Shown here: positions 1 to 64,000 of the stretch, piece after piece
Layout: every line of letters begins with the position of its first letter
How positions within the stretch are numbered: position 1 is the first letter of the stretch
Assembly: GCA_006384855.1 (NCBI GenBank)
Contig: VCJN01000517.1
Span: 124,001 to 188,000, forward strand
DNA: 64,000 nt
Reading direction: 5' to 3'
From: Tetraselmis striata
Taxonomy: Eukaryota; Chlorophyta; Chlorodendrophyceae; Chlorodendrales; Chlorodendraceae
Notes under the pieces: generated by a model
Database searches by the model: none
The model's input: only the letters and a program-made list of their open reading frames with translations
What the model was told of the DNA's origin: nothing
Made by a program: the position numbers and the translations under genes

Positions 1-70
1 AGTTTCGGCAGATCACGCAGCCCCCTCCCTTTGAAATTAGGGCTGCCAAACCCCAAGCAATATTTTCAAT

Positions 71-152
71 ATTATATAAATAGTACATGGCGGGACGTGC
101 CGGTATAGTGGTTAGTGCGAGACCGTCCGCGACTCTGAACAGAACCTAAAGT
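71..152 (+). repeat. tRNA-like (SINE-like) head split by the LINE insertion
   Basis: Bases 104–116 (TATAGTGGTTAGT) match the D-arm and A box of eukaryotic tRNAs of the Asp/Gly/His type; G10–C25-style D-stem pairing can be drawn. An AT-rich TATA-like stretch (71–83) lies just upstream. The anticodon stem does not fold well, so this is not a functional tRNA. Across the LINE, at about 3304–3318, a B-box-like GGTATGAATCC followed by TTTT resumes the same unit. I infer a tRNA-derived SINE or decayed tRNA gene interrupted by the element. Confidence 0.4.
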
Positions 153-164
153 AAGGATTAGCCG
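153..164. repeat. target-site duplication, left copy
   Basis: AAGGATTAGCCG occurs here and again at 3286–3297, directly after the A-run that ends the LINE. A 12-bp direct repeat flanking a 5'-truncated, poly(A)-ended element is the signature of target-primed reverse transcription. Confidence 0.8.
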
Positions 165-2150
165 GCCCACGGTGACTCTCCCTCTGAATGGCCCAAGCCG
201 TTCCACGATTTTGTCACCGCTAATCCGTTCGCGGTACTCACCCCTCTAGATGACCCACCTGTAGACGGCGGGCCCTCGGGAGGGGGGGGATCCCTAGACA
301 CCGGCGCCGACCACTTTATCCAGGCAATATGGTCGGCGGCGCGTGGGGTAGGGGCTGTTACCAAGCCCAGGCGTCGTGGCCTAGGGCCGCCGCTCCAACG
401 GTCTATCCTAGGTGCGATTAATCGTCGGCGCATGGCCTTTATGGCGTGCCGGGGGACTAGGGGCCCTCGGGATGCCGCTCTAGCGTCGGCACATTATGCT
501 GCTGCACGGCATAGGGTCCGGACACTAGTACGTAATAACCGCCGCCGCCAGAGGGAGCGGGCCGTGCTAAAAGCGGTTCAGGATTTTAAGAAGGGTGGTG
601 GGAGACGGGAGTTCTGGAAGTGGGCGCGCTCTCTCCGTAAGGGGCAGGGTTCATTCGAGGGCGCGAACGACCAGCCAGTACGCGATCCGGTATCGGGGGT
701 ACTTCATACCGAGCCGGGCGAAATCAATGCGTGCTGGGCGCGGCACTATCGGGAGCTGCTGCGTGACCCCCACCCCCTAGCACAACGGGTTGCGATATAC
801 CGTGCGGCGTGGGAACACCGACACGGTACATCCCCACCCATTGCCCCCGCACTAAACGGGATTAATGCGCATATAACATGGGAGGAACTAGTCAAGGCTC
901 TTAGGCGTTTAAAAAATAATAAGGCCCAGGGGCAGGATGGGATCACTGCAGAGGCTTTAAAATTGGCGATATACGCCTCGAATAGCCATTTTGGCAAGGC
1001 ATTGCTGGCCTTAATTAACGGGATATGGACTAAGAACTATATCCCCCAGCAGTGGCGTAGCTCGGCCATAGTATCGGTGCCCAAGAAAGGCGACGCGACC
1101 GTTATGGACAATTATAGGGGTATTTCGATTATGGGTGCCGCTATGAAACTCCTTATGACCATCATTTCCCAACGCTTGCAAGACGTCTGCCTAGCTAAAG
1201 GGATAATCCGCCGTTGGCAAGCGGGTTTTATGCGGAATGAGGAGGGCCCCATGCAAGTCGCCAGCTTGTTCGATATCGCGGCTCGTCGCCAAGCGGCAGG
1301 TCTACCCACGTACGCGGGTTTTATTGACTTTAGGAAGGCATATGACACCGTACCTCATGAGCTTTTATTCCTAAAACTACAAGCCATAGGAGTTTCGGGT
1401 CATATGCTTACCTTCATTAAAACTTTATACAGGGATAGTATGGTACGGGTCAAGACAGGGGTGGCCCCGGGAACACTATCAGACCCCATACCCATAGAGC
1501 GTGGCCTCCGACAGGGATGCCCCGCTTCCCCCATCCTATTTAACATATTTGTTAACGATATACTCGATGGGGTAGAACATCTAGGATGTGATGTACCAGG
1601 GTGCACTGACACATTAGCGGCAAGGCAACCACTAAGGGTGCCAGGTCAGTTATACGCGGACGACGCTGTTGGTATCACAGGCTCGTTCGATAACCTGCAT
1701 GCCATGTTCGCCCACTTCTCGCAGTGGGCGGAGGATCATTTTATGGGGTTTGGGGTACTTAAGTGTGGGGTGATGGCATTAGGCCGATATTCCGACGAGA
1801 CCGCGTTACGCGAACAAGCTGCCCGATGGCAGCTTGGGGGGGAACGGGTACCGGTTGTAAATGAATATAGGTACTTGGGTACGGTCATTAAGTCGGATTT
1901 AGGTATGCAACACATAGTAGACGACCGGGTTAAGAAGGGTAAACGCGCTATTGAGGCGCTCGATTCGGTATTAGTCGGTGGACGGGACATAATCCCTATT
2001 AATGTGCGTGTGTCGGTTTTTAAAACCTGTGTACTGCCGGTTTTAACTTATGGGTGTGAAGTATGGGGCATGGATAGAACTAGCGGCGCAAATAAATTAC
2101 AAACTGTACTCAATCAGTGCTTGCGTTGCCTCATTGGGGTAGCTAGGTAA
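165..2150 (+). pseudogene. LINE reverse transcriptase (partial ORF)
   Basis: The reading frame is open from 162 with no proper start; the first ATG is at 432. Visible RT blocks in order are the NYRGIS block near 1110, the FIDFRKAYD block (motif A, near 1320–1350), the GLRQGCPASPILFNIF block (motif B, near 1500) and the catalytic YADD (1653–1664). Later come thumb-type residues with the YLGT block near 1870. The frame closes at a TAA (2148–2150), and the protein clearly continues one base over. It would copy the element RNA at a nicked target. The missing N-terminal endonuclease and the frameshift make it inactive. Confidence 0.85.
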
Positions 2151-3039
2151 AAACTCCCCTGGGGTAGCCACTGCACCGATGATGCGGGAATTGGATATTG
2201 CGCCCATAGAGGCTACGGCCGCTGCGGCACGGGCTCGGGCGTTCCTTAAAGCATCCGACTTGAATACATGTATAACCCATTTAGTAGATCAGCCAAGTCG
2301 GGCGCGCCCTAACACGTGGACGTCGGGGAATGTGCGGTGGTTAGATCGACTAGCTAGGGCGAACGTAGGGCTAGCTGAGGGGGCGCACCTTCCACTTGAG
2401 TGGAGGTCACTAGCCGCGCGCGATGCCGCTAAACTAGTAAAGGCATCGGTGTGGGCGCGTTACGAATCTTCGGTATCGTCAGCACGCAATAACACCTGGG
2501 GTATATATGTCCAGGCGTCCTATGCGTCAAACCCGTTGCCACAGTACGGTGTGGGTGTCCCCGCGGGGGTTGTGGCCGGGTTGCACATTATGATACAATT
2601 ACGCACCCGAGTATTTCCCACTGCCCGCCGATTGGCCCGGATTCATGCCATGCCTGAGCGGTTCCTTGAACACTGCCCTGCATGTGGCGGAGGTGAATCT
2701 GAGACTATCGAACATATGTTGGTGGAGTGCCCGCGGTGGGGGTATCACCGTCATAATTTTGGGTTGTTAGTTCCGGAGTTCAGGGATTTTATTAGTAGTC
2801 AGGTTAGTGCGTCAACACCTGAGGACTTAACTGCCTTTATTTTGGGCGGGGTCCCCCCCTCCCTTCACGGCGCCCTGGATTTTACTGGGAATGGGAAATT
2901 TTTCCAGCTATGGCGTCGGGCCCTCCCTCACATTGCCTTTTTTGTTGCACATGTATCGCACTCCCGAAATGCTTTGCTCCGCAGGTTGGGGCTTGCCCCA
3001 ACTCGCATTACTCGAATGGGCCGACGCCCAAACGGGTAG
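2149..3039 (+). pseudogene. LINE C-terminal part with zf-RVT zinc-binding domain
   Basis: This continues the RT protein in the +1 frame (readable back to about 2146, first ATG 2179). It contains CPACGGGESETIEHMLVEC near 2674–2730, the C-x2-C...H...C arrangement of the reverse-transcriptase zinc-binding domain found at LINE C-termini. The body before it is Ala/Arg-rich and helical, as usual for this region. It is separated from the RT ORF by one frameshift only. Confidence 0.8.
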
Positions 3040-3285
3040 GGCGGACCTTTCGTGGTCAGTGCCGGGTATTTTGATGGCAGTGTTTTAGACGGTGATCCAA
3101 CAGTGTTGGAAATTCCGTCACTGGCCTTCAAGTAGTCTTGCGAAATGCTTCGGCAATTTGCTTGATGACTATAACGGAGCGTCGCCTACCCAGGGCTTTC
3201 CGTAACTGGATTGCTGCCTAAACGGCCGTCGTAGAGACGCTGCAAGGGTTTCACTGGTGCCAGTCCTGTCCCGGGGGCGAAAAAA

Positions 3286-3297
3286 AAGGATTAGCCG
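3286..3297. repeat. target-site duplication, right copy
   Basis: Exact repeat of 153–164, placed at the end of the LINE A run. The bases after it (ctactactggtatgaatcc) resume the interrupted tRNA-like unit. Confidence 0.8.
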
Positions 3298-3474
3298 CTA
3301 CTACTGGTATGAATCCTTTTAAATCCTTGGCGGGGGGCTCTCGTGGGTCCGGCTCCGCCGGCCTCTGCTGCGCCCCTGCGCGCCACTGTCCAGTCAACAC
3401 AGACCTTCTTCCAGCATCCCGACCAGTTCTGACGGCTCTGTCCAGTACCGCGTGGGTACCGGTACCGGGGCGCG

Positions 3475-4583
3475 ATGGTCTCCACCAGTGGCAGCCCGGC
3501 AAGCCGGGGCACCCCCTCCCCGCGAGCCCAAGCCACCCCCTCGTTGGAGCTTACGCTCTCGCCGCCTTCCGTGGCACCGCTGGGCCGGCTGGCCGTGAGG
3601 ATGAGCACGGACGCGGGCGGTCGCGCGGGCGAGGCGGTGGCACCTGGAGCGGGAGGCAGCAGCCAGGCCAGCAGCTGCGCCTCGCTCTCGCTCGACTACG
3701 GGGATATGCACGCCCAGTCGGTGTTCCTACCGCCAGGCCAGGAGATGGAAGCCATGGCATCGCTGTCTTCGCCGCGACAAGCCACCAGGTCCGCGCCGGA
3801 CGAGCATGAACCGCCCCACGACGTGTTATCAACACGCCGACACCAGACAGTGATGCTCGTGAAGGTCAGCCGGATCGGCTGACGTTCCTCAATGCATTCA
3901 ATTATGTATGTTGCCTTCTTGCCCCAGCTCCCCAGCGCCAGCGAGCCCTTCCATGGTGCACAGCCCCACCTGGCTGCCCCCGAATCAGGGCCTGGACTTC
4001 ATATTGCGGGAAGCGCGTGCAAGCTCCACTAGCTTCCAGAGCCGGCCACAGCGGCCAGCCTCTGCATCGCACACAAACTTTGGCCATCCGGAGCACGCCG
4101 CCACCTGGCAGCAGCGCCGCGCCTTGCACCAGAGTTACCTATCACAGCCCCTGGTGAGGCCGAGTTGCCCTGGATGCGGCAAACACGCAGTAGTCCCGCA
4201 GAAATACTGACCCCCCCCCCTTTCCCCAGGGGAATTGCTCCGGCGAAGCAATGGGTTCTAGAACACAGCAACCCACGAACTATGAACATGCTCCTGCGCC
4301 GCCGTTGCGGGCTCTGGATGGCGCAAGCCATGGTACGCGCGGGACCAATGTCGACTCGTGTGGTGCTCCCGATCAGGTAGGCGCTCTGCTTGCGACGGGG
4401 CGCAGCATTCATCCATCCACCGGGTAGATCCCTGACCTGCACACCGGGTCACTGCGCACCTGGATGCAGGCCTGGCAGGCTCTGCAGGAGCAGGCGCGGG
4501 AGATGGAGCACAACGTGGAGCGGGCCCAGATCAGGTGTGGCTGATACGCCCGCATCGTGCGCTGTCGTGAAGCGAAGCACACG

Positions 4584-4616
<33 letters not shown>

Positions 4617-7500
4617 TGCCTGCTGGTCCTGGCAGCCTCATGCCTGGCGTGCCCTCACCGAACGTCTTGAGCATCCCATGCTCCTACTGACCCTGTCTTC
4701 ATTATGGAGTGGCATGACCAGACGGCCATGCCACTGCCGGCTGGCTGTGGCATCGAGCCAGCATTGGCTGGATGCCACAGCCAGGCATGAGGCACATATT
4801 GGAGACATATTCAGGGTTTAGGGTTGTATAAGAAATCCTCCAGGATGCAGTGCTTTATAGCACAGACTGTCCTCACTGCTCCACGTATACGTGCTACATT
4901 GTACCATTTTATTGGGTTTGCGGGTCCCATTTTGTTTTCCGCAACGGAATCCGTACAATGTTCATTCTGTATTTTTGTGTATCTTCGTCAAACGCTGCTT
5001 AATATCCGCAATACATAGCGAATAGAATAATGAATGATACCATAGATAGTGTGCCTACGGTATAGCTTCATTCCTCCTGTCATTGATTGGCTACTCTAGG
5101 TACCCTCTGCAGGCAGATCCTCGCTGATGGAATTGAGCCTGCCCCCGCCACAGGGAGCAGGAGGCGGCAGCCACTCTGCAGGACACTGACGCCAAGCTGA
5201 AGAACACCCTAGAGGAGGCCAGTAGGCTGCAGGAGGCGCTGGCAATTGCAGAGCAGGAGCTGCAGGCGTCCCAGGCCGCACTGGAGGAGCGCGGGCGCGA
5301 GCTTTCGCAGGCGCACGCGGAGCTGCGGCAGGAGCAGGCGGTGCGGAGGAGCACAGAGGTTGCGATGCGGGCGCTGGAGGACCGGCTCAGCACCGCGCTT
5401 GAGGTGAGGGCACTGCCTGGGCCAACCTTTTCAGAGGCAGGATGTCATCCTGTGCCAGTGCCCCGGGCAGAGGCAGGGTAAGGGCTCTCTCTGGCCGGCG
5501 CATGGGCAGCACGGTTGCAAGTATTTGTTTTGCAGACACAGAATCGCCCGAAACGATTTATCGCCGAACAGAGTCTGGTGCGGTTGTAAGCACCTATGCA
5601 GGTTCGGGCATCGAATATCCGAAGCTATAGAGAGGCTCCAGAAATTTGAGATGTGGTTTAAGACAGTACTATTTTGCACCCAATCTCAAATTGAGGCTCA
5701 TGTTATGGGTTCTGATGGGTGCACAGGCACCTGTGTAAAGTCACAGTACCAGCTGCCCCGTCATCACCCTCAGCGGCATTTACAGCCATTGTCGCTCTCC
5801 AGCCGGCAAATGCTGCCCAAAGGATTCACTGCGTGCTCCGCTCTCAACTATCTAGTTTGTGATTGCCGGCATTGTGACTCCCTCCTCTGCTGCCGGTGCT
5901 GGCCGTTGTACCGAATACCAACCTCACGGCGCGTGTTTGCTGCCATCCGGCGTCGCGGAACAAGCAGAAATCGCCGAGATTCTGCTGATGCACTTCACCT
6001 CACTGCTCTCATGCTCGCTACCAGTGTCCTGAGAGGTGGACCGCGCTGCGGCCCCGCCTGCTTTGCCCTGTTGGCCGGCGCAGAGCACCACAGGGGAAGC
6101 TGAGGAGAGCCGGCACAGGGAGCGACAACTGCAGCAGGCCCTGGATGCGGCGCAGGAGGACACCTCGCTGCTTGAGCGCAGGCTGGCGGACAGCGCCCGC
6201 AGGCTGGAGGTCCGCCCCCTGCTCGCACAGTTACAGCGCCTATATAGTCTCGCAAGCGGCCAGATTGTGAGGGCCGTGCTGGTGGGCGACAGGTGGCGGA
6301 GGCAGGCGAGAGGAAACTGAAGGATCTTCTGGACGGGCAGCGCATGGAGGCGACCGTGCTTTGTGACCGGCTGGCCAACGCTGAGGCGGAGTGCACCAAG
6401 CTGCGGGTAAGCGGGGTCCGCCCTATTGATGTTGATTCCCGCACTCTTACCATGATCAGTAGCAGCGCAGCCCTGAGAGCACCGCTGCCCCCCATGGGAC
6501 TGCCGCCTCCCACGCCAGGAGGCTGCCATTGATAGCCTGAGCGAAAAGGACGGGCTCAGCAGGCTGGTGGCGCGCAGCAGAGACGATGCAGAGGAGGTCC
6601 GCCGCGAGAACCGCAGCCTGCGGCGCTCTGTGCAGGTCTGTGTAGCCCCATGTCCCGCTGCACTGGGCTCCAGGGTAGGGGATACTGCAGGCGCCAGGCT
6701 AGACCTGGCGAGCCAACGGGGGCTGACGTGCCCGCCCCCTGCTGACAACAGGGCCAGGAGAGCGAGATCATGGAGCTGCAGGTGTGCAAGCTGCGAAGTG
6801 TGGGCAGACGCGCAGTGTCTGTCGGTAGCCGCCACTCGGTGGCTGGACAGCTGCAGAGGGTGCCCATCGCTGGTGATGGGCAGTGCAGGGGAACGGTGAT
6901 TGTAGTGGTAGCGGAGGGCACCCCATGAGTTGTCTGGCATTTTACCATCATTGTCTCCTTACGTGCGGGAGCCGACGTGAAAGTAAGTCTGTATGCGGAA
7001 GGGTCTTTGGGGTTGTGCTTGTTCTATACGATAAGGACTCTGCTGTGTGTGGTGCTGGTTTGTGCCTGTTTGGAAGGCGTGTGTTGTGGTAAGGGGGTTT
7101 TCGGGACAACACTGTACATGATCGGTATTGTGTGGAATGACGTGGCATCGCCGCTGTTGCGGCCTGTAGAGCCTGCTGCAGTCCGCCAGGGGGGAGCTGG
7201 CGGAGCTTCGGCGGAGGTGCTACTGGCTGGAGTGCCAGCACCGCGCGGCGCCAATGCGCGGCTCCCTGCAGCTGCCTGCGCACGAGCCCTCCGCGGCGCC
7301 GGACGTTCGCGCGAGCCTGCCGGACAGCGCCCGCTTGCGCTACGTCGACGCGCGCGCCGAGGAGCCCCCTGGGCATCACGGCAGCGCAAACTGGCCGGCA
7401 GCCCGCCACACATTGGATGCCGACGGCGAGGGGCGCTACCAGCCACCCAGGTGAGCCCAGGAAGTGCTAAAAGTATGTACATGTGTGTGTGCGCTCGCGC

Positions 7501-7531
<31 letters not shown>

Positions 7532-9278
7532 TATGCCTGTGCCGTTGGCCGTGGCTGAGCCTTAGGTCTGCTGCCTACCGTACCTGTATCAGCGCCACCG
7601 CGCCGCCACATGCCCAACCCCCTCCGCAAGTCCTGCCAGCGCCGGCGCCGCCCTCTGGTGCAGGGCGGGCCACGGAGCAGGAGCTGGAGGTACTGGACTA
7701 CCTCATGCAAAAGGCGCGCAGCGCCCGAGCCTCCCAGCAGTGACTCCGCCCGTGCCTGCACCTGCCCCTTGAGGTCGTTGACATGTAGGCTGAGGTGACA
7801 TGGTGGGCGACATTCGGTCGGCCTACTCCAGGTAAAGTTGGCGCGAGGAAGCGGCGCTGATGGGCCAATGAACATGGCGAACCCCCCTGGGCTGGATGCC
7901 AAGGAGCGGCAGGTCTTCAAGCACCTCATGGGCAAGGTGCGTCTCCCCGCAGTCCTGCGGCGGGCAGTACTTCCCGCCGTGGGTCTGATATGCCCGGCCA
8001 TGCCATGTGGAACCCTTGTAATTGCGCTGGGTCAGCGACTAGCATTGCGTGGTGTCGGGTCCTGCCATGCGGAGCATAAACCCTAAAACACCATGTTATC
8101 TACCTGCTCACGGCGTACCACCAACCACCCCCCCCCCCCCCCCCCCCCCTCTCTCATCTGCTCTCACCAGATGCGTGCCGACGATCCTGGTGGCGCCCAT
8201 GACGCGCCAAGCGCGCCTGCGAGCTGGCATGCCCCGCCACCTGCTACCGCAACGCACGCAGAAAGGCATCATAGGGCCGAGGGGCGCGGCGCTGCGCCCA
8301 GCGACTCGCCCCGCAGGCCTGCCAATCGCCCTCCGCCGTTTGCCACCGGTAAACCCCCCCCTCCCCCCTCTTTCCCCCCACAAGAGCGTAATCACCCCAT
8401 GTTTGATATCGGTATATTTGAGAACTTGAAGCGGATTGTTGACTGCGTGCTGGCTTGGCTGCTCGCACTCTGGTTTTGGGTCTCAGCGCGGGTCCATTCC
8501 CTTGCCTCACACTCTTGGAAGTGGCACTGGGATTGCACAGCGGGCTGAGTCACGCTCTGCTCTCCCGCAATGCCCAGGTGCTGGCTTCGGCGGGGGGGCG
8601 CAGGACCCCGCCAGCATCACTGGCAGCAGGCGGCAGCCACCGCCGCCGCAGGGACGCGAGGCGCTGCCATACGCGACAGACGAAAGCCTGAGCCAGGCGA
8701 TCGCCAACACGAAGGATCTGGAAGGCCGGCTGATGGAACTGCAGAGGGAGAAGAATCAGGTGGCTCCCCGGGTGGCGCACTGCAGCTGGACGAGCCTGTG
8801 GCCATCCTGGGCGCGACTCAATTGGGTTTTCCCGGGCAGTGGTAGGGGTCATTCCGGGGAGGCAAGACGGCCACACAAGGGGCCATGACTCCAAGTTGCC
8901 TGGGCTTAGCGTGGGGTATTTCAGGGTGGTTTGCATGCGTTTGACACCTGCGCCTGTTCACCCCATGCGATCCTTCAAGCCATTGGCGCAGAACGGTGTA
9001 GAGACGCCCGCATATACGAATCACATGCTCGCATGGATTTTCCAGTAGGATTGGTGCTTGGTAGGATGTTTTACGAGTGATGCTGTCTTCGTCAATTGTC
9101 GCTAATCTGGGCGCTCTGTATGTGCGCCCAGCTGGATGCGGAGTATTCCAAAATGCCGGCGAACGCGGGGAAGACCATCGCGCAGCGGCAGCGCAAGGTG
9201 GTGGTGGAGCAGCGCCTGGAGGCCATCGCCCGGGAGATCAGCAGCTGCCGGCTTGGCCTGAAGAAGCTGGGTGCCTGA
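3475..9278 (+). CDS. multi-exon coiled-coil protein, family not recognised
   Basis: About fifteen exons. Well-phased ones: (3927)–4153, 4230–4376, 4470–4534, 5154–5403, 6084–6209, 6293–6406, 6519–6635, 6752–6781, 7170–7450, 7593–7689, 7832–7936, 8171–8348, 8578–8759, 9132–9278. These give over 600 residues in one continuous frame. The 5' end is unresolved: an open stretch 3475–3882 looks coding, but no donor in it matches the phase of the next exon; ATG 3953 is an alternative start. The N-terminus is Ser/Pro-rich. Exons from 5154 to 6781 are Glu/Gln/Leu/Arg-rich heptads (long coiled coil), followed by a Pro-rich linker and a basic C-terminal helix (QRQRKVVVEQRLEAIAREI) ending LKKLGA. I infer a structural or cytoskeletal/ciliary-type scaffold; no catalytic motif is visible. 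Introns contain C runs at 4585–4616, 7502–7530 and about 8129–8148. It converges with the SAGA-like gene. Confidence 0.65.
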
Positions 9279-9459
9279 GGGCAAGAGCGGTGTGAAGTTG
9301 GCCGCTCCCCTCCAAGTCATGAATTGCCAAGGACCCGGTTTGGGTGATGTGTGAGCCCGGCAAGTGAAACAGCGAGATGCGGCAGCTAGTTGGTGCTGCG
9401 GGCGTCTGTTCATTACTAACGCCATATTAAATGTTCCAATATATATTTCATGATGAAGA

Positions 9460-9464
9460 TGTAA
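9460..9464 (+). promoter_or_regulatory. TGTAA polyadenylation signal of the coiled-coil gene
   Basis: TGTAA lies 182 bases after the stop codon at 9278. TGTAA is the usual poly(A) word of chlorophyte genes. Distance is long but plausible. Confidence 0.45.
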
Positions 9465-10804
9465 GCAACTAAGGATGTGTGAACTACTGGCATGGGCTGG
9501 CCGGCCTGCAAGCGGACATGGTAGAAATGCGACATGGCGCCCCCATGCTGTACATGCTCTGAAGAGAGATCGTATCAAGAAGTACAGTGTCAGGAACAGA
9601 ATCATAGGAGTCCACTCATGCTGATATTGTATTTCAGGCAGCAGAGATATATCCATCAAAACCGCGCAAGCTGCGGACCTGCGGCCTCCACTGTTCTTTT
9701 CCAATGCCAGTCGGTCAGTCACAACACATGTCCTATCATGGCGGTTGCTCTGTGTATTATGCTGATGTATTACACCGCGCTATTATATTCGTTCGTAATT
9801 TGTACATCGTTCGTTCAGTACTGAGTTCAGAAACGTTTCGTCGATATATTACAAGCGGCAACTATGATCAAGATTACTGTTATTGATGGCTTAGGGGGCT
9901 AAGAGCAAGCAGCGGTGTGTAATTTATGGTACAATCCGCCTCCGTCGTGGCATTTACACTGCTGCCTTCCCGCGCTGTTGCATGTGGCATTCAAGTGCAA
10001 AACTAATATTGATGCACCGCACCTCTACTGAATAACCACCTTATTGCTGCTGGCCGCGAGATGGGATGTTAACCTGCAGATGTAGGGGTGCTGGCGCGGT
10101 AAAACCAATACTATTGCTGTAGGAATGATAAGCCGAGAACAGCGTCGAAATTTTCTTCGAGTTGCTGATAACAAATCAAGCATCCGCTTGATAGCCATTA
10201 ATCTCAAACTTCAATGTGCAGGGCTTCGATGCTGAAGTCATATGCGGGCATAAGCTGATACGCATTCGTCATCATACTTTTTCGTAACATTTCTGTTTTA
10301 GCGGCGCGATTTTATCAAATTCGCGAAGGCGGGCATAATGGATAATGCGTCATCTATAAAACGTAGTGATGTTGTGCGCCGGACCCTAACATCAAATGCG
10401 AAGGTGGCGTGTCCGGCGGATACATTCATTGCATACGGGGCGCACGGCGCGGGCCGACATTTCATCACCTCATATACCGTACAGCTCAACGGCATCTCGC
10501 CCCGCTGCACAGTCACTTGGCACCTACTCATCAACACTCCGCCTACCTAGCATTTGGTGGGCAGCCCTGTCAACAGCGTTGAGAACATTGTAACAAGTTT
10601 CGAATGTCAGAATCCCCCCACTCACCCCCTTCAATTCCTCTTGAAACTGTGACCTGAACCATCATGATTATGTATCAGAGTCCCTAATACAACAATACCG
10701 GCGAGCAAAAAGCTGTCACTGGGTCAGCGCTTGGTACATGATGCATAGAACAGCAAGCTAAAAGGTAGAAGCTGGCTGGCAGCGCAAACGGCACGTGATA
10801 TTAC
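9465..10804. other. intergenic DNA between two convergent genes
   Basis: This is AT-richer than the flanking exons. Short ORFs on both strands lack splice context and codon bias, and I see no gene in it. Confidence 0.5.
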
Positions 10805-10809
10805 TTACA
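10805..10809 (-). promoter_or_regulatory. TGTAA polyadenylation signal of the SAGA-like gene
   Basis: The + strand TTACA reads TGTAA on the gene strand, 40 bases after the stop at 10849–10851. The spacing fits chlorophyte 3' ends. Confidence 0.6.
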
Positions 10810-10848
10810 GTGTGGACCCCACTCGCAATGAGGTGCGGTGCTTCGCCA

Positions 10849-12068
10849 TTAGATTATTGGACAGTCAAGCTTGCCGAACCAGCCGGTTGCGGCCTCGGCT
10901 TGCATGCATGCGATCTGCGCCACGACAGCAGCCTCTGCCTCCTCTTGCTCCCGCGTCCGCCCCCCACCCGGCTCCGCCCGACCCCGCAGACGGCGCTCCT
11001 CTTGCAGCTCGGCCACGGCCGCCTCAAGCTTGGTCTGCAGCTCTGCGGCGGGGTGCTGGGCCGCCAGCATTAGCGCATGCGCACCCGGCGCCACGCGCAG
11101 CAGGCAGAGGGGTTGCGCGGGCAGGCAGTCCGCTACAACCAAGGCACACCTTGCTCCGCCGCGTCCAGCTTTGCCTCCCATTCATTTTTGGCCGAGTCGA
11201 GCGCGGATGTCAGCTGCTGCTTCACCAACGCATCCGACCGAGTGCGCTCCTTATGCAGCTCCTCCGATGCGTCTGCGAGGCCTATCCGGAGCACTGCCAT
11301 GCGCGCAGGGGACAAGCACAGCAGAAGCTCAGGCCGGCTCGGTCCGTGGCGGGCGCGTACACATAGACGACGGCTGTCCGTGCCGGACGATGGTAATGGA
11401 AAGCGGGCGCGCACGTTCCGCATCGCTCTCGGCGGCCTCAAGCCTGGCCTCCCACTCCTGCTTGGCGGTGGCGAGCGCCGCCGTGAGCTTGGTTTTCAGC
11501 AGCGCCGAGTTGCTGGCCCGCTCCGCCTCAAGCTGCTTGCAGGCGTCCGCCAACACGGAGCGCAACTCTGCGCTTGGGCGTACACAAATGGCAGAGCGCC
11601 TCCAGTGAGAGAGGAAACTCCACGAGGCATGTGATTTGTAAAGCCGCAATGGCAACAAGGCCAGGCAAACTACTGTGGAGAAATAACCTATACGAGTAGG
11701 GGAAAAGTGTGTTATTGTAAAGTGAAAATGAAAGTAATATCGTATGTTATGTCAGAATATAAATAAAAAAATCTCGGAGCATTGAGGTAATCAAAGAAGG
11801 AATGGCAGACATGCTGTGACTGACGGTATGCCAGGCTCCCGATGCTTCAATGATTCCTCCCTGCGGGTGGGCCCGGGTGACACGAGGGCCGCACCCTCCA
11901 TCTCCTGGTGCTGCTCCACCAGCCGCTGCTCAAAGCTCTGAAGCGCGGCGGCGGAGCCTGCAGCGGCATGCTGCAGATTGTCAAAGCGCTGCTGCAGGTG
12001 CGCCGCCCGCTGCGTCTCGGCCTCAAGCTCTTGCGCCATCGCAGCCATGGCCTCCCTCATCTCCCGAG
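10849..12068 (-). other. C-terminal tail exons of the SAGA-like gene
   Basis: Exons 11895–12068, 11415–11567, 11150–11272 and 10849–11042, all phase 1. The second and third are paralogous (AKQEWEARLEAAE and AKNEWEAKLDAAE), each with a single Trp, which is rare elsewhere in the coiled coil. The last exon ends in a helix and the exposed-looking terminus ATGWFGKLDCPII. The intron 11568–11894 has an AT-rich block. Confidence 0.75.
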
Positions 12069-15000
12069 CTGCGGGCCAAAGATTCGCCAGCGAAGCAACA
12101 TACCTCGGTCAGCGTGTCAGCAGCGAGGGATTGGTGGCACGCACTGCCGGGAGATGAGCGGGAGGGAGTGCCCACCTTCCGGCGAGGGCGTTCCCCCAGT
12201 TGACATCTCGATCTGGGCAGCCGCCAGCTTGCGCTCCAGCTCGCACTCCCGCTGCGCCGCCGCCTCCGCCTTGCGCATGGCGGCGGCATGCGCTGACTCC
12301 AGTTCCGCCAGCCGCTGGGACGCCATGCCCAGCTCTTTGCGTAGAGCTTCGGGCGCAGCGGCACAGGGCGATGAAGAGGCACTCAGACACAGCGCGTCCA
12401 CAGAAAGCTCCGAGCTCAGCGCACTGCCGGACAAGACAAGCCCAAGGCAATGGGCGCACCTTGCGCACCGTCCGACGCGCCATCGCCCCCATCCCTGCCC
12501 CCGCCCTCCCCGCCTTCCTGCATCCGCGCCGCCAGCCGCCCCCGCAGCTGCTCCAGCTCCTCCGCCAGAGCAGCGCTGCTGGCGGCCTCAGCCTCCAGAG
12601 CCTTCTGGGAGGCAGCATCCGCGTCTGCATGTTAAAAGACGGCGGTGGCCATCAGAGCCATTGCAGCCCTCGCGGGGCTCCCCATTGTAGCATCATTGAG
12701 CATCTACAAGAGACCCGGCCCGGGCCAGCCCAGCCCAGCTTACTTCTCCTCTCCGCCTCGCTGCGCTCAAGTGCCGCGTGCGCCTGGGCCAGCGCCGCCT
12801 GCACGCGCCGCAGCTCCTCGCCGCTCTGCCGTTGCGCCTCGCCCACGCGGCGCGTCACCTCAGCCTCTAGAGCCACGGGATCTGCGCGTCACCGGGAGTC
12901 CACTGTTAAGGTTGCCAATGGAGGCGCGGGCAGGCAGGCGGGCAACTCAAAACATATGGGGAGGGTCGATGGGGGGGGTCAAGAGGGGGGGGGGGGGGGG
13001 GGGGGGCAGCAGGGGCGCCCGGCCTACCAAGGTGCGCGGGCGGGGCCGCCTCCAGCTGGGCACGCATGCGTCTTAGCTCCTGGTCGCCGGCACGCAGCCG
13101 CTCCTCCATCGCGCGAATCTGCTCCGCGGCCGAGTCTGCGCGGGCCGCTGCCTCGGGGTTGGGGCTCGGAGCTGAGCGCGCCTCGGCCAGCTGCGCCTCT
13201 GCCTCTGCCAGCCGCTTCTTGAGACCTGAGGATGTGGCGGGAGGCAGCGGGAACGCAGGGAACGCCCCACGTCCTAAAGTATCAATATCATTTTCATACA
13301 AACACATCTATGGGTTCCGTACGAATGTACGTATGTATGTATTATACATGTATAATCAAACTTCAGGAACTGAACTACGGTGCAATTGCGCTAGAAAGAA
13401 CACTGCGAGTACAAGTCTGCCAGAGGACGCATGTTGGCACAATCACTGCGCAACTGGAGAGAATGTTCCCATAGATGACATGGAACGATAATTACAAGCT
13501 TATGAGTCCTTATGGGTGTGGCACTGCGGCACTCGTAATAAGATCAGAGAATTCCATGGGTTTTGCAGTTTGCAAGGTGCCCGGTGAGGGGGGGGGACAA
13601 GTACCTCGAGCCTCCTGAGCTGCACTGCGCCCCGCGTCCGCAGCTGCCTGGAGCTTCGCCAGCTCTGCCTGCGCGGCGGCGGCCTGCTGCTGCGCCGCGC
13701 GCCGCAGATCCTCTCGCCGTGCCGCTTCCTCCTGAAGCGCCCTCTGCGCCGCGGCTTCCGCCTCTGCGGGGAGCGCGGCGGCACCGCCCTGTCAGTGGAC
13801 TCCCATTATGCTCATCGGTGCACATCGGCTGGCATGTCACCCCCGAGTGTGGCCACTCCTCCTGCCTGTGGGCTGCCTGCCTGCCGCCGGACCCCTCTCG
13901 TCCAGCAATCACTGTGGATGCCTCTTTCCCCCCCCCCCCCCCCCCCCCTCCGCGGGTTATGTCGCCCATCTGAGCCAGCCCTCGTACCTGAGCTCTGCAC
14001 CGCACGACTCTGCGCTTGCGCCAGCTCAGCGCGCATCGCCCCCAGCTCCGCTTCCAGAGCCTGCACTGCCTCGTTCAGCCGCCGCTGCACCTCTGCCTCC
14101 AGCGCCGCAGGGTCTGGGCAGGCGCACACAAGGGCGAGGGGAGGGCACCAGTGTCATGGAATTGTCGCCCTACCCAAGCAGTTTGCTCGCTACCAAGGTA
14201 GAAGGGCACCGTGGCACGTGCAGCCGGGCGGCAGCCTACTCCTGCCCTTCAGTGGCCAAAGCAGCGACTGCCACAGCCGGCACAACACAGCACTCACCCG
14301 CCTGGCGGCTCTCCAGCTCAGCGCGCACGCGAGCCAGCTCCGCATCGCCCCGCTGCAGGCACTCCTTCATGTACGCCTCGCGCTGCGCAAATGCCTCCGA
14401 CCCAGCAACGGCCGCAGCGCTCGCGGCCTCCATCTCGGAGATGCGCACGGACGCAGCAGAGAGCTGCTTACGCAGCTCTGCGCACAGTTGGGGCACCGAT
14501 GGCGCGACATCAGTGCGCAGTTCCACCAAGTCGGAAAAAATCCGGAAAAAAGAATCAGGGCGGGAAGAAATGGCAGTGGATTCCTGTCTCCATCATGCGT
14601 GAGTCCATGGCCATGCGTGTATTTGCGCACATGAAGGATGCACGATTTGGGTGGCAAGCATGTCCATATATTTCATCTACATCTACCTATACTACATAAG
14701 CACGTTGCCTTGTTTGGGGATGGCAGTTGCGAGGGCCTTGATTTGTGGTTGTGTCCTGAAGCTGCGAATCCTGGGTGGGAGGGAACTTGCCCTTTTCGGC
14801 ATGCGAGCCAACAATGAACCACCACTACATTGGAGACAAAAAGGTGCAGCATGCCATTCTCCCTCTAGCCACATGCCTAGCGTAGTACATACACCGCATC
14901 CAATCATACACACAGAATATTAAAGACAAATGCGTCGTTGTTAGGGTGTTGGGCCTGAAGGGGGGGGGGGGGGGGGGGGGGGCTCCCACCAATGACGTCC

Positions 15001-15397
15001 TTGTCCAGCGCCGCGGACGTCGCGCGCCGCACCTCCTCCAGGTGCCCCTCCATCCCCGCCGCCTGGTCCTCCAAGCGCCGCGCCAGCTCCTCGCGCTTCA
15101 GCTTTTCCACCTGCAGCGCCCTTCGCGCTGCAACGGCCCCCTCTGCGCGCCCGAAGCAGCGAGGTCAGGGGCCACGCCGCAGGTGCGGGCCAGCAAGGCC
15201 AACGCCTAATACGCAGCCAACCAAATCGACCACGTTCCAACTGGCGGATCTCTTTGGGATGCGCCAGCGCCGGAACCATCCACAGTAGATTTACAACCCT
15301 GGCTGCCATAATCGTAGTGTTCAGTCAGTCATCCCTATTGCCTGGGAGGTGGGTGTGCTTTGCCCGTGTACAGGAGTACCGGGGAGGTGGGTGGGGG

Positions 15398-15434
<37 letters not shown>

Positions 15435-18400
15435 TGTGTGTGTGTTGGGGGAGGGGGGGGGGGGGGGGGGGGGGGGGTGACGGCGGGCGTTGATTGGGGG
15501 GCCGCACCGTCCTTCTCCTTGGAGCTCCTCCGCAGCGCCGCTTGCGCCTCCATCAGCGCCACGCGCAGCTTCTCCGTCTCGGCGCTGGTCTGCTGCATGT
15601 GGTACGCCACGCGCTGCTGCACCTCCGCCTCGATTGCCGTCGGGTCTGCAACGCAGGGACAACAAGCGTCCTGGCGGTCAGCGGAGCTCAGTAGACATGC
15701 CAACCCAGCGCTCTCCCTGAGGTACAAGTGTGCGGATAATGGGCGGGTGTCCACAGTTGCAGCGGCCGGGGTTGACCCACCTGCGTACGCTGCCGCTGTG
15801 GCCGCCGCATGCAGCTCCCGCCGCACACGAGTAAGCTCCGCCTCGCCCCGTTGGAGGCACTCCTGTAGCACCTGCTCCCGCTGACGGGCGCCTTCAGCAT
15901 CCGCGGCCGCGGCATGCCAGCCTGCGTGCGCCTCCGCCAGCTGCGCCGCGGTGGCCTCCAGCTGCTGCTGGAGCTCTGTCGGGGCGGACAGGCAAGTGTC
16001 GGGCACGTGAGGTCGGACCTCGGGGCATTGCTGCGCAATGGAGCGCAGCCAGGGTCGCGACGCCCAGCAGCACAGGACAGGAGAGCCAACTGTGCCACTT
16101 CGGGCAGGGGTTGTTGGCGGGCTGCCACATGTTAGCAATGGGGAGTGGGATTGAAACACAATTTGAAACAAAACCCCGCAATCCTTGGGGTATAGGCGGC
16201 GCTGCGGTAATAAGAACACGGCGAAAAACTCTACCTTGTTGCCTGTCAGAGGTTGACTAGAGATAGAACTATGGCAAGACAGTAGCGAATGCTCCGATAG
16301 CTTGCATGCAAACTTATCTAACGGCATATAGTGAGTGGGTTGTTGTAGATGCGCTGGCACCCGTACAACACCCGCCCGTCCGTGAAAGCAGGGCCACAAA
16401 CATCAACGCTGAGGCAATGCAGCGGCCCCAAAGAGCAGGCTGTGGTGCGCACCCTCGGCCCCACTGCCGGACTCCGCCTGCGCCTGCAGCTGGGCAGCCT
16501 GCTCCTGCAGCTGCGACACAAGCTCCTCCCGGCGAGCGGTCTCCGCTTTCAGCGCCTGCTGCGCAGCGGCCTCTGACTCTGCGTGACACCCACCCGCCGC
16601 CGCCAGCAAAGAAAAGTGAGCGCTCGCAACGTTAAGGACACACACAGAAAGAGCGAACAGGCGCGTGCCCGGGGCACCATTAGGACAGGGCCATGGTCTA
16701 TCTAGGAAATGATGTTTGGATCCGCGAAAGGGGGGGGGGGGGGGGGGAGGGGGGAGGTGCTAGTAGTGTTGAAGTTGAGGGATGGCTATGGAAGGACAAA
16801 CTCGTTCGGCTAGTGAGATGTCCATTTGTATCGTAAACGGCTGTCGTGGGATGGCGCCCCTCTCGCGCCGCACCTGCCCGCTGAGCTAGGATCTTCTGCG
16901 CAGCCGCCAGCTCCGCCTGCGTGGCCTCCAGCGCCGCGCTGCTCTCCTGTTGCGCCTCGCCAACCCGCCGCTGCAGCTCCGCTTCGAGTGCCTCCGGCGC
17001 TGTCCACGCCCCCAGCCGTGCCGGTGCCCAACAGTAACAAGTCAGTGAGGCTGATGCTTGGCCCAGTGCACTGTGAGCAGGAGACGGCGGAAAGCTTCCA
17101 AGGGGGCGGCACCCACCTGGGCGAGCCTCCAGCTCAGCGCGCAAGTGAGCCATCTCCGCATCCCCGCGCTGCAGGCACTCCTGGAGATAGACCTCCCGCT
17201 GGCGGGCAGTCTCGATGGCCGTGGCGGCTGCCTCCTGCGAGGCCTGTAGCTCGGCCACCTGCGAGCTCGCAGCTGCCAGCTGCTGCCGTAACTCTGCCCG
17301 CACGCACATAAACAATAAGTAGGGAGGACAGTGACAACGAGAACGCAAGCAGCGTACGCCAAGATGCGCCCGCAGCTGCATTGCCTCAGCAACAGGCGGC
17401 ATCAACGGCAGGGCGCCAGGGAGGCATGCGATGTCCCTACCCTCGGCAGCTTGCCGGGACAGTGCGGCGGCCTGCTCTCGGGCGGACGCCAGCTCGGCCG
17501 CCAGAGCCTCCGATTTGGCGGTGGCCTCCTGAAGCGCCTTGGTGGCGGCGGCTTCTGCCTCTGATGCCAGATTGCCGCCAGGTGTGCCCCCCAACACATT
17601 GCACTCAGCACAATCACGTAGTGGCAAACATGCGTCCGGATGCGGATTCAGAGAAAAGTCAGCCCCCCACCACCTACCGGTCCGCCCCGGCCCCCACCTG
17701 CGCTCTTTACCGCACTCTCCTGCGCCCTGCCAAGCTCCGCCCGAAGGCGCTCCAGCTCGGCGGCACCCTCCTTCTGCGCCTCTGCCAGCTGCTGCTCCAG
17801 CTCCGCCACCTTTTCCGTGGAATCTGCTGGCAGGGAGACAAGGGTGGCCAGGGGGAGGTGAGAAGGGAGGAAGTGGAGGTGATCCCGGCCAGCACGCCCA
17901 GCCTCCAGATCACCTACGCGGAATATGAGTGCCTAGTCCCCAATTAGAACCCTTATGATAAGCCCGAGATTGGACTTGCATGCAGCTATAAGCACATTTG
18001 CTGTAGTTTCGTCTGTATTCAACATTTGGCAGCGCCCCAGATTCGTATTCACAATGTGCCTATTACCGCATCGGCACTACCAGACACGATACCTGGGATG
18101 GCGGTTTGCCTGCTCGCTGCCAACTGCTGAACATGGCACGGGGACTCTCAATGGGAAGTTTCCCTTAAGTTTTCCAGGCAAACATCTTACAGCCCTCTGC
18201 AGAACGCATTATATCCAGAGCAGGAGCTCATGCGGGCATGTATTTATAACAAGAATAGTGGCTTTCACTGAGTGCTGTAATGGTCTGTATCACTTGGTAC
18301 CATGGTGTCCCCGGTTTGGCTATGTTTTAGGAGCAGCGGAAGAGAATGACCACGAGAAAATACACTAGGCACACGTTGATGGCGGAGACGCGGCGATACC

Positions 18401-21400
18401 TGCTGCCACTGCCTGCTTGGACGCGTCCTGCAGCTCGGTGCGCATCTTGGCCAGCTGCTCCTCCGCGGTGCGCAGCTTGACCGCCATCTCCCGCTCCCGC
18501 TGCTGGGAGACCTCCGCGGCTGCTGTCGCCGCAGCCTGCGCTGCTGCGGCGGCCATCATTTGCTGCTCCAGCTCTGCAGTCACGCATGCCCATCAGGGGG
18601 TAACCCCATGTCAAAGGCATGAGACAACAGACTGCAGTGCTGCTGAGCGAATGCAAAGGCACATATTGCATGGCTACAATGTGCGGCATGGGATGCACGC
18701 ATCACTAAATAGCACGGCACTCCCCTTGCCATAAATATACCACCAAATATATCAGCGCGTTATGAGATTGAGGGTGGTATTCTTCAATCCCCCCCCCACC
18801 CCCCCCCCCCCCCCACCACCACTACCACACACACACACACACACTCAGACACGCACACAGACCACCACCAACAACGCCGTAACAACCTTTGCCGCCGCAG
18901 ACGCCACCGCACCTTTTGTGCCCTCGTCTGCCTCAGCTGGTCCCTGAAGCCGGGCTTCTGCATCAGCAAGCGCAGCCGCCAGCTCCTCACCAATGCGCCT
19001 CTCCTGCTCCAGTGCCTCTGCACGAGCCCCACATGTGCATGCAAGTCAGCAGAGGCCCCAACACATCTGTGCAGCCATCATACCACAAGCCGCATCCCCA
19101 AGTAAGCACATGCAACCCGTGCGAGCTAGCTGCCCGGGGCCCCCATCAGCATGGAGAGGCCGCCGCGGACCGTTGAGCCGCTGCTCCAGTGCCTGCTCCG
19201 CCACCACTAAATCTGCCCGCGCAGCCTCTAGCTCCGCGCCGCTCTTCTGCACTGCCTCGTTCACCCGCCGCTGTGTGTCCATCTCCATCTTTGCCATGCG
19301 CTCTGCCGCGGAACGATGGCCCATCAGCGTCAGGTCAGCCGCCACCTATCTACACTTTGTATCCGCACAAGCCTGGGAGGGATTGACGCGGGGAAGAAAG
19401 GGAGCCAGCGGGGGGGGGGGGGGGGGGGGGGGGGAGAATAGTCGGCAAACTACCTGCATGCGCCTCAGCAGCGCTGTCCATCTTCTGCGTCAGAGCCGCC
19501 ACCTCCTCCTCCGCAGCTGCCAGCTTCTCCGCGAGCACTCCCTCGTCCTTGTTCGGCTGAGCCGGCTCTGCAGCCGCGGCGGCCTTGTCAGCCTCCCCCT
19601 TGGCTGCGGCCGCCGCATCTTTAGTCTTCTTCAGCTCTTTCCGCTCTGCCTGCAGCTGCTGCTTCAGGTCTGTCCAAAGCCACAGGGGCAGAGCCACGGT
19701 GAGACACTCTCCAGGGGTCGATGTACTGCCGCGCTGCGGGTTTCAACTCAAAGCCCAGAAGGCAATACAAGATCCGATTCGCCCCATGGTGGTTGCATCA
19801 TTGCATCCAGAAGCATCTCCCGCAGATCGCCCCTGCTCATCCACTGCCATAGCACGTCCGCAGGGGGCACACTGCGCCAGTGAGGCCAGTCGCACCTTCC
19901 ACCTCCTTCTCCCCCGCCTCCCGGGATGCTTGTTGCTCCTCTAAAAGCTTCTTCAGCTGCGCCTTCTCATACGCCAGCGCCTGCTCCAGCTCCCGGCTCC
20001 GTGCCCGCTCTGCCGCCAGAGCCTCGCCACCGGCGCTGCCGGCCACACCAAGTGGCGCCGCCCCCCGTGCGCTGGGTGGGCAACACAGGGCGCGCAGGTG
20101 AGCATGAAGACCACATAAGGCATGTAGGCAACGCCGTGCCAGCGGTGATGTGCAGAGCCGCCCCTACGCTGTGCAGATGCATCCATCCAAGTTTCGACAG
20201 TGTGCAAATGCTGCCACCATAGCAAACCCATACCTGTACAGCGCCATGCCGCTGCGCCCTGCTCCTCGGGAGAAACGCGCACGACCTGGTGGCACAGCAC
20301 ACGCACCTTAGCGCGCCTTGGCCAAGTGATCCGCTTGCCAAAGATAGGCTGACAGAAGGCGAGATTGGCCGCTGGACATGTTACATTTTCGGCATGCTTG
20401 TCACGGGTCAGACTCTTGCCGGCATAGGAACGTACCTGCGGCTCCAGCAGGTGCAGGCGGATCTGCAGCCTTGGCTGCCGCACTCCCCGCTAGACTCTTC
20501 CCAAGGGCGGCGCCACCCCCCTTGGCCTCCACGAGCTCCTTCCGCACTGCAAGCAGCTCCGCGCGGCTCGCCTCCAGTGCTTCGCGCAGCTCCTTCTGCG
20601 CCTGCGCTGACGTCTCCGTCTGCGCCTTGGACTTGCTCCCTGTCGGACATTCATAAGCCAACAATCACATAACTGTCAGGGTATGACCGTAGATAGGCAT
20701 ATGGTGACAGGATGTTTATTTCTTTGATAAGCCCAGCCGATGACTCAGCGTTCAAGGCAGCCAGCGTCAGCAGTATGGCCACGCCAAGATACTGCTATGT
20801 GCCGACGCAATTCTGGCATGGAATCATGCTTCCGCGAGCGCCCCGGCGTTACCTAGCGTAGACTGCGTTGCTGCGATTTTCTCCGCCTGGGCCTTGGCGC
20901 GGTTCAGCTCCGCCTCAGCTGCATTGAGACGGGCCCGCAGGTCCGCCTCTACCTTGCTTGCGGCGTCAGAGAACGCGGCCGCCTCCTTCTCCCGCTGCAA
21001 CTGAGCTGCCTCTACCTGCTTCTTCAGCTCTGCGCAGCGGGACGAGGCACACAGCTTCAGCCCGCGCAGCACCGCCATCAACAGCTGATGCAAACGCTGT
21101 CACCGCGTGGCCAGCCCATATTACTCCAGGGTGTTGATTCAGTGCAGAGAGCTGGGCGATAAGTGGACCGTTTCCGACTTTCCGTTGCAACAACAGAGAG
21201 GTAGTACTAAACAAGGCAAATAGCGAAATAAGCAGATGGGAGACTGCTATGACAGCAAGATTGATATGAGGAAATGGTACGGAATACAGTCCAACAGCCA
21301 CATATCTAAGATATGCACCGTCATTGTACTCAAGATCAATGCAAGAAAACATACATACAGTGCTTGTTCCCTTCCAGGAATAATGGACACCCGTGCTGGG

Positions 21401-24400
21401 GGGTTTCGTAAAAGCTCAACTGTTGAGTATGTAATAACAAAGCGCGGGTTGAAAGGGGGGTGTGCAGTGGAGTGGGATAAAGCGCATTGGCCCCTGACCA
21501 TAGCGTACCAATGTACTCACAAACAGTGACAACCTGGACATTCTGCCCCCCCCCCCCCCCCCCCCACCGACCCCCCCCCCCACCACCACCTTGCTGAGCC
21601 TTACCCTCCAGCTCCTGCCCCTGAGCCTTCTTAGCCTGCGACTGCTGCTCCAGCCGCGCCGTCATCTTGGCCACGCGCTCGCTCAGCTGCTTGGACAGCT
21701 CAGAGCTTGTACGCGCCTCGGTCTCCATTGCCTTGCGATTGGAGGCCTCCGCGTCTGCCACCGGCAAAACATTTATCGCTCAGGAGGCAAGAGGCAGAGT
21801 GTGACTGGGCCCGGAAGGGGCCGCTCACAGGAGCACGAAGGGGCAACTCGGTGCTCCACGGCGTTGCACAGCTAGCCCCGGCGCTATGTGATCACAGAGG
21901 CCATCACCGGTGCCTCAGCTGCGGTGGCCTCCCTAATATAATGGGATACTGGGCACATTCCTATGCCCCTTCCCCACGCGACCTCCCGCTTCCAGGAACT
22001 GGCGGGCGGTGCGCCAGCCTGGCCGCACCCCGGAGTTCTGTTGCCCTTTCCAGCGCCTCCTTTACGGTTGCCAGCTCTTGCTTCAGCTGCGCAACCTCGG
22101 CCGCGCTTTTCTGAAGGGCCTCCGCGTCCTTGGCGGCATCACGCTCTGCAGGAGGTCAGGGTGGGCATGCAACACGCTCAGCGGAGTAGCCACCAGATGG
22201 TGGCAAGATGGGGGAAGCAGTCCTGAGAAAGGGGGTAGAAGACTCCTCAGGGGAGGTACAGGAGGGAAAGGGCAAGGAGGCAAGGAGGGCGGCGGGGGGG
22301 GGGGGGGGGGGGGGGGGGGCTTACCAGGCTGCGCCTCCTTTGCGGCCTGCAGCTCTGCCTGCAGTCGGGCAAATTTCTCCTCCTGTGCACGCATCCGCTC
22401 CTGCAGCTCGCCTTCACGCTGCCCGGACGCGCGCGCCTCGCGGGCCGCCAGGTACTGCGCCTCTACTAGCTGCGAGCGCGACACGGTGAGTTGCTGCCGC
22501 AGATCTGCACAGGGCGTACAGAGCCCACACGCTCAGGCGGTCAGTCAGATTACGTGCGATACATGCATTGCCGTCGCTGTTTCCCAGGGTAGACGGAGTC
22601 TACTCTGCTAGCCCCTTCTCCCACATATATGGAACAGTCTTCTGTTGCACACACTTGTCCCTCCGCTGAGGCCACCCACCTCCCGCCTCCTCATTCCGTG
22701 CAATTGCGAACTTGCGCTGCTCCTCGAGCTCTTTCTTGAGCCGGCTGCTCTGCTCCTCCAGCCGCCGTGCTAGCTCCTCGCTGCGCGCGCGCTCTGTCTC
22801 AACTTGGCGCTTGGCGGCGCTCTCCGTCTCTGCACGCACCCCCAGAATGGGAGATGGCCGTCAAGCATGATGGCAGCCAAAAATGTCGAAACCTCTTGCA
22901 TCTGAGTGTGGCCACAGCTGCGAGCGCCGGCGAGTGCTTTGCACCGCGCCCCACAGAGCACCAGGCTCGCACATCGCTGCAAAAGCCCTAGCACTGCAGG
23001 ACGAAGCAGGGCCCTCAGCGCCTAGCAGGGGCACACCTTCCCTCTCGGATGACATTGTCTCTAGAGCCACGTGCGCCTCAGCCAGCTCTAGGCGCAGCTT
23101 CTCCACATCGCCGCCGCCTTGTCAAACAGAGGCAGATAAGCTTTTCAGATGTCTTGCGCCGTTCTCATATGGTGGGGTTTAGATAGCAGAAGACGGACTC
23201 AAACAAGGGAGGGGCCATCTGGGAGGGTTCCTGGGGCACTTTGTGTACCTGCCGGCGACTCCTCCATCTCCACCTTGAGCTCCAGCAGCTGAATTTTGGA
23301 CTTGGCCAGCTCGCCGGAATATACCTCAGCAGTGACGGCGACATCGTCCCAGGTACAGTTGGCAAAGATGACAGTGTCCGCAGAGCAGGGCGGCACCTGG
23401 GTAAAGAAGTGGAGGGAGGGGGGGGGGGGGGGGGGGCACAGCAGGGAGCGTGGGAGATGGGTCGATGACTTGTGAACCGAGGAGGCAGCACCTGGGGCGC
23501 CACATTGCAGTAGACGGCAGCAGCAAGCGCAGGGCGAGAAGGAGTGCTCGCTTTAGGGACTGCAGAGAGGAAGGGGGGGGGGGGGGGGGGGGGGGAGCTT
23601 TGTGCCCCATACAGGGGCCCTACAGTTATGCTGCGGTTGTCGCCTCCTTGCCAGACCACACCACCGTCGGCATCTGTGCGCACAACCTGCCACAGCAGGG
23701 ACGCAGGCGCATCAATATCAGGCACCGTCCTGCATACGACGGAAACGGCAGCGGTATACGCAGCTCGAGCCCCAACAGCCGAGATGCTGTAATCTGAGGG
23801 GTGAGGTGTGCGCTGTTGGCGCCATGCTGCGATGCCTCAGCAGCTCTCTGCGGAGACCAAGAGCTACGCAAAGCAGCTAGCCTTGTTCTTGGGTGTGAAA
23901 GCCTTATATGCTTGTGCCTATAAGGGTTCCAGATATAGGGCTTGAGGCTGAGCAAGGCCGGCACGGCACCTTGAACTCGGAGGTCTCCCCAGTGGGCAGC
24001 TCCAGCATGCAGGCCAGCGTGCGATCGCCGATCCAGCTGCAGGTGGGTGCGGCCCCCACACTCCAGTTGCCCAGCTGCGGCGCGCTTCCAACTAGCCAGT
24101 ACGCGCTGCGGCGGTCCATCTGGTCCAGCAACAGCACACCGGAGAGGACATCTCAGGCGCCGTCGAGCTAACTTCTCGCAGCGGTACAGTGTGAGCAGTG
24201 CCTCTGCGCCCACCTTGTCCACCGTCAGCACCACCACGGCCCGAATGGTGTCAGCCATCTTGCCGCCGGAACTGCCACCACCAGCGGAAGTCATAGCTTG
24301 CGGAGGCGGCGGCGGTGGGCTGGGCCGGATGGGGGCGGCAGCAGAGGCGCTGCTTGCTACCTCGGGGACCACCGACACGGCCTCAATTTCCCAGCTGCAC

Positions 24401-25400
24401 TGCACCTTGACCGCGCTGTGCTGCCGAGGGACCTGCAGAGCAGGCAGGGATGGAAACCTGAGACTGCTGCCATGCCACACTTCCCTGCCTACCTGTAACT
24501 GAAAGACTGCGGATGCGGGTACCGCGGGTGGGGGCTCAAACTACCAACGGCGATGGCTGGGCAGACATAAGAGGGGGGAGAGGGCCCACCTCAGCCCGGC
24601 GGTTGCTGCCTGTCTGCCACATGGAGCTGCCATTTGGCTCCACCATCACGCACTGCAGGTAAACACACATGGCTGTGGGTGCGGCCCAGATGAAACAGCC
24701 AGGAAGAGATGGGGGGGGGGGGGGGGGGGGGGGGGGAGGGGCACAGGGGAATTGGGGTGGGGATGGGTTTGACCTTGAACTCCACGTCCATGCCAGCAGG
24801 CAGCCTCACGCTCCTGGTCCAGTGGCTGCCGTCAGGCGACTCTAGGCGCAGCGCGGCCCCCGCATCCCAGGCGCCTAGCTCAGGCAAGCTGCCAATGACG
24901 TGCAGGCTCTGGCCGTTCTGCGTCTGCTCTCGCCGGGCGCGCAGCATTCATGTTGAGGAGTGGGCGGGGCAAGGCAGACATGTGAGTCCTGCAGACCCAC
25001 ACCAACGACAGCAGCGGCTGTGCCCCCCCTTTTCTCCCTTCACACCATCAAAGCATCATGCACGCCTCTGCTGCTGCCGCCCAAAGGGAGATTGGGCGAG
25101 CATGCCGCAGACCTGGTGGAATATTTCAAACGTGACAGTGACCAGGTCTGCATGACTGCCTCCTTGCGCAGCAGCAATCGAAGTGCTGCCTGCTGGGCGC
25201 ACACCCCAGGAGGTCCTCGGCACAAAGGGCACGGGCATGCGACGGCAGGGCGGACGCCGTTGCCCACTACGTCCGCTGCTGCGGCCGCCGCGGCCTCGAC
25301 CAAGCCCTGGAAAGCCGCCTCGCCAGGTCGGAGGAGCGGAGAGCAAGGGTTGGCCCACGGCGCCGAGTGGCGCGTGGCCCAGGGGAAGCGCACCCGCCAT
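10849..25400 (-). CDS. SAGA-like protein: transit-like leader, two CBM20 domains, about 1,600-residue coiled coil
   Basis: Forty exons can be phased by GT–AG sites into about 2,001 codons. Start ATG is 25398–25400 (context GCTATGGCG); stop is at 10849. Order: leader without acidic residues (1–84), CBM20 domain 1 and domain 2 (to about residue 330), a linker (to 383), then heptad-rich coiled coil to the C-terminus GWFGKLDCPII. CBM20 plus a long coiled coil and a plastid leader is the architecture of Chlamydomonas SAGA1/SAGA2, which sit at the pyrenoid, bind starch and Rubisco and shape the starch sheath. No glycoside-hydrolase domain is present, so it is not an amylase. I infer a pyrenoid/starch scaffold role; orthology is not proven. 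The frame fails by one base at one junction (23559). Many introns hold G/C runs just after the donor site. Confidence 0.8.
15399..15476. repeat. (TG)n microsatellite joined to a G run, inside an intron
   Basis: A TG dinucleotide repeat (15399–15445, two interruptions) runs straight into a G-rich run (to about 15476). On the gene strand this is C run then CA repeat, starting about 30 bases after the donor at 15507. Confidence 0.9.
20234..20285 (-). other. extra 52-base exon in the third unit
   Basis: It has acceptor CACCAG and a strong donor ACAG|GTATGG. It starts in phase 1 and ends in phase 2, and the next exon (19896–20071) starts in phase 2, so the frame closes. It encodes RFSRGAGRSGMALY, a basic Gly/Arg stretch unlike the heptads around it. 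It is the only break in the phase-1 rule of the array. Confidence 0.55.
23249..23559 (-). other. linker exons after CBM20 domain 2
   Basis: Exons 23492–23559 and 23249–23396 encode AAVYCNVAPQ, then SADTVIFANCTWDDV and a helix (LAKSKIQLLELKVEMEE) leading into the coiled coil. The acceptor of the first exon reads CTGCAG then TCCCT, one G shorter than the matching junction after domain 1 (CTGCAG then GTCCCT), and the frame is out by exactly one base there. Either this is a sequence error or a real lesion, or splicing differs from my model. Confidence 0.55.
23624..24432 (-). other. CBM20 starch-binding domain 2 with Pro-rich linker
   Basis: Exon 24214–24432 carries a linker (PIRPSPPPPPPQ) and the first strand (IRAVVVLTVDK). 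Exon 23970–24119 carries YWLVGSAPQLGNWS to TSEFK, and exon 23624–23686 carries GGVVWQGGDNRSIT. The second and third exons have exactly the lengths of their counterparts in domain 1 (150 and 63 bases) and the same phases, so the two domains arose by duplication of a genomic exon block. Key Trp residues are kept. Confidence 0.8.
24590..25151 (-). other. CBM20 starch-binding domain 1
   Basis: Encoded by the end of exon 25113–25400, exon 24774–24923 (50 codons) and exon 24590–24652 (21 codons), all phase 0. Visible family signatures are VTVTFEIFHQ, LHVIGSLPELGAWD, the HWTRSVRLPAG strand, VEFK, and the terminal block GSSMWQTGSNR with the sugar-stacking Trp. CBM20 domains bind alpha-glucan helices at two sites; both Trp positions (AWD and MWQ) are kept. 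A G run (24711–24736) sits in the intron between exons 2 and 3. Confidence 0.85.
25149..25400 (-). other. putative chloroplast transit peptide of the SAGA-like protein
   Basis: Residues 1–84, in exon 25113–25400, contain no Asp or Glu and are rich in Arg, Gly, Ser, Pro and Ala (for example the stretch GRGRGGRSSGRSGQRR). The first acidic residue comes at the start of the CBM20 fold (ADLVTVTFEIFHQ). Such composition is typical of algal plastid transit peptides. The cleavage site cannot be placed by eye. Confidence 0.6.
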
Positions 25401-27512
25401 AGCTGGGCACTTTGAGATTTGCAGCTTTCGCTACTGGCCGTGTTGAAGAGGGGGGGGGGGGGGGGGGGGGGGGATCGTCAGTGAGAAGCATCGTCGGGTT
25501 AGTAGGCGCCCGGTCAACTTTCCAGGTCACACGAGTGGGTGGTGCGGAGGTGCGGACCGGGCCGAGAGGGGGGGGGGGGGGGGGGGGGGGGGTGGAAGAG
25601 CACTGGGAAGTAATCACTTTCCATGACAGCAGTAGTGGTAGAGCCCACCACGTTTCCCGAGAGCTTGGCAAAGCGTGAGTACCATCCAAAGCCCGGATTC
25701 ATTGTATGCCGTACAGCGTGATATCATGCCAATATGTATGCCAATATTATGGCAATATGTGCAGGACTGAACCAAGGAGAGCCCCCCCCCCCCCCCCCCC
25801 CCTTTATTCATCTGATTCTAGTCCCTGAGTAGGTGTATCCTATGTGCCTTTGGGCCGCAAGTGAATGGAGCAAAATTCGTCGCCATCCGCTATGCGGACT
25901 GGTGTTATCCCAGGGCTGCTCTCAGTGTGGGCACGTGCCGGACAAGAAACAACAGAGTACGACACCAAACACACCTCTGACAGGGCCCTTCAGCCCAGCA
26001 CCTGTTGGTGTGACAGAACTACTTGCCGAGAGGAGGGTCAAGTTAAAATCATCCCCTCGCCTCCCTCACTTGCCTCGGCGGGAGGCACTACACAGGGGCC
26101 GATAGGTCAAACACAAGGACACAGACACGCGCTCCGTGTCGGGGTTGGTCAAAACAACGCACGACTTCCGGAAGAAAAGCCCGCATCGACACGAAAGTCA
26201 CGCCAGTGCAGAGCAGCATTCGCCTGAATGCAGCAGTCAGAGAAGGCTCACCCTGGCGGCGGCCGGGCGGGGGGGGGGGGGGGGGGGGGGGGGGGGTGAA
26301 GGGGGCAAATGGCACTGCATGACTGCGGCGCTCGACTACTCGTAGAGTTTCGCTCGTCGGGATCGGTCAGCGGGTCGATGGCTAAGGGTTGGGCGCGGGG
26401 GGGGGGGGGGGGGGGGGGGGGGGGCTGGAGCGCGCGGCGAAGGGGGCTACCGTACCTTGACAGAGGTTGCTGCGGTGTTATTTCTGTTGCGACAAGGAGT
26501 GGGCAATGGGCGGCGGGCTGTGGCGGGTTAGGCTGTCAATCCTGTATGTGGCGTGTCGGGGCTGATGCCGGCTATGCCGCATCGCTGGACCGCGAGGGGA
26601 TAGCGCCGATGGCGGTGACGCTGACGTCGATGATGAGTGCGACCCGCGCGCCGGGCGCGGGGCTCGAGCGCGGGTTGGATGCTGGCTCTGGAATGTACCC
26701 GGGTACAGCTTTGACAGTTAGTCGCAGCGCGCAGATGGTATCGATGACAGCGTGGCGGCATTGTCTGCCAAGGGCGGCTGCTAGCCAGCCCGGCAGCTAC
26801 CGCAGCTGTTGGGCGGTTGGGGCCGAACGACCCAGCGTGACAGACCTCAAATGCGCAGCAGGCACCAGTCCGCCCATCGTCCATCGCGTCGAACAATAGT
26901 CACCTATCACCCTGACTTCCCTTCTGTTATCTGGTACGCACCCAAGCGCTACCAACTCCCAGCGTCGGGCCGCAGCATAAGGAACTCGCTGGCGTTCCAG
27001 GGGCCGTTGCTTGCGCCGCCTCGCGCGCCGGTCGTCTCGCGGTTGTCGACGCCGCGAGAGTTCATCCGCCCGCTTGCAGCAGCCCGCCGGCGAGCAACAG
27101 GTGTGCCTCTTCCTTCTGACATTGCCTTAGAAAATTCAAATTCGGGATAAGCATGGGTAATAGCAGCGATTCTGCCTGCTCGTACAGTATGTTGGCTAGT
27201 CAGACCCTGGCTAGCCCTGCTTTGCCAAACACTACACCCGACAGTTACACCACCATCGTCATCAGGTCCTATGACCGATCGGCGGCCCGGCGTTTCCCCT
27301 CCCTCATGCTGGGGCAACGCCTGGCAGCACTAGTAGTTCCACTTAGAGACCCCTATAGATACCGGCTAACTACCCGTATCCCGCAGGAGTACGGGCGAGG
27401 CTGACCGAGGTGTGACCATTCAGTCGCACGGCCCGGACATATAGTCCGGAATTCCGGAACTGTAACCATTCCTTGCTTCTCTGCTTCCTGTTCCTGAGCC
27501 GTCCCTTCATCA
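25401..27512. other. upstream region of the SAGA-like gene; no confident gene
   Basis: It contains G runs at about 25450–25473, 25568–25592, 26270–26296 and 26399–26424 and a C run at about 25784–25802. Open frames here mostly translate these runs as poly-Pro or poly-Gly. A short + frame near 25900 has a CSQCGH zinc-like motif, but no support around it. The last few hundred bases should include the 5' LTR of the copia element; I could not define its left end. Confidence 0.4.
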
Positions 27513-27524
27513 GGTTATGGGCCC
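27513..27524 (+). promoter_or_regulatory. primer-binding site, half-tRNA(iMet) type
   Basis: GGTTATGGGCCC is complementary to the anticodon stem-loop of eukaryotic initiator tRNA-Met. The Drosophila copia element is primed by a cut iMet tRNA with this kind of site. The preceding bases end in ...TCATCA, a plausible LTR end. This fixes the start of the internal region. Confidence 0.6.
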
Positions 27525-27895
27525 TCTCACTTGGTAGACTTCCTCGACAGCATCGAGTGAACTCCACCGACTTCCTTTGCCAACAACAATAAGCGAACCG
27601 ACCTAAAAACATCTCGGAACTAATTGACTTGCCTTCCCCCTAACCTCTTGTTTGGACGCCTACTTCGACACCTTCGCTCGTGTCAGCCCTTTCAACGCTT
27701 TTGACCCCTTTTTGAGCCAATCTTATGTTATCCTCAAGGCGCCCTCTTCGACGTTCCACCCTTTTCAACGCGTCTTCAACCGTTTCAACGATGTCAACCC
27801 TTTCAGCCGGACGCCTTGTAACCCATTTTTTTTACATCAACGTTACCTTGGCGACCTCCGGCGCGTTCTCGTCTGTTCTTCTTGAGGAGAGCACC

Positions 27896-29191
27896 ATGCA
27901 ACGTAGCGACGCAAGCCACAGCGCGCTCCCAAACTTGCGGACCGGGCGAGCATTGAAGATTTCATCACATGGCGCAAGTCTTTCACATCGTGGGCTGCCA
28001 GAAACGGCATGGTTGAGGCGCTGGCCGGGGGCAATGGTTACATGCGTCAAAATCTTCTCTTCGAGTGCGTGGAGGCAACCGTTCAACACAATCCTCTTGC
28101 CACTGCGGAGGTCAATTATTGTATCCCTCTTGACAACGATGTCCTTGCTATCCACAACCACCATGGCGCGGCTGCGTGGGGAGCGGTACTCAAACGGTTT
28201 CAGCGACACAAGCATCACCGCATGAAGACGGTAATGGACGGCGTGCGACGTGTTCAACTCGTGCATGAAAATCTCGGCGCTTACCTTTTTCGCATGGAGA
28301 CTGCGCGCCGTACCTTGCGTACCACCCCGGAGGCGGAGCTTACGGATGGATGACGACTTCATGAATCTATATTTTGTTCCGGGCATCCACGAGCGCTATG
28401 AGAAACTTCGGGACGACTTGGAGGAGCTACAGTCAGACGGCATCCACTGCAAATACGCAGCGCTTCGCGGCAAAGTCATGATCAAGGCTTTTCGTGAGGC
28501 CGCCACGCGTCCGTCGTTGCCACCGCCTGTTGACCTCCCTCGTGCCTATGCTCCCATCATCCCACCACCGTTGGCGATGTCGGCGTCACTCCCTACCCAG
28601 TCCCGCCCCGACGACCGTGAATTCAATCGTTGTGGTCGTGCCCATCACACAGCGCCGTATTGCTGGCAGACCCGGCACATCAATGGCTCCATGCTCCCTG
28701 ATTCCCCGCCGGCGGAGAAACCTGGATCGCTAGCGGTGGCCTTCGCACTCCCGCGGGAGCACGCCCGAACCCCGTCCAGTCCCAGCCGCCGATGTTGCAT
28801 GGCGAGCAGCCCACTGGTGCTGTCGCAAGCATCCCTCCAATCGTGGAGTTGCCTGGCGATAATTTCGTCTGCATGGCTCACGCCCCCGCCAACGATAATT
28901 TCGTCTGAATCGCTCTCCCTTCCCGTCTGCGACGGGTTCGATGCGCCCTCTCCTATCGTTGTCGTGCCTTCTCCTACTGAGCCTCCGCGAGGACGACGTG
29001 GTCACTCCGTCTCAGCTGGCCATGATGGATTCGATGAGCTGCTCGATGTGATGGATAGAACGTGTGCGGGCGGAGAGGGTGCAGAATGTGCCACCTACGC
29101 TGGATGTGGTGACTGTGGTTACCTACATGACACCATGCATGGCCGCGTGGAGTGGCGGCGTTGGTCCGGCTGGGCGCGGCGGTCGACATGA
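27896..29191 (+). pseudogene. copia-type gag, frameshifted
   Basis: ATG at 27896. The frame must shift near 27930 to reach IEDFITWRKSFTSWAARNGM, run to about 28345, and shift again at a small duplication (GGATGGATGACG) to MNLYFVPGIHERYEKLRDDL. The helix-rich body fits copia Gag. Near 28630 a zinc knuckle NRCGRAHHTAPYC keeps the last three ligands (C, H, C), but the first Cys is Phe (TTC). A Pro-rich region follows, ending at a TGA (29189–29191). The next ORF continues in the same frame, so this stop is the only break before the methyltransferase. Confidence 0.65.
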
Positions 29192-29194
29192 CAC

Positions 29195-30240
29195 ATGTGT
29201 TTACCTAGATCTGCCTCACCACTCATCGATTACGCCAATTGCGGGCGTCGCTACTCTCTCTACACTGATGCCCATCTGCTGCCGCCGGTCCACTCTGTCC
29301 GTGTGCCCATTCCTCACTTTCATGGCCTTGATGGCGCGTCACCAGCGTTGGAGCGACCTGCCGTTGACCATCACTCACCGGTCATGGGCCCTGCAACTCC
29401 GGCTGGCTGCGCCGCAGCCATGGACATGTGCGCGCCATCCGCGTTGGCTTTCACAACTGTCGATGCACCCCTCGTGTCCGTCCCGGAGCTTTTGTCCCTT
29501 CAGACAGTGGGCCTGGTGCCCCTTCCTCATGCTTCTGTCATCGACCATTTCCTCGGGCTGTGCTGCGGTGGGACGCTCTGTTTGCTTGACGGCATGCTGG
29601 CGGCGGGTTTTGCAGTCACTAGGGTGACGCTCTGCGAACATAGTCCCGTGCGAAGACGTTGGGCTGCGGACCGCCTTCAGATGTTGTCCGTCGAGTATCC
29701 GACCCAGCTCCGCGAGGACGCCTTTCAGAAGGCGTTCTCCTCCACGCCGCAAGACGTGACCCTAACCATTGATGATGTGCTGGCGAGCATGCCTCCGGTC
29801 ACCCTGGTTGCTGCGGGCCCTTGTTGTGAGCCTTGGTCCAGTGTTGGCTCCGGTCGCGGGTGGGAGGACTTGCGTAGCGGCGTCATGGCAGCCGTCATTC
29901 GCATCTGGTGGATGCGCAGCCTGCCTCAGTCTCCTACTTAATAGAGAATATCCCGGGAGCGCTCAAGTGTCCACAGCTTATCTTCTCCCTTGGCGAGCCT
30001 CTCATCGTCAATGCGTTGGACTATGGTTCATCGGTTGCCTAGCGTACACTCATGTGGACCAACGCCGCTCCTTATAGCTCTCTCATGGACCACTACACCG
30101 CCCAACGTCACTCGGCTCCGCCGCTGGCGCTCGACTACTCGGCGAGTTGTGTGCAGCTCTTGGAGGCTAGCTGCGTCGACCGCAACCTTGCAGTATGGTT
30201 CTTTCGTGCCGTGGCGGCTAATCTTTGCACATCCATGCCA
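29195..30240 (+). pseudogene. C5 cytosine DNA methyltransferase domain inside the retrotransposon
   Basis: Motif I at 29537 (VIDHFLGLCCGGTL), followed by CEHSP. Motif IV at about 29805–29850 (AAGPCCEPWSSVGSGRGWEDLRS) keeps the catalytic Cys, with PCQ changed to CCE. One frameshift near 29935 leads to motif VI (LIENIPGAL, 29938 on) and motif VIII (VNALDYGSSVA, 30007 on), where the expected Gln codon is TAG (30040–30042). After that the frame runs on into the protease. A weak motif X-like helix (QLLEASCVDRNLAVWFF) precedes the protease. The enzyme family transfers methyl from AdoMet to cytosine C5 in DNA. It lies in frame with gag upstream and protease downstream, so it was part of the element polyprotein. 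Confidence 0.75.
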
Positions 30241-30696
30241 TGCGCGGCTCTGCCCGCGTGTGTTGTTCTTCCCAACACCGCACCTCCCAGTCCTCATCTA
30301 TTCCTCCTGGACAGCGGCGCGTCGTGGCACGTCGCTGGGAGGCGTCATCACTTCTATACTTACACGCCACTTGCGTCCTCGGACCGATTTTGCCTCAGCG
30401 GCCTACGCGCCACAGTTTACGGCGTGGGTACCTTACATGTTACTTACACATCTAACACCGGTCAACCGGTCATCTCCGTTTTGCGGAATGTGCTCCACGC
30501 TCCCGGCCTTCTCACCGCCGCCCTTCCGCACGCTGTATGTGGAGTTCCTTTTCAGCCAGAGCGCAGCGTAGTCCACCGGCGCGTTTTTTTACTTTGGCCC
30601 CAGCACTTCCACCATGACGCTCCCTTACTTGTGGCGCGAATGTCGTTGTTAGACGCCGGCACAATGTTGGGCTCTACGCGCTGCACGCCGTCGTGA
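30241..30696 (+). pseudogene. copia-type aspartic protease
   Basis: Active-site motif FLLDSGASWHV at 30298–30330, then the flap and hydrophobic pairs VYGVGTLHV and VLRNVLHAPGL, all typical of copia retropepsins. It continues in the methyltransferase reading frame. It would process the polyprotein; the active Asp is kept. Confidence 0.75.
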
Positions 30697-31250
30697 CCCC
30701 TTCCGCCGACAGGCCCCAAGCTAGTACTAGCCCGCTCTCCTCTCCCATGCCGGTGGCGGCGGCCGCTGTCGGCCGTACTGGCGGCTTTACTGGCTCTCGT
30801 GCCCAAATTGCTCTTCTCCATGCGCGGATGGGTCACACCCATCATGCCGGCATCTTGCAAACCGCCAAATTGGTGCCATGTCTTCCCTATGTCGTCGGTA
30901 TCCCGCCGTTATGCGAGGTTTGCGCACTCGTCAAGTCCACCGTCGCTGCAGTTCCTCGCACCGTCGGCTCACGCTTTGAGCATGAACCGTTCGCCGTGCT
31001 CAACCTTAACATATGGAGACCCATGGCTCCTTCGCTCCACGGTCGCCGTTGGATTATTGGCGCCAACTGTCGGCGCACGAATGTCCACCAGGCGGGCAGT
31101 CTAGTCACGCAGTCCGGTGCCGCAGGTGCAGTAGATCGCTTCTTGGCTTTTGCGCGCAAGGGCTTCACTTTCCGCCAGATTTGCGTCGACCGCGCTGCTG
31201 TGTTCATGTGCTCCTCTCTTGATCACAGTAAAAAAAACAAGTCGCCTATG
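30693..31250 (+). pseudogene. integrase zinc-binding domain and partial core
   Basis: The HHCC GAG-pre-integrase domain is visible (LLHARMGHTHH ... CEVCALVKS). In the core, the first catalytic Asp position reads Asn in LNLNIWRPM, and the second is kept (QICVDRAAVF). Homology fades after about 31250 and no RT follows. The domain is degenerate and truncated. Confidence 0.6.
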
Positions 31251-31570
31251 GGGTACATGCAACACAAGGCCATAGTCAATGTAGGAGCGTTCTTGGCTTT
31301 TCCGGTTGGCTGTGCAACTAGACGGAGCAATCCAAGGTCAGAACGTCGCTTATCGTCACATTCCCAATCTTTTCATCGCTCCACGGCACGCACGTGTAAT
31401 ATATATCGCACCATGGCATCGACTTCTAGCTGGTTGGCCCGCCTTTTAGGGCCGCCAAGCAGGCCGGGCATGAAGGGAGTCAACTTGTTGAATCGGAATT
31501 GTCACACCGGCAGTCTCCTTCTTGTTGTGGCCACAATCTCGGGATGTTGTTGTCACACTGAACAACGATA

Positions 31571-31871
31571 ACGGCATAACCAACGGCATAACCGAGACGT
31601 ATTAGCGGCACAACACCGGCATAGTAGCGGCATATAGTAGCGGCATAGCGTAATACGGCGACTACCCGTAGCGACTACCCGTAGCGGGCGTCGCGTGCGA
31701 GAATATCATCCGATATGTTAATGTCTTGCGACTACTTTCTGTAATAGATATATCTCGCGTATTTGGTCACGTGACGGACTCGCGGCCGTCGCGACTACGC
31801 GCTGAGTAAAGAGGTGAAGTACGGTGCCATCGCGCGCGGAGTTGCGCGACGCTATGTCTTCCTCGCCCCGC
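31571..31871. other. short-repeat-rich spacer
   Basis: Several copies of a CGGCATA-type heptamer (31571–31650) and of GCGACTACCCGTA. It has no gene. It may be remnant of the deleted copia 3' part or of another element. Confidence 0.4.
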
Positions 31872-31943
31872 GTCAACTGATGTCAACTGTTGTCAACTGC
31901 TGTCAATTGTTGTCAACTGCTGTTAACTGTTGTCAACAGTTGT
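31872..31943. repeat. 10-bp tandem repeat TGTCAACTG(C/T)
   Basis: About seven near-perfect copies of a decamer, with changes at two positions, directly upstream of the Ulp1-like ORF. Confidence 0.9.
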
Positions 31944-32025
31944 TCACATTGATACACCCAAGTCCCGAGTGGACGCGGCTCCCGCAACCCCGCTGCCCAA
32001 CGCCACCACGTCGCTCGTGAGCACC

Positions 32026-32876
32026 ATGCCCGACTCCCCGCCCCAGTCGCCCGTCGTCGCGCAAGACGACACGTCCCCCGAGGAACGCCTAGCCGCATGG
32101 GCAAGGAGGCGCGTGAATAGTTTGGGTGGGACAATTGACGCCGAAGCGAAGGACGGCATCCGGCTGCTGGCGCCGGATGCCGCGCGCAGTGTGCTGCGCC
32201 TCCGCCTGTCGGAGGGCAGCGCCGTCCCCGTCGGGCCGTCGCAGTGGCTAGACGTCGCCCAAGTGTCCGACATCGCGCGCATACTGGCAGATTTCGCGGC
32301 CGAGCGGGTGCATTGGCCGGTGGTGGTGCTCGGCATGGCGTCCTTGCGCGCTTACGGCGAACATGCATTCCGCGATTGGGCGCAGACGCGGTGGCGTAAG
32401 GAAGTGGCCCGCCAAGTCCCGGGGGCCCGCGCGGCGGCAATGCATAGCGACCACTACCGCTCGGAGGGGGCCCTTATAAAAACGGTCGTCGTTCCGGCGC
32501 ACGAGGCTCCACTTTGCACCACGGTGCGCTCATCGTAGACTCCACTTTTGACCGCCCCCTTGTCTTCGACTCGATGCGCATGAGCAGTGACGATGCTCTG
32601 GCCGAAGCGTTCGGCCACGTCCTTCGCGCGCTTCTCCAATTCCTTCCCGCGTGCGAGGACGTAGACCCGAAGGTGAAGGCGGCCGTCCAAGAGCTACCCA
32701 AGTACGTTGCCTTGGCAGAAGCTGCCGTGCAGCGGGACGGCTGGTCGTGCGGGTGGCGAGCGTTGACCTTCGTGCGGCACGCGCTCACCCCCCTGGAGGA
32801 CGACGTCGAGCGCGAAGACGCACTTCTCCGCCCTTTCTCTTGCACGGGGTGGGCGGCTTGCGGCTGGACGTGTTGA
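32026..32876 (+). pseudogene. Ulp1-like (C48) cysteine protease ORF, transposon type
   Basis: The first frame (ATG 32026) encodes a helical N-terminal part; the second frame (32500–32876) has LHHGALIVDS, then VFDSM 16 residues after the His, and VQRDGWSCGWRAL with Gln and Cys. His–Asp–Gln–Cys in this order and spacing matches Ulp1/adenain peptidases. One frameshift near 32505 splits it. Such proteases are carried by several large DNA transposon families (for example KDZ) in algae and fungi. No transposase was recognised next to it. Confidence 0.5.
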
Positions 32877-33050
32877 AAGCGGAGGCAGCGCGCAAGCACC
32901 TCGTGGCGGACCCAACCCCCGTTGAGATCGTCCCGGAGGAGCTGTGCCTAGGGATGCTCACTCGTGTTGACCTTTCCGTCCGAAGGGCGCATTCACTCGC
33001 CCGCTCATGCCTGCGGCCGCAGCCCGAGTCGCCGAGGTAAACCCCCTCCC

Positions 33051-33318
33051 ACTGATCCCTCCTCCCTCGCTCCTCCCTCCTCCCTCCGCCCTCCTTCACC
33101 CCTCCATCCTCCTCCCTCCTCACTACGCCGTCGTCCCTCCGCCCTCCGCCCTCCTACCTCTTTCCTCTATCCTCCTCCCCCCTCTTACCTCCCTCCTCCC
33201 TGCCTACGCCCTCCTCCATCCGACCCCTCCTGCCTCGCTCCCCCCTCCTCATCCCGCCTCCTCCCAACTCCCTTTGGCCTCGCTCTTCCCTCTTCCCTCT
33301 TCCCTCTTCCATCGAGCC
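33051..33318. repeat. 270-base pyrimidine (CCT/CTC) tract
   Basis: Almost pure C and T on the + strand, in irregular CCTCC/TTCCTC words. It is open in all three frames only because of composition and is not coding. Confidence 0.85.
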
Positions 33319-35022
33319 TCCTAAAGCGGAGCGTGGATGGGTGACTAACAATGGCACGCGTGGGGGGCTAGGTGATGGGCTTTACGTGCAAGAAGTCCAC
33401 CGTGACATCCAAGTCCGCCTTTTGGCACAAGGACGGTTAGCCGTGTGTGAGGGAGTGGACGGCGTGCAGGGGCTTGCAGCACAAGCCCGCGGGCGTGTTT
33501 GTGCATAACACCGTCACGTGACATAACACCGTCCATATATACACGGGCAAGGAAAGAGAGGTGGGGGAAAGCGCCCGACACCCAATGCGTCGCTTGCCGG
33601 AAGGAGTACCAGCGGAAACGTCAATCGTCGTCCCGGGGTCGCGTTGGGACGCCAAGTGATGTCACCTCGCGGGTGCCTCGCGAGGAGTTTACCAGCGCGC
33701 CTCTGTAGGTGGTCCCGGACTTGCGCATGTATGTTGCACGCCCGGGCGGTGAATGCGCGGCATGCTCGCCGGCAACTTGCTAACGCGCGTCTTTGCGCGC
33801 TCATGTGTACGTTTGTTTGGTTCAGGATGCTCATGCCTGGCGCGGATGCTCGGGCGCCCCGACCCCCCCTACTGGGGCTGCCGGCTTGCCGGTGCAGGCC
33901 AAGCGCGGCCAAGGCGCCGACCCCTCCCGCCGTGCCAGTTCAGGGCTGGCCGGGGCCAAGCCGGCCGTTGGTACCTCGATGGGCTCCCGCCTGGGCGACA
34001 ATGTGGACAGCGGGTGGGTGAAGGGGGTTGCCTATGCACTAGCTTCGGCGTCCTCGAGCCGCCCGGAGGACATGGCCCCTACATACCGATTTGATGCGGA
34101 GAGCATACATCGGCTCAAGGGAGTTCCTGCGCGACGGCTATATCATGGTCAATCTTGAGTTTCGGGAGCGTGCTGATGCCGACGAGGTGGAGAGGGCGGT
34201 GGAGGCCTTCACGCTCATGGACGCGCGCGACATGATCAGGATAGGCTTCTTCGTCATCAACGGGCGTGTGGAGCGAGGTGGTCACTGTGAGATTCAGATG
34301 TGACATACGGGTGACGAAGCACTACCGTACCGGTACCACTATTATCCGTGAAAGCTGCTGCTGGTGGCGGCATGTCCATCCAATTACGTGCGAGTACATC
34401 CGGCGTTATTGCCGGCGGGCGACAAATCCTTTTTGTAATCATTGAGGTAGCCGTACATGACGTGTGATGTGCTACATGGCACTGAAGTAAAGGTGCGAGG
34501 TTGTCCGTGTAGTACCGGGTGGTACCGGGTGGTACCGGGTAGTACGCGATACATTTATTAAGCCGGTACCGGGTATCAGTACGAACCCGGGGGCGATGAC
34601 GAGTGGTCCTGTGGATAACTACGACTATTAGTACATGGGAGCGCAAATCGCAGCCGTTGTATTTGGTAACAGTGGGGAATTTTGTGTACATTATAGCTAG
34701 TACTGCTGAACGGGCCTGCCAGCCGTCCGATCAAAGGTCATCAGATGGGCGGTTTGGCTGCCATGTTTTGCCAAAGAGTGCTCACGTTACATAAATATTC
34801 GCGAGGGGGAGGGCGGGGGCAGGCAGCGGTTTGCCGAAGAATGATTGAATTACAATATTCGCGACAGCTGCCATCGGGGAATGTGGCCCCCGGGGGGGGG
34901 GGGGGGGGGGGTGGGGGGTGTGCGGGGGCGGGGGGACCACGCCCGCCCCGCCCCCCCCCCGCCCCCCCTCGCCGCCAGCCGCTCCCGCCTGGGGGGGGGG
35001 GGGGGGGGTAAGGGGGCGGGGG
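33319..35022. other. repeat-rich region without a confident gene
   Basis: A short + frame near 33590 has C-x2-C (CVACRKEYQRKRQ). Another at 34091–34303 has a protein-like helix (ADADEVERAVEAF) ending in a stop. Neither has a recognisable family. A short tandem repeat of about 11 bases (TACCGGGTGG type) lies at 34501–34550. G runs occur at about 34890–34910 and 34993–35008. Confidence 0.35.
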
Positions 35023-35593
35023 CTACTGCTTGTTCTTGTTCTTGCGTGCCCGGGGGACCCTCCGCTTCGACGATCTCGCTGCCTCCGCCTCCGCCTCCGC
35101 CTCCGCCTGCGCCTCCGACTCCGCGACCGTCAGTTTCTTACCTCGGCGTTTCTTCACTGGCCTCTTCCGCTTCTTGTCATCCGTCAGTGTCTTCACCACC
35201 CCGGGAGGCTGTGCCGTCGACGACGCCGCCATGAGCTTCCTTACCTTCGCGTCGGGACGCCCCCTGTGCACAGACACCCACAACAAGCCACAATCGTTTC
35301 GCCTTTAAGCGGCTGAGGATGCGGCCTCCTCGGCCACCACGAGTTGCGCCGCTGGCACTGTGGAAGCCTTGGCGTTGAGGTGGGCCTTACGGCGCTCCCG
35401 GACGAACCTGCGCGCGGCACAAGTTAGCCACGAGTGGGTGCGTGCTAATGTGGAGGATGGAGTGTTTTGTTGCGCGCCCACCTTGTCACGCGTTTCCTCA
35501 TGTCTTTCTCGTCCTCCTCGATGCCGGCGGCGCGGACACGCGAGACAGCAAGGCTCGCCGCCCACTTTTGCCCGGGGGGGCGAGGTCGGCCAT
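35023..35593 (-). pseudogene. small basic nuclear-type protein, exon fragments
   Basis: Exon 35482 to about 35570 (KWAASLAVSRV ... EEDEKDMRKRV) joins exon 35305–35407 (FVRERRKAHLNAKAS) with donor AAG|GTGGGC and acceptor CGCAG, phase 2 on both sides. An ATG at 35593 would start it if the seven-base G run at 35574–35580 had one more base. A further open segment (35023–35286) carries nuclear-localisation-like runs (KKRKRPVKKRRGKK) and an EAEAEAEAEA repeat from a CCTCCG microsatellite. No family is recognised; a transposon accessory or chromatin protein is possible. Confidence 0.4.
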
Positions 35594-35750
35594 GGCGCTG
35601 TGAGCGGTGAAGGGGGGGGGGGGGGGCGGGGGGGGGGGCGGGGGGGGCGGCCGAGGTGGAGAAACTAACACCCAGTCGACGACCGCCTTCCGCCGCAGTC
35701 AACGACACATCGGAGGCGAGGAGCAGCGCGCCACTACTATTTATATGCAC

Positions 35751-36040
35751 GTATTGTCAAGAGCTAGTCGGTGCGGCATTGTGTCGGTGTAATTTCGCAA
35801 TGTTTATTGTTGAAGTAGCACGGCGTAATGGATACTGCGAGTGAATCCGGGATAACGTGTGCGACGAATGTGCGCGCGCAGCGTTGTGCGGCGGTGTGCG
35901 GCGGTGTGCGGCGGTGTGCACCGATGTGAATATAGTGTGAATATTATATCGGCCGTAGACGATCAGGTCTGGCAGCACCGCCCGTGCTTGTAAATAAGCG
36001 ACAATGGATCTAGTCTCCCGCTAGTCTGTGCACCGCAAGT
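35751..36040. other. A/T-richer spacer with 10-bp repeats
   Basis: Three copies of a GTGTGCGGCG decamer at about 35886–35920. No gene seen. Confidence 0.5.
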
Positions 36041-36830
36041 GCACTCCGCAAGCCTCGCCTCCATCCGCGTCGGAACCGGTAGTAAGTGTTGTTGTGTGCG
36101 CACATCGTGACAACATTACACGGTGGCAATTGCAATTATTAGCGGTGGATAATGTGAAGGCGTTTTCGAAATCGACAGAGAATGAGGCGGTGCTGGCGGA
36201 GTGCATTGGCGGTGCATAGAATAGCGTGTTGCTGGGGTTTTGGCTGCATCGGACGCCGTATTCCCACCCATCCGGCACGGAATGTCCGGTTTTCACACAT
36301 TTGTGTGTTAATAAAGCAGTGTGAATATTACGCGTCTTTTACGCCGGGTGGATGGGCATCCGGCGTCCGATGCACCCCAATTATTTGCAGCACGCTACTC
36401 TACGCACCCCCAACGCACTCCGCAAGCCTCGCCTCCATCCGCGTCGGAACCGGTAGTAAGTGTTGTTGTGTGCGCACATCGTGACAACATTACACGGTGG
36501 CAATTGCAATAAGCGGTGGATAATGTGAAGGCGTTTTCGAAATCGATAGAGAATGAGGCGGTGCTGGCGGAGTGCATTGGCGGTGCGCAGAATAGCGTGT
36601 TGCTGGGGTTTTGGCTGCATCGGACGCCGTATTCCCACCCATCCGGCACGGAGTGTCCGGTTTTCACACATTTGCGTGTGAATATATATATAGTGTGAAT
36701 ATTACGTACGCGTCTTTTACGCTGGGTGGATGGGCATCCGGTGTCCGATGCACCCCGAATCTCACCAACACGCTACTCTACGCACCCCCAACGCACTCCG
36801 CCAGCCCCGCCTCTTTCCGCGCAGGTCCTA
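36041..36830. repeat. tandem foldback repeat, period about 375 bases
   Basis: Two complete copies (starting 36041 and 36415) and the start of a third (36793), spaced 374 and 378 bases and about 95% alike. Within each copy, the block from GCGGAGTGCATTGGCGGTGC is the inverse of the block ending ACGCACTCCGC further right, so each unit can fold into a long imperfect hairpin. Probably a tandemly amplified MITE. Frames through it are not coding. Confidence 0.75.
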
Positions 36831-37816
36831 CGTTCCATTTAATGTATGTTCCATTTACGTACATGTACTGCTCCGAAACCAGCCCAAACTTAATGAGTGC
36901 ACAAGTGTAAATGGGGGGGGGGGGGGGGGGGGGGGGTGGGGGGGGGATGTGGCGGCGGGGCATCCACTCACACATACCCCGGCGATGCATGACAGATATT
37001 ACATGCCGTGGCGGGTCGGCGGGCCGACCCGGCGGGCCGACCCGGCGGGGGGGGGGGGGGGGGGGGGGGGGCGTCTATTCAAGTACACGTGCGACAGTGT
37101 CGTTTCGTGGAGCAGTATATGTGCCCGGCCTCATTTATACCGCCCCCTACCTGCGCTGCATGGTCTACCCCTACGAATTACTTAGCACAAACCGCCATTA
37201 CTTAATAGGAGCCTAGCACAGCCATGCTTATATGCCCGCTTTCCCGATCAACTTCTACGCACTTTCCGTCCCTCAAGCGCCGGACATGGGGGTTAAGCCG
37301 CCAGCCTCGGCAGTTGCTTAGCCAGACTTGGCATCCCGTACCGTGTCCATGGCTTCGCAGCTCTGCCGCTGGCACACGCCGAGTCCGGCGCTTGCTGCCG
37401 CGGGGTTGCGCACGCATGCACGCACGGTAATACGCCGCCGACGCCGCCACGCTTACTTCCACCACCTTCGCCAGCCGCAGCTTCGCACGCCTTTCCGCCG
37501 ACATACGAAACGCACGAATCCCCCCCCCCCCCCCCCCCCCCCCGTCCCCGCGTCATGTATATTATATTCGAGGCGACTATGCGGGGCGCAGCACACGCCG
37601 CGGCGTGGGTCGGCGGAGCGGCAGGCGGCGGGAGCCCTAATGGCCGGGCAGTATCCACACCCACACAGGCACCGCCGCTCACCTCCGACGCGGATGAACC
37701 GCCTCCCAAAGGAAACATGCCGGTTGGTGGTAAGCCCAGCAGGCGTGGGGTGCCGGCGCCGGTACTGGTGCGACGGAGCTGTCGCGTCAGGAACCGCACC
37801 GCATGTGGAGCAACAC
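36831..37816. other. spacer with two G runs and a C run
   Basis: G runs at about 36913–36936 and 37050–37071, the second preceded by a GGGCCGACCCGGC duplication; C run at 37520–37543. No gene is supported before the ATG at 37817. Confidence 0.4.
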
Positions 37817-38446
37817 ATGGCGGTGCCGGCCCCACCTATGTCTAGGGCCACCTCCTCACAACACCCCGCCACGACGGCGTCGGCCACCGCCGACGGCGCC
37901 GTTGCGGGGGGGGACGCCCTGCCAGGCGACGATGATGCGCATGGTGCGCCGCGTCAGGAGGCGGAGGAGGCCGTGGTCGAGGCGACTGATCGGGCTGAGG
38001 GGGTTGTCGAGGCGAGCGAGGCTGCGCTCGCGCCACCCGCCCCGCAGCCACCTGCGGGACATGCCGACTTGCTCGTCGCCATGTTGACCGGAGCACTACG
38101 AGCAGTGGCGGGAGGCGGCCACATGCACTATCATGGGCGTGTCCTGGCCGGACGCCCGTCATGCGTGGACTGCGGCCAACGGACGGACTGGGAGTGTTGC
38201 TGCGACGGCAGCCCGGCTTTGTGCGGCCCCAAGTACCCATGCATGGCGACCCATCAGCGGGCAGTCCCCTGCCCGACCACGGCCACGGTGAGGGCGGAGT
38301 TCCGCCATGTCAGGGACGCGTTCCACGACGCGACTCGCGCCGCCGTGTGTGAGGCTTCCGAGAAGGCACGCGCGGCTGGTAGGGTGCGCAGGGTGAGGCG
38401 GCGGACGGCCCAGGAGATGAAGGAGAGCGAGACATGCCGTCAGTGA
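37817..38446 (+). CDS. acidic/Ala-rich protein with a C-terminal Cys-rich zinc domain
   Basis: 209 codons from ATG 37817. The N-terminal half is low complexity and acidic. The C-terminal half has SCVDCGQRTDWECCC followed by ALCGPKYPCMATH, a C-x2-C...W-x-C...LC...C...H pattern resembling the Cys-rich DNA-binding tails of piggyBac-like transposases, then a basic RRVRRR stretch. It could be the tail of a lost transposase or an accessory gene. Family not proven. Confidence 0.4.
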   Translation: MAVPAPPMSRATSSQHPATTASATADGAVAGGDALPGDDDAHGAPRQEAEEAVVEATDRAEGVVEASEAALAPPAPQPPAGHADLLVAMLTGALRAVAGGGHMHYHGRVLAGRPSCVDCGQRTDWECCCDGSPALCGPKYPCMATHQRAVPCPTTATVRAEFRHVRDAFHDATRAAVCEASEKARAAGRVRRVRRRTAQEMKESETCRQ

Positions 38447-38490
38447 GGTCGGGCGCAATGTCATTGGGTGGGGCACACGGACGTGTAACA

Positions 38491-38797
38491 CTTGCACTTT
38501 GCGCGTACTGCTGGGTTACATCCAGGCTGCGTCACACTATGCCACCGGAAAGGCTGCGTTGCTACTGCAAACGATGCGACGCCTCACTCTGTAGCAACCG
38601 CTGCCGCGCCTATCCCACAGCCGCTGCCCCCCCCCCCCCCCCCCCGCGCGGGATCCCCGCCATCAGCAGCTTGCACTTGCACTTTGCGCGTACTGTTGGG
38701 TTACATCCAGGCGGCGTCACACCGGAAAGGCTGCGTTGCTACTGCAAACGATGCTACGCCTCACTCGGTAGCAACCGCTGCCCCGCCCATCCCACTC
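38491..38797. repeat. direct repeat of about 125 bases, two copies
   Basis: 38491–38618 and 38676–38797 are near-identical apart from a short deletion and a few changes. A C run (about 38627–38646) separates them. Confidence 0.8.
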
Positions 38798-39390
38798 GGG
38801 ATGCTGAGAGCAGCTAAAGGGCACCGGGGGCGGGGCAAGAGGGAGCAGGGCCAATGATTGTGGAAGAGCGGGGACCCGCTTGCATGCCATCGTATTATAT
38901 CTTGCACAATATCTGTTGCTGCACTCATATCTCACATCACTAGCTTAGCTATAGTGATCCCCCCCCCCCCCCCCCCCCCCCGCACCGCGTACGCACAAGC
39001 CTGTGTATACGCATCAACTGCCCGCCGGGATGAGAAACTGGTATTGGTAGTGTGTCTGTGGGGTGGAGGGGGGGCAAAAGAGCTGCCAATTGCTGCCAAG
39101 CTGGTGCGTTACATTGGGGCAGGCGCTGGGCAGACAATTGGGGCTCGCTTCAGAGCATTGTCTAGTGCCTATGCGGCTGCGCCGCCTCCGCCGCATGCAG
39201 ACTCTCCGGGCTCACCAGCACCGCCACCTCAGTCATGCGGCCCTGCATCCCGCAGCCCGCCGCCGTCAGCCAGATCAGAGGTATCCAGAAGTCAGTGCTG
39301 GGGTTGTTGCGGCATGACCGCATAGTTTTCAGCGGCTGCCGTCCACAGCTTGTAATGCATCCCTTTCCGCCGATTCCGCTGTATGCGCTG

Positions 39391-39466
39391 TCTTGGCGCC
39401 GCGCTGCCCCGGCCGCCGCGCCTTGGCGCCGCGCTGCCCCGGCCGCCGCGCCTTGGCGCCGCGCTG
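39391..39466. repeat. 30-bp minisatellite, 2.5 copies
   Basis: Units at 39391–39420, 39421–39450 and a partial 39451–39466. The unit differs from the array at 48247 at only three of 30 positions. Confidence 0.85.
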
Positions 39467-39479
39467 GGTATCGAGTCCT

Positions 39480-39960
39480 CCCCTCCCTAGTGAGCGCGTC
39501 CACCTGCGCCTTGCGCTCGGGGCCGTCCTCCTCCGTCACCACATTCTGCAACCCCCACCGCATGACGAACCACGCAGCTCCTTGCATGCGCTTGTACATG
39601 TGCCCAAGCACCGCCTGGGGACGCGAAGCTCCTTCTCGGTCATGATCGCCTTCACCCGGGCATCCTCGAGCAGCGGACCGGCGTTAAGAATGGAAAACGA
39701 TTCCATGTGGTGCAAGCAGTCCTCCATGACCCAGCCGGACTGCACCGTCACCTTGCCTGACCCTGCAGTCATGGAGGGGAATGCCGTCACGCCCCGTAGA
39801 CCTGACGAACGGCGACGACCGGCCCGTCCGGCGGCCGGCGACCGGTACCCGAACCGGTACAGGTAGTAAGTACGCCATCCCGTTGCCGAAGCTGCACAGC
39901 ACGTCCAGGATCTCCCTCACACACACGTGCACGCGTGGCCCGCCCGGACTTTGAACCGTG
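39480..39960 (-). pseudogene. coding-like fragments of an unidentified gene
   Basis: On the − strand, REILDVLCSFGNGMAYLL (near 39900), then SGWVMEDCLHHMESFSI ... EDARVKAIMTEKEL (near 39700), then in another frame MYKRMQGAAWFVMRWGL (near 39590) and a charged helix. The segments look protein-like but need a frame change or introns. No family recognised. A broken transposon gene is likely, given the surroundings. Confidence 0.3.
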
Positions 39961-39974
39961 CGAGCATCTCTCAT

Positions 39975-40441
39975 CCATCCCGCCTCATGCGGGATGCGGG
40001 CCGCTTTTAGGCGGCTTGCTGTTTTGATTTTTTATCACTACTTTTAGCAGTGGGTGGTTTTGTTACTACCTTTTTGTAATTCACATAGGTAGTAACTACG
40101 CAGTAGGCCCTCGATTTCAGCTTCCAGCGTACTGGTGCCGCGGCCTCGCGACTTGATACCCTGCGCATGTACAGCGCATGCGGGCCGGGCTCCCTATCGC
40201 TTTTCCAGTCGGATCACGAGTCAGCCCGCAAGATGCCCCATGTTGCTTATCCGGCCGCTGCTGCGCGGGTACTGGGCCTTTGCCCGCGCGGAGGTTCCGC
40301 GGTTGTCACTTGCCTTGGCCCCACGTGTGGTATTGATCCCTTATGGCTTCGCTCTACGGATGGCTCGAACCGGAGCGCTACGGATTTCATCGTGGATCAT
40401 CTACCCATTATGCCCCGTAGCGAACTACAAGCACCGCGCGC
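39975..40441. other. spacer, no gene seen
   Basis: AT-rich 40010–40090, then GC-rich with frames lacking any recognisable motif. Confidence 0.4.
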
Positions 40442-41157
40442 ATGCATACCGCTTTGAAGAATCTGTGGGCATCTGTGGCAATTGATGCGGGGGCGGTGCT
40501 TGACTGGGACCGTTCGGGAGCCGGCGACTTGGCCCTTGAGAAGAGTGGGCTGCGCCCAGCGGACCTCTTGCGGCCGTCGGACTTGACGCTGGCGGGGTGG
40601 GTGGGGGGGGGGGGGGGGGCGGCGTGCGATTACATGATCGACTTCGCGTGCGTGTCCTCCACGACCCCCACTTGGAGCAACGACCCCCGCTGGTGCACCC
40701 CCGGAATCGCGGCGACCGAGGCGGAGCATGGTAAGTTGGCAGCGGACCGGGCGTCTTCCGCCCAGTGCAGGGTGTTCACCGGTACTACCCTTTTGTGGTT
40801 GAGGACCGCGGCCGTCTCAGGAAGTCCGCTTTGACGGTGGTCTACATCTTCGCGGCGCTGTTGGCTGTGCGCAACTTCCCTGGCGGTCCTTCCGCCCCGA
40901 CCTCATGCTCATGCCCCGACCTTCGTGATCAATCTGTTCAGGCACTTCGGAACTTTGTCGCCAGCCAACCTGCTGAGTTCCGCCGTCACCTGTCGCGCAC
41001 ACGGCGGGGGCTGTTGCAGCGGGTCTCGGCTTGCGTGCATGGTACCCTTGGCGGCATTCTCTCTGGCGGTGTGCATATGGCCAAGTTTGATGTGTGGGCT
41101 CGTGCCCATTCTGCGTCTTCTCATGTTACTGCTTCCACCTCGCAATCGCTGATGTAG
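40442..41157 (+). pseudogene. retroelement C-terminal domain fragment (PD-(D/E)XK-like)
   Basis: Two overlapping frames, shifted once near 40760. The first has CDYMIDFACVSSTTP and IAATEAEHGKLA; the second has YYPFVVEDRGRLRKSALTV and RFVASQPAEF-type helices. The pattern D.x.D ... K ... F.PFVVE..GR.G.SAL recurs at the C-termini of many protist and algal LINE-like elements and may be a restriction-like endonuclease. A 14-base G run (about 40606–40619) interrupts it. A related fragment lies at 57324. Confidence 0.4.
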
Positions 41158-41194
41158 AGGATCTTTCTGATTGTCCTTTTTTTGGTGATTTCCT

Positions 41195-41224
41195 GATATC
41201 GCCTTCTGCTGCTAGCTCATGTAA
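41195..41224. repeat. 30-bp dispersed repeat, copy 1
   Basis: Identical to 46674–46703 over 30 bases, 5.5 kb away. Both copies lie next to − strand protein fragments, so they may mark one repeat family. Confidence 0.8.
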
Positions 41225-41488
41225 ATATTTGAAAAGATCAGCACTACCAAGTACGCAGCACGTACAGGTAAGCGAGACGGCTATTTTGGCCTGGGCGGAA
41301 TTATCACGGAGAATACCACGGATCTATCTTTTAATTTATGCGAAAACGTTCCGAAAGTCGGCGAAAGACAGATATACAAACTCGCAGACTCACCTCGCGT
41401 TGGGTTCTCACCCGCCCAGTAGGATGCTCGTGCTGCCGGTCCACCTCGCCTCGGTCCCCGCCGCAGCGCCGCCTACCTGGCAAGATCG

Positions 41489-41729
41489 TTAATTCTTCTT
41501 CCGCAGCTTCGGCGGTCGACCGGTCCATAGCTGTACGTACCCATACTGCAGCGCCTCTTTCAACTCCGCGGGGACGTGTTTCGATGCTAGCAAAGCCTCG
41601 ACGTTGACCCGCATCCCGGGCTGAAGTATCGTAAACGGACTCGAATCTCCCCCACAGCACTTCATACCATGCCGCCCACCACTCCGACAACGCGCGCGTT
41701 GGTACGTTAAGCGTGAGCATGGCCGGCAT
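41489..41729 (-). pseudogene. unidentified protein fragment, frameshifted
   Basis: A − strand frame with NVPTRALSEWWAAWYEVLWG, then in another frame QPGMRVNVEALLASKHVP and LKEALQYGYVQLW ending in a basic tail and stop. It reads like one protein with a single frameshift near 41640. Family not recognised. Confidence 0.35.
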
Positions 41730-41761
41730 GTCATGCCCCCACGTGCCCCCGTGTTCAGCAT

Positions 41762-43204
41762 AGAGTGACGCTGGGTATCGGTACTACCCCTAGAGATGTT
41801 GTAAGGGTCTTACTGTAGTAGCCAATTCTGTCCCGGCCTAGGTTAGGTGATAGCAAGGGTATGTATTACCCCTGGTGATAGGTGAGCGTGGTCTCGTTTG
41901 CTGCTGTAGCGGGTGTGCGAAGCGCAGCGCGGCGTACGCCGGCGCCAGCGAACGTATCCAAGCCTACCTCCCGGGTGCGAAAAAAACGCGACGGCGAGGC
42001 GGTACCGTTAGGAGTCGCACCGCGCCATCTTGCGCGTTGACCCCTCGCCTCTCCGCAACGTGCCTGCTTGTGGCACGGGGCATGCCGATAGTATTCATAT
42101 ATTACTGCTCCAGCAGCCCGGGTGCGTTGACAGCCCATCGCGGCGGATCGGCACGCCAGCAACTCGTTATGCCCCCCCCCCCCCCCCCCCCCCAGCACAC
42201 CTATTCGCTCGGAATCACGACGTGCCGAACCTCACTTTTCAGGACTTGCCTGCTTAAGTCAGGTGCACCGGAACCCGAGCCGTTTAAACTTGTGTCCATG
42301 GGCTGCCGCGAATCTCGGTGGGCGGGTCGCCACAGGCCGAGGGCGGTCAAGAGTCATGTGCGCGAGTTTTCGTCGGTCAGTCACGGTTGGACGCAGCCCT
42401 AATATGATTAGGTAAAAAATCTGATCGTGCGTCTCACGATCCCACGTATGAAAAACGGAAAGGCGTCATGTCGCCCGTCTTTCGTCGTAGTAGTGTAACG
42501 GTGTGCGGGATTGCTCTGGCTGTAGCTGCGAGAGGGGTGGAGGGGGGTGTTGACCAACGTCTCGTGAAGGCGCGCTTACCCGACGACTCTGGCCAGCTAC
42601 TCGTGCTGGTCAGCCCTTTGTCTACCGGATACCGCGCCCGGAGTAAGGGTAGATGCAAAGCATCAGTCTTCTCTGGTCAAAGTGAGGATGTGCATACGTT
42701 TGAAATTTCAAAAATAGTGGGTCACCTCAAATTTGCTGGCATTGTCGCGTAGGTGCCCTCCCCAACCCCCCAGAACTTTACGCCATATTCAACGCAATCC
42801 GCGTTCTAACCGGTGAGTGTCCGCAAATGCTTTCGCAACATCGGCTTCTGCGCATGCAAGCATTGCCGACAAATCGATCAATCTGTAGGTCATCGCCGCA
42901 GCGCCATGCAGTACCCCCCCCTCCTCCCCCCGCCGCGCCCTTACTCATCTGTCGTCCCCGAACTCGTTTCCTGCCGGTGTTGACTTCACTGTACGTTGAT
43001 AGGTATCCTGTCAGTGTCAACTGATCCCTGCGAGGCCTGCACGGTGCAGTAAGGTATTGATGCACTGACGTAATAATGTTCCCGCTCCACTCAGCGCTGT
43101 TTGACAATCATTTGCAGAGGTTGACCGTTGTGAGGAGGCGTAGCGAGGCGGCAGTTGTCCCTGCACGCATTACATGCTGCTAAAATATGTGCGCGCATGT
43201 GTGA
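41762..43204. other. repeat-rich spacer with one small unassigned ORF
   Basis: C run at about 42174–42192. A + ORF at 42468–42752 (94 codons, no known domain) is the only frame with fair composition; confidence that it is a gene is low. The rest shows no gene. Confidence 0.3.
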
Positions 43205-45490
43205 ATGAGCTGCAGACATGCACCAATGGCCCAAAGGCAACGGGGAAGCGGTTGTGGCCAGCCATTGACTTTCAATATCCAAACTGCGCCACACCCCGCA
43301 GCTGTCACTCTCGCAGCCATCCTCCTTGTAGTTCTACTACCGGTACCCTCCGACGCTTCTATTTACATCCAAAGTAATCTCGACAGTACACTGTCAAGCT
43401 CATCCCATCAGCGCCCTCGCCAGGAGCAGCGATCTATGCACTACGATACTGCTCTCGCATACTACGAGCAGTTGCGACTGCGGAGGCATCGCCATGGCCA
43501 CCCGGACAGCGGGCGCCCACGGTCTGACGCATATGAAGACCCAGAGAGGCTCAGGGCTTTGCGCCATGCCTTTGCCGACAAGCTGGATCCTGTGGGTCGG
43601 CGGGAGCGTGCCATGTCCGCACACAGGGAAGCCCGAGCCCAGTGTAGCTAGATCTCAACTCCGGCTACTAACATCAGCAGCCATCGTTTATTGGCGGCGA
43701 CCGGCCAAACGCCGGCATTCTATGGGTGAGCGCATGTGTGCAAGCTGCTGGCCCGCTCCACAAACCCTGTACGCCCGGTGCAACGATGATTGCACAACTA
43801 CTGGGATGCTGCGGTTTGTTCATAGGGCCACTGGTAGGCCCCGCAGATGCCTAATATGGGTGACGGGATTCGACGCAACAAGTGAACATGCTGAGCGCCA
43901 CTGTATCTACCGAACTGAGGGTAGATGGATGGATGGGTCAAGGAGGGGGAACGGTGATCCTTGTCGTTTGCTAATGGCAATGTTACTTCCACATAAAGGA
44001 CGGCATGACCCTTCTAGGAGGGAGAAGGCCCTCCATGTCTTTTCATGGCGTTATTGGTCGCTTTGTATGCGCTGACCAGCTGCCCAATTGGACCGTTTGC
44101 GCCACACCGGTAGATTCATTGAAGAGTATGTATGCTATCTCGGATGCTCCCCGCTGGCTAGTAAATCGTGGGTATCCTGGGTGCGCGTTGACTGTTGCCC
44201 CGCTGGCCTTGCAGAAACGAGATGGTGTATGACAGCTCCCAAGTGCCTTCCGACAGTGAGGATTTGGGCCCTTGGAGGATTGTTCGTGTAGGGCCGTTCA
44301 ACACCTCTAGTGGAGACTGGAACGACTTCCAATCCCTCGACATCGGCACCTTTTCCGAGGACCTGGCTCAGGGTTCGCCTTATTTCTGGCTCACAGGCTT
44401 TTCCCTCCAGATCATTGCAGCTGATGGGACCCCGCTACCATCTCCGCCACTGCACCACCTCCATCATGCCACGTTGACGCCGTCTTCGACTTGGAATCCC
44501 AACACGGAACGTCGCCACGGGTCTCAGCACCATAAGTGGCGGAGAAGTAAAGGGGTTGCTTACAACGAGTGGGCTGGACACCTTTAGTGCAAGGAAGCAT
44601 AGGGCGGGATGGACTGTCTCATGCTCACCTTCCCAAATGGCTTTGGCGTAGGCCTGGTAGCCCCTAGGACCGGTGGTCTTTCCCTTGACTTCATAATCGT
44701 GGATGTTCGGCCGGAAGGCTCAGACGAGATGAAATTCTACGCCGAATTGGGTGTTCGTTGGACCCGCAAGAGCCAGGTGGCACTACGGTGGATGCAAAGC
44801 CGCAGTGTAGACAGTGAACTGTTTTCCACATACCGCATCTCTGAGCAGTCAACGAGCATGAGCTGGGGTGCGTCCCTGGCGCCACACAGTGCCCGCCCCG
44901 TGCACCTGCGCGTCCATGCCCACCGTGAGTTCTACGACAGCTTGATGGTCTTCGCTGCGTCGCCCAAACAGCTAGGACTGGCTGGGGGATCCGGCCCCCT
45001 TGACTTTGGAAACTGGCGTGACGCGGATGTTGTGGAGCGGGAGAAGGTGGGCTATAGGATTGGAGAGGCCCAGGCTTACCTCCTCAAGAACCTGGCCAAG
45101 GCCCAGCGGGCATGCAGTCTCCATGGCAACTGCTCCAACACACCGCAACTCATGTGCTCATTCATGGAGCAGGGCAGAGAGCCACCAGGCCAGGAAGGAC
45201 AAAGCCCGGGTGACCGCAAGGGTGCAGCGTGGGACCATAATGGAGAACATTCTTCAGACTGCACCTCGGCATTTGTCAACAAAGGGGATGTCATCACCCA
45301 GGTCATGTTCCATCCTCGGGCTGACAATCGCCATCTCAACCTGGCACACAACGCTTGGATGGTTTTTTTCCTCGAGGCAGGGAACCACGACGAAGAGGAC
45401 GTCCACATCTTGAATTTGAGGGCTCCTTTGAAGGATGGTAAGCTCAGCCCATGGACTTGGGTCACGACTCGTCATGATGATGGCCCATAA
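43205..45490 (+). CDS. multi-exon secreted/membrane protein of unrecognised family
   Basis: The first exon (ATG 43205 or 43226) encodes a hydrophobic segment (AAVTLAAILLVVLLPV) like a signal peptide or anchor, then a charged region with a Tyr-rich helix (YDTALAYYEQL). Middle exons between 43650 and 44214 are unresolved. An exon from 44215 carries DLGPWRIVRVGPFN ... FWLTGFSLQIIAADGT and the His-rich PPLHHLHHATL. The last exon, from about 44603, carries MLTFPNGFGVGL and ends at 45490. The protein is beta-rich with conserved His. I do not recognise the family; an extracellular, perhaps metal-binding, role is speculative. TGTAA follows 12 bases after the stop. Confidence 0.6.
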
Positions 45491-45501
45491 GTCCTGTCAT
45501 T

Positions 45502-45506
45502 TGTAA
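45502..45506 (+). promoter_or_regulatory. TGTAA polyadenylation signal
   Basis: Starts 12 bases after the stop codon of the upstream gene; same word and sense as at the other genes. Confidence 0.6.
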
Positions 45507-46383
45507 CGTGCACATGCAGCATCACTACCAGCAGCAGGTTGGCAAGATGTAAACATGGGGTCAAGGTGAAAGGTGATTGGGCGCACTCATGGGTAAAGAA
45601 ACATGCGACGGGGGAACTCATGGAGGTCATCTGCAGCCCGCCCTGGGGATGCCTGTGCATTGCTAGGTGCATCTGGAGCAGCCGCTGCGCAGTGCTGAGG
45701 GTATGGCGCTCCCTACTTCCCTGTTTTATACACACTCCCTGAGTGTGTATGGCACTCCCTGGCTGACGGTGCACTGGAACCACCCGAGGGAACCGCTGCG
45801 AGGTACTGACGGTGTATCTGTAGCAGACGCTGCGCGGGCTGAGGGTATACAATGCGCTGAGGATGGTGCTTCTCGTCCATGGCTGCATGCCACTAGCGGT
45901 GCATTCTCATATATCTGGGCCTTCCGCCGCTGCGAGGTGCTGGCAGTGTGAAGCTAGGTATTGTACTTGTACACCAGGCTCATCTGTATAGTATTGCAGC
46001 GTATCGAGAGAGGAGCGGGCGCTGCGCGGTGTATCCGGAGCACATAATCACGCCATACACTGCTCGCCCGCATCGCGTTCCGCCTACCAACTCATCGCGT
46101 TCCTAGCGCGGTAGTGCGTGTACGAGTATGTAAGAATTAGTGTTATTTTATGCGGGCGATTTAGCATATAATTTTATTCCGGCTTTTAATGCTGGTAGAT
46201 TTTTCATGTCATATTGAACTTACGGGTACTACCCGAAACTGACATCGCATTTATCATACCAGTACTTCGTCTTTGCTCTGCCTGAAAGTTAGAAGTTGAT
46301 CAAAGCGGTGCCTTTCATGCGGGCAGCCCGGAACTGCGCTATGTTTGCCGCCTCACTAGCCTCCCTCCCAGACTGTCCCGGAA
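45507..46383. other. spacer with degenerate short repeats
   Basis: Repeated variants of a CGCTGCG(C/A)(G)GTGCTGAGGGTAT-like motif between about 45680 and 45950; AT-rich from 46130 to 46300. No gene seen. Confidence 0.4.
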
Positions 46384-46635
46384 TTATACTGTAATGGCCT
46401 GTAATCGCGATTTTCCCCCGGAATGGGCTTGTAATCGCTGTATATACCGTGTAATCGCCACTTTTCTGCTAGGCTCGGTAGTCGCAATGAAGTCCCCGGC
46501 GGGCCCGCCTTCCGTAATTTTCCAGTACCATGTCGTGCCGTCCCCGTAGTACATTGGGCCTGCATCGCGCCTCGCGTGGTTAGCCGTAATCTTTGGGACT
46601 CCCGCCACGCTGTACTTTAACGCCTCACAATACAA
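46384..46635 (-). pseudogene. unidentified protein fragment
   Basis: The − strand frame has DAGPMYYGDGTTWYWKITEG, which is protein-like but short. At its left end the DNA becomes GATTACA-type short repeats. It sits beside the second copy of the 30-bp dispersed repeat. Confidence 0.3.
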
Positions 46636-46673
46636 GCTCCGTGACGACTCGCAACGGACACTTTACTATTTCC

Positions 46674-46703
46674 GATATCGCCTTCTGCTGCTAGCTCATG
46701 TAA
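46674..46703. repeat. 30-bp dispersed repeat, copy 2
   Basis: Identical to 41195–41224. Confidence 0.8.
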
Positions 46704-46912
46704 TCACCACTTTACTACCATGCATCTCACCAGCGTCGGAGCGCCAGTGACTAGCCCCTACCAACCCCCGCCGCTGCGAGCCGCCGGCGCCGAGTAGTGG
46801 TGTGCCATCGGGCATCGCAAATCCAAGCGCCGTATTCCTGAGGGTAAGGAGGGCTAGACGCCTTCCGAGGGGACTTGGGTAGAGGTGACCAAAAAAATGC
46901 GCTGCTGCGCGT

Positions 46913-47711
46913 GTGGCGCCTGCTTCACGAAGACTCGGTTCTACGACACATACAGATGGGCATGCGCCCAGTCGCCCCCGTCCACCGCCGCGCCTGTCGC
47001 ATCCGGTGATGATGGCGCCCTACGGTAGCTGCTGCATTGTACGGCCGTCACCCCTCTGTTCCGTCCGGACCCGGTCAGACCGAAATGCGGGGCGAGCCGC
47101 CGGGTGCATCGATACCGTCGCCGCCGCCATCGCCCCCGCCGCCTCTCCGCCGCTCTCGTCTCCCCGAAACGAATCAGCGAGCCCCGCACCCGGCGGAGGG
47201 GAGGGGCGTTCGGTGTCGTCTGATGGTGGCATGGCAGCAAGCATGGCAGCGCAGGAGATGAATGCCGAACTTCACGTGGGCGCTATTATAACCAAGACGT
47301 TTGGGATGCGGGGGACCTTTCTCGGCCATGTAGTCTCCTCCCCCCCCCCATGTTCCACCTGCCATATAATTAGCCCCACCGCCGACATGTGACAGCCACC
47401 CGTGTGTATCATCCAACACCCAGGTCGTCGGCTAGAGATGGGATACCGAGGACGCAGACCCGGCTGATAGGGAGCTGGTGATGAAGGTGATTTACGACGA
47501 TGGCGACTCGGAAGAGCTAACTGAGTCGAAGATCCAACCGCTATACCCGACGACAGAGCAGCTGAGCGATTTCAGTCGCAGGTTGCCTCAAGGCACCATT
47601 GGCGCCCTTCCGGCGTGCGCCCCTTGCGCACCCACCGACGGTGCCCTCGGGGGGGTCCTTAGATATTCGCTAAGGGGTGAGGGTATCGCACTGGCCACGT
47701 GTAAACGATGA
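46913..47711 (+). CDS. two-exon Tudor/chromo-like protein (fragment)
   Basis: Exon 1 ends in a beta strand pair (HVGAIITKTFGMRGTFLGHVVSS, split at its middle by no stop). After an intron with acceptor near 47435, exon 2 encodes DADPADRELVMKVIYDDGD and SEELTESKIQPLY, stopping at 47711. The pairing of a G.F.G.V strand with V.YDDGD.EEL is the Tudor/Agenet-like pattern common in algal transposon and chromatin proteins. The N-terminus is low complexity. Exact exon ends are uncertain. Confidence 0.4.
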
Positions 47712-47836
47712 TTTGCTGTGCTTCATCCTTACTACACGCGCATTCGTTTAGATGCTTGCGCGCATATGTCCACATGACATGAGCTACGCCAGCTTCTCGA
47801 CGCTGATAGCGACGCCGAAGGCATTGTCGCAGGGGG

Positions 47837-48082
47837 TTGTGGAAGGCAACCCCTCTGACGACAGCCGCAGCGACAGCGACGGCGAGAGACGCTGTTGCGA
47901 GGTATGACTTCAGTACCGGGACGTCAGCCGCCGTGAAGCAAGGCGCCTCAGCCGCCCCCGCCAACTGGGCGGCCTGCGCAGAGGCGCTGGATAAGTACTG
48001 TCAAGGAACTGGCACACTGGAGCTTGAGCCGGCATGGAAGCGCGCATATGAAATGGAGCTCGACCCCCATAACATCAAGTGA
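47837..48082 (+). other. short unassigned ORF
   Basis: 82 codons with fair composition (NWAACAEALDKYCQG ... AWKRAYEMELDPHNIK), but it begins at TTG with no upstream ATG. It might be an exon of the preceding gene. A C run (48083–48106) follows its stop directly. Confidence 0.3.
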
Positions 48083-48246
48083 CCCCCCCCCCCCCCCCCC
48101 CCCCCCGGACCCATGCCCCCTCTCTACCCCCGTTTAATCATAACTTGAACTCAGGTCATAGGTCAGAATCTGAACGCAGCATGTTCCGGGTATATACGCA
48201 ACTTTCTGCTCCCATATGTGAACCGCCAGCTGCGTTCCCTGCTGCG

Positions 48247-48452
48247 CGTTGGCGCCCCGCTGCCCCGGCCGCGGCGCGTTGGCGCCCCGCTGCCCCGGCC
48301 GCGGCGCGTTGGCGCCCCGCTGCCCCGGCCGCGGCGCGTTGGCGCCCCGCTGCCCCGGCCGCGGCGCGTTGGCGCCCCGCTGCCCCGGCCGCGGCGCGTT
48401 GGCGCCCTGCTGCCCCGGCCGCGGCGCGTTGGCGCCCCGCTGCCCCGGCCGC
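48247..48452. repeat. 30-bp minisatellite, about seven copies
   Basis: Near-perfect head-to-tail units with one C-to-T variant (near 48407). Frames through it translate as APRCPGRGAL-type repeats and are not genes. There are no spacers, so it is not CRISPR. Confidence 0.95.
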
Positions 48453-48782
48453 GCTAGCAATGGAAATGCGGTTTGTGAAATCGAAGGACATGAGTCGATT
48501 CAATTCTTATCTGCGGTCGAAAATGATATGTTATGATCGTTGATTATAATTAATGAGGTTGCTGGCTGCACTACCCCGCAGATACAACCTGTATCACCAG
48601 TGCAAGATAGGAGCGCATCTTCTGGATAAAGGCCCCCCCCCCCCCCCCCCCCCATGCCTGACTCCAAACTGCCTACATAGTGTCGCCTTGCTGAGTTCTG
48701 GTATACACATACATGCAGGTTGTGCATAAGAAGCCCGAGACATGCCTGTGGTGTGCAGACACAATACATGAGACGAGCAGTG

Positions 48783-48891
48783 GGTGCCAACTTATGAATA
48801 CGGCAAGCATGCCGTACTGCGAGACAGGCGTGCCAAGGTGGAGCAGCATGACAACCATATTAATGTTGGGGGATTGCAGTACTTCCTGGAG
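48783..48891 (+). other. orphan exon-like segment
   Basis: Between a possible acceptor (GAGCAG) and donor (GAG|GTGACC), it encodes YEYGKHAVLRDRRAKVEQ and then a NVGGLQYFLE strand. It is convincing as an exon, but no partner exons were found. A 33-base tandem duplication follows (about 48981–49049). Confidence 0.3.
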
Positions 48892-49149
48892 GTGACCCCC
48901 ACCAGCCCTTCGCTGCCGGACCTCATCCTCGCTGTGTGCCGACTGCACGCAGCTGAGCGCATGGCAATAGGGTCCCCCCTTGGCACTGGTGATTGGCAGA
49001 GCAACGCGCCCTTTGGCAATAAAGATTGGCAGAGCAACGCGCCCTTTGCCATCCCTCTACAGTTTTCAGACTTGCTAGATCACGCCTCCGCCCTTGGCAA
49101 TAAAGTCCGTGTAGCTGTCACCACCTTCACGCATGCCAGACATAGATAG

Positions 49150-50044
49150 CAGCAGGAATGCAATTGTAAGTGATGTTGAATTGAAGCCCGCAAAATTTCA
49201 AACCACAATCTGCATTACATGCATTTATCGCACCTTCATACAAGCACACTTTATTGCAATTATAATTGGGGCTATTGATGGACCAGCCATCCATCCCTTT
49301 CCCATGTGCATTCCTGCGCTCTATGATTGCCTTGATCACGACCACGATGATCTTCACCTCCCCCTTCTTGTATTCCGGGCTCTGCATATCATGACATCAA
49401 AGATAAACATCATATCAGAGCATGCTATGATAGACATATATATAATTGCATACATGCATGTGAATGGCACAGCAGTGGGACACACCTTCTATTTACCTTC
49501 TTGTACGAAGTAGCCCGCGTGATTCTTGATATGTGAGACTGCCTGCTAGCGCAGCCTGTGGCTCCGGAGTAAGTTGCCTTGCGCCTTCGTGCACCGTGTG
49601 CCAACCGGCCTCTTGCGCGGCACTACAAGCCGTTTGGCAGCCCCGTCGTATTGGGATAGTCAGTCGCTTGTCTCATCACTGTTTATTGGGCTTGTGCATA
49701 CGCGTATATTAATTTATTGTAATATGTGTATATATTCATTATATATATTTATATTGGATCATTATAATATACAATTTATATATAACATAATGATATAATA
49801 TGTATGATATTAACACGACTCGCGCGGAGCGCGAGTCGTCCAGGCGCGGCGCCGGACTTGTTTATTTTAGAAAGCGGCTGCGCCTACCTGACGCACACTC
49901 GCCAGACAGTACATGTACCGTAGCTGCTCGTCCCCCAGCACCCTCCATCATGGTTTCCAAGTGTCCGATGAGGGTGTCGTCTCGCTGTATTTTACCTCGT
50001 TTGTACCCGACTCGACGCGTGCGCAGATGTTGAACCCAGTACCA

Positions 50045-50080
<36 letters not shown>

Positions 50081-50096
50081 CCCCACGGGATCTGAC
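49150..50096. other. AT-rich spacer ending in a 32-base C run
   Basis: Strongly AT-rich at 49680–49810. The C run at 50048–50079 lies just before the ATG of the next gene model. No gene seen. Confidence 0.5.
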
Positions 50097-51006
50097 ATGG
50101 GCACTGGCGTTCAGAACGCCTCCGGCGACGGTCCATGCCATACTCCCACGAGCCAGAGGCTGAAGTCCACCCTGCAAGGTACAGTGAGTCGGCGGGTGGT
50201 TGACTTGACTGCGTAGAGGATTAGAATTTCACAGGCGTTGACCGCCCCGTGCTGCGTTACGTTTTGATGTTGCTCCTGCAGCTGAGGACAAGGCAGTGAT
50301 GCCAGCGTTGTCTTTGACGAATGCTGGCCGCGCGACACTCAGATTCCTTAGGCTAGCTCGAGGTCTGCGAGGTGACGCCGCACTGGGAAGCCGCAGGTGA
50401 GTCGCGTTTGTTTTCGCACTTGTTCGATTACACAACTACCGCCGCCACGACAAGCAATCAACACGCATACTGACTTTCGCAGTTGCTGTGTCAGACCCCC
50501 GTCCAGTCCCTACGTTCGGCGGTAAGCCGATCGTATCGAGTGTTCAGCGCAATAAGATCGTGTCGCTGCCGCTGGCGGGCACCGCTGCGTCGCCAAAGCT
50601 CCACGGCTTGGTGGGCGTGCTGGCGCAGCAGCAGAACAGGGCGGGCGGCATCATCAAGCACAACACCAACGCGGTCAAGAACCTGGCCGCCACGCAAGCC
50701 GTCCCCGGCGACAACGTCGACGAGGGCAGTAGCCCGGAGCCCCCGGCCAAGAAGGCCAAGCAGCCCGCCAAGCCGGCGGCTGGAGGGCTGGCCCAGGGCC
50801 GGGGTGGTGCCGGGGCCAGGGCGGGCGGTGGGGCGCTCGGGTCGCGGGCCGGCCGCCGGGCCGCCGTAGCCGCTGCCGCCACCTGCGAGCCGTCAAAACC
50901 GGATGTATATAATTCTGCCCGCCCACTGCCGCGCGCCCGCTCACTGGCACTGCCGCGCGCGCGCTATCGCGGATTAGGCCAGAGCGTATCGAGATGGTTT
51001 GTTTAA
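50097..51006 (+). CDS. small basic, NLS-bearing protein, three-exon model
   Basis: Exon 1 from ATG 50097 to donor G|GTACAG near 50180. Exon 2 begins after CTCCTGCAG near 50280. Exon 3 begins after TTTCGCAG near 50482 and runs to a stop at 51006. Exon 3 encodes PTFGGKPIVSSVQRNKIVS, then a helix and an NLS-like PAKKAKQPAK, then a Gly/Ala/Arg tail. Exon 2 must end at an internal GAG|GTGACG for the phases to agree. No family recognised; a nuclear protein is inferred only from the basic motif. Confidence 0.4.
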
Positions 51007-52589
51007 TTACATCAGGGCTTTCACATAAGCGCACTACAACAGAACTAACAGCAACTATGAAAGGTTGCCAGCAGAAGAGAGACTTAAGCCCGAAACCAAG
51101 GTCGAGCAGGAGGACAGGGAGCCAAGAACCAAGAAAGAGCCAAGGGAACCAGAGCGTATCGAGATTGTCGGGCTTCAAGGGGCAGATGTAAAAATAGTCC
51201 GCGTTGGATGCAGCGTCGCGAAGACGTGTGATATGCGCCTGATGCAGTTTATTACGAGTACGTCACGGAATGACTACAGACGAGTGTCATACTACTGGTA
51301 AGATTACAAGATAAATACAGGGTATTACAGTATAATTACGAGACAGGCGGCTGGGAGCCTAGTGCTACATGGTAAACCTGCCCACAAAAGTCTTGCCCCC
51401 CTTGTCAAGCATCAATTGTACATTGGCCCATTACGATCCCTCACCTTCGTTTCCGGCCGCGCCCTTCCATGTGTCATACGTGAACACGACGTCATGCGCG
51501 GGGGGTGCCCGAAGTGGCGTTTGTTGGGCTCTCGTTGTAAATGCCATACGTGTGCGTGTCATTGTTCAGGGTTAGTACTGAATTTGATAACCCAATGTCA
51601 CAAGGGCAGGAATTTTTATATCGCACGTATATGCGTTCTAGCTATCTGTACGGATGCACGCCAAGAGTTCGCTCTACCATCGTAGAGCACATTCACAAAG
51701 GCGCGCTCTCCCCGCCGTCGGCATGCAAGCAAGTGAGCAGTTCCCGCAAAACGGCCGATACTGCGATAAAGGCTTGCTCCAAAACCAGCCCACTTACAAC
51801 TGATGTCCGCATTCAATGCGCCCTTGGTCGAGCCGGGCTTCATCAACCCATACTGCGCAGGGGTGCAGCGCCCGAGTCAGCGGGTGGGTCCATATGGTCA
51901 CCTGCTAGGGCATCGTCCAGGGTATGTGGTAGGGCTGGCCATCAATACGCTCCCATATTCTTCTATTGGGCTGCGCCTAGCGGGCCCCTAAGCGGGGAAA
52001 ATCCGCCTGCGCGGGGCGAGTACACCTTTTTATCGGGATGCGGGTCGCGCGGTAAGCCACTGTACTAGGGTTTGTAGGAGAACCTAAAAATATTTGCATC
52101 GGCCCCCCCCTACCCCCCTCGGTTATGTTTCCACTGAGCAGGGGCCCCGCAGGGTTCAAACCAGCGCAAACCGGAATCACGAGCGTAATAGGCAGGCCCG
52201 CCCCCCCCCCCCCCCCCTCCGCCACCTATCACATCTCAAGCCGATGATGAATGTTCATATCATAAAAATGCGCCACTGTACCACTCGGCGCCGCCGGTGC
52301 TGACGTGGCTATGGACAGACACGTACGGGGCAAGACTTACGAGGGGGACTGTACTATATTCCTGCACGGGTGCGCAGCGAAAGGCGTTGATATAGTTGCG
52401 CGCTGCACTAAAACGCGAGCACTTTCGTGCTGGGAATTCCGAAGCCAGTAGGAGTCTAGGACACCCGTACGGGCAGTACAGCGGCTACAGTATCGGTATT
52501 TCAAAATGTGATACTGGCCGCCGCACACCGTAATTGTCACTTGTTTGTGAATCTAAGTGCCAAGTAGCACCAAAACAACTTAATTGCAT
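51007..52589. other. spacer with scattered short ORFs
   Basis: 51065–51301 holds a charged, protein-like frame (ETKVEQEDREPRTKKEPREP), perhaps a further exon of the preceding gene. Near 50974 and again near 51148 an 18-base word containing CAGAGCGTATCGAGAT is repeated. C run at about 52202–52217. Nothing else is recognisable. Confidence 0.35.
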
Positions 52590-52594
52590 TTACA
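52590..52594 (-). promoter_or_regulatory. TGTAA polyadenylation signal of the acyltransferase gene
   Basis: The + strand TTACA, 48 bases after the stop at 52642 on the gene strand. Confidence 0.6.
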
Positions 52595-52641
52595 ATATAT
52601 GATGGACGATCCTCATCTGTCCATGCGCTCTGGCTAAGTTA

Positions 52642-55600
52642 TCAGGGAGGGCACACACGGTGCACATGAAGCAGGTCACGCAAGGGCACATCACCGCTCG
52701 CGGGCGGGTGCTGCTTGAGCATGCAAGATGAAACCGGGTTCCGCAGCGCAGCTTCCCATGTGGAGTGGCCAAGGCTGTCCATGGCAGTTTGTGCCAGGAT
52801 GGCTGCCAGGACCTGCGCCCCCAGCCAGTCCCCTGACGGGCCGCTGGGATGCTGGCCGTCGGGCATGATGTTGTGGAAACCATGCGCCCCGACAGGGCAC
52901 TTCCTGCTGGAAGCGGCAAGTTGCTCGTACGCTGGGCAGGTCAGGCGGTGCCAGTCCAACAGGACCACCGTGATGCCCTGCTGGCCTGCCTTGCACTGGG
53001 TAGCATTGAAGTAAGCCTGGTACAACCCCAGGTCCGCTGCAACATATCTCCACGTGTCCTCGTCTTTCTTGCTGGACATGGAGGGGGTCATCATGACGAC
53101 CGTCTTGACGCTGGCCGCCCTTGCGTGCTTCAGAAAGTTGGTCATAGCCTCGGGCAGAAATGGAGCGTAGCCTACTAAATGATCGTTGGTGGACCAGTAC
53201 GCATCGTGGATGGCCAGAACGTCAGGCTTCGACAGCATCATCGCTGTCCGGACCTGCTGCCGCACGGTGTGGTGCTTTCTCTGCGTGCCATCTTCAGCGC
53301 ATACGCCGACCCGGCTGGCGCTGTCATACGCACTGGCAGGAAGCCCCGGCCGACAATCCAGAAAATACAGGAGCAACGGATGGCCCGAACGGGCAAGGTT
53401 GAGACTCTTCACATGCGGGAACGCCGTGGTATGCTGGCGTTCCTTCTCCTGGCACCCACTGCTTGCATCGACGAGCTCTCGGAATATGCCTCCCAAACGT
53501 TGGGCGACACTCTCCCCCATCACCACCACTCTGAGCTCCTCATCCAAGCCGGCTCCCGCTGGTTTCGGTCGCGCCCTCCGCAGTTTCGCCGTTTCCTTTA
53601 CGAGCCTGCGCCGCACACTGGCCTGCGACCCCTGGTGTATCGCACCTGGGATCACCAGCTCCAGCTTCATCATCAGCTGCATGAGGTAGATGTTGTCCAG
53701 GGCAGCTAGCGCCGTGTACGCCTTCAACCCCCCAACGGTCCGCCCGTCCGGGTCCTGGTTCACAATGTCCTCGCAGCCTGGGTGCTTCGCCGACTTGCAA
53801 CCGGCAAGCTGACTGCCACCGTCTGCGTGTTTGCTGCCGTCAGTCAGAGCCACTGCGTCGACACCTCCGTCTGGCTGCATGCCCCCCATCTCCAGCGCCG
53901 ACACGTGCAGGAGTCCAGGGCAGCGCCGCATCACATCTGCGGGTGTCTCCTGGTTGAGCGGAGTCTTCCGGCATAGCACCGGTGACCGCAGCCACACCCA
54001 TCTGGTGCCATTGTTCCACGGCCCATAGTCGCAGGGGTTCAGGGGCGTGAGTGTGTCACACACGACCATCACGGCACCAGGTGGCTGCATGGACACCAAG
54101 CGCTGGAGCAGTCCCTGCACGCAATGCTTTGGGTAATCGAAGTGCCCCCCGGGACACATGTCCGTGCGCGGGATTGTGTGTGCGTCAAGGACGCCGTTGA
54201 GAAGCTGGTACGAGGTCTTGCTGCTCAGGAGGGTGACTGGTGTATATCGGGAATCTTTGCGGCGTCTGGAGTAAAACTCTCGGTGTATTGTGAGGCTGAG
54301 TTGGCGTGCGCCCTCCTTACGCCTCTGGGGATGACATCTTCTGATTGGTGCGCGTGGGATGACCACCTTCTGCAGGTCCCCTGTCTTGGTCTTCACCACA
54401 GCTTCTGAGGAACAAGCTTCTGGCTCTATCTGCTCAGTTGGCGCACCAGCATCGGCGGGGGCAAGGGCAAGGATGGCCTCAAGGTCTCCGCCTGTGGTGG
54501 CAACAGCGTATGGGTTGCGCACATCCGCGTAACACACACCCACCAGCGCAGCCGTCAGCAGTGCGCCTGCAAGTCCAGCAGCAATCACCTTCCCAGGCGT
54601 CTTGCTGTACTTGCGCGCAGCCATCATCAGCGGCTTCTCTACCAGCCAAAAGGACACCACGCTGAGTGCAATGGGCAGTCCAAAGAGACCCACGTTCCAA
54701 ACGAGAGAGGCAGAGCCCGCGGTCGCATCCACAAGCCCCTCGCTGCTGCCAAAGGTCTCGTGGTCCACAGGGGTACCTAGGTACACGATGAGCGGCCAGT
54801 GGAACAGGTACTGCCCATACGCCATAAAGCCCAATGTTGTCAGGGGCTTGCTGGTGAGGAGGCGGGTGACCAGCGCCCAGCGGGGCAGCGGCTCGCTGAT
54901 TTGCAGCGCACCCGGGATGAAGGACGCCATGACGATCAGTCCATAGGGGATGCGGAACACATAGAAGTACCATGTCAGCAGCTCCTCTGGCTTCCCTGGC
55001 ATCATGGGCGTCAGCAGGAGCAGCGCCAGCGACAGCAAGCTGCCCATCTCCAGCTTCACACGGAAGGAAGTGCTCATGGACGGCAGGCCGGGCTGCTGGC
55101 TGTATCGCGGGTAAATGGAGGGGCTGAGCCGGATGAGGCAGTACACCAGGCCACCTGCCGCGAAGTCGCCGGCGCGGCACAGCGTGGAATAGTACGCTGC
55201 TGATAGGCCGAGCTGTCGGATGGTCCACACGCTAGACAGGTACGACAGGGCCATGACAACGCACTCCCCGACAGCCAGAGCGCGCACACAGGCCTCGTAC
55301 TTCGTCGCATTGCTGTTACGCTCATAAGTATTGTTTTCCTTTGCTCCAGGCAGCAGCATCTGCCCAGCGTCCGATGAAGGCTTCCTGGCTGGCACAAACA
55401 GGCGGGTCCACAGCAAAAACAGCAGTGGCCAGGCGATGTAGTACTGCTCCTCGATGGAAAGCGTCCACAGATGGCGCGTGATGGACGGCCGCGATGTCTC
55501 GGCGAAATAATCGTCCTTGCGGAAGTATACGAGGTTGACGTTGGTCAGATAGCCCAGCGCCCACCACATGTCGCTGCGCTCCATCCACAGCTGCACGTCA

Positions 55601-55905
55601 TCCTCAGTGCGGAACAGCCGGGACAGCGCGATGGCGATCACGAGGATGAACAACGCCGGGAACAGCCGCGCCACGCGGCGTGACCAAAAACCCAGCACGT
55701 CCACCTTCCCTCTGCGCTGAAAAGCCTCCACCGTGAGGCCAGTGATGAGCAATCCCGACATGCAGAAGAACCCGGAGATGAACAGCCATGCCTGCTGCAC
55801 GCAGGGCACGCCCATGTGGTAGGCCATCACCAGCATCACGGCCAACCCGCGCGAGCCATCCAGGTGGCGCAGGTGGTAAGTGTGTGGACGAGGCGCTGGC
55901 GACAT
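52642..55905 (-). CDS. acyltransferase-3 / SGNH fusion (OafA-like O-acyltransferase)
   Basis: Intronless ORF of about 1,087 residues from the ATG at 55903–55905; the frame is open upstream to 56031, but that part crosses a C run and has no conserved sequence. The N-terminal half is a multi-pass acyltransferase-3 domain: HLDGSRGLAVMLVMAYH with the conserved His, then RHLWTLSIEEQYYIAWPLL. The C-terminal third is an SGNH hydrolase-like domain: VVVMGESVAQRLGG (block I, GES for GDS) and MPDGQHPSG (D-x2-H, block V). Bacterial homologues acetylate cell-surface polysaccharides, the membrane domain passing acyl groups to the SGNH domain. Here it probably acylates a cell-wall or secreted glycan in the endomembrane system (inference). 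Lack of introns beside intron-dense genes suggests bacterial ancestry or retrocopying. Confidence 0.85.
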   Translation of the reverse strand: MSPAPRPHTYHLRHLDGSRGLAVMLVMAYHMGVPCVQQAWLFISGFFCMSGLLITGLTVEAFQRRGKVDVLGFWSRRVARLFPALFILVIAIALSRLFRTEDDVQLWMERSDMWWALGYLTNVNLVYFRKDDYFAETSRPSITRHLWTLSIEEQYYIAWPLLFLLWTRLFVPARKPSSDAGQMLLPGAKENNTYERNSNATKYEACVRALAVGECVVMALSYLSSVWTIRQLGLSAAYYSTLCRAGDFAAGGLVYCLIRLSPSIYPRYSQQPGLPSMSTSFRVKLEMGSLLSLALLLLTPMMPGKPEELLTWYFYVFRIPYGLIVMASFIPGALQISEPLPRWALVTRLLTSKPLTTLGFMAYGQYLFHWPLIVYLGTPVDHETFGSSEGLVDATAGSASLVWNVGLFGLPIALSVVSFWLVEKPLMMAARKYSKTPGKVIAAGLAGALLTAALVGVCYADVRNPYAVATTGGDLEAILALAPADAGAPTEQIEPEACSSEAVVKTKTGDLQKVVIPRAPIRRCHPQRRKEGARQLSLTIHREFYSRRRKDSRYTPVTLLSSKTSYQLLNGVLDAHTIPRTDMCPGGHFDYPKHCVQGLLQRLVSMQPPGAVMVVCDTLTPLNPCDYGPWNNGTRWVWLRSPVLCRKTPLNQETPADVMRRCPGLLHVSALEMGGMQPDGGVDAVALTDGSKHADGGSQLAGCKSAKHPGCEDIVNQDPDGRTVGGLKAYTALAALDNIYLMQLMMKLELVIPGAIHQGSQASVRRRLVKETAKLRRARPKPAGAGLDEELRVVVMGESVAQRLGGIFRELVDASSGCQEKERQHTTAFPHVKSLNLARSGHPLLLYFLDCRPGLPASAYDSASRVGVCAEDGTQRKHHTVRQQVRTAMMLSKPDVLAIHDAYWSTNDHLVGYAPFLPEAMTNFLKHARAASVKTVVMMTPSMSSKKDEDTWRYVAADLGLYQAYFNATQCKAGQQGITVVLLDWHRLTCPAYEQLAASSRKCPVGAHGFHNIMPDGQHPSGPSGDWLGAQVLAAILAQTAMDSLGHSTWEAALRNPVSSCMLKQHPPASGDVPLRDLLHVHRVCPP

Positions 55906-56031
55906 CCTGATGCAGTCATGTGGAGAGCAGCAAGCCGGTTGGGGTGGGGAGTGGGGGGGGGGGGGGAGCTTGTCAGCATGCATTGTGCCATTCGCGCAAC
56001 ATGTGATTGAATTTGACATATGGCCGCGCAA

Positions 56032-57323
56032 AATCTCTGCCCTGGAACCCGGCCAACACCTGGCAGGCCTGCATGCAACTTCCCCTCAGTGCGCACCAGA
56101 AACTACCTTACGTCCTAGGACCCCTGCCTCACCCTGAGAAAGGTCCAGATTAGGACCCCTATTCTTTTGAGAGATACAAATCGACATTTTGGTGGGTCAG
56201 CGGCATTATCTTTCGTAAATATATTTCGTTTTTTAAATAAGTGTGTCGAATCTCCTCACCCCTTCACCCCATCTCTGAACCTAGCCTCACTCCAGTAGAC
56301 TCCTTTAAGCGCCCGCGCGGCCGCACCAGACGCGCCTCGGGCATCCACGCTGATGCTCTCGGAGCAACATGTGATTGGAGGTGTCGCCGTTATACGAGTT
56401 TGTGCTATGAGTGCTCGCACTCGGAAAGCAATCCTGGTATGCAGTCCGCACCTCCGCTCTTGACCCGCGTCCCGTGACTGGTTGTAACAGTACCTCGTGC
56501 GGTCAGAGCTCAGCGAGTTTCTGGTGCTGGTCTGTATTTTGGAAAACCCGGTCAGAACGGAGGAGGTTATGATCTCAAGCCAGAGGAGCCACTCGCGTAG
56601 CAGGCTTTGCATCTACTCGCGAGATCCCCTCGTTACCGGCACCTCTGCTCAAGGCTTGACGAAGTTACGGGTCTGGACCACGCGGACTTCGCTCTCCAAT
56701 GTACACCAAGGAGGATTAAGCTGCTAGCGGGCTTCCCTGTTAATTTCGCAGTACAGTAGACCTTATAATGGACCGTTCGGGGGACATCCCCTGGTTGGAC
56801 AGTCCCAGAGTATTCCATGCCCGGGTAAACGTGTATGGCTCATCGTCCCGGCCGGTACTTAGATTCTGGGTACAGCCCTGATGGGACGGGTGTAATGACT
56901 GACTGACTTTCGGGGGGTGGGGGTGCAGCACCCGCTCGCTGCGGCGGCCCGCCAAAAGGCCCGATCGCGGCGCGCACTCACCTGCAGGGTAGCACGCTGT
57001 GGAAGGTACATCCGAAGGAGGGCACCGGAGGGGTACCAGCGGCACCGCGCTGCACCGGGGCGAGCGACAGTGGGGAGATGGCAGTTTAAAAGTATTTTGC
57101 GAGAACGGCGGGTCTCCGGTCAACAAGGACGCTCGGCCGCTCCAGCCCGGCCGCCCAGCAATGACCGGTTATCGCGACGCTCCGCGATGACCGCTCGAGG
57201 TAGAAGTACCGGGGTACCGTTCACTGTGGCTTGAGGTCGCGGAGTGGGGCAGAAATATAGTCGCCAAGTTAGCCAAGGATTACAGGTACCAAGTTTAGGG
57301 TTGACGCCTGCTCGTCCCAGCCC
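56032..57323. other. transposon rubble, no gene seen
   Basis: Short frames on both strands without motifs. GC-rich toward 57000. Confidence 0.4.
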
Positions 57324-57659
57324 GTGGCAAGGCGACACCGCTTCGTCCCGTGCGTCGTCGAGGAGGGCGGGCGCCTGGGCGAGCACCTGCTCGCTCTACT
57401 CAAGGAGCTTGCGGAGCGAGGCATCGCAAGCGGCCACCTAAAGCAACCCCCCTCGTGGCGTGAGCTCCGGCCAGCCGCCCTGGTTGCCCACTGGATACGG
57501 AAGTGGACTGCGAAGCTTTCTGTGGCTCTGCACATATTTCTCGCCGAATATCTCTGTCGGCACACCGGAAGCCGTCCCTTCGGCTTCGGCGGAAGATCTT
57601 TTAGGCCGGCCGGCCGTCAATTACCTGCCGCATCGCCGGGCCCCGCGGCCCGGCGCTAA
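57324..57659 (+). pseudogene. second retroelement C-terminal domain fragment
   Basis: RFVPCVVEEGGRLGEHLLAL followed by LKELAERG and a W..KWTAKLSVAL helix. It matches the F.P.VVE..GRLG core seen at 40442–41157 and the usual continuation of that domain. No start and no upstream RT. The 3' end is followed by a GC-rich inverted repeat (about 57630–57652) able to form a hairpin. Confidence 0.4.
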
Positions 57660-57773
57660 GAGGGTTCTGCTTAAATGTAGGCTTTTTCCTCCCCCAGTAC
57701 TTTGCGTGCATTCTCCGGACGCTCTCCCTGTAACTATAGTTGCCAAAATCCCGGAATGTTGAAAGAGCGGATT

Positions 57774-57835
57774 GAATTATTCTGCAATCATTCTAAATCT
57801 AGAATGATTCTCAGAATCATTCTGAGAATCTTTGA
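57774..57835. repeat. AGAATNATTC palindrome cluster left of the hAT gene
   Basis: Several overlapping GAAT-N-ATTC words (GAATTATTC, GAATGATTC, GAATCATTC), preceded by GGAATGTTGAAAG at about 57757. A similar cluster preceded by the same 13 bases lies right of the gene (61930–62003). Confidence 0.55.
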
Positions 57836-58313
57836 AACATCTAAACACTGGCGAAAAGTGCGCGCGCGGCCCGTCCTTCGTCTGCATATCTGGGCATCTA
57901 CGGGTGCCCTGTACTCACGTCCCCTAGCGACTGCCTCGTACAGGAACTGTCGTACATGCCTCGACTGCCTCATCGACTACTCATCGTGCACGAGTTCATG
58001 TACCTAGGTACATACAGAGGAACAGTGCTCGCTAATACTCGTACGCTATATCGTCGCAGATCGAGAGGGCAAATTAAATGAAGTTGATTATGCGTTCAGT
58101 CAGCGTCGGATTAATAATGCCGGGAGTACCCGTATTGCTCCTGTTATGCTGTTGATATTAATCCTGATCATGATGATGCTGATACGAACATATATGCTTT
58201 AAGTAGTAAAAACATGCATGTGACGTCCCACATAACAATGCGTGCCAGAAGGATGAGAAGGCCGGCATGCCTACTTCACATTTATTGCTGCAAGTAGCTA
58301 GCCAATAACATTA

Positions 58314-58318
58314 TTACA
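58314..58318 (-). promoter_or_regulatory. TGTAA polyadenylation signal of the hAT transposase gene
   Basis: The + strand TTACA, 19 bases after the stop at 58337 on the gene strand. Confidence 0.6.
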
Positions 58319-58336
58319 CCAAATCACCAAATTCGA

Positions 58337-61300
58337 TCAACCCGCGCCCTCATCCGCATTGGCTAGCGCAGCATCACCAATATCTCCCTCGTGGTTGGTT
58401 GCGTTGCCAGTAACATTCGAAGATGCGGCAGCAACATCCATCGCAGCAATCTCTTGGAGCAGCATATCCTCTATCATACCTACCATCTCCTCATCTATGG
58501 AATCAAGCAGCCGCATGTTGACATAGCAAAACATCAGCTTCACTACGCGCTGATGTTTTAGAGCAGCCCGCCCTTTTGTTTGAATCAGTTTGTGTATGCT
58601 GTTCATGCGCTCTACGGGCGCTGCGGTAGGTGCAAGCGACAAAACCCTGACTGCTATCTCAGACAACTTCTTTGCAGACTTCACAGTCTTGCCCATTGTC
58701 TTCCACCACGTAATAGCGCAATTACCATTGCTCATGGCAGCTTGGCAGTACATGATAGCCTCAGACACACAGTGAGGCAGCTTGCCCAAGTTGTGGTCCC
58801 GCAAGTACTTCTCCTTCAACCGTGCAAACTCCCGCTGGTGAGTCTGCTCAGCAAAGTCCTTCATCATGCCATAACCGCCATCGCCGTTATGGAACTTCAT
58901 GAACTCGTTGACGCACTGGGCTAGTTCCACGTCATCGCAAAACTTGCCAAAGATCTTCTGGAATGCGCCAATAGCATTCAAAGGAAGCTCTTCAACAAGC
59001 CGGCATAGGAAGGGATCCAGGAAATAGGCCACCATGTGAACATCATCGTAAAGCCCAGCTTGGATGCGACCAGTCGCTCCCCATCTAGCATGGAAGGCAC
59101 GGAAAGCTTTCACAGACAAAGGCTCTTGCCCATCCAGCAGCACACCATCAAGCGCTCCGGAGGTCCATTGTGCCACATCGTTGCCAATGTGCAGCATGAT
59201 GAGGTACACGAAGGAAACTCTCGTGGTGTTGCCCTCGATGAACTGCAGGGCGTCGCTGACAGGCAGCAACAGGTTCACAGCGCACTGCATGTCCTCCCAC
59301 TTGGACCTGGTATCGACGACATCCAGGAACAGCTCCCGGTTTGCCACAGCGCTGCCATCCTTGTTTTGTGATACGTCCTCCCAAGAGGCGTCGTCTACCA
59401 TGTCGCGCAGGTGCCGTTTGTTGCTCAGGACACTCTGTATCATGAGGCATGCATACCCAAACCTGGTATCTGGGAATGTGCGCAGGCCAACGCCCTGTGG
59501 CCCTTTGATTCGCAGGAACAACTGGCGTAAGCGGTCATGTTGAACAATGAAGAGCACAATAGTCTTAGCAGTGTTCACGGTCTCGTCCAACAGTTTGGCA
59601 AAGTCCTCGCACAACAAATCCAGCACGTGCGCCACACATCCGATGGAGAGCAAAGTGGGAAATAGTTCCACGAGAGCTGTAAGGGTGTTCCGCATGTATC
59701 TGACGTTGTCCGCCACGACGCCAGCCCAGTCTATGATAGGCCGAGTTTCAAGCTGAGCCTTAAACAAAGGAACGTACATGTCCACATCCTCACGATCTAC
59801 GCCTACCGGATGGGAGTCCTTGAAGGCCAGCCACGATTGAAGTTGCTCGGTGAAGTTCACTACCTTGTCGCCGGCCTCGGTCTTGAAGCCGTCACCGGCC
59901 AGGGTATACAACGACGTAGTGGCAGTGCTACTGAACGTCTTGTCTAGCCGCTCTTTGATTTGAGCGTACAGGTCGTCCAAGCCCTTGCTGCTGAACCACG
60001 ATCGAGACATCAGCCAGTCATTGACAACAAATCCGGGTCGAAGAATGCTCAGAAGAGCAATAAAGTATGCACTCTGCACAATGGCAAAGGGCAGCCCACA
60101 GCCCACAATAAACTTGGTGATGGCCATATTAATCTCTGCAGCTTGCTGCCCGGTCACTGAGTCCACAAACTGCAGCATAGGCCCCTCACGGGCAGCCTGT
60201 TGGCCGGCTGGTTGGCCGGCTGGCTGGCACGCCGGCTGCGCAACATGCTGAGACAGTCCAGCCCGGGCTGCGCAGTTGCCGCCACCATGGTTGCCAACTT
60301 GCGCTGACTCAGAGACCAGGGGGTGCATGACCACGGTCTGAGTTTTGCGGCCCCCACCACCAGTCCGGCGCCGTTGAAATGAGCCTGAAGTTGCGTCATT
60401 GAGCTCCGGTATCTTGTCCTGCATGTTGCAAAATTTGTATTCAAGCACTTGGTACATGCATGTATAGATATAAGCAGTGTGCGTGGAAGCATGGCAACAA
60501 AATCAAGTTGATGGCTTACCTCAGGCAGCTCGGTACACTTCAAAAAATGTTCCAGCATCTTGGTCGTGGGCAGATTTCCCTTTTGGGCTTTCAGCTTGTA
60601 AGTGCAAAAGGTACATCCAAAGGCCTTTATCGGGCGGACATCAAATGTCTCTGTGTCACCGTTGATGAAGCTCTCATTAACAGATGTCTCGCGGCAAAAT
60701 CCAAGGCCAACCAGGTTGAACGAGCGCCGCCCCCCGGTATGGCCTCTGCCATACGAACGATGGTGCTGGCGCTGAGGCAATAATGGACAAGCACCCTGAC
60801 GCGAGCCCTCCCCATTATCTGGACCAGGTGTAGCTTCAGTAGGTGCTGGCGCGAGCGGTGCTGGTGTTGGTCGCGTTGGTGGCGCTAGTGGCCTTGATTG
60901 TGGTAGTGGCCTTGCGGGGCTTGGGGCGCCTGTAATACCGTGGATATACTCAGCATTTTTGAAGAGAACGGACAGTGAGACAGGCGACACATAAAGGCGT
61001 TAAGGAATCAGGGGAACGAACATACTCTGTGAGACTGCAGAGGCGAGAAGGGATGAAGCCGCAATGTCCGCGTCACTGGGCGCGCCGCCAGCGCCGTCTC
61101 CTGGAGGCGGCAGCGGTCCATTGTCCTTTGCCTGCTTTTTGAGGCAAGGCAAACAAAGCTTGCGCATGTCGCAGTTGGCGAAGAGTTCCGAGAACTTGGC
61201 CTCGTACTCGCCCTGGCAAAGATGATGCAGCGAGTTGATGCATCCTGGCTCTCCACAGCTACTGAGCTGCGGGCCACCAACAACGGCCACCCGGCAGTGA

Positions 61301-61699
61301 TCTCCGTAGGAGCATACGCGCACAGTGTCTGGATTCGGAATGCTAGTCGGCAGGAGGGCCTGATTGGCGACACGCTCTGGATCTGCCGCTGGTGCCGGTG
61401 GCTCAGCTTGGCCTGGCGCATCGCATGTGGGACCACACACAGTCGGCATTCTTGCGTATGCAGTATGCAGCCATAACGGCTTAAAGAGGCAGCACTAAAA
61501 CATGTAAACATAAAGCGAGATATCGAGAGAGAAGGAGGGGTGTAGGGAGAGAGGAAGAGAAAGGGCGAGAGAGAGAGAGAGAGTGAGGGAGAAAAACTGA
61601 GCGAGAAAGTAAAAGGGGAAAAGCCGAGGAGGGCATACCTGGCGCGGCGGAAAGAGATGACCCTGCATCTTCCGCGAGCGAGCCCATAGGCGCGTCCAT
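58337..61699 (-). CDS. hAT-superfamily transposase, four exons, apparently intact
   Basis: Exons 61639–61699, 61026–61412, 60520–60929 and 58337–60418 join in frame (phases 1, 1, 0) to 979 residues, ATG 61697–61699. Exon 2 has a Cys/His cluster (CGEPGCINSLHHLCQ ... KLCLPC), a likely extra zinc finger. Exon 3 has a BED-type finger (CTFCTY ... HFLKC). Exon 4 has the DUF659-like core with the GCVAHVLDLL block and the C-terminal hAT dimerisation region (ITWWKTMGKTVKSAKKLSEI ... APVERMNSIHKLI ... KHQRVVKLMFCYVNMRLL). Such proteins cut and move hAT elements. The open frame over 980 codons suggests recent activity or domestication. Terminal inverted repeats were not resolved. Confidence 0.8.
61556..61600. 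repeat. GA-rich microsatellite in or near the first intron/5' region of the hAT gene
   Basis: AG/GA repeats inside intron 1 (61413–61638) of the model. Confidence 0.85.
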
Positions 61700-61929
61700 A
61701 CTGCGCACTAGCTAGCAGTGTAGCACGGAAAACAAAAGCCCTTGTGCAGCGCTTGTGACGCGAGTAGGCGACCGCATGAGCTATGAGGCAGCGGCTGGCC
61801 TGCCGAGTGTAGCGGCCGTGTGATCGGCTGTTCGCTGAGACATGCCAGCAGCCGCTAATACGGCGCGATGTTGCGGGCGACGCCTGTGGCTGCGGGGCGG
61901 GGAGCGCGCGTCGCGCCCCTGAAAGATTT

Positions 61930-62003
61930 TGGAATGTTGAAAGAATGGACGTCGAATCATTCTGAATCTTTCTAGAATTATTCTCGTTTCAAACATTCTG
62001 AAT
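61930..62003. repeat. AGAATNATTC palindrome cluster right of the hAT gene
   Basis: GGAATGTTGAAAG (about 61931) followed by GAATCATTCTGAAT and GAATTATTC words, mirroring the left cluster. Possibly subterminal transposase-binding sites. Confidence 0.5.
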
Positions 62004-62118
62004 TATTCTCTTGGCAGCTATACCTGTAACCCCCTTCCTCTACACACTTTCACAACTATCTTTCACAACTTTTCCGGGTGACTTCATCATTTATCGCGGC
62101 CACAGTCCTATACAGTGC

Positions 62119-62137
62119 GAATGATAAGTTATCATTC
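62119..62137. repeat. 19-bp perfect palindrome
   Basis: GAATGATAAGTTATCATTC reads the same on both strands about a central G. Its right half AGTTATCATT recurs at 62816 and 63027, and as AGTTATAATT at 62878. Confidence 0.85.
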
Positions 62138-62303
62138 CGTCATCACCGCCGGCCGTACAGGATAGCGGATTCGCGCGGGAACCGTGCCGGGCAGCGCACC
62201 CGGCATCGCCCGCACTCCGCATCCTCCACCCAAACCCACTTGCCGACACCTCCTCGGCCCAGTCAAGCGCAGCGACTCCCGCCCCGCCCGCACGACACCG
62301 AAG

Positions 62304-62912
62304 ATGAGCAACGAACTTTTGGATTATGGTGGCGTAGGGGACGAGGACGACAAGCTGGAGGCGGATGAAGGCGGGGACGGCAGCGACAGCGAAGCCTGCG
62401 GAGATGCCGGCGGCGAAGACGCTGCCAGCGAACAAGCGGGCGAGGACGCCCCAACTGCAAACGAGAACGCCCCCACTGACAGCCTAGACCCGGAGTCCGA
62501 CTTCCCGCTGGTGGACAACAATGCCGGTGGTGGGGAGGCAGCTGACGGCGGCGACGGCGGAGGCCGTGGGCGAGGTCGAGGGCGTGGGCGTAGACGAGGC
62601 TCCGCATATCTGTGGCGATGTGGCCGCTGTGGGCGTGCAGTGCAGACGCCTGTGGGTCGTTTGGGCTGCGCCTACGGGTGCGCACAGGCGGGGCACGCGG
62701 GCGGGGATCTCGAGCTGATGGTCCGCAATGGCGGTCGGACCGGGTGGCAGAGGCGACAACTACAGGCGGGCGGCGGCCACAGGGGCGTAAAAAACGTACC
62801 GTACGGGACGGAAAAGTTATCATTACCTAACTCTTGCGCTCTTCAATCCGGAGCGGCTTCGGGATTGAAGAGTGATCAAGTTATAATTCGGAATGACTCG
62901 CACTCTGTCTAA
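62304..62912 (+). CDS. acidic N-terminus, RG-rich middle, zinc-ribbon-like protein
   Basis: 202 codons from ATG 62304. An Asp/Glu-rich N-terminus, then GRGRGRGRGRRRG, then WRCGRCGRAVQTPVGRLGC and AYGCAQAGH, a C-x2-C...C-x3-C zinc-ribbon-like pattern. The layout is similar to the ORF at 37817. The last 50 residues run into AT-rich DNA with the AGTTATCATT motif and may not be coding. No family recognised; a transposon-encoded protein is possible. Confidence 0.4.
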   Translation: MSNELLDYGGVGDEDDKLEADEGGDGSDSEACGDAGGEDAASEQAGEDAPTANENAPTDSLDPESDFPLVDNNAGGGEAADGGDGGGRGRGRGRGRRRGSAYLWRCGRCGRAVQTPVGRLGCAYGCAQAGHAGGDLELMVRNGGRTGWQRRQLQAGGGHRGVKNVPYGTEKLSLPNSCALQSGAASGLKSDQVIIRNDSHSV

Positions 62913-64000
62913 TTATCCATAGCGATACCCGTTCTACACGGACCGTCAGATCGCCGCGGGTACAGGTGGACGAGATCTTGACCGTTCATTTTACCCTGAA
63001 CGTGCACCGTTACGAGTTTAGAAAAAGTTATCATTCGTGTATATGAAGAGGGTTAAAGTATCTCAAGTTATTGAATAACTCAAAACGCTGCATATATGTG
63101 TGTCTGTGTGTGTGTGTGCCCGGGCCGTGGGACCGTTAGTCATCTGAAACATTTAAAATACATATTTTGGAATGGATCTACGGATCCGTGGCTGTAACGC
63201 AATCATGTCGTATACCGCGCCGCGGGAGGGGTCCACCCACCTCGCCAACCCCATATTGGGCCAGAGGCCCGCGACGAAGGACGTGCCCACCGGCACGTGG
63301 GGAAATAATCTGGCGGGGTTAAGGACTACCGGCCGGCCGGTCGTCGCCGTGCGCGTCAGGACACCCATGGGTGACTCGAAGTGGCGAGCGTTGGGATGGC
63401 TGCGGCAACCGCCGAACGGGCCGAAGACCGCGAGTTAGGAGTCGGTCAGACCGCCGCCGCTGCAGGGCCACTACTACCACGGCGTTCCTATGTATAAATA
63501 TATTCCCGGCGCGCTAATTTTTTACGAGATACCGTCGTACGGGCCTCGTCATGGCGGGTTCCGCATACCGCTCACACCCGACCACCCGGCCACCCGACTC
63601 ACAGTACACGCGCGTGCCACCCGTGGCCACAGCCATTGCGCATCCTGACCTCCGTACCCTCGAACCTTATCCCAGAATATTCTCTACGCGCGCCGGTGGA
63701 GCTGGTGTTGCGCATAGTCGTCAACGCTGGCACCGTATACGTCGCTGTGAGGTACGGGCGCGCCCCATTTCGCGCCACCCACTCACCCCCGAGCACCCGC
63801 CCGAAGCCACATGGAGGAGTGGTCGGCAGCCCTCCCGCCCGACACACGCCCCATAGTGCTAGTGAGGATGATAGCTGAGGTCGCCACTGTGGCGGATTTT
63901 TGAGTTGCGCCCTGAACCTTTCGCATTGCGTTCCGTTGTCACAGGCGGTTAGAGGCTGAAATGATAATTCCGTTGTCAAGCTTTTGTGTTGCTATGTCAA
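62913..64000. other. window edge, no confident gene
   Basis: A TG microsatellite near 63097–63117. Overlapping frames on both strands between 63153 and 63980 (for example − strand RGAVYDMIALQPRIRRS) lack motifs, starts and splice context. Confidence 0.35.

Follow-up and report, generated by a model that had tools for sequence, protein, structure and literature searches.

We found that Copia LTR retrotransposons of the green alga Tetraselmis striata encode a C5-cytosine DNA methyltransferase (DNMT) between the zinc knuckle of gag and the protease, in one and the same polyprotein. Alignments and structure models show this domain to be a complete, predicted DNMT3-like enzyme, and comparison of its copies shows that it is kept by purifying selection. 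One damaged copy of such an element lies in the window, that is, the whole stretch of 64,000 nucleotides analysed here, and intact relatives were recovered from the same genome.

A damaged Copia element in the window

Positions 27190-31222 of the window are a single damaged copy of a Copia LTR retrotransposon, which belongs to a family that we call A (Table 1). The body of this element is 84-86% identical to an intact family A copy, L031, and its pieces match an intact polyprotein of 2,164 aa (P0001) from residue 18 to residue 1235. Comparison of the intact element with the whole window (blastn and tblastn) found no reverse transcriptase (RT), RNase H or 3′ LTR of the element.

Table 1. Features of the damaged family A element, in window positions.
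Feature	Positions	Strand	Evidence
5′ LTR, family A, near complete	27190..27506	+	86% identity to the 324-bp LTR of intact L031
Leader and gag, with a frame change inside and a CCHC zinc knuckle (28628-28663) at the end	27814..28663	+	blastn against L031, tblastn against P0001, frames, motif position
Poorly conserved linker from zinc knuckle to methyltransferase, with an in-frame TGA (29189-29191)	28664..29521	+	Frames
C5-cytosine DNA methyltransferase domain, decayed	29522..30225	+	Alignment to the intact domain of L031; motifs I, IV, VI, VIII and X in order
Copia protease (Pol_BBD, DSGASWHV)	30301..30510	+	PF22936, E 8.3e-10
GAG-pre-integrase region	30795..30938	+	PF13976, 20.2 bits, under its cut-off of 28.4
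Integrase start; the element breaks off here	30939..31222	+	blastn and tblastn of the intact element against the whole window

A sequence-only reading of this region had reported motifs I, IV, VI and VIII of C5 methyltransferases in order, and this is indeed what we observed (I, 29546-29572; IV, 29813-29842; VI, 29938-29961; VIII, 30043-30063), with an X-like motif at 30172-30204 as well. The reading had also stated that the domain shares the upstream gag frame, with a single TGA between them, and that after one shift it runs in frame into the protease. Both statements are correct, as the frame 28235-29191 is the same frame and ends with that TGA, and the DSG motif of the protease (30304-30333) is in the frame of motifs VI-X. 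The extent then given to the domain, 29195 to 30240, stands only in part: the methyltransferase is present within it, but 29195-29521 is linker, and the catalytic domain starts about 330 nt further downstream.

Alignment of the domain to L031 places a frame change near 29900-29940 and shows that 236 nt are absent at 30133/30143, which removes most of the target-recognition region. The open frame 29192-29941 has 249 codons, and taken alone it reaches 17.5 bits with the Pfam DNA_methylase profile, under the 22-bit cut-off.

Intact elements with one gag-DNMT-pol frame

We used the window frame as a query against the 224 Mb assembly and scored the best 150 of 376 candidates, obtaining at least 150 matches, all with E ≤ 2e-11. 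The search for full-length copies that the sequence-only reading had proposed was successful, and five intact elements were read: L031 and L032 (family A), L033 (B), L034 (C) and L035 (D). In all five, two direct LTRs flank the coding region, of which the window copy keeps the 5′ one only. The two LTRs are 98.5% (L031), 99.1% (L032), 100% (L033), 99.4% (L034) and 99.7% (L035, whose 5′ LTR is cut by the locus edge) identical to each other, which suggests recent insertion. Target-site duplications were judged by eye for four elements, and 5-bp repeats were seen at each (L031, L032, L033 and L034), with the qualification that the last base of the L031 3′ LTR differs and that LTR ends were moved 1-2 nt from the BLAST limits (L034).

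Between the LTRs runs a polyprotein frame of 2,164 (L031), 2,152 (L032), 2,162 (L033), 2,299 (L034) or 2,483 (L035) codons, counted stop to stop, the C terminus of L032 being altered relative to L031. The domain order, established from Pfam matches and from motifs read by eye (RNase H by eye in all five), is the same throughout: gag, zinc knuckle, linker, methyltransferase, protease, pre-integrase, integrase, SH3-like domain, RVT_2 and RNase H. The RT is RVT_2, the Copia type, in each of the five and far over its cut-off. SH3_retrovirus precedes RVT_2 in all five and Pol_BBD precedes both in four, with no Pol_BBD match in L033; rve matches in three (L031 and L032 being the exceptions) and exceeds its cut-off only in L035, and zf-CCHC matches only in L034 and, below cut-off, in L035. 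These elements confirm that the methyltransferase belongs to a Copia retrotransposon, as had been proposed from the window, and that its place in this chlorophyte host (Chlorodendrophyceae) is between gag and protease.

A further family, E, has seven copies among the matches listed, with frames of 2,147 codons in which the DNMT and an RVT_2-type RT lie together; of this family only the methyltransferase (L098) was read. P0042 (2,106 aa, from an ENA contig of 139,593 bp) has the same domain order as the five Tetraselmis elements, and in P0014 (5,499-bp contig) a methyltransferase is followed by a protease. The design is hence probably wider than this one genome. A search of the protein collection with family C recovered P0042 and six Tetraselmis gene models (up to 98% identity), and a corresponding search started from the methyltransferase part of the family A polyprotein matched none of 4,676 candidates.

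Fold of the methyltransferase and selection on its sequence

The five intact polyproteins match DNA_methylase (PF00145) at 27.0-45.8 bits, against a cut-off of 22. Alignments of the intact domains show that motifs IV (PC), VI (ENV) and VIII (Arg) are conserved, motif I being atypical in the families aligned. Structure models predict a full C5-methyltransferase fold with high confidence, and the predicted structure is nearer to DNMT3 than to DNMT1, DNMT2 or M.HhaI.

Selection was assessed on 30 family A loci and 30 loci found with the family C query, using copies stop-free over at least 90% of the domain in one match. Usable DNMT frames came from 8 of the 30 A loci and 14 of the 30 C-query loci, the latter possibly including family D relatives. 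Median pairwise dN/dS was 0.31 (A, 8 loci) and 0.24 (C query, 14) for the methyltransferase, 0.27 (A, 9) and 0.38 (C query, 14, of which 13 distinct) for the protease region, and 0.67 (A, 4) and 0.74 (C query, 10) for the linker; part of gag gave 0.41 in family A (8, of which 7 distinct). Pooled over all pairs, pN/pS in A and C was 0.33 and 0.45 for the methyltransferase, 0.29 and 0.43 for the protease, and 0.70 and 0.76 for the linker. As pairs share branches and are hence not independent, and as excluding broken copies favours low values, the useful part of these figures is the contrast between the methyltransferase and the linker in the same loci.

A putative role in the virus-like particle

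The domain sits on the Gag side of the protease and in a single frame with it, and from this placement we infer a scheme for its use. The DNMT would be made in step with Gag and would enter the virus-like particle together with the RNA. The protease would then cut it free where the cDNA is made and, ahead of integration or at about that time, the freed enzyme would methylate the element's new cDNA, probably at CG sites. In this way a new copy would arrive already resembling host chromatin, or marked or protected in the element's favour. Our preferred reading is hence that the window holds a decayed copy of a Copia lineage with a conserved DNMT domain, whose enzyme methylates the element's own new cDNA in the particle, and we hold it with somewhat better than even confidence.

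An enzyme that is active, but in trans or on another substrate (host loci, element RNA, or the element's own copying, damped to spare the host), is a possible account to which we give clearly less credit. Purifying selection on the DNMT shows use and not substrate, and both RNA methylation, in the case of LINEs, and slowed transposition are among the options discussed in the passages of De Mendoza et al. considered here (PMC5890265). The success of family F, a Copia family devoid of DNMT (see below), also fits such an account. Against it, the nearest folds are those of DNMT3-group enzymes, which act on DNA (a likeness of fold that does not itself demonstrate function), and the Gag-side position, constant across P0042 and the five elements read, points to a role in the particle.

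It seems improbable that catalysis has been lost, at least in family A, with the domain surviving as an extension of Gag that binds nucleic acids. All eight usable family A copies and all 14 C-query copies retain the catalytic Cys, the Glu of ENV is retained in 8 of 8 and 13 of 14, respectively, and PPCQ is intact at motif IV in families B, C and D, in P0042 and in P0014; the confidently predicted full fold also speaks against a loss. The case for it comes from motif IV of family A, which reads PCCE for PPCQ (a C for the P preceding the catalytic Cys), from that of family E (PPCA in L098) and from the atypical motif I. The catalytic activity of family A is uncertain given its PCCE.

The last alternative, a host DNMT gene merely interrupted by, or adjoining, Copia pieces, would suit the window pieces alone, broken as they are by stops and frame changes, but it is ruled out by the intact elements and we give it virtually no weight: gag, DNMT and pol are joined in uninterrupted frames in five elements of four families with near-identical LTRs, the methyltransferase occurs in at least 35 places on 35 contigs (family A) and at least 28 places on 27 contigs (family C), and L096, the only likely host C5-methyltransferase locus that was read, seems to be split by introns and groups apart from the retroelement enzymes. 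Indeed, intact single frames between near-identical LTRs mark the methyltransferase as a gene of the element.

We also looked for intact family members lacking the domain, which the sequence-only reading had named as evidence against its proposal, by asking whether a DNMT lies upstream of each RT place, on the same strand and within 5 kb. A DNMT of the matching family was so placed at 21 of 24 RT places in family A and at 13 of 14 in family C. The three family A exceptions (C1098, without an A-type DNMT match, and C2750 and C1824, where it lies 19.6 kb and 27 kb away) are decayed, with stops in the RT; at the family C exception, C2171, the DNMT is 9.5 kb upstream.

CpG content of the elements

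Clear CpG depletion of the element bodies, as a sign of self-methylation, was not seen: observed/expected CpG is 0.75-0.97 in the element bodies, 0.80 in the family F frame and 0.89 in the window. Between copies, C-to-T changes are 1.72 times (A) and 2.05 times (C) as frequent at CpG as at other C sites, and the same ratio for transversions is 0.68 (A) and 0.81 (C). In this comparison, which covers element copies only, the excess of CpG transitions hints modestly that the elements are methylated at CG, be it by themselves or by the host.

CpG is almost absent from the LTRs of families C and D, with 7 CpG against 22.2 expected in L034 and 3 against 24.9 expected on the 397 nt read in L035, GpC being unremarkable in both (23 and 36, respectively). 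No such shortage is seen in the LTRs of A and B. The near absence of CpG from the C and D LTRs means that the element promoter could be insensitive to such methylation.

History of the methyltransferase in Copia elements

In the pol tree, which is unrooted, families A and B are separated from C, D, X and F with 100/100 support, X joining C and D with only 9/43. The methyltransferase tree separates A and B from C, D and X with 95.1/93. The agreement of both trees, together with the same position of the domain in the polyprotein, favours a single capture into Copia followed by vertical descent with the element over repeated Copia captures.

The Copia polyprotein of family F (L066, 1,561 codons) includes a zinc knuckle and a protease but gave no methyltransferase match. 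On the unrooted tree family F may represent either a loss of the DNMT or a lineage predating its capture. An RT scan of viral contigs and a genome-contig scan with P0042 yielded no outside Copia sequence with which to root the pol tree, and the RT had no match among solved structures. Family F is clustered, with at least 94 rows of matches on at least 48 contigs and, among the matches listed, up to seven per contig (C1776, C1230, C440, C776 and C805), unlike the DNMT-bearing families A and C, which are almost one per contig. These clusters may correspond to chromosome regions of a special kind, for instance centromeres. The abundance of family F without the enzyme implies that Copia elements can multiply here without a DNMT.

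In a wider tree, whose comparison set held one likely host gene and prokaryotic, phage and unassigned sequences, the retroelement methyltransferases form one group (95.1/92) that includes a LINE-like one and two metagenome fragments. Methyltransferase frames were also found at 28 loci in a scan of viral contigs, and the six of these placed in the tree all fell outside the retroelement group.

The two metagenome fragments, P0025 (1,076-bp contig) and P0027 (contigs up to 2,841 bp), have a D for the second P of PPCQ.

A LINE-like carrier of a homologous enzyme

The contig C2687 (L100:180-4499 and L099:3-6194) carries an element with one frame of 3,505 codons, which we call LINE-like on the basis of its domain set. 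The start of an RVT_1 domain lies in L100, and L099 holds the rest of it, followed by PCIF1_WW (E 6e-15), DNA_methylase (35.9 bits) and RNase H; an endonuclease domain had no Pfam match in the element. PCIF1 is a cap m6Am methyltransferase. Four places, C2687 included, match the LINE-like DNMT at 92-100%. The LINE-like enzyme is 31-41% identical to the Copia enzymes in the trimmed alignment. A tree in which it stands outside the Copia enzymes, with P0025 and P0027 inside, has an AU p of 0.458, and one in which the seven Copia enzymes alone form a clade has an AU p of 0.111.

A broader proposal would be that one DNMT3-like module has moved between the unrelated Copia and LINE-like classes in green algae and is conserved as a self-marking device that methylates the element's own new copies, some LTR promoters having been cleared of CpG, so that the element body would be hidden by the mark and the promoter left unsilenced. 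We put this forward tentatively and regard it as rather doubtful.

Separately, positions 678-1394 (+) of the window hold a fragment of an RVT_1-type reverse transcriptase (41 bits), 30% identical to the LINE-like element of L100.

Comparison with known systems

The catalytic domains of mammalian DNMT3A and DNMT3B, which stand in a PWWP and ADD context, are 15-20% identical to the Tetraselmis enzymes, which sit in a Gag-Pol polyprotein. Hosts use cytosine methylation to silence transposons, and yet the Tetraselmis elements encode an enzyme of this kind and conserve it. Retrotransposon-borne DNMTs have already been published, mainly in other element classes; the cases are few in the sources considered, namely dinoflagellate LINE and DIRS elements and one charophyte Gypsy.

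The closest of these is KnitGypsy-Dnmt3 of Klebsormidium nitens (de Mendoza et al. 2018, PMC5890265): there too an alga of the green lineage hosts an LTR retrotransposon whose polyprotein includes a DNMT3-type enzyme, and purifying selection acts on it. It differs in being a Gypsy element whose DNMT is reported to lie in the Pol ORF, whereas the Tetraselmis elements are Copia (RVT_2) with the DNMT between zinc knuckle and protease, in a chlorophyte host. SymbioDIRS-Dnmt3 of Symbiodinium is also a retroelement-borne DNMT3-type enzyme; its domains methylate CG in yeast, and cDNA methylation has been proposed for DIRS elements (PMC5890265). Its carrier is, however, a DIRS element with a tyrosine recombinase in a dinoflagellate host. 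The five Tetraselmis elements, being Copia, belong to neither of these published carrier classes, and theirs may be an independent capture, as the sequence-only reading had suggested. The same yeast test gave no methylation for KnitGypsy-Dnmt3 and SymbioLINE-Dnmt, a result that its authors consider inconclusive (PMC5890265). SymbioLINE-Dnmt, a non-LTR element of Symbiodinium with a C5-methyltransferase, is comparable to the Tetraselmis LINE-like element (L099/L100), but its DNMT is reported mostly from an ORF that precedes the one for RT (PMC5890265); in L099 the DNMT lies downstream of the RT, ahead of RNase H, and shares a single frame with a PCIF1-like domain.

One sentence of a 2025 paper (PMC12344493) mentions DNMT3 members embedded in 'LTR Copia and DIRS' elements, citing the 2018 paper. 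The passages of the latter considered here speak of Gypsy, and of Symbiodinium Copia without DNMT (PMC5890265), and the passages of the 2025 paper considered here describe no chlorophyte Copia. Ectocarpus Sola1-1 and its green and red algal relatives similarly are algal transposons encoding an enzyme that may modify their own DNA (PMC12477816); as described there, they are DNA transposons with ParB plus N4/N6 DNA-methyltransferase proteins, and their methyltransferase is of another type (N4-cytosine or N6-adenine).

In the open-access literature (titles and abstract openings, among the matches listed) we found no chlorophyte Copia described as carrying a DNMT, and the Copia design in a chlorophyte is new in this sense. 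Tetraselmis adds Copia elements with the enzyme beside Gag, in at least five families, and a LINE-like element with a homologous enzyme. Family F provides a natural control in the same cell, and the presence of DNMT-bearing and DNMT-less families in one unicellular alga makes a transposon's gain from a methyltransferase directly testable.

Other loci and repeats

Single-frame, apparently intronless C5-methyltransferase matches were found on C1230 (three places), C776, C1993, C1647, C2337, C355 and C1455, with 341 codons at the three places on C1230 and 325 codons at the other six. L095 (C1993), the one of these loci that was read, is unlike the retroelement enzymes. Some of them are on the F-rich contigs C1230 and C776, and these 325/341-codon methyltransferases possibly belong to a virus or to another mobile element. 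L097 (C2009:28900-30750) has a methyltransferase frame of 617 codons with a bacterial or phage look, and its contig may be a bacterial contaminant. Finally, window positions 36019-36821 and 48196-48483 hold direct repeats that recur about every 370-380 nt (two copies per piece, 89-96% identical) and a 30-nt minisatellite.
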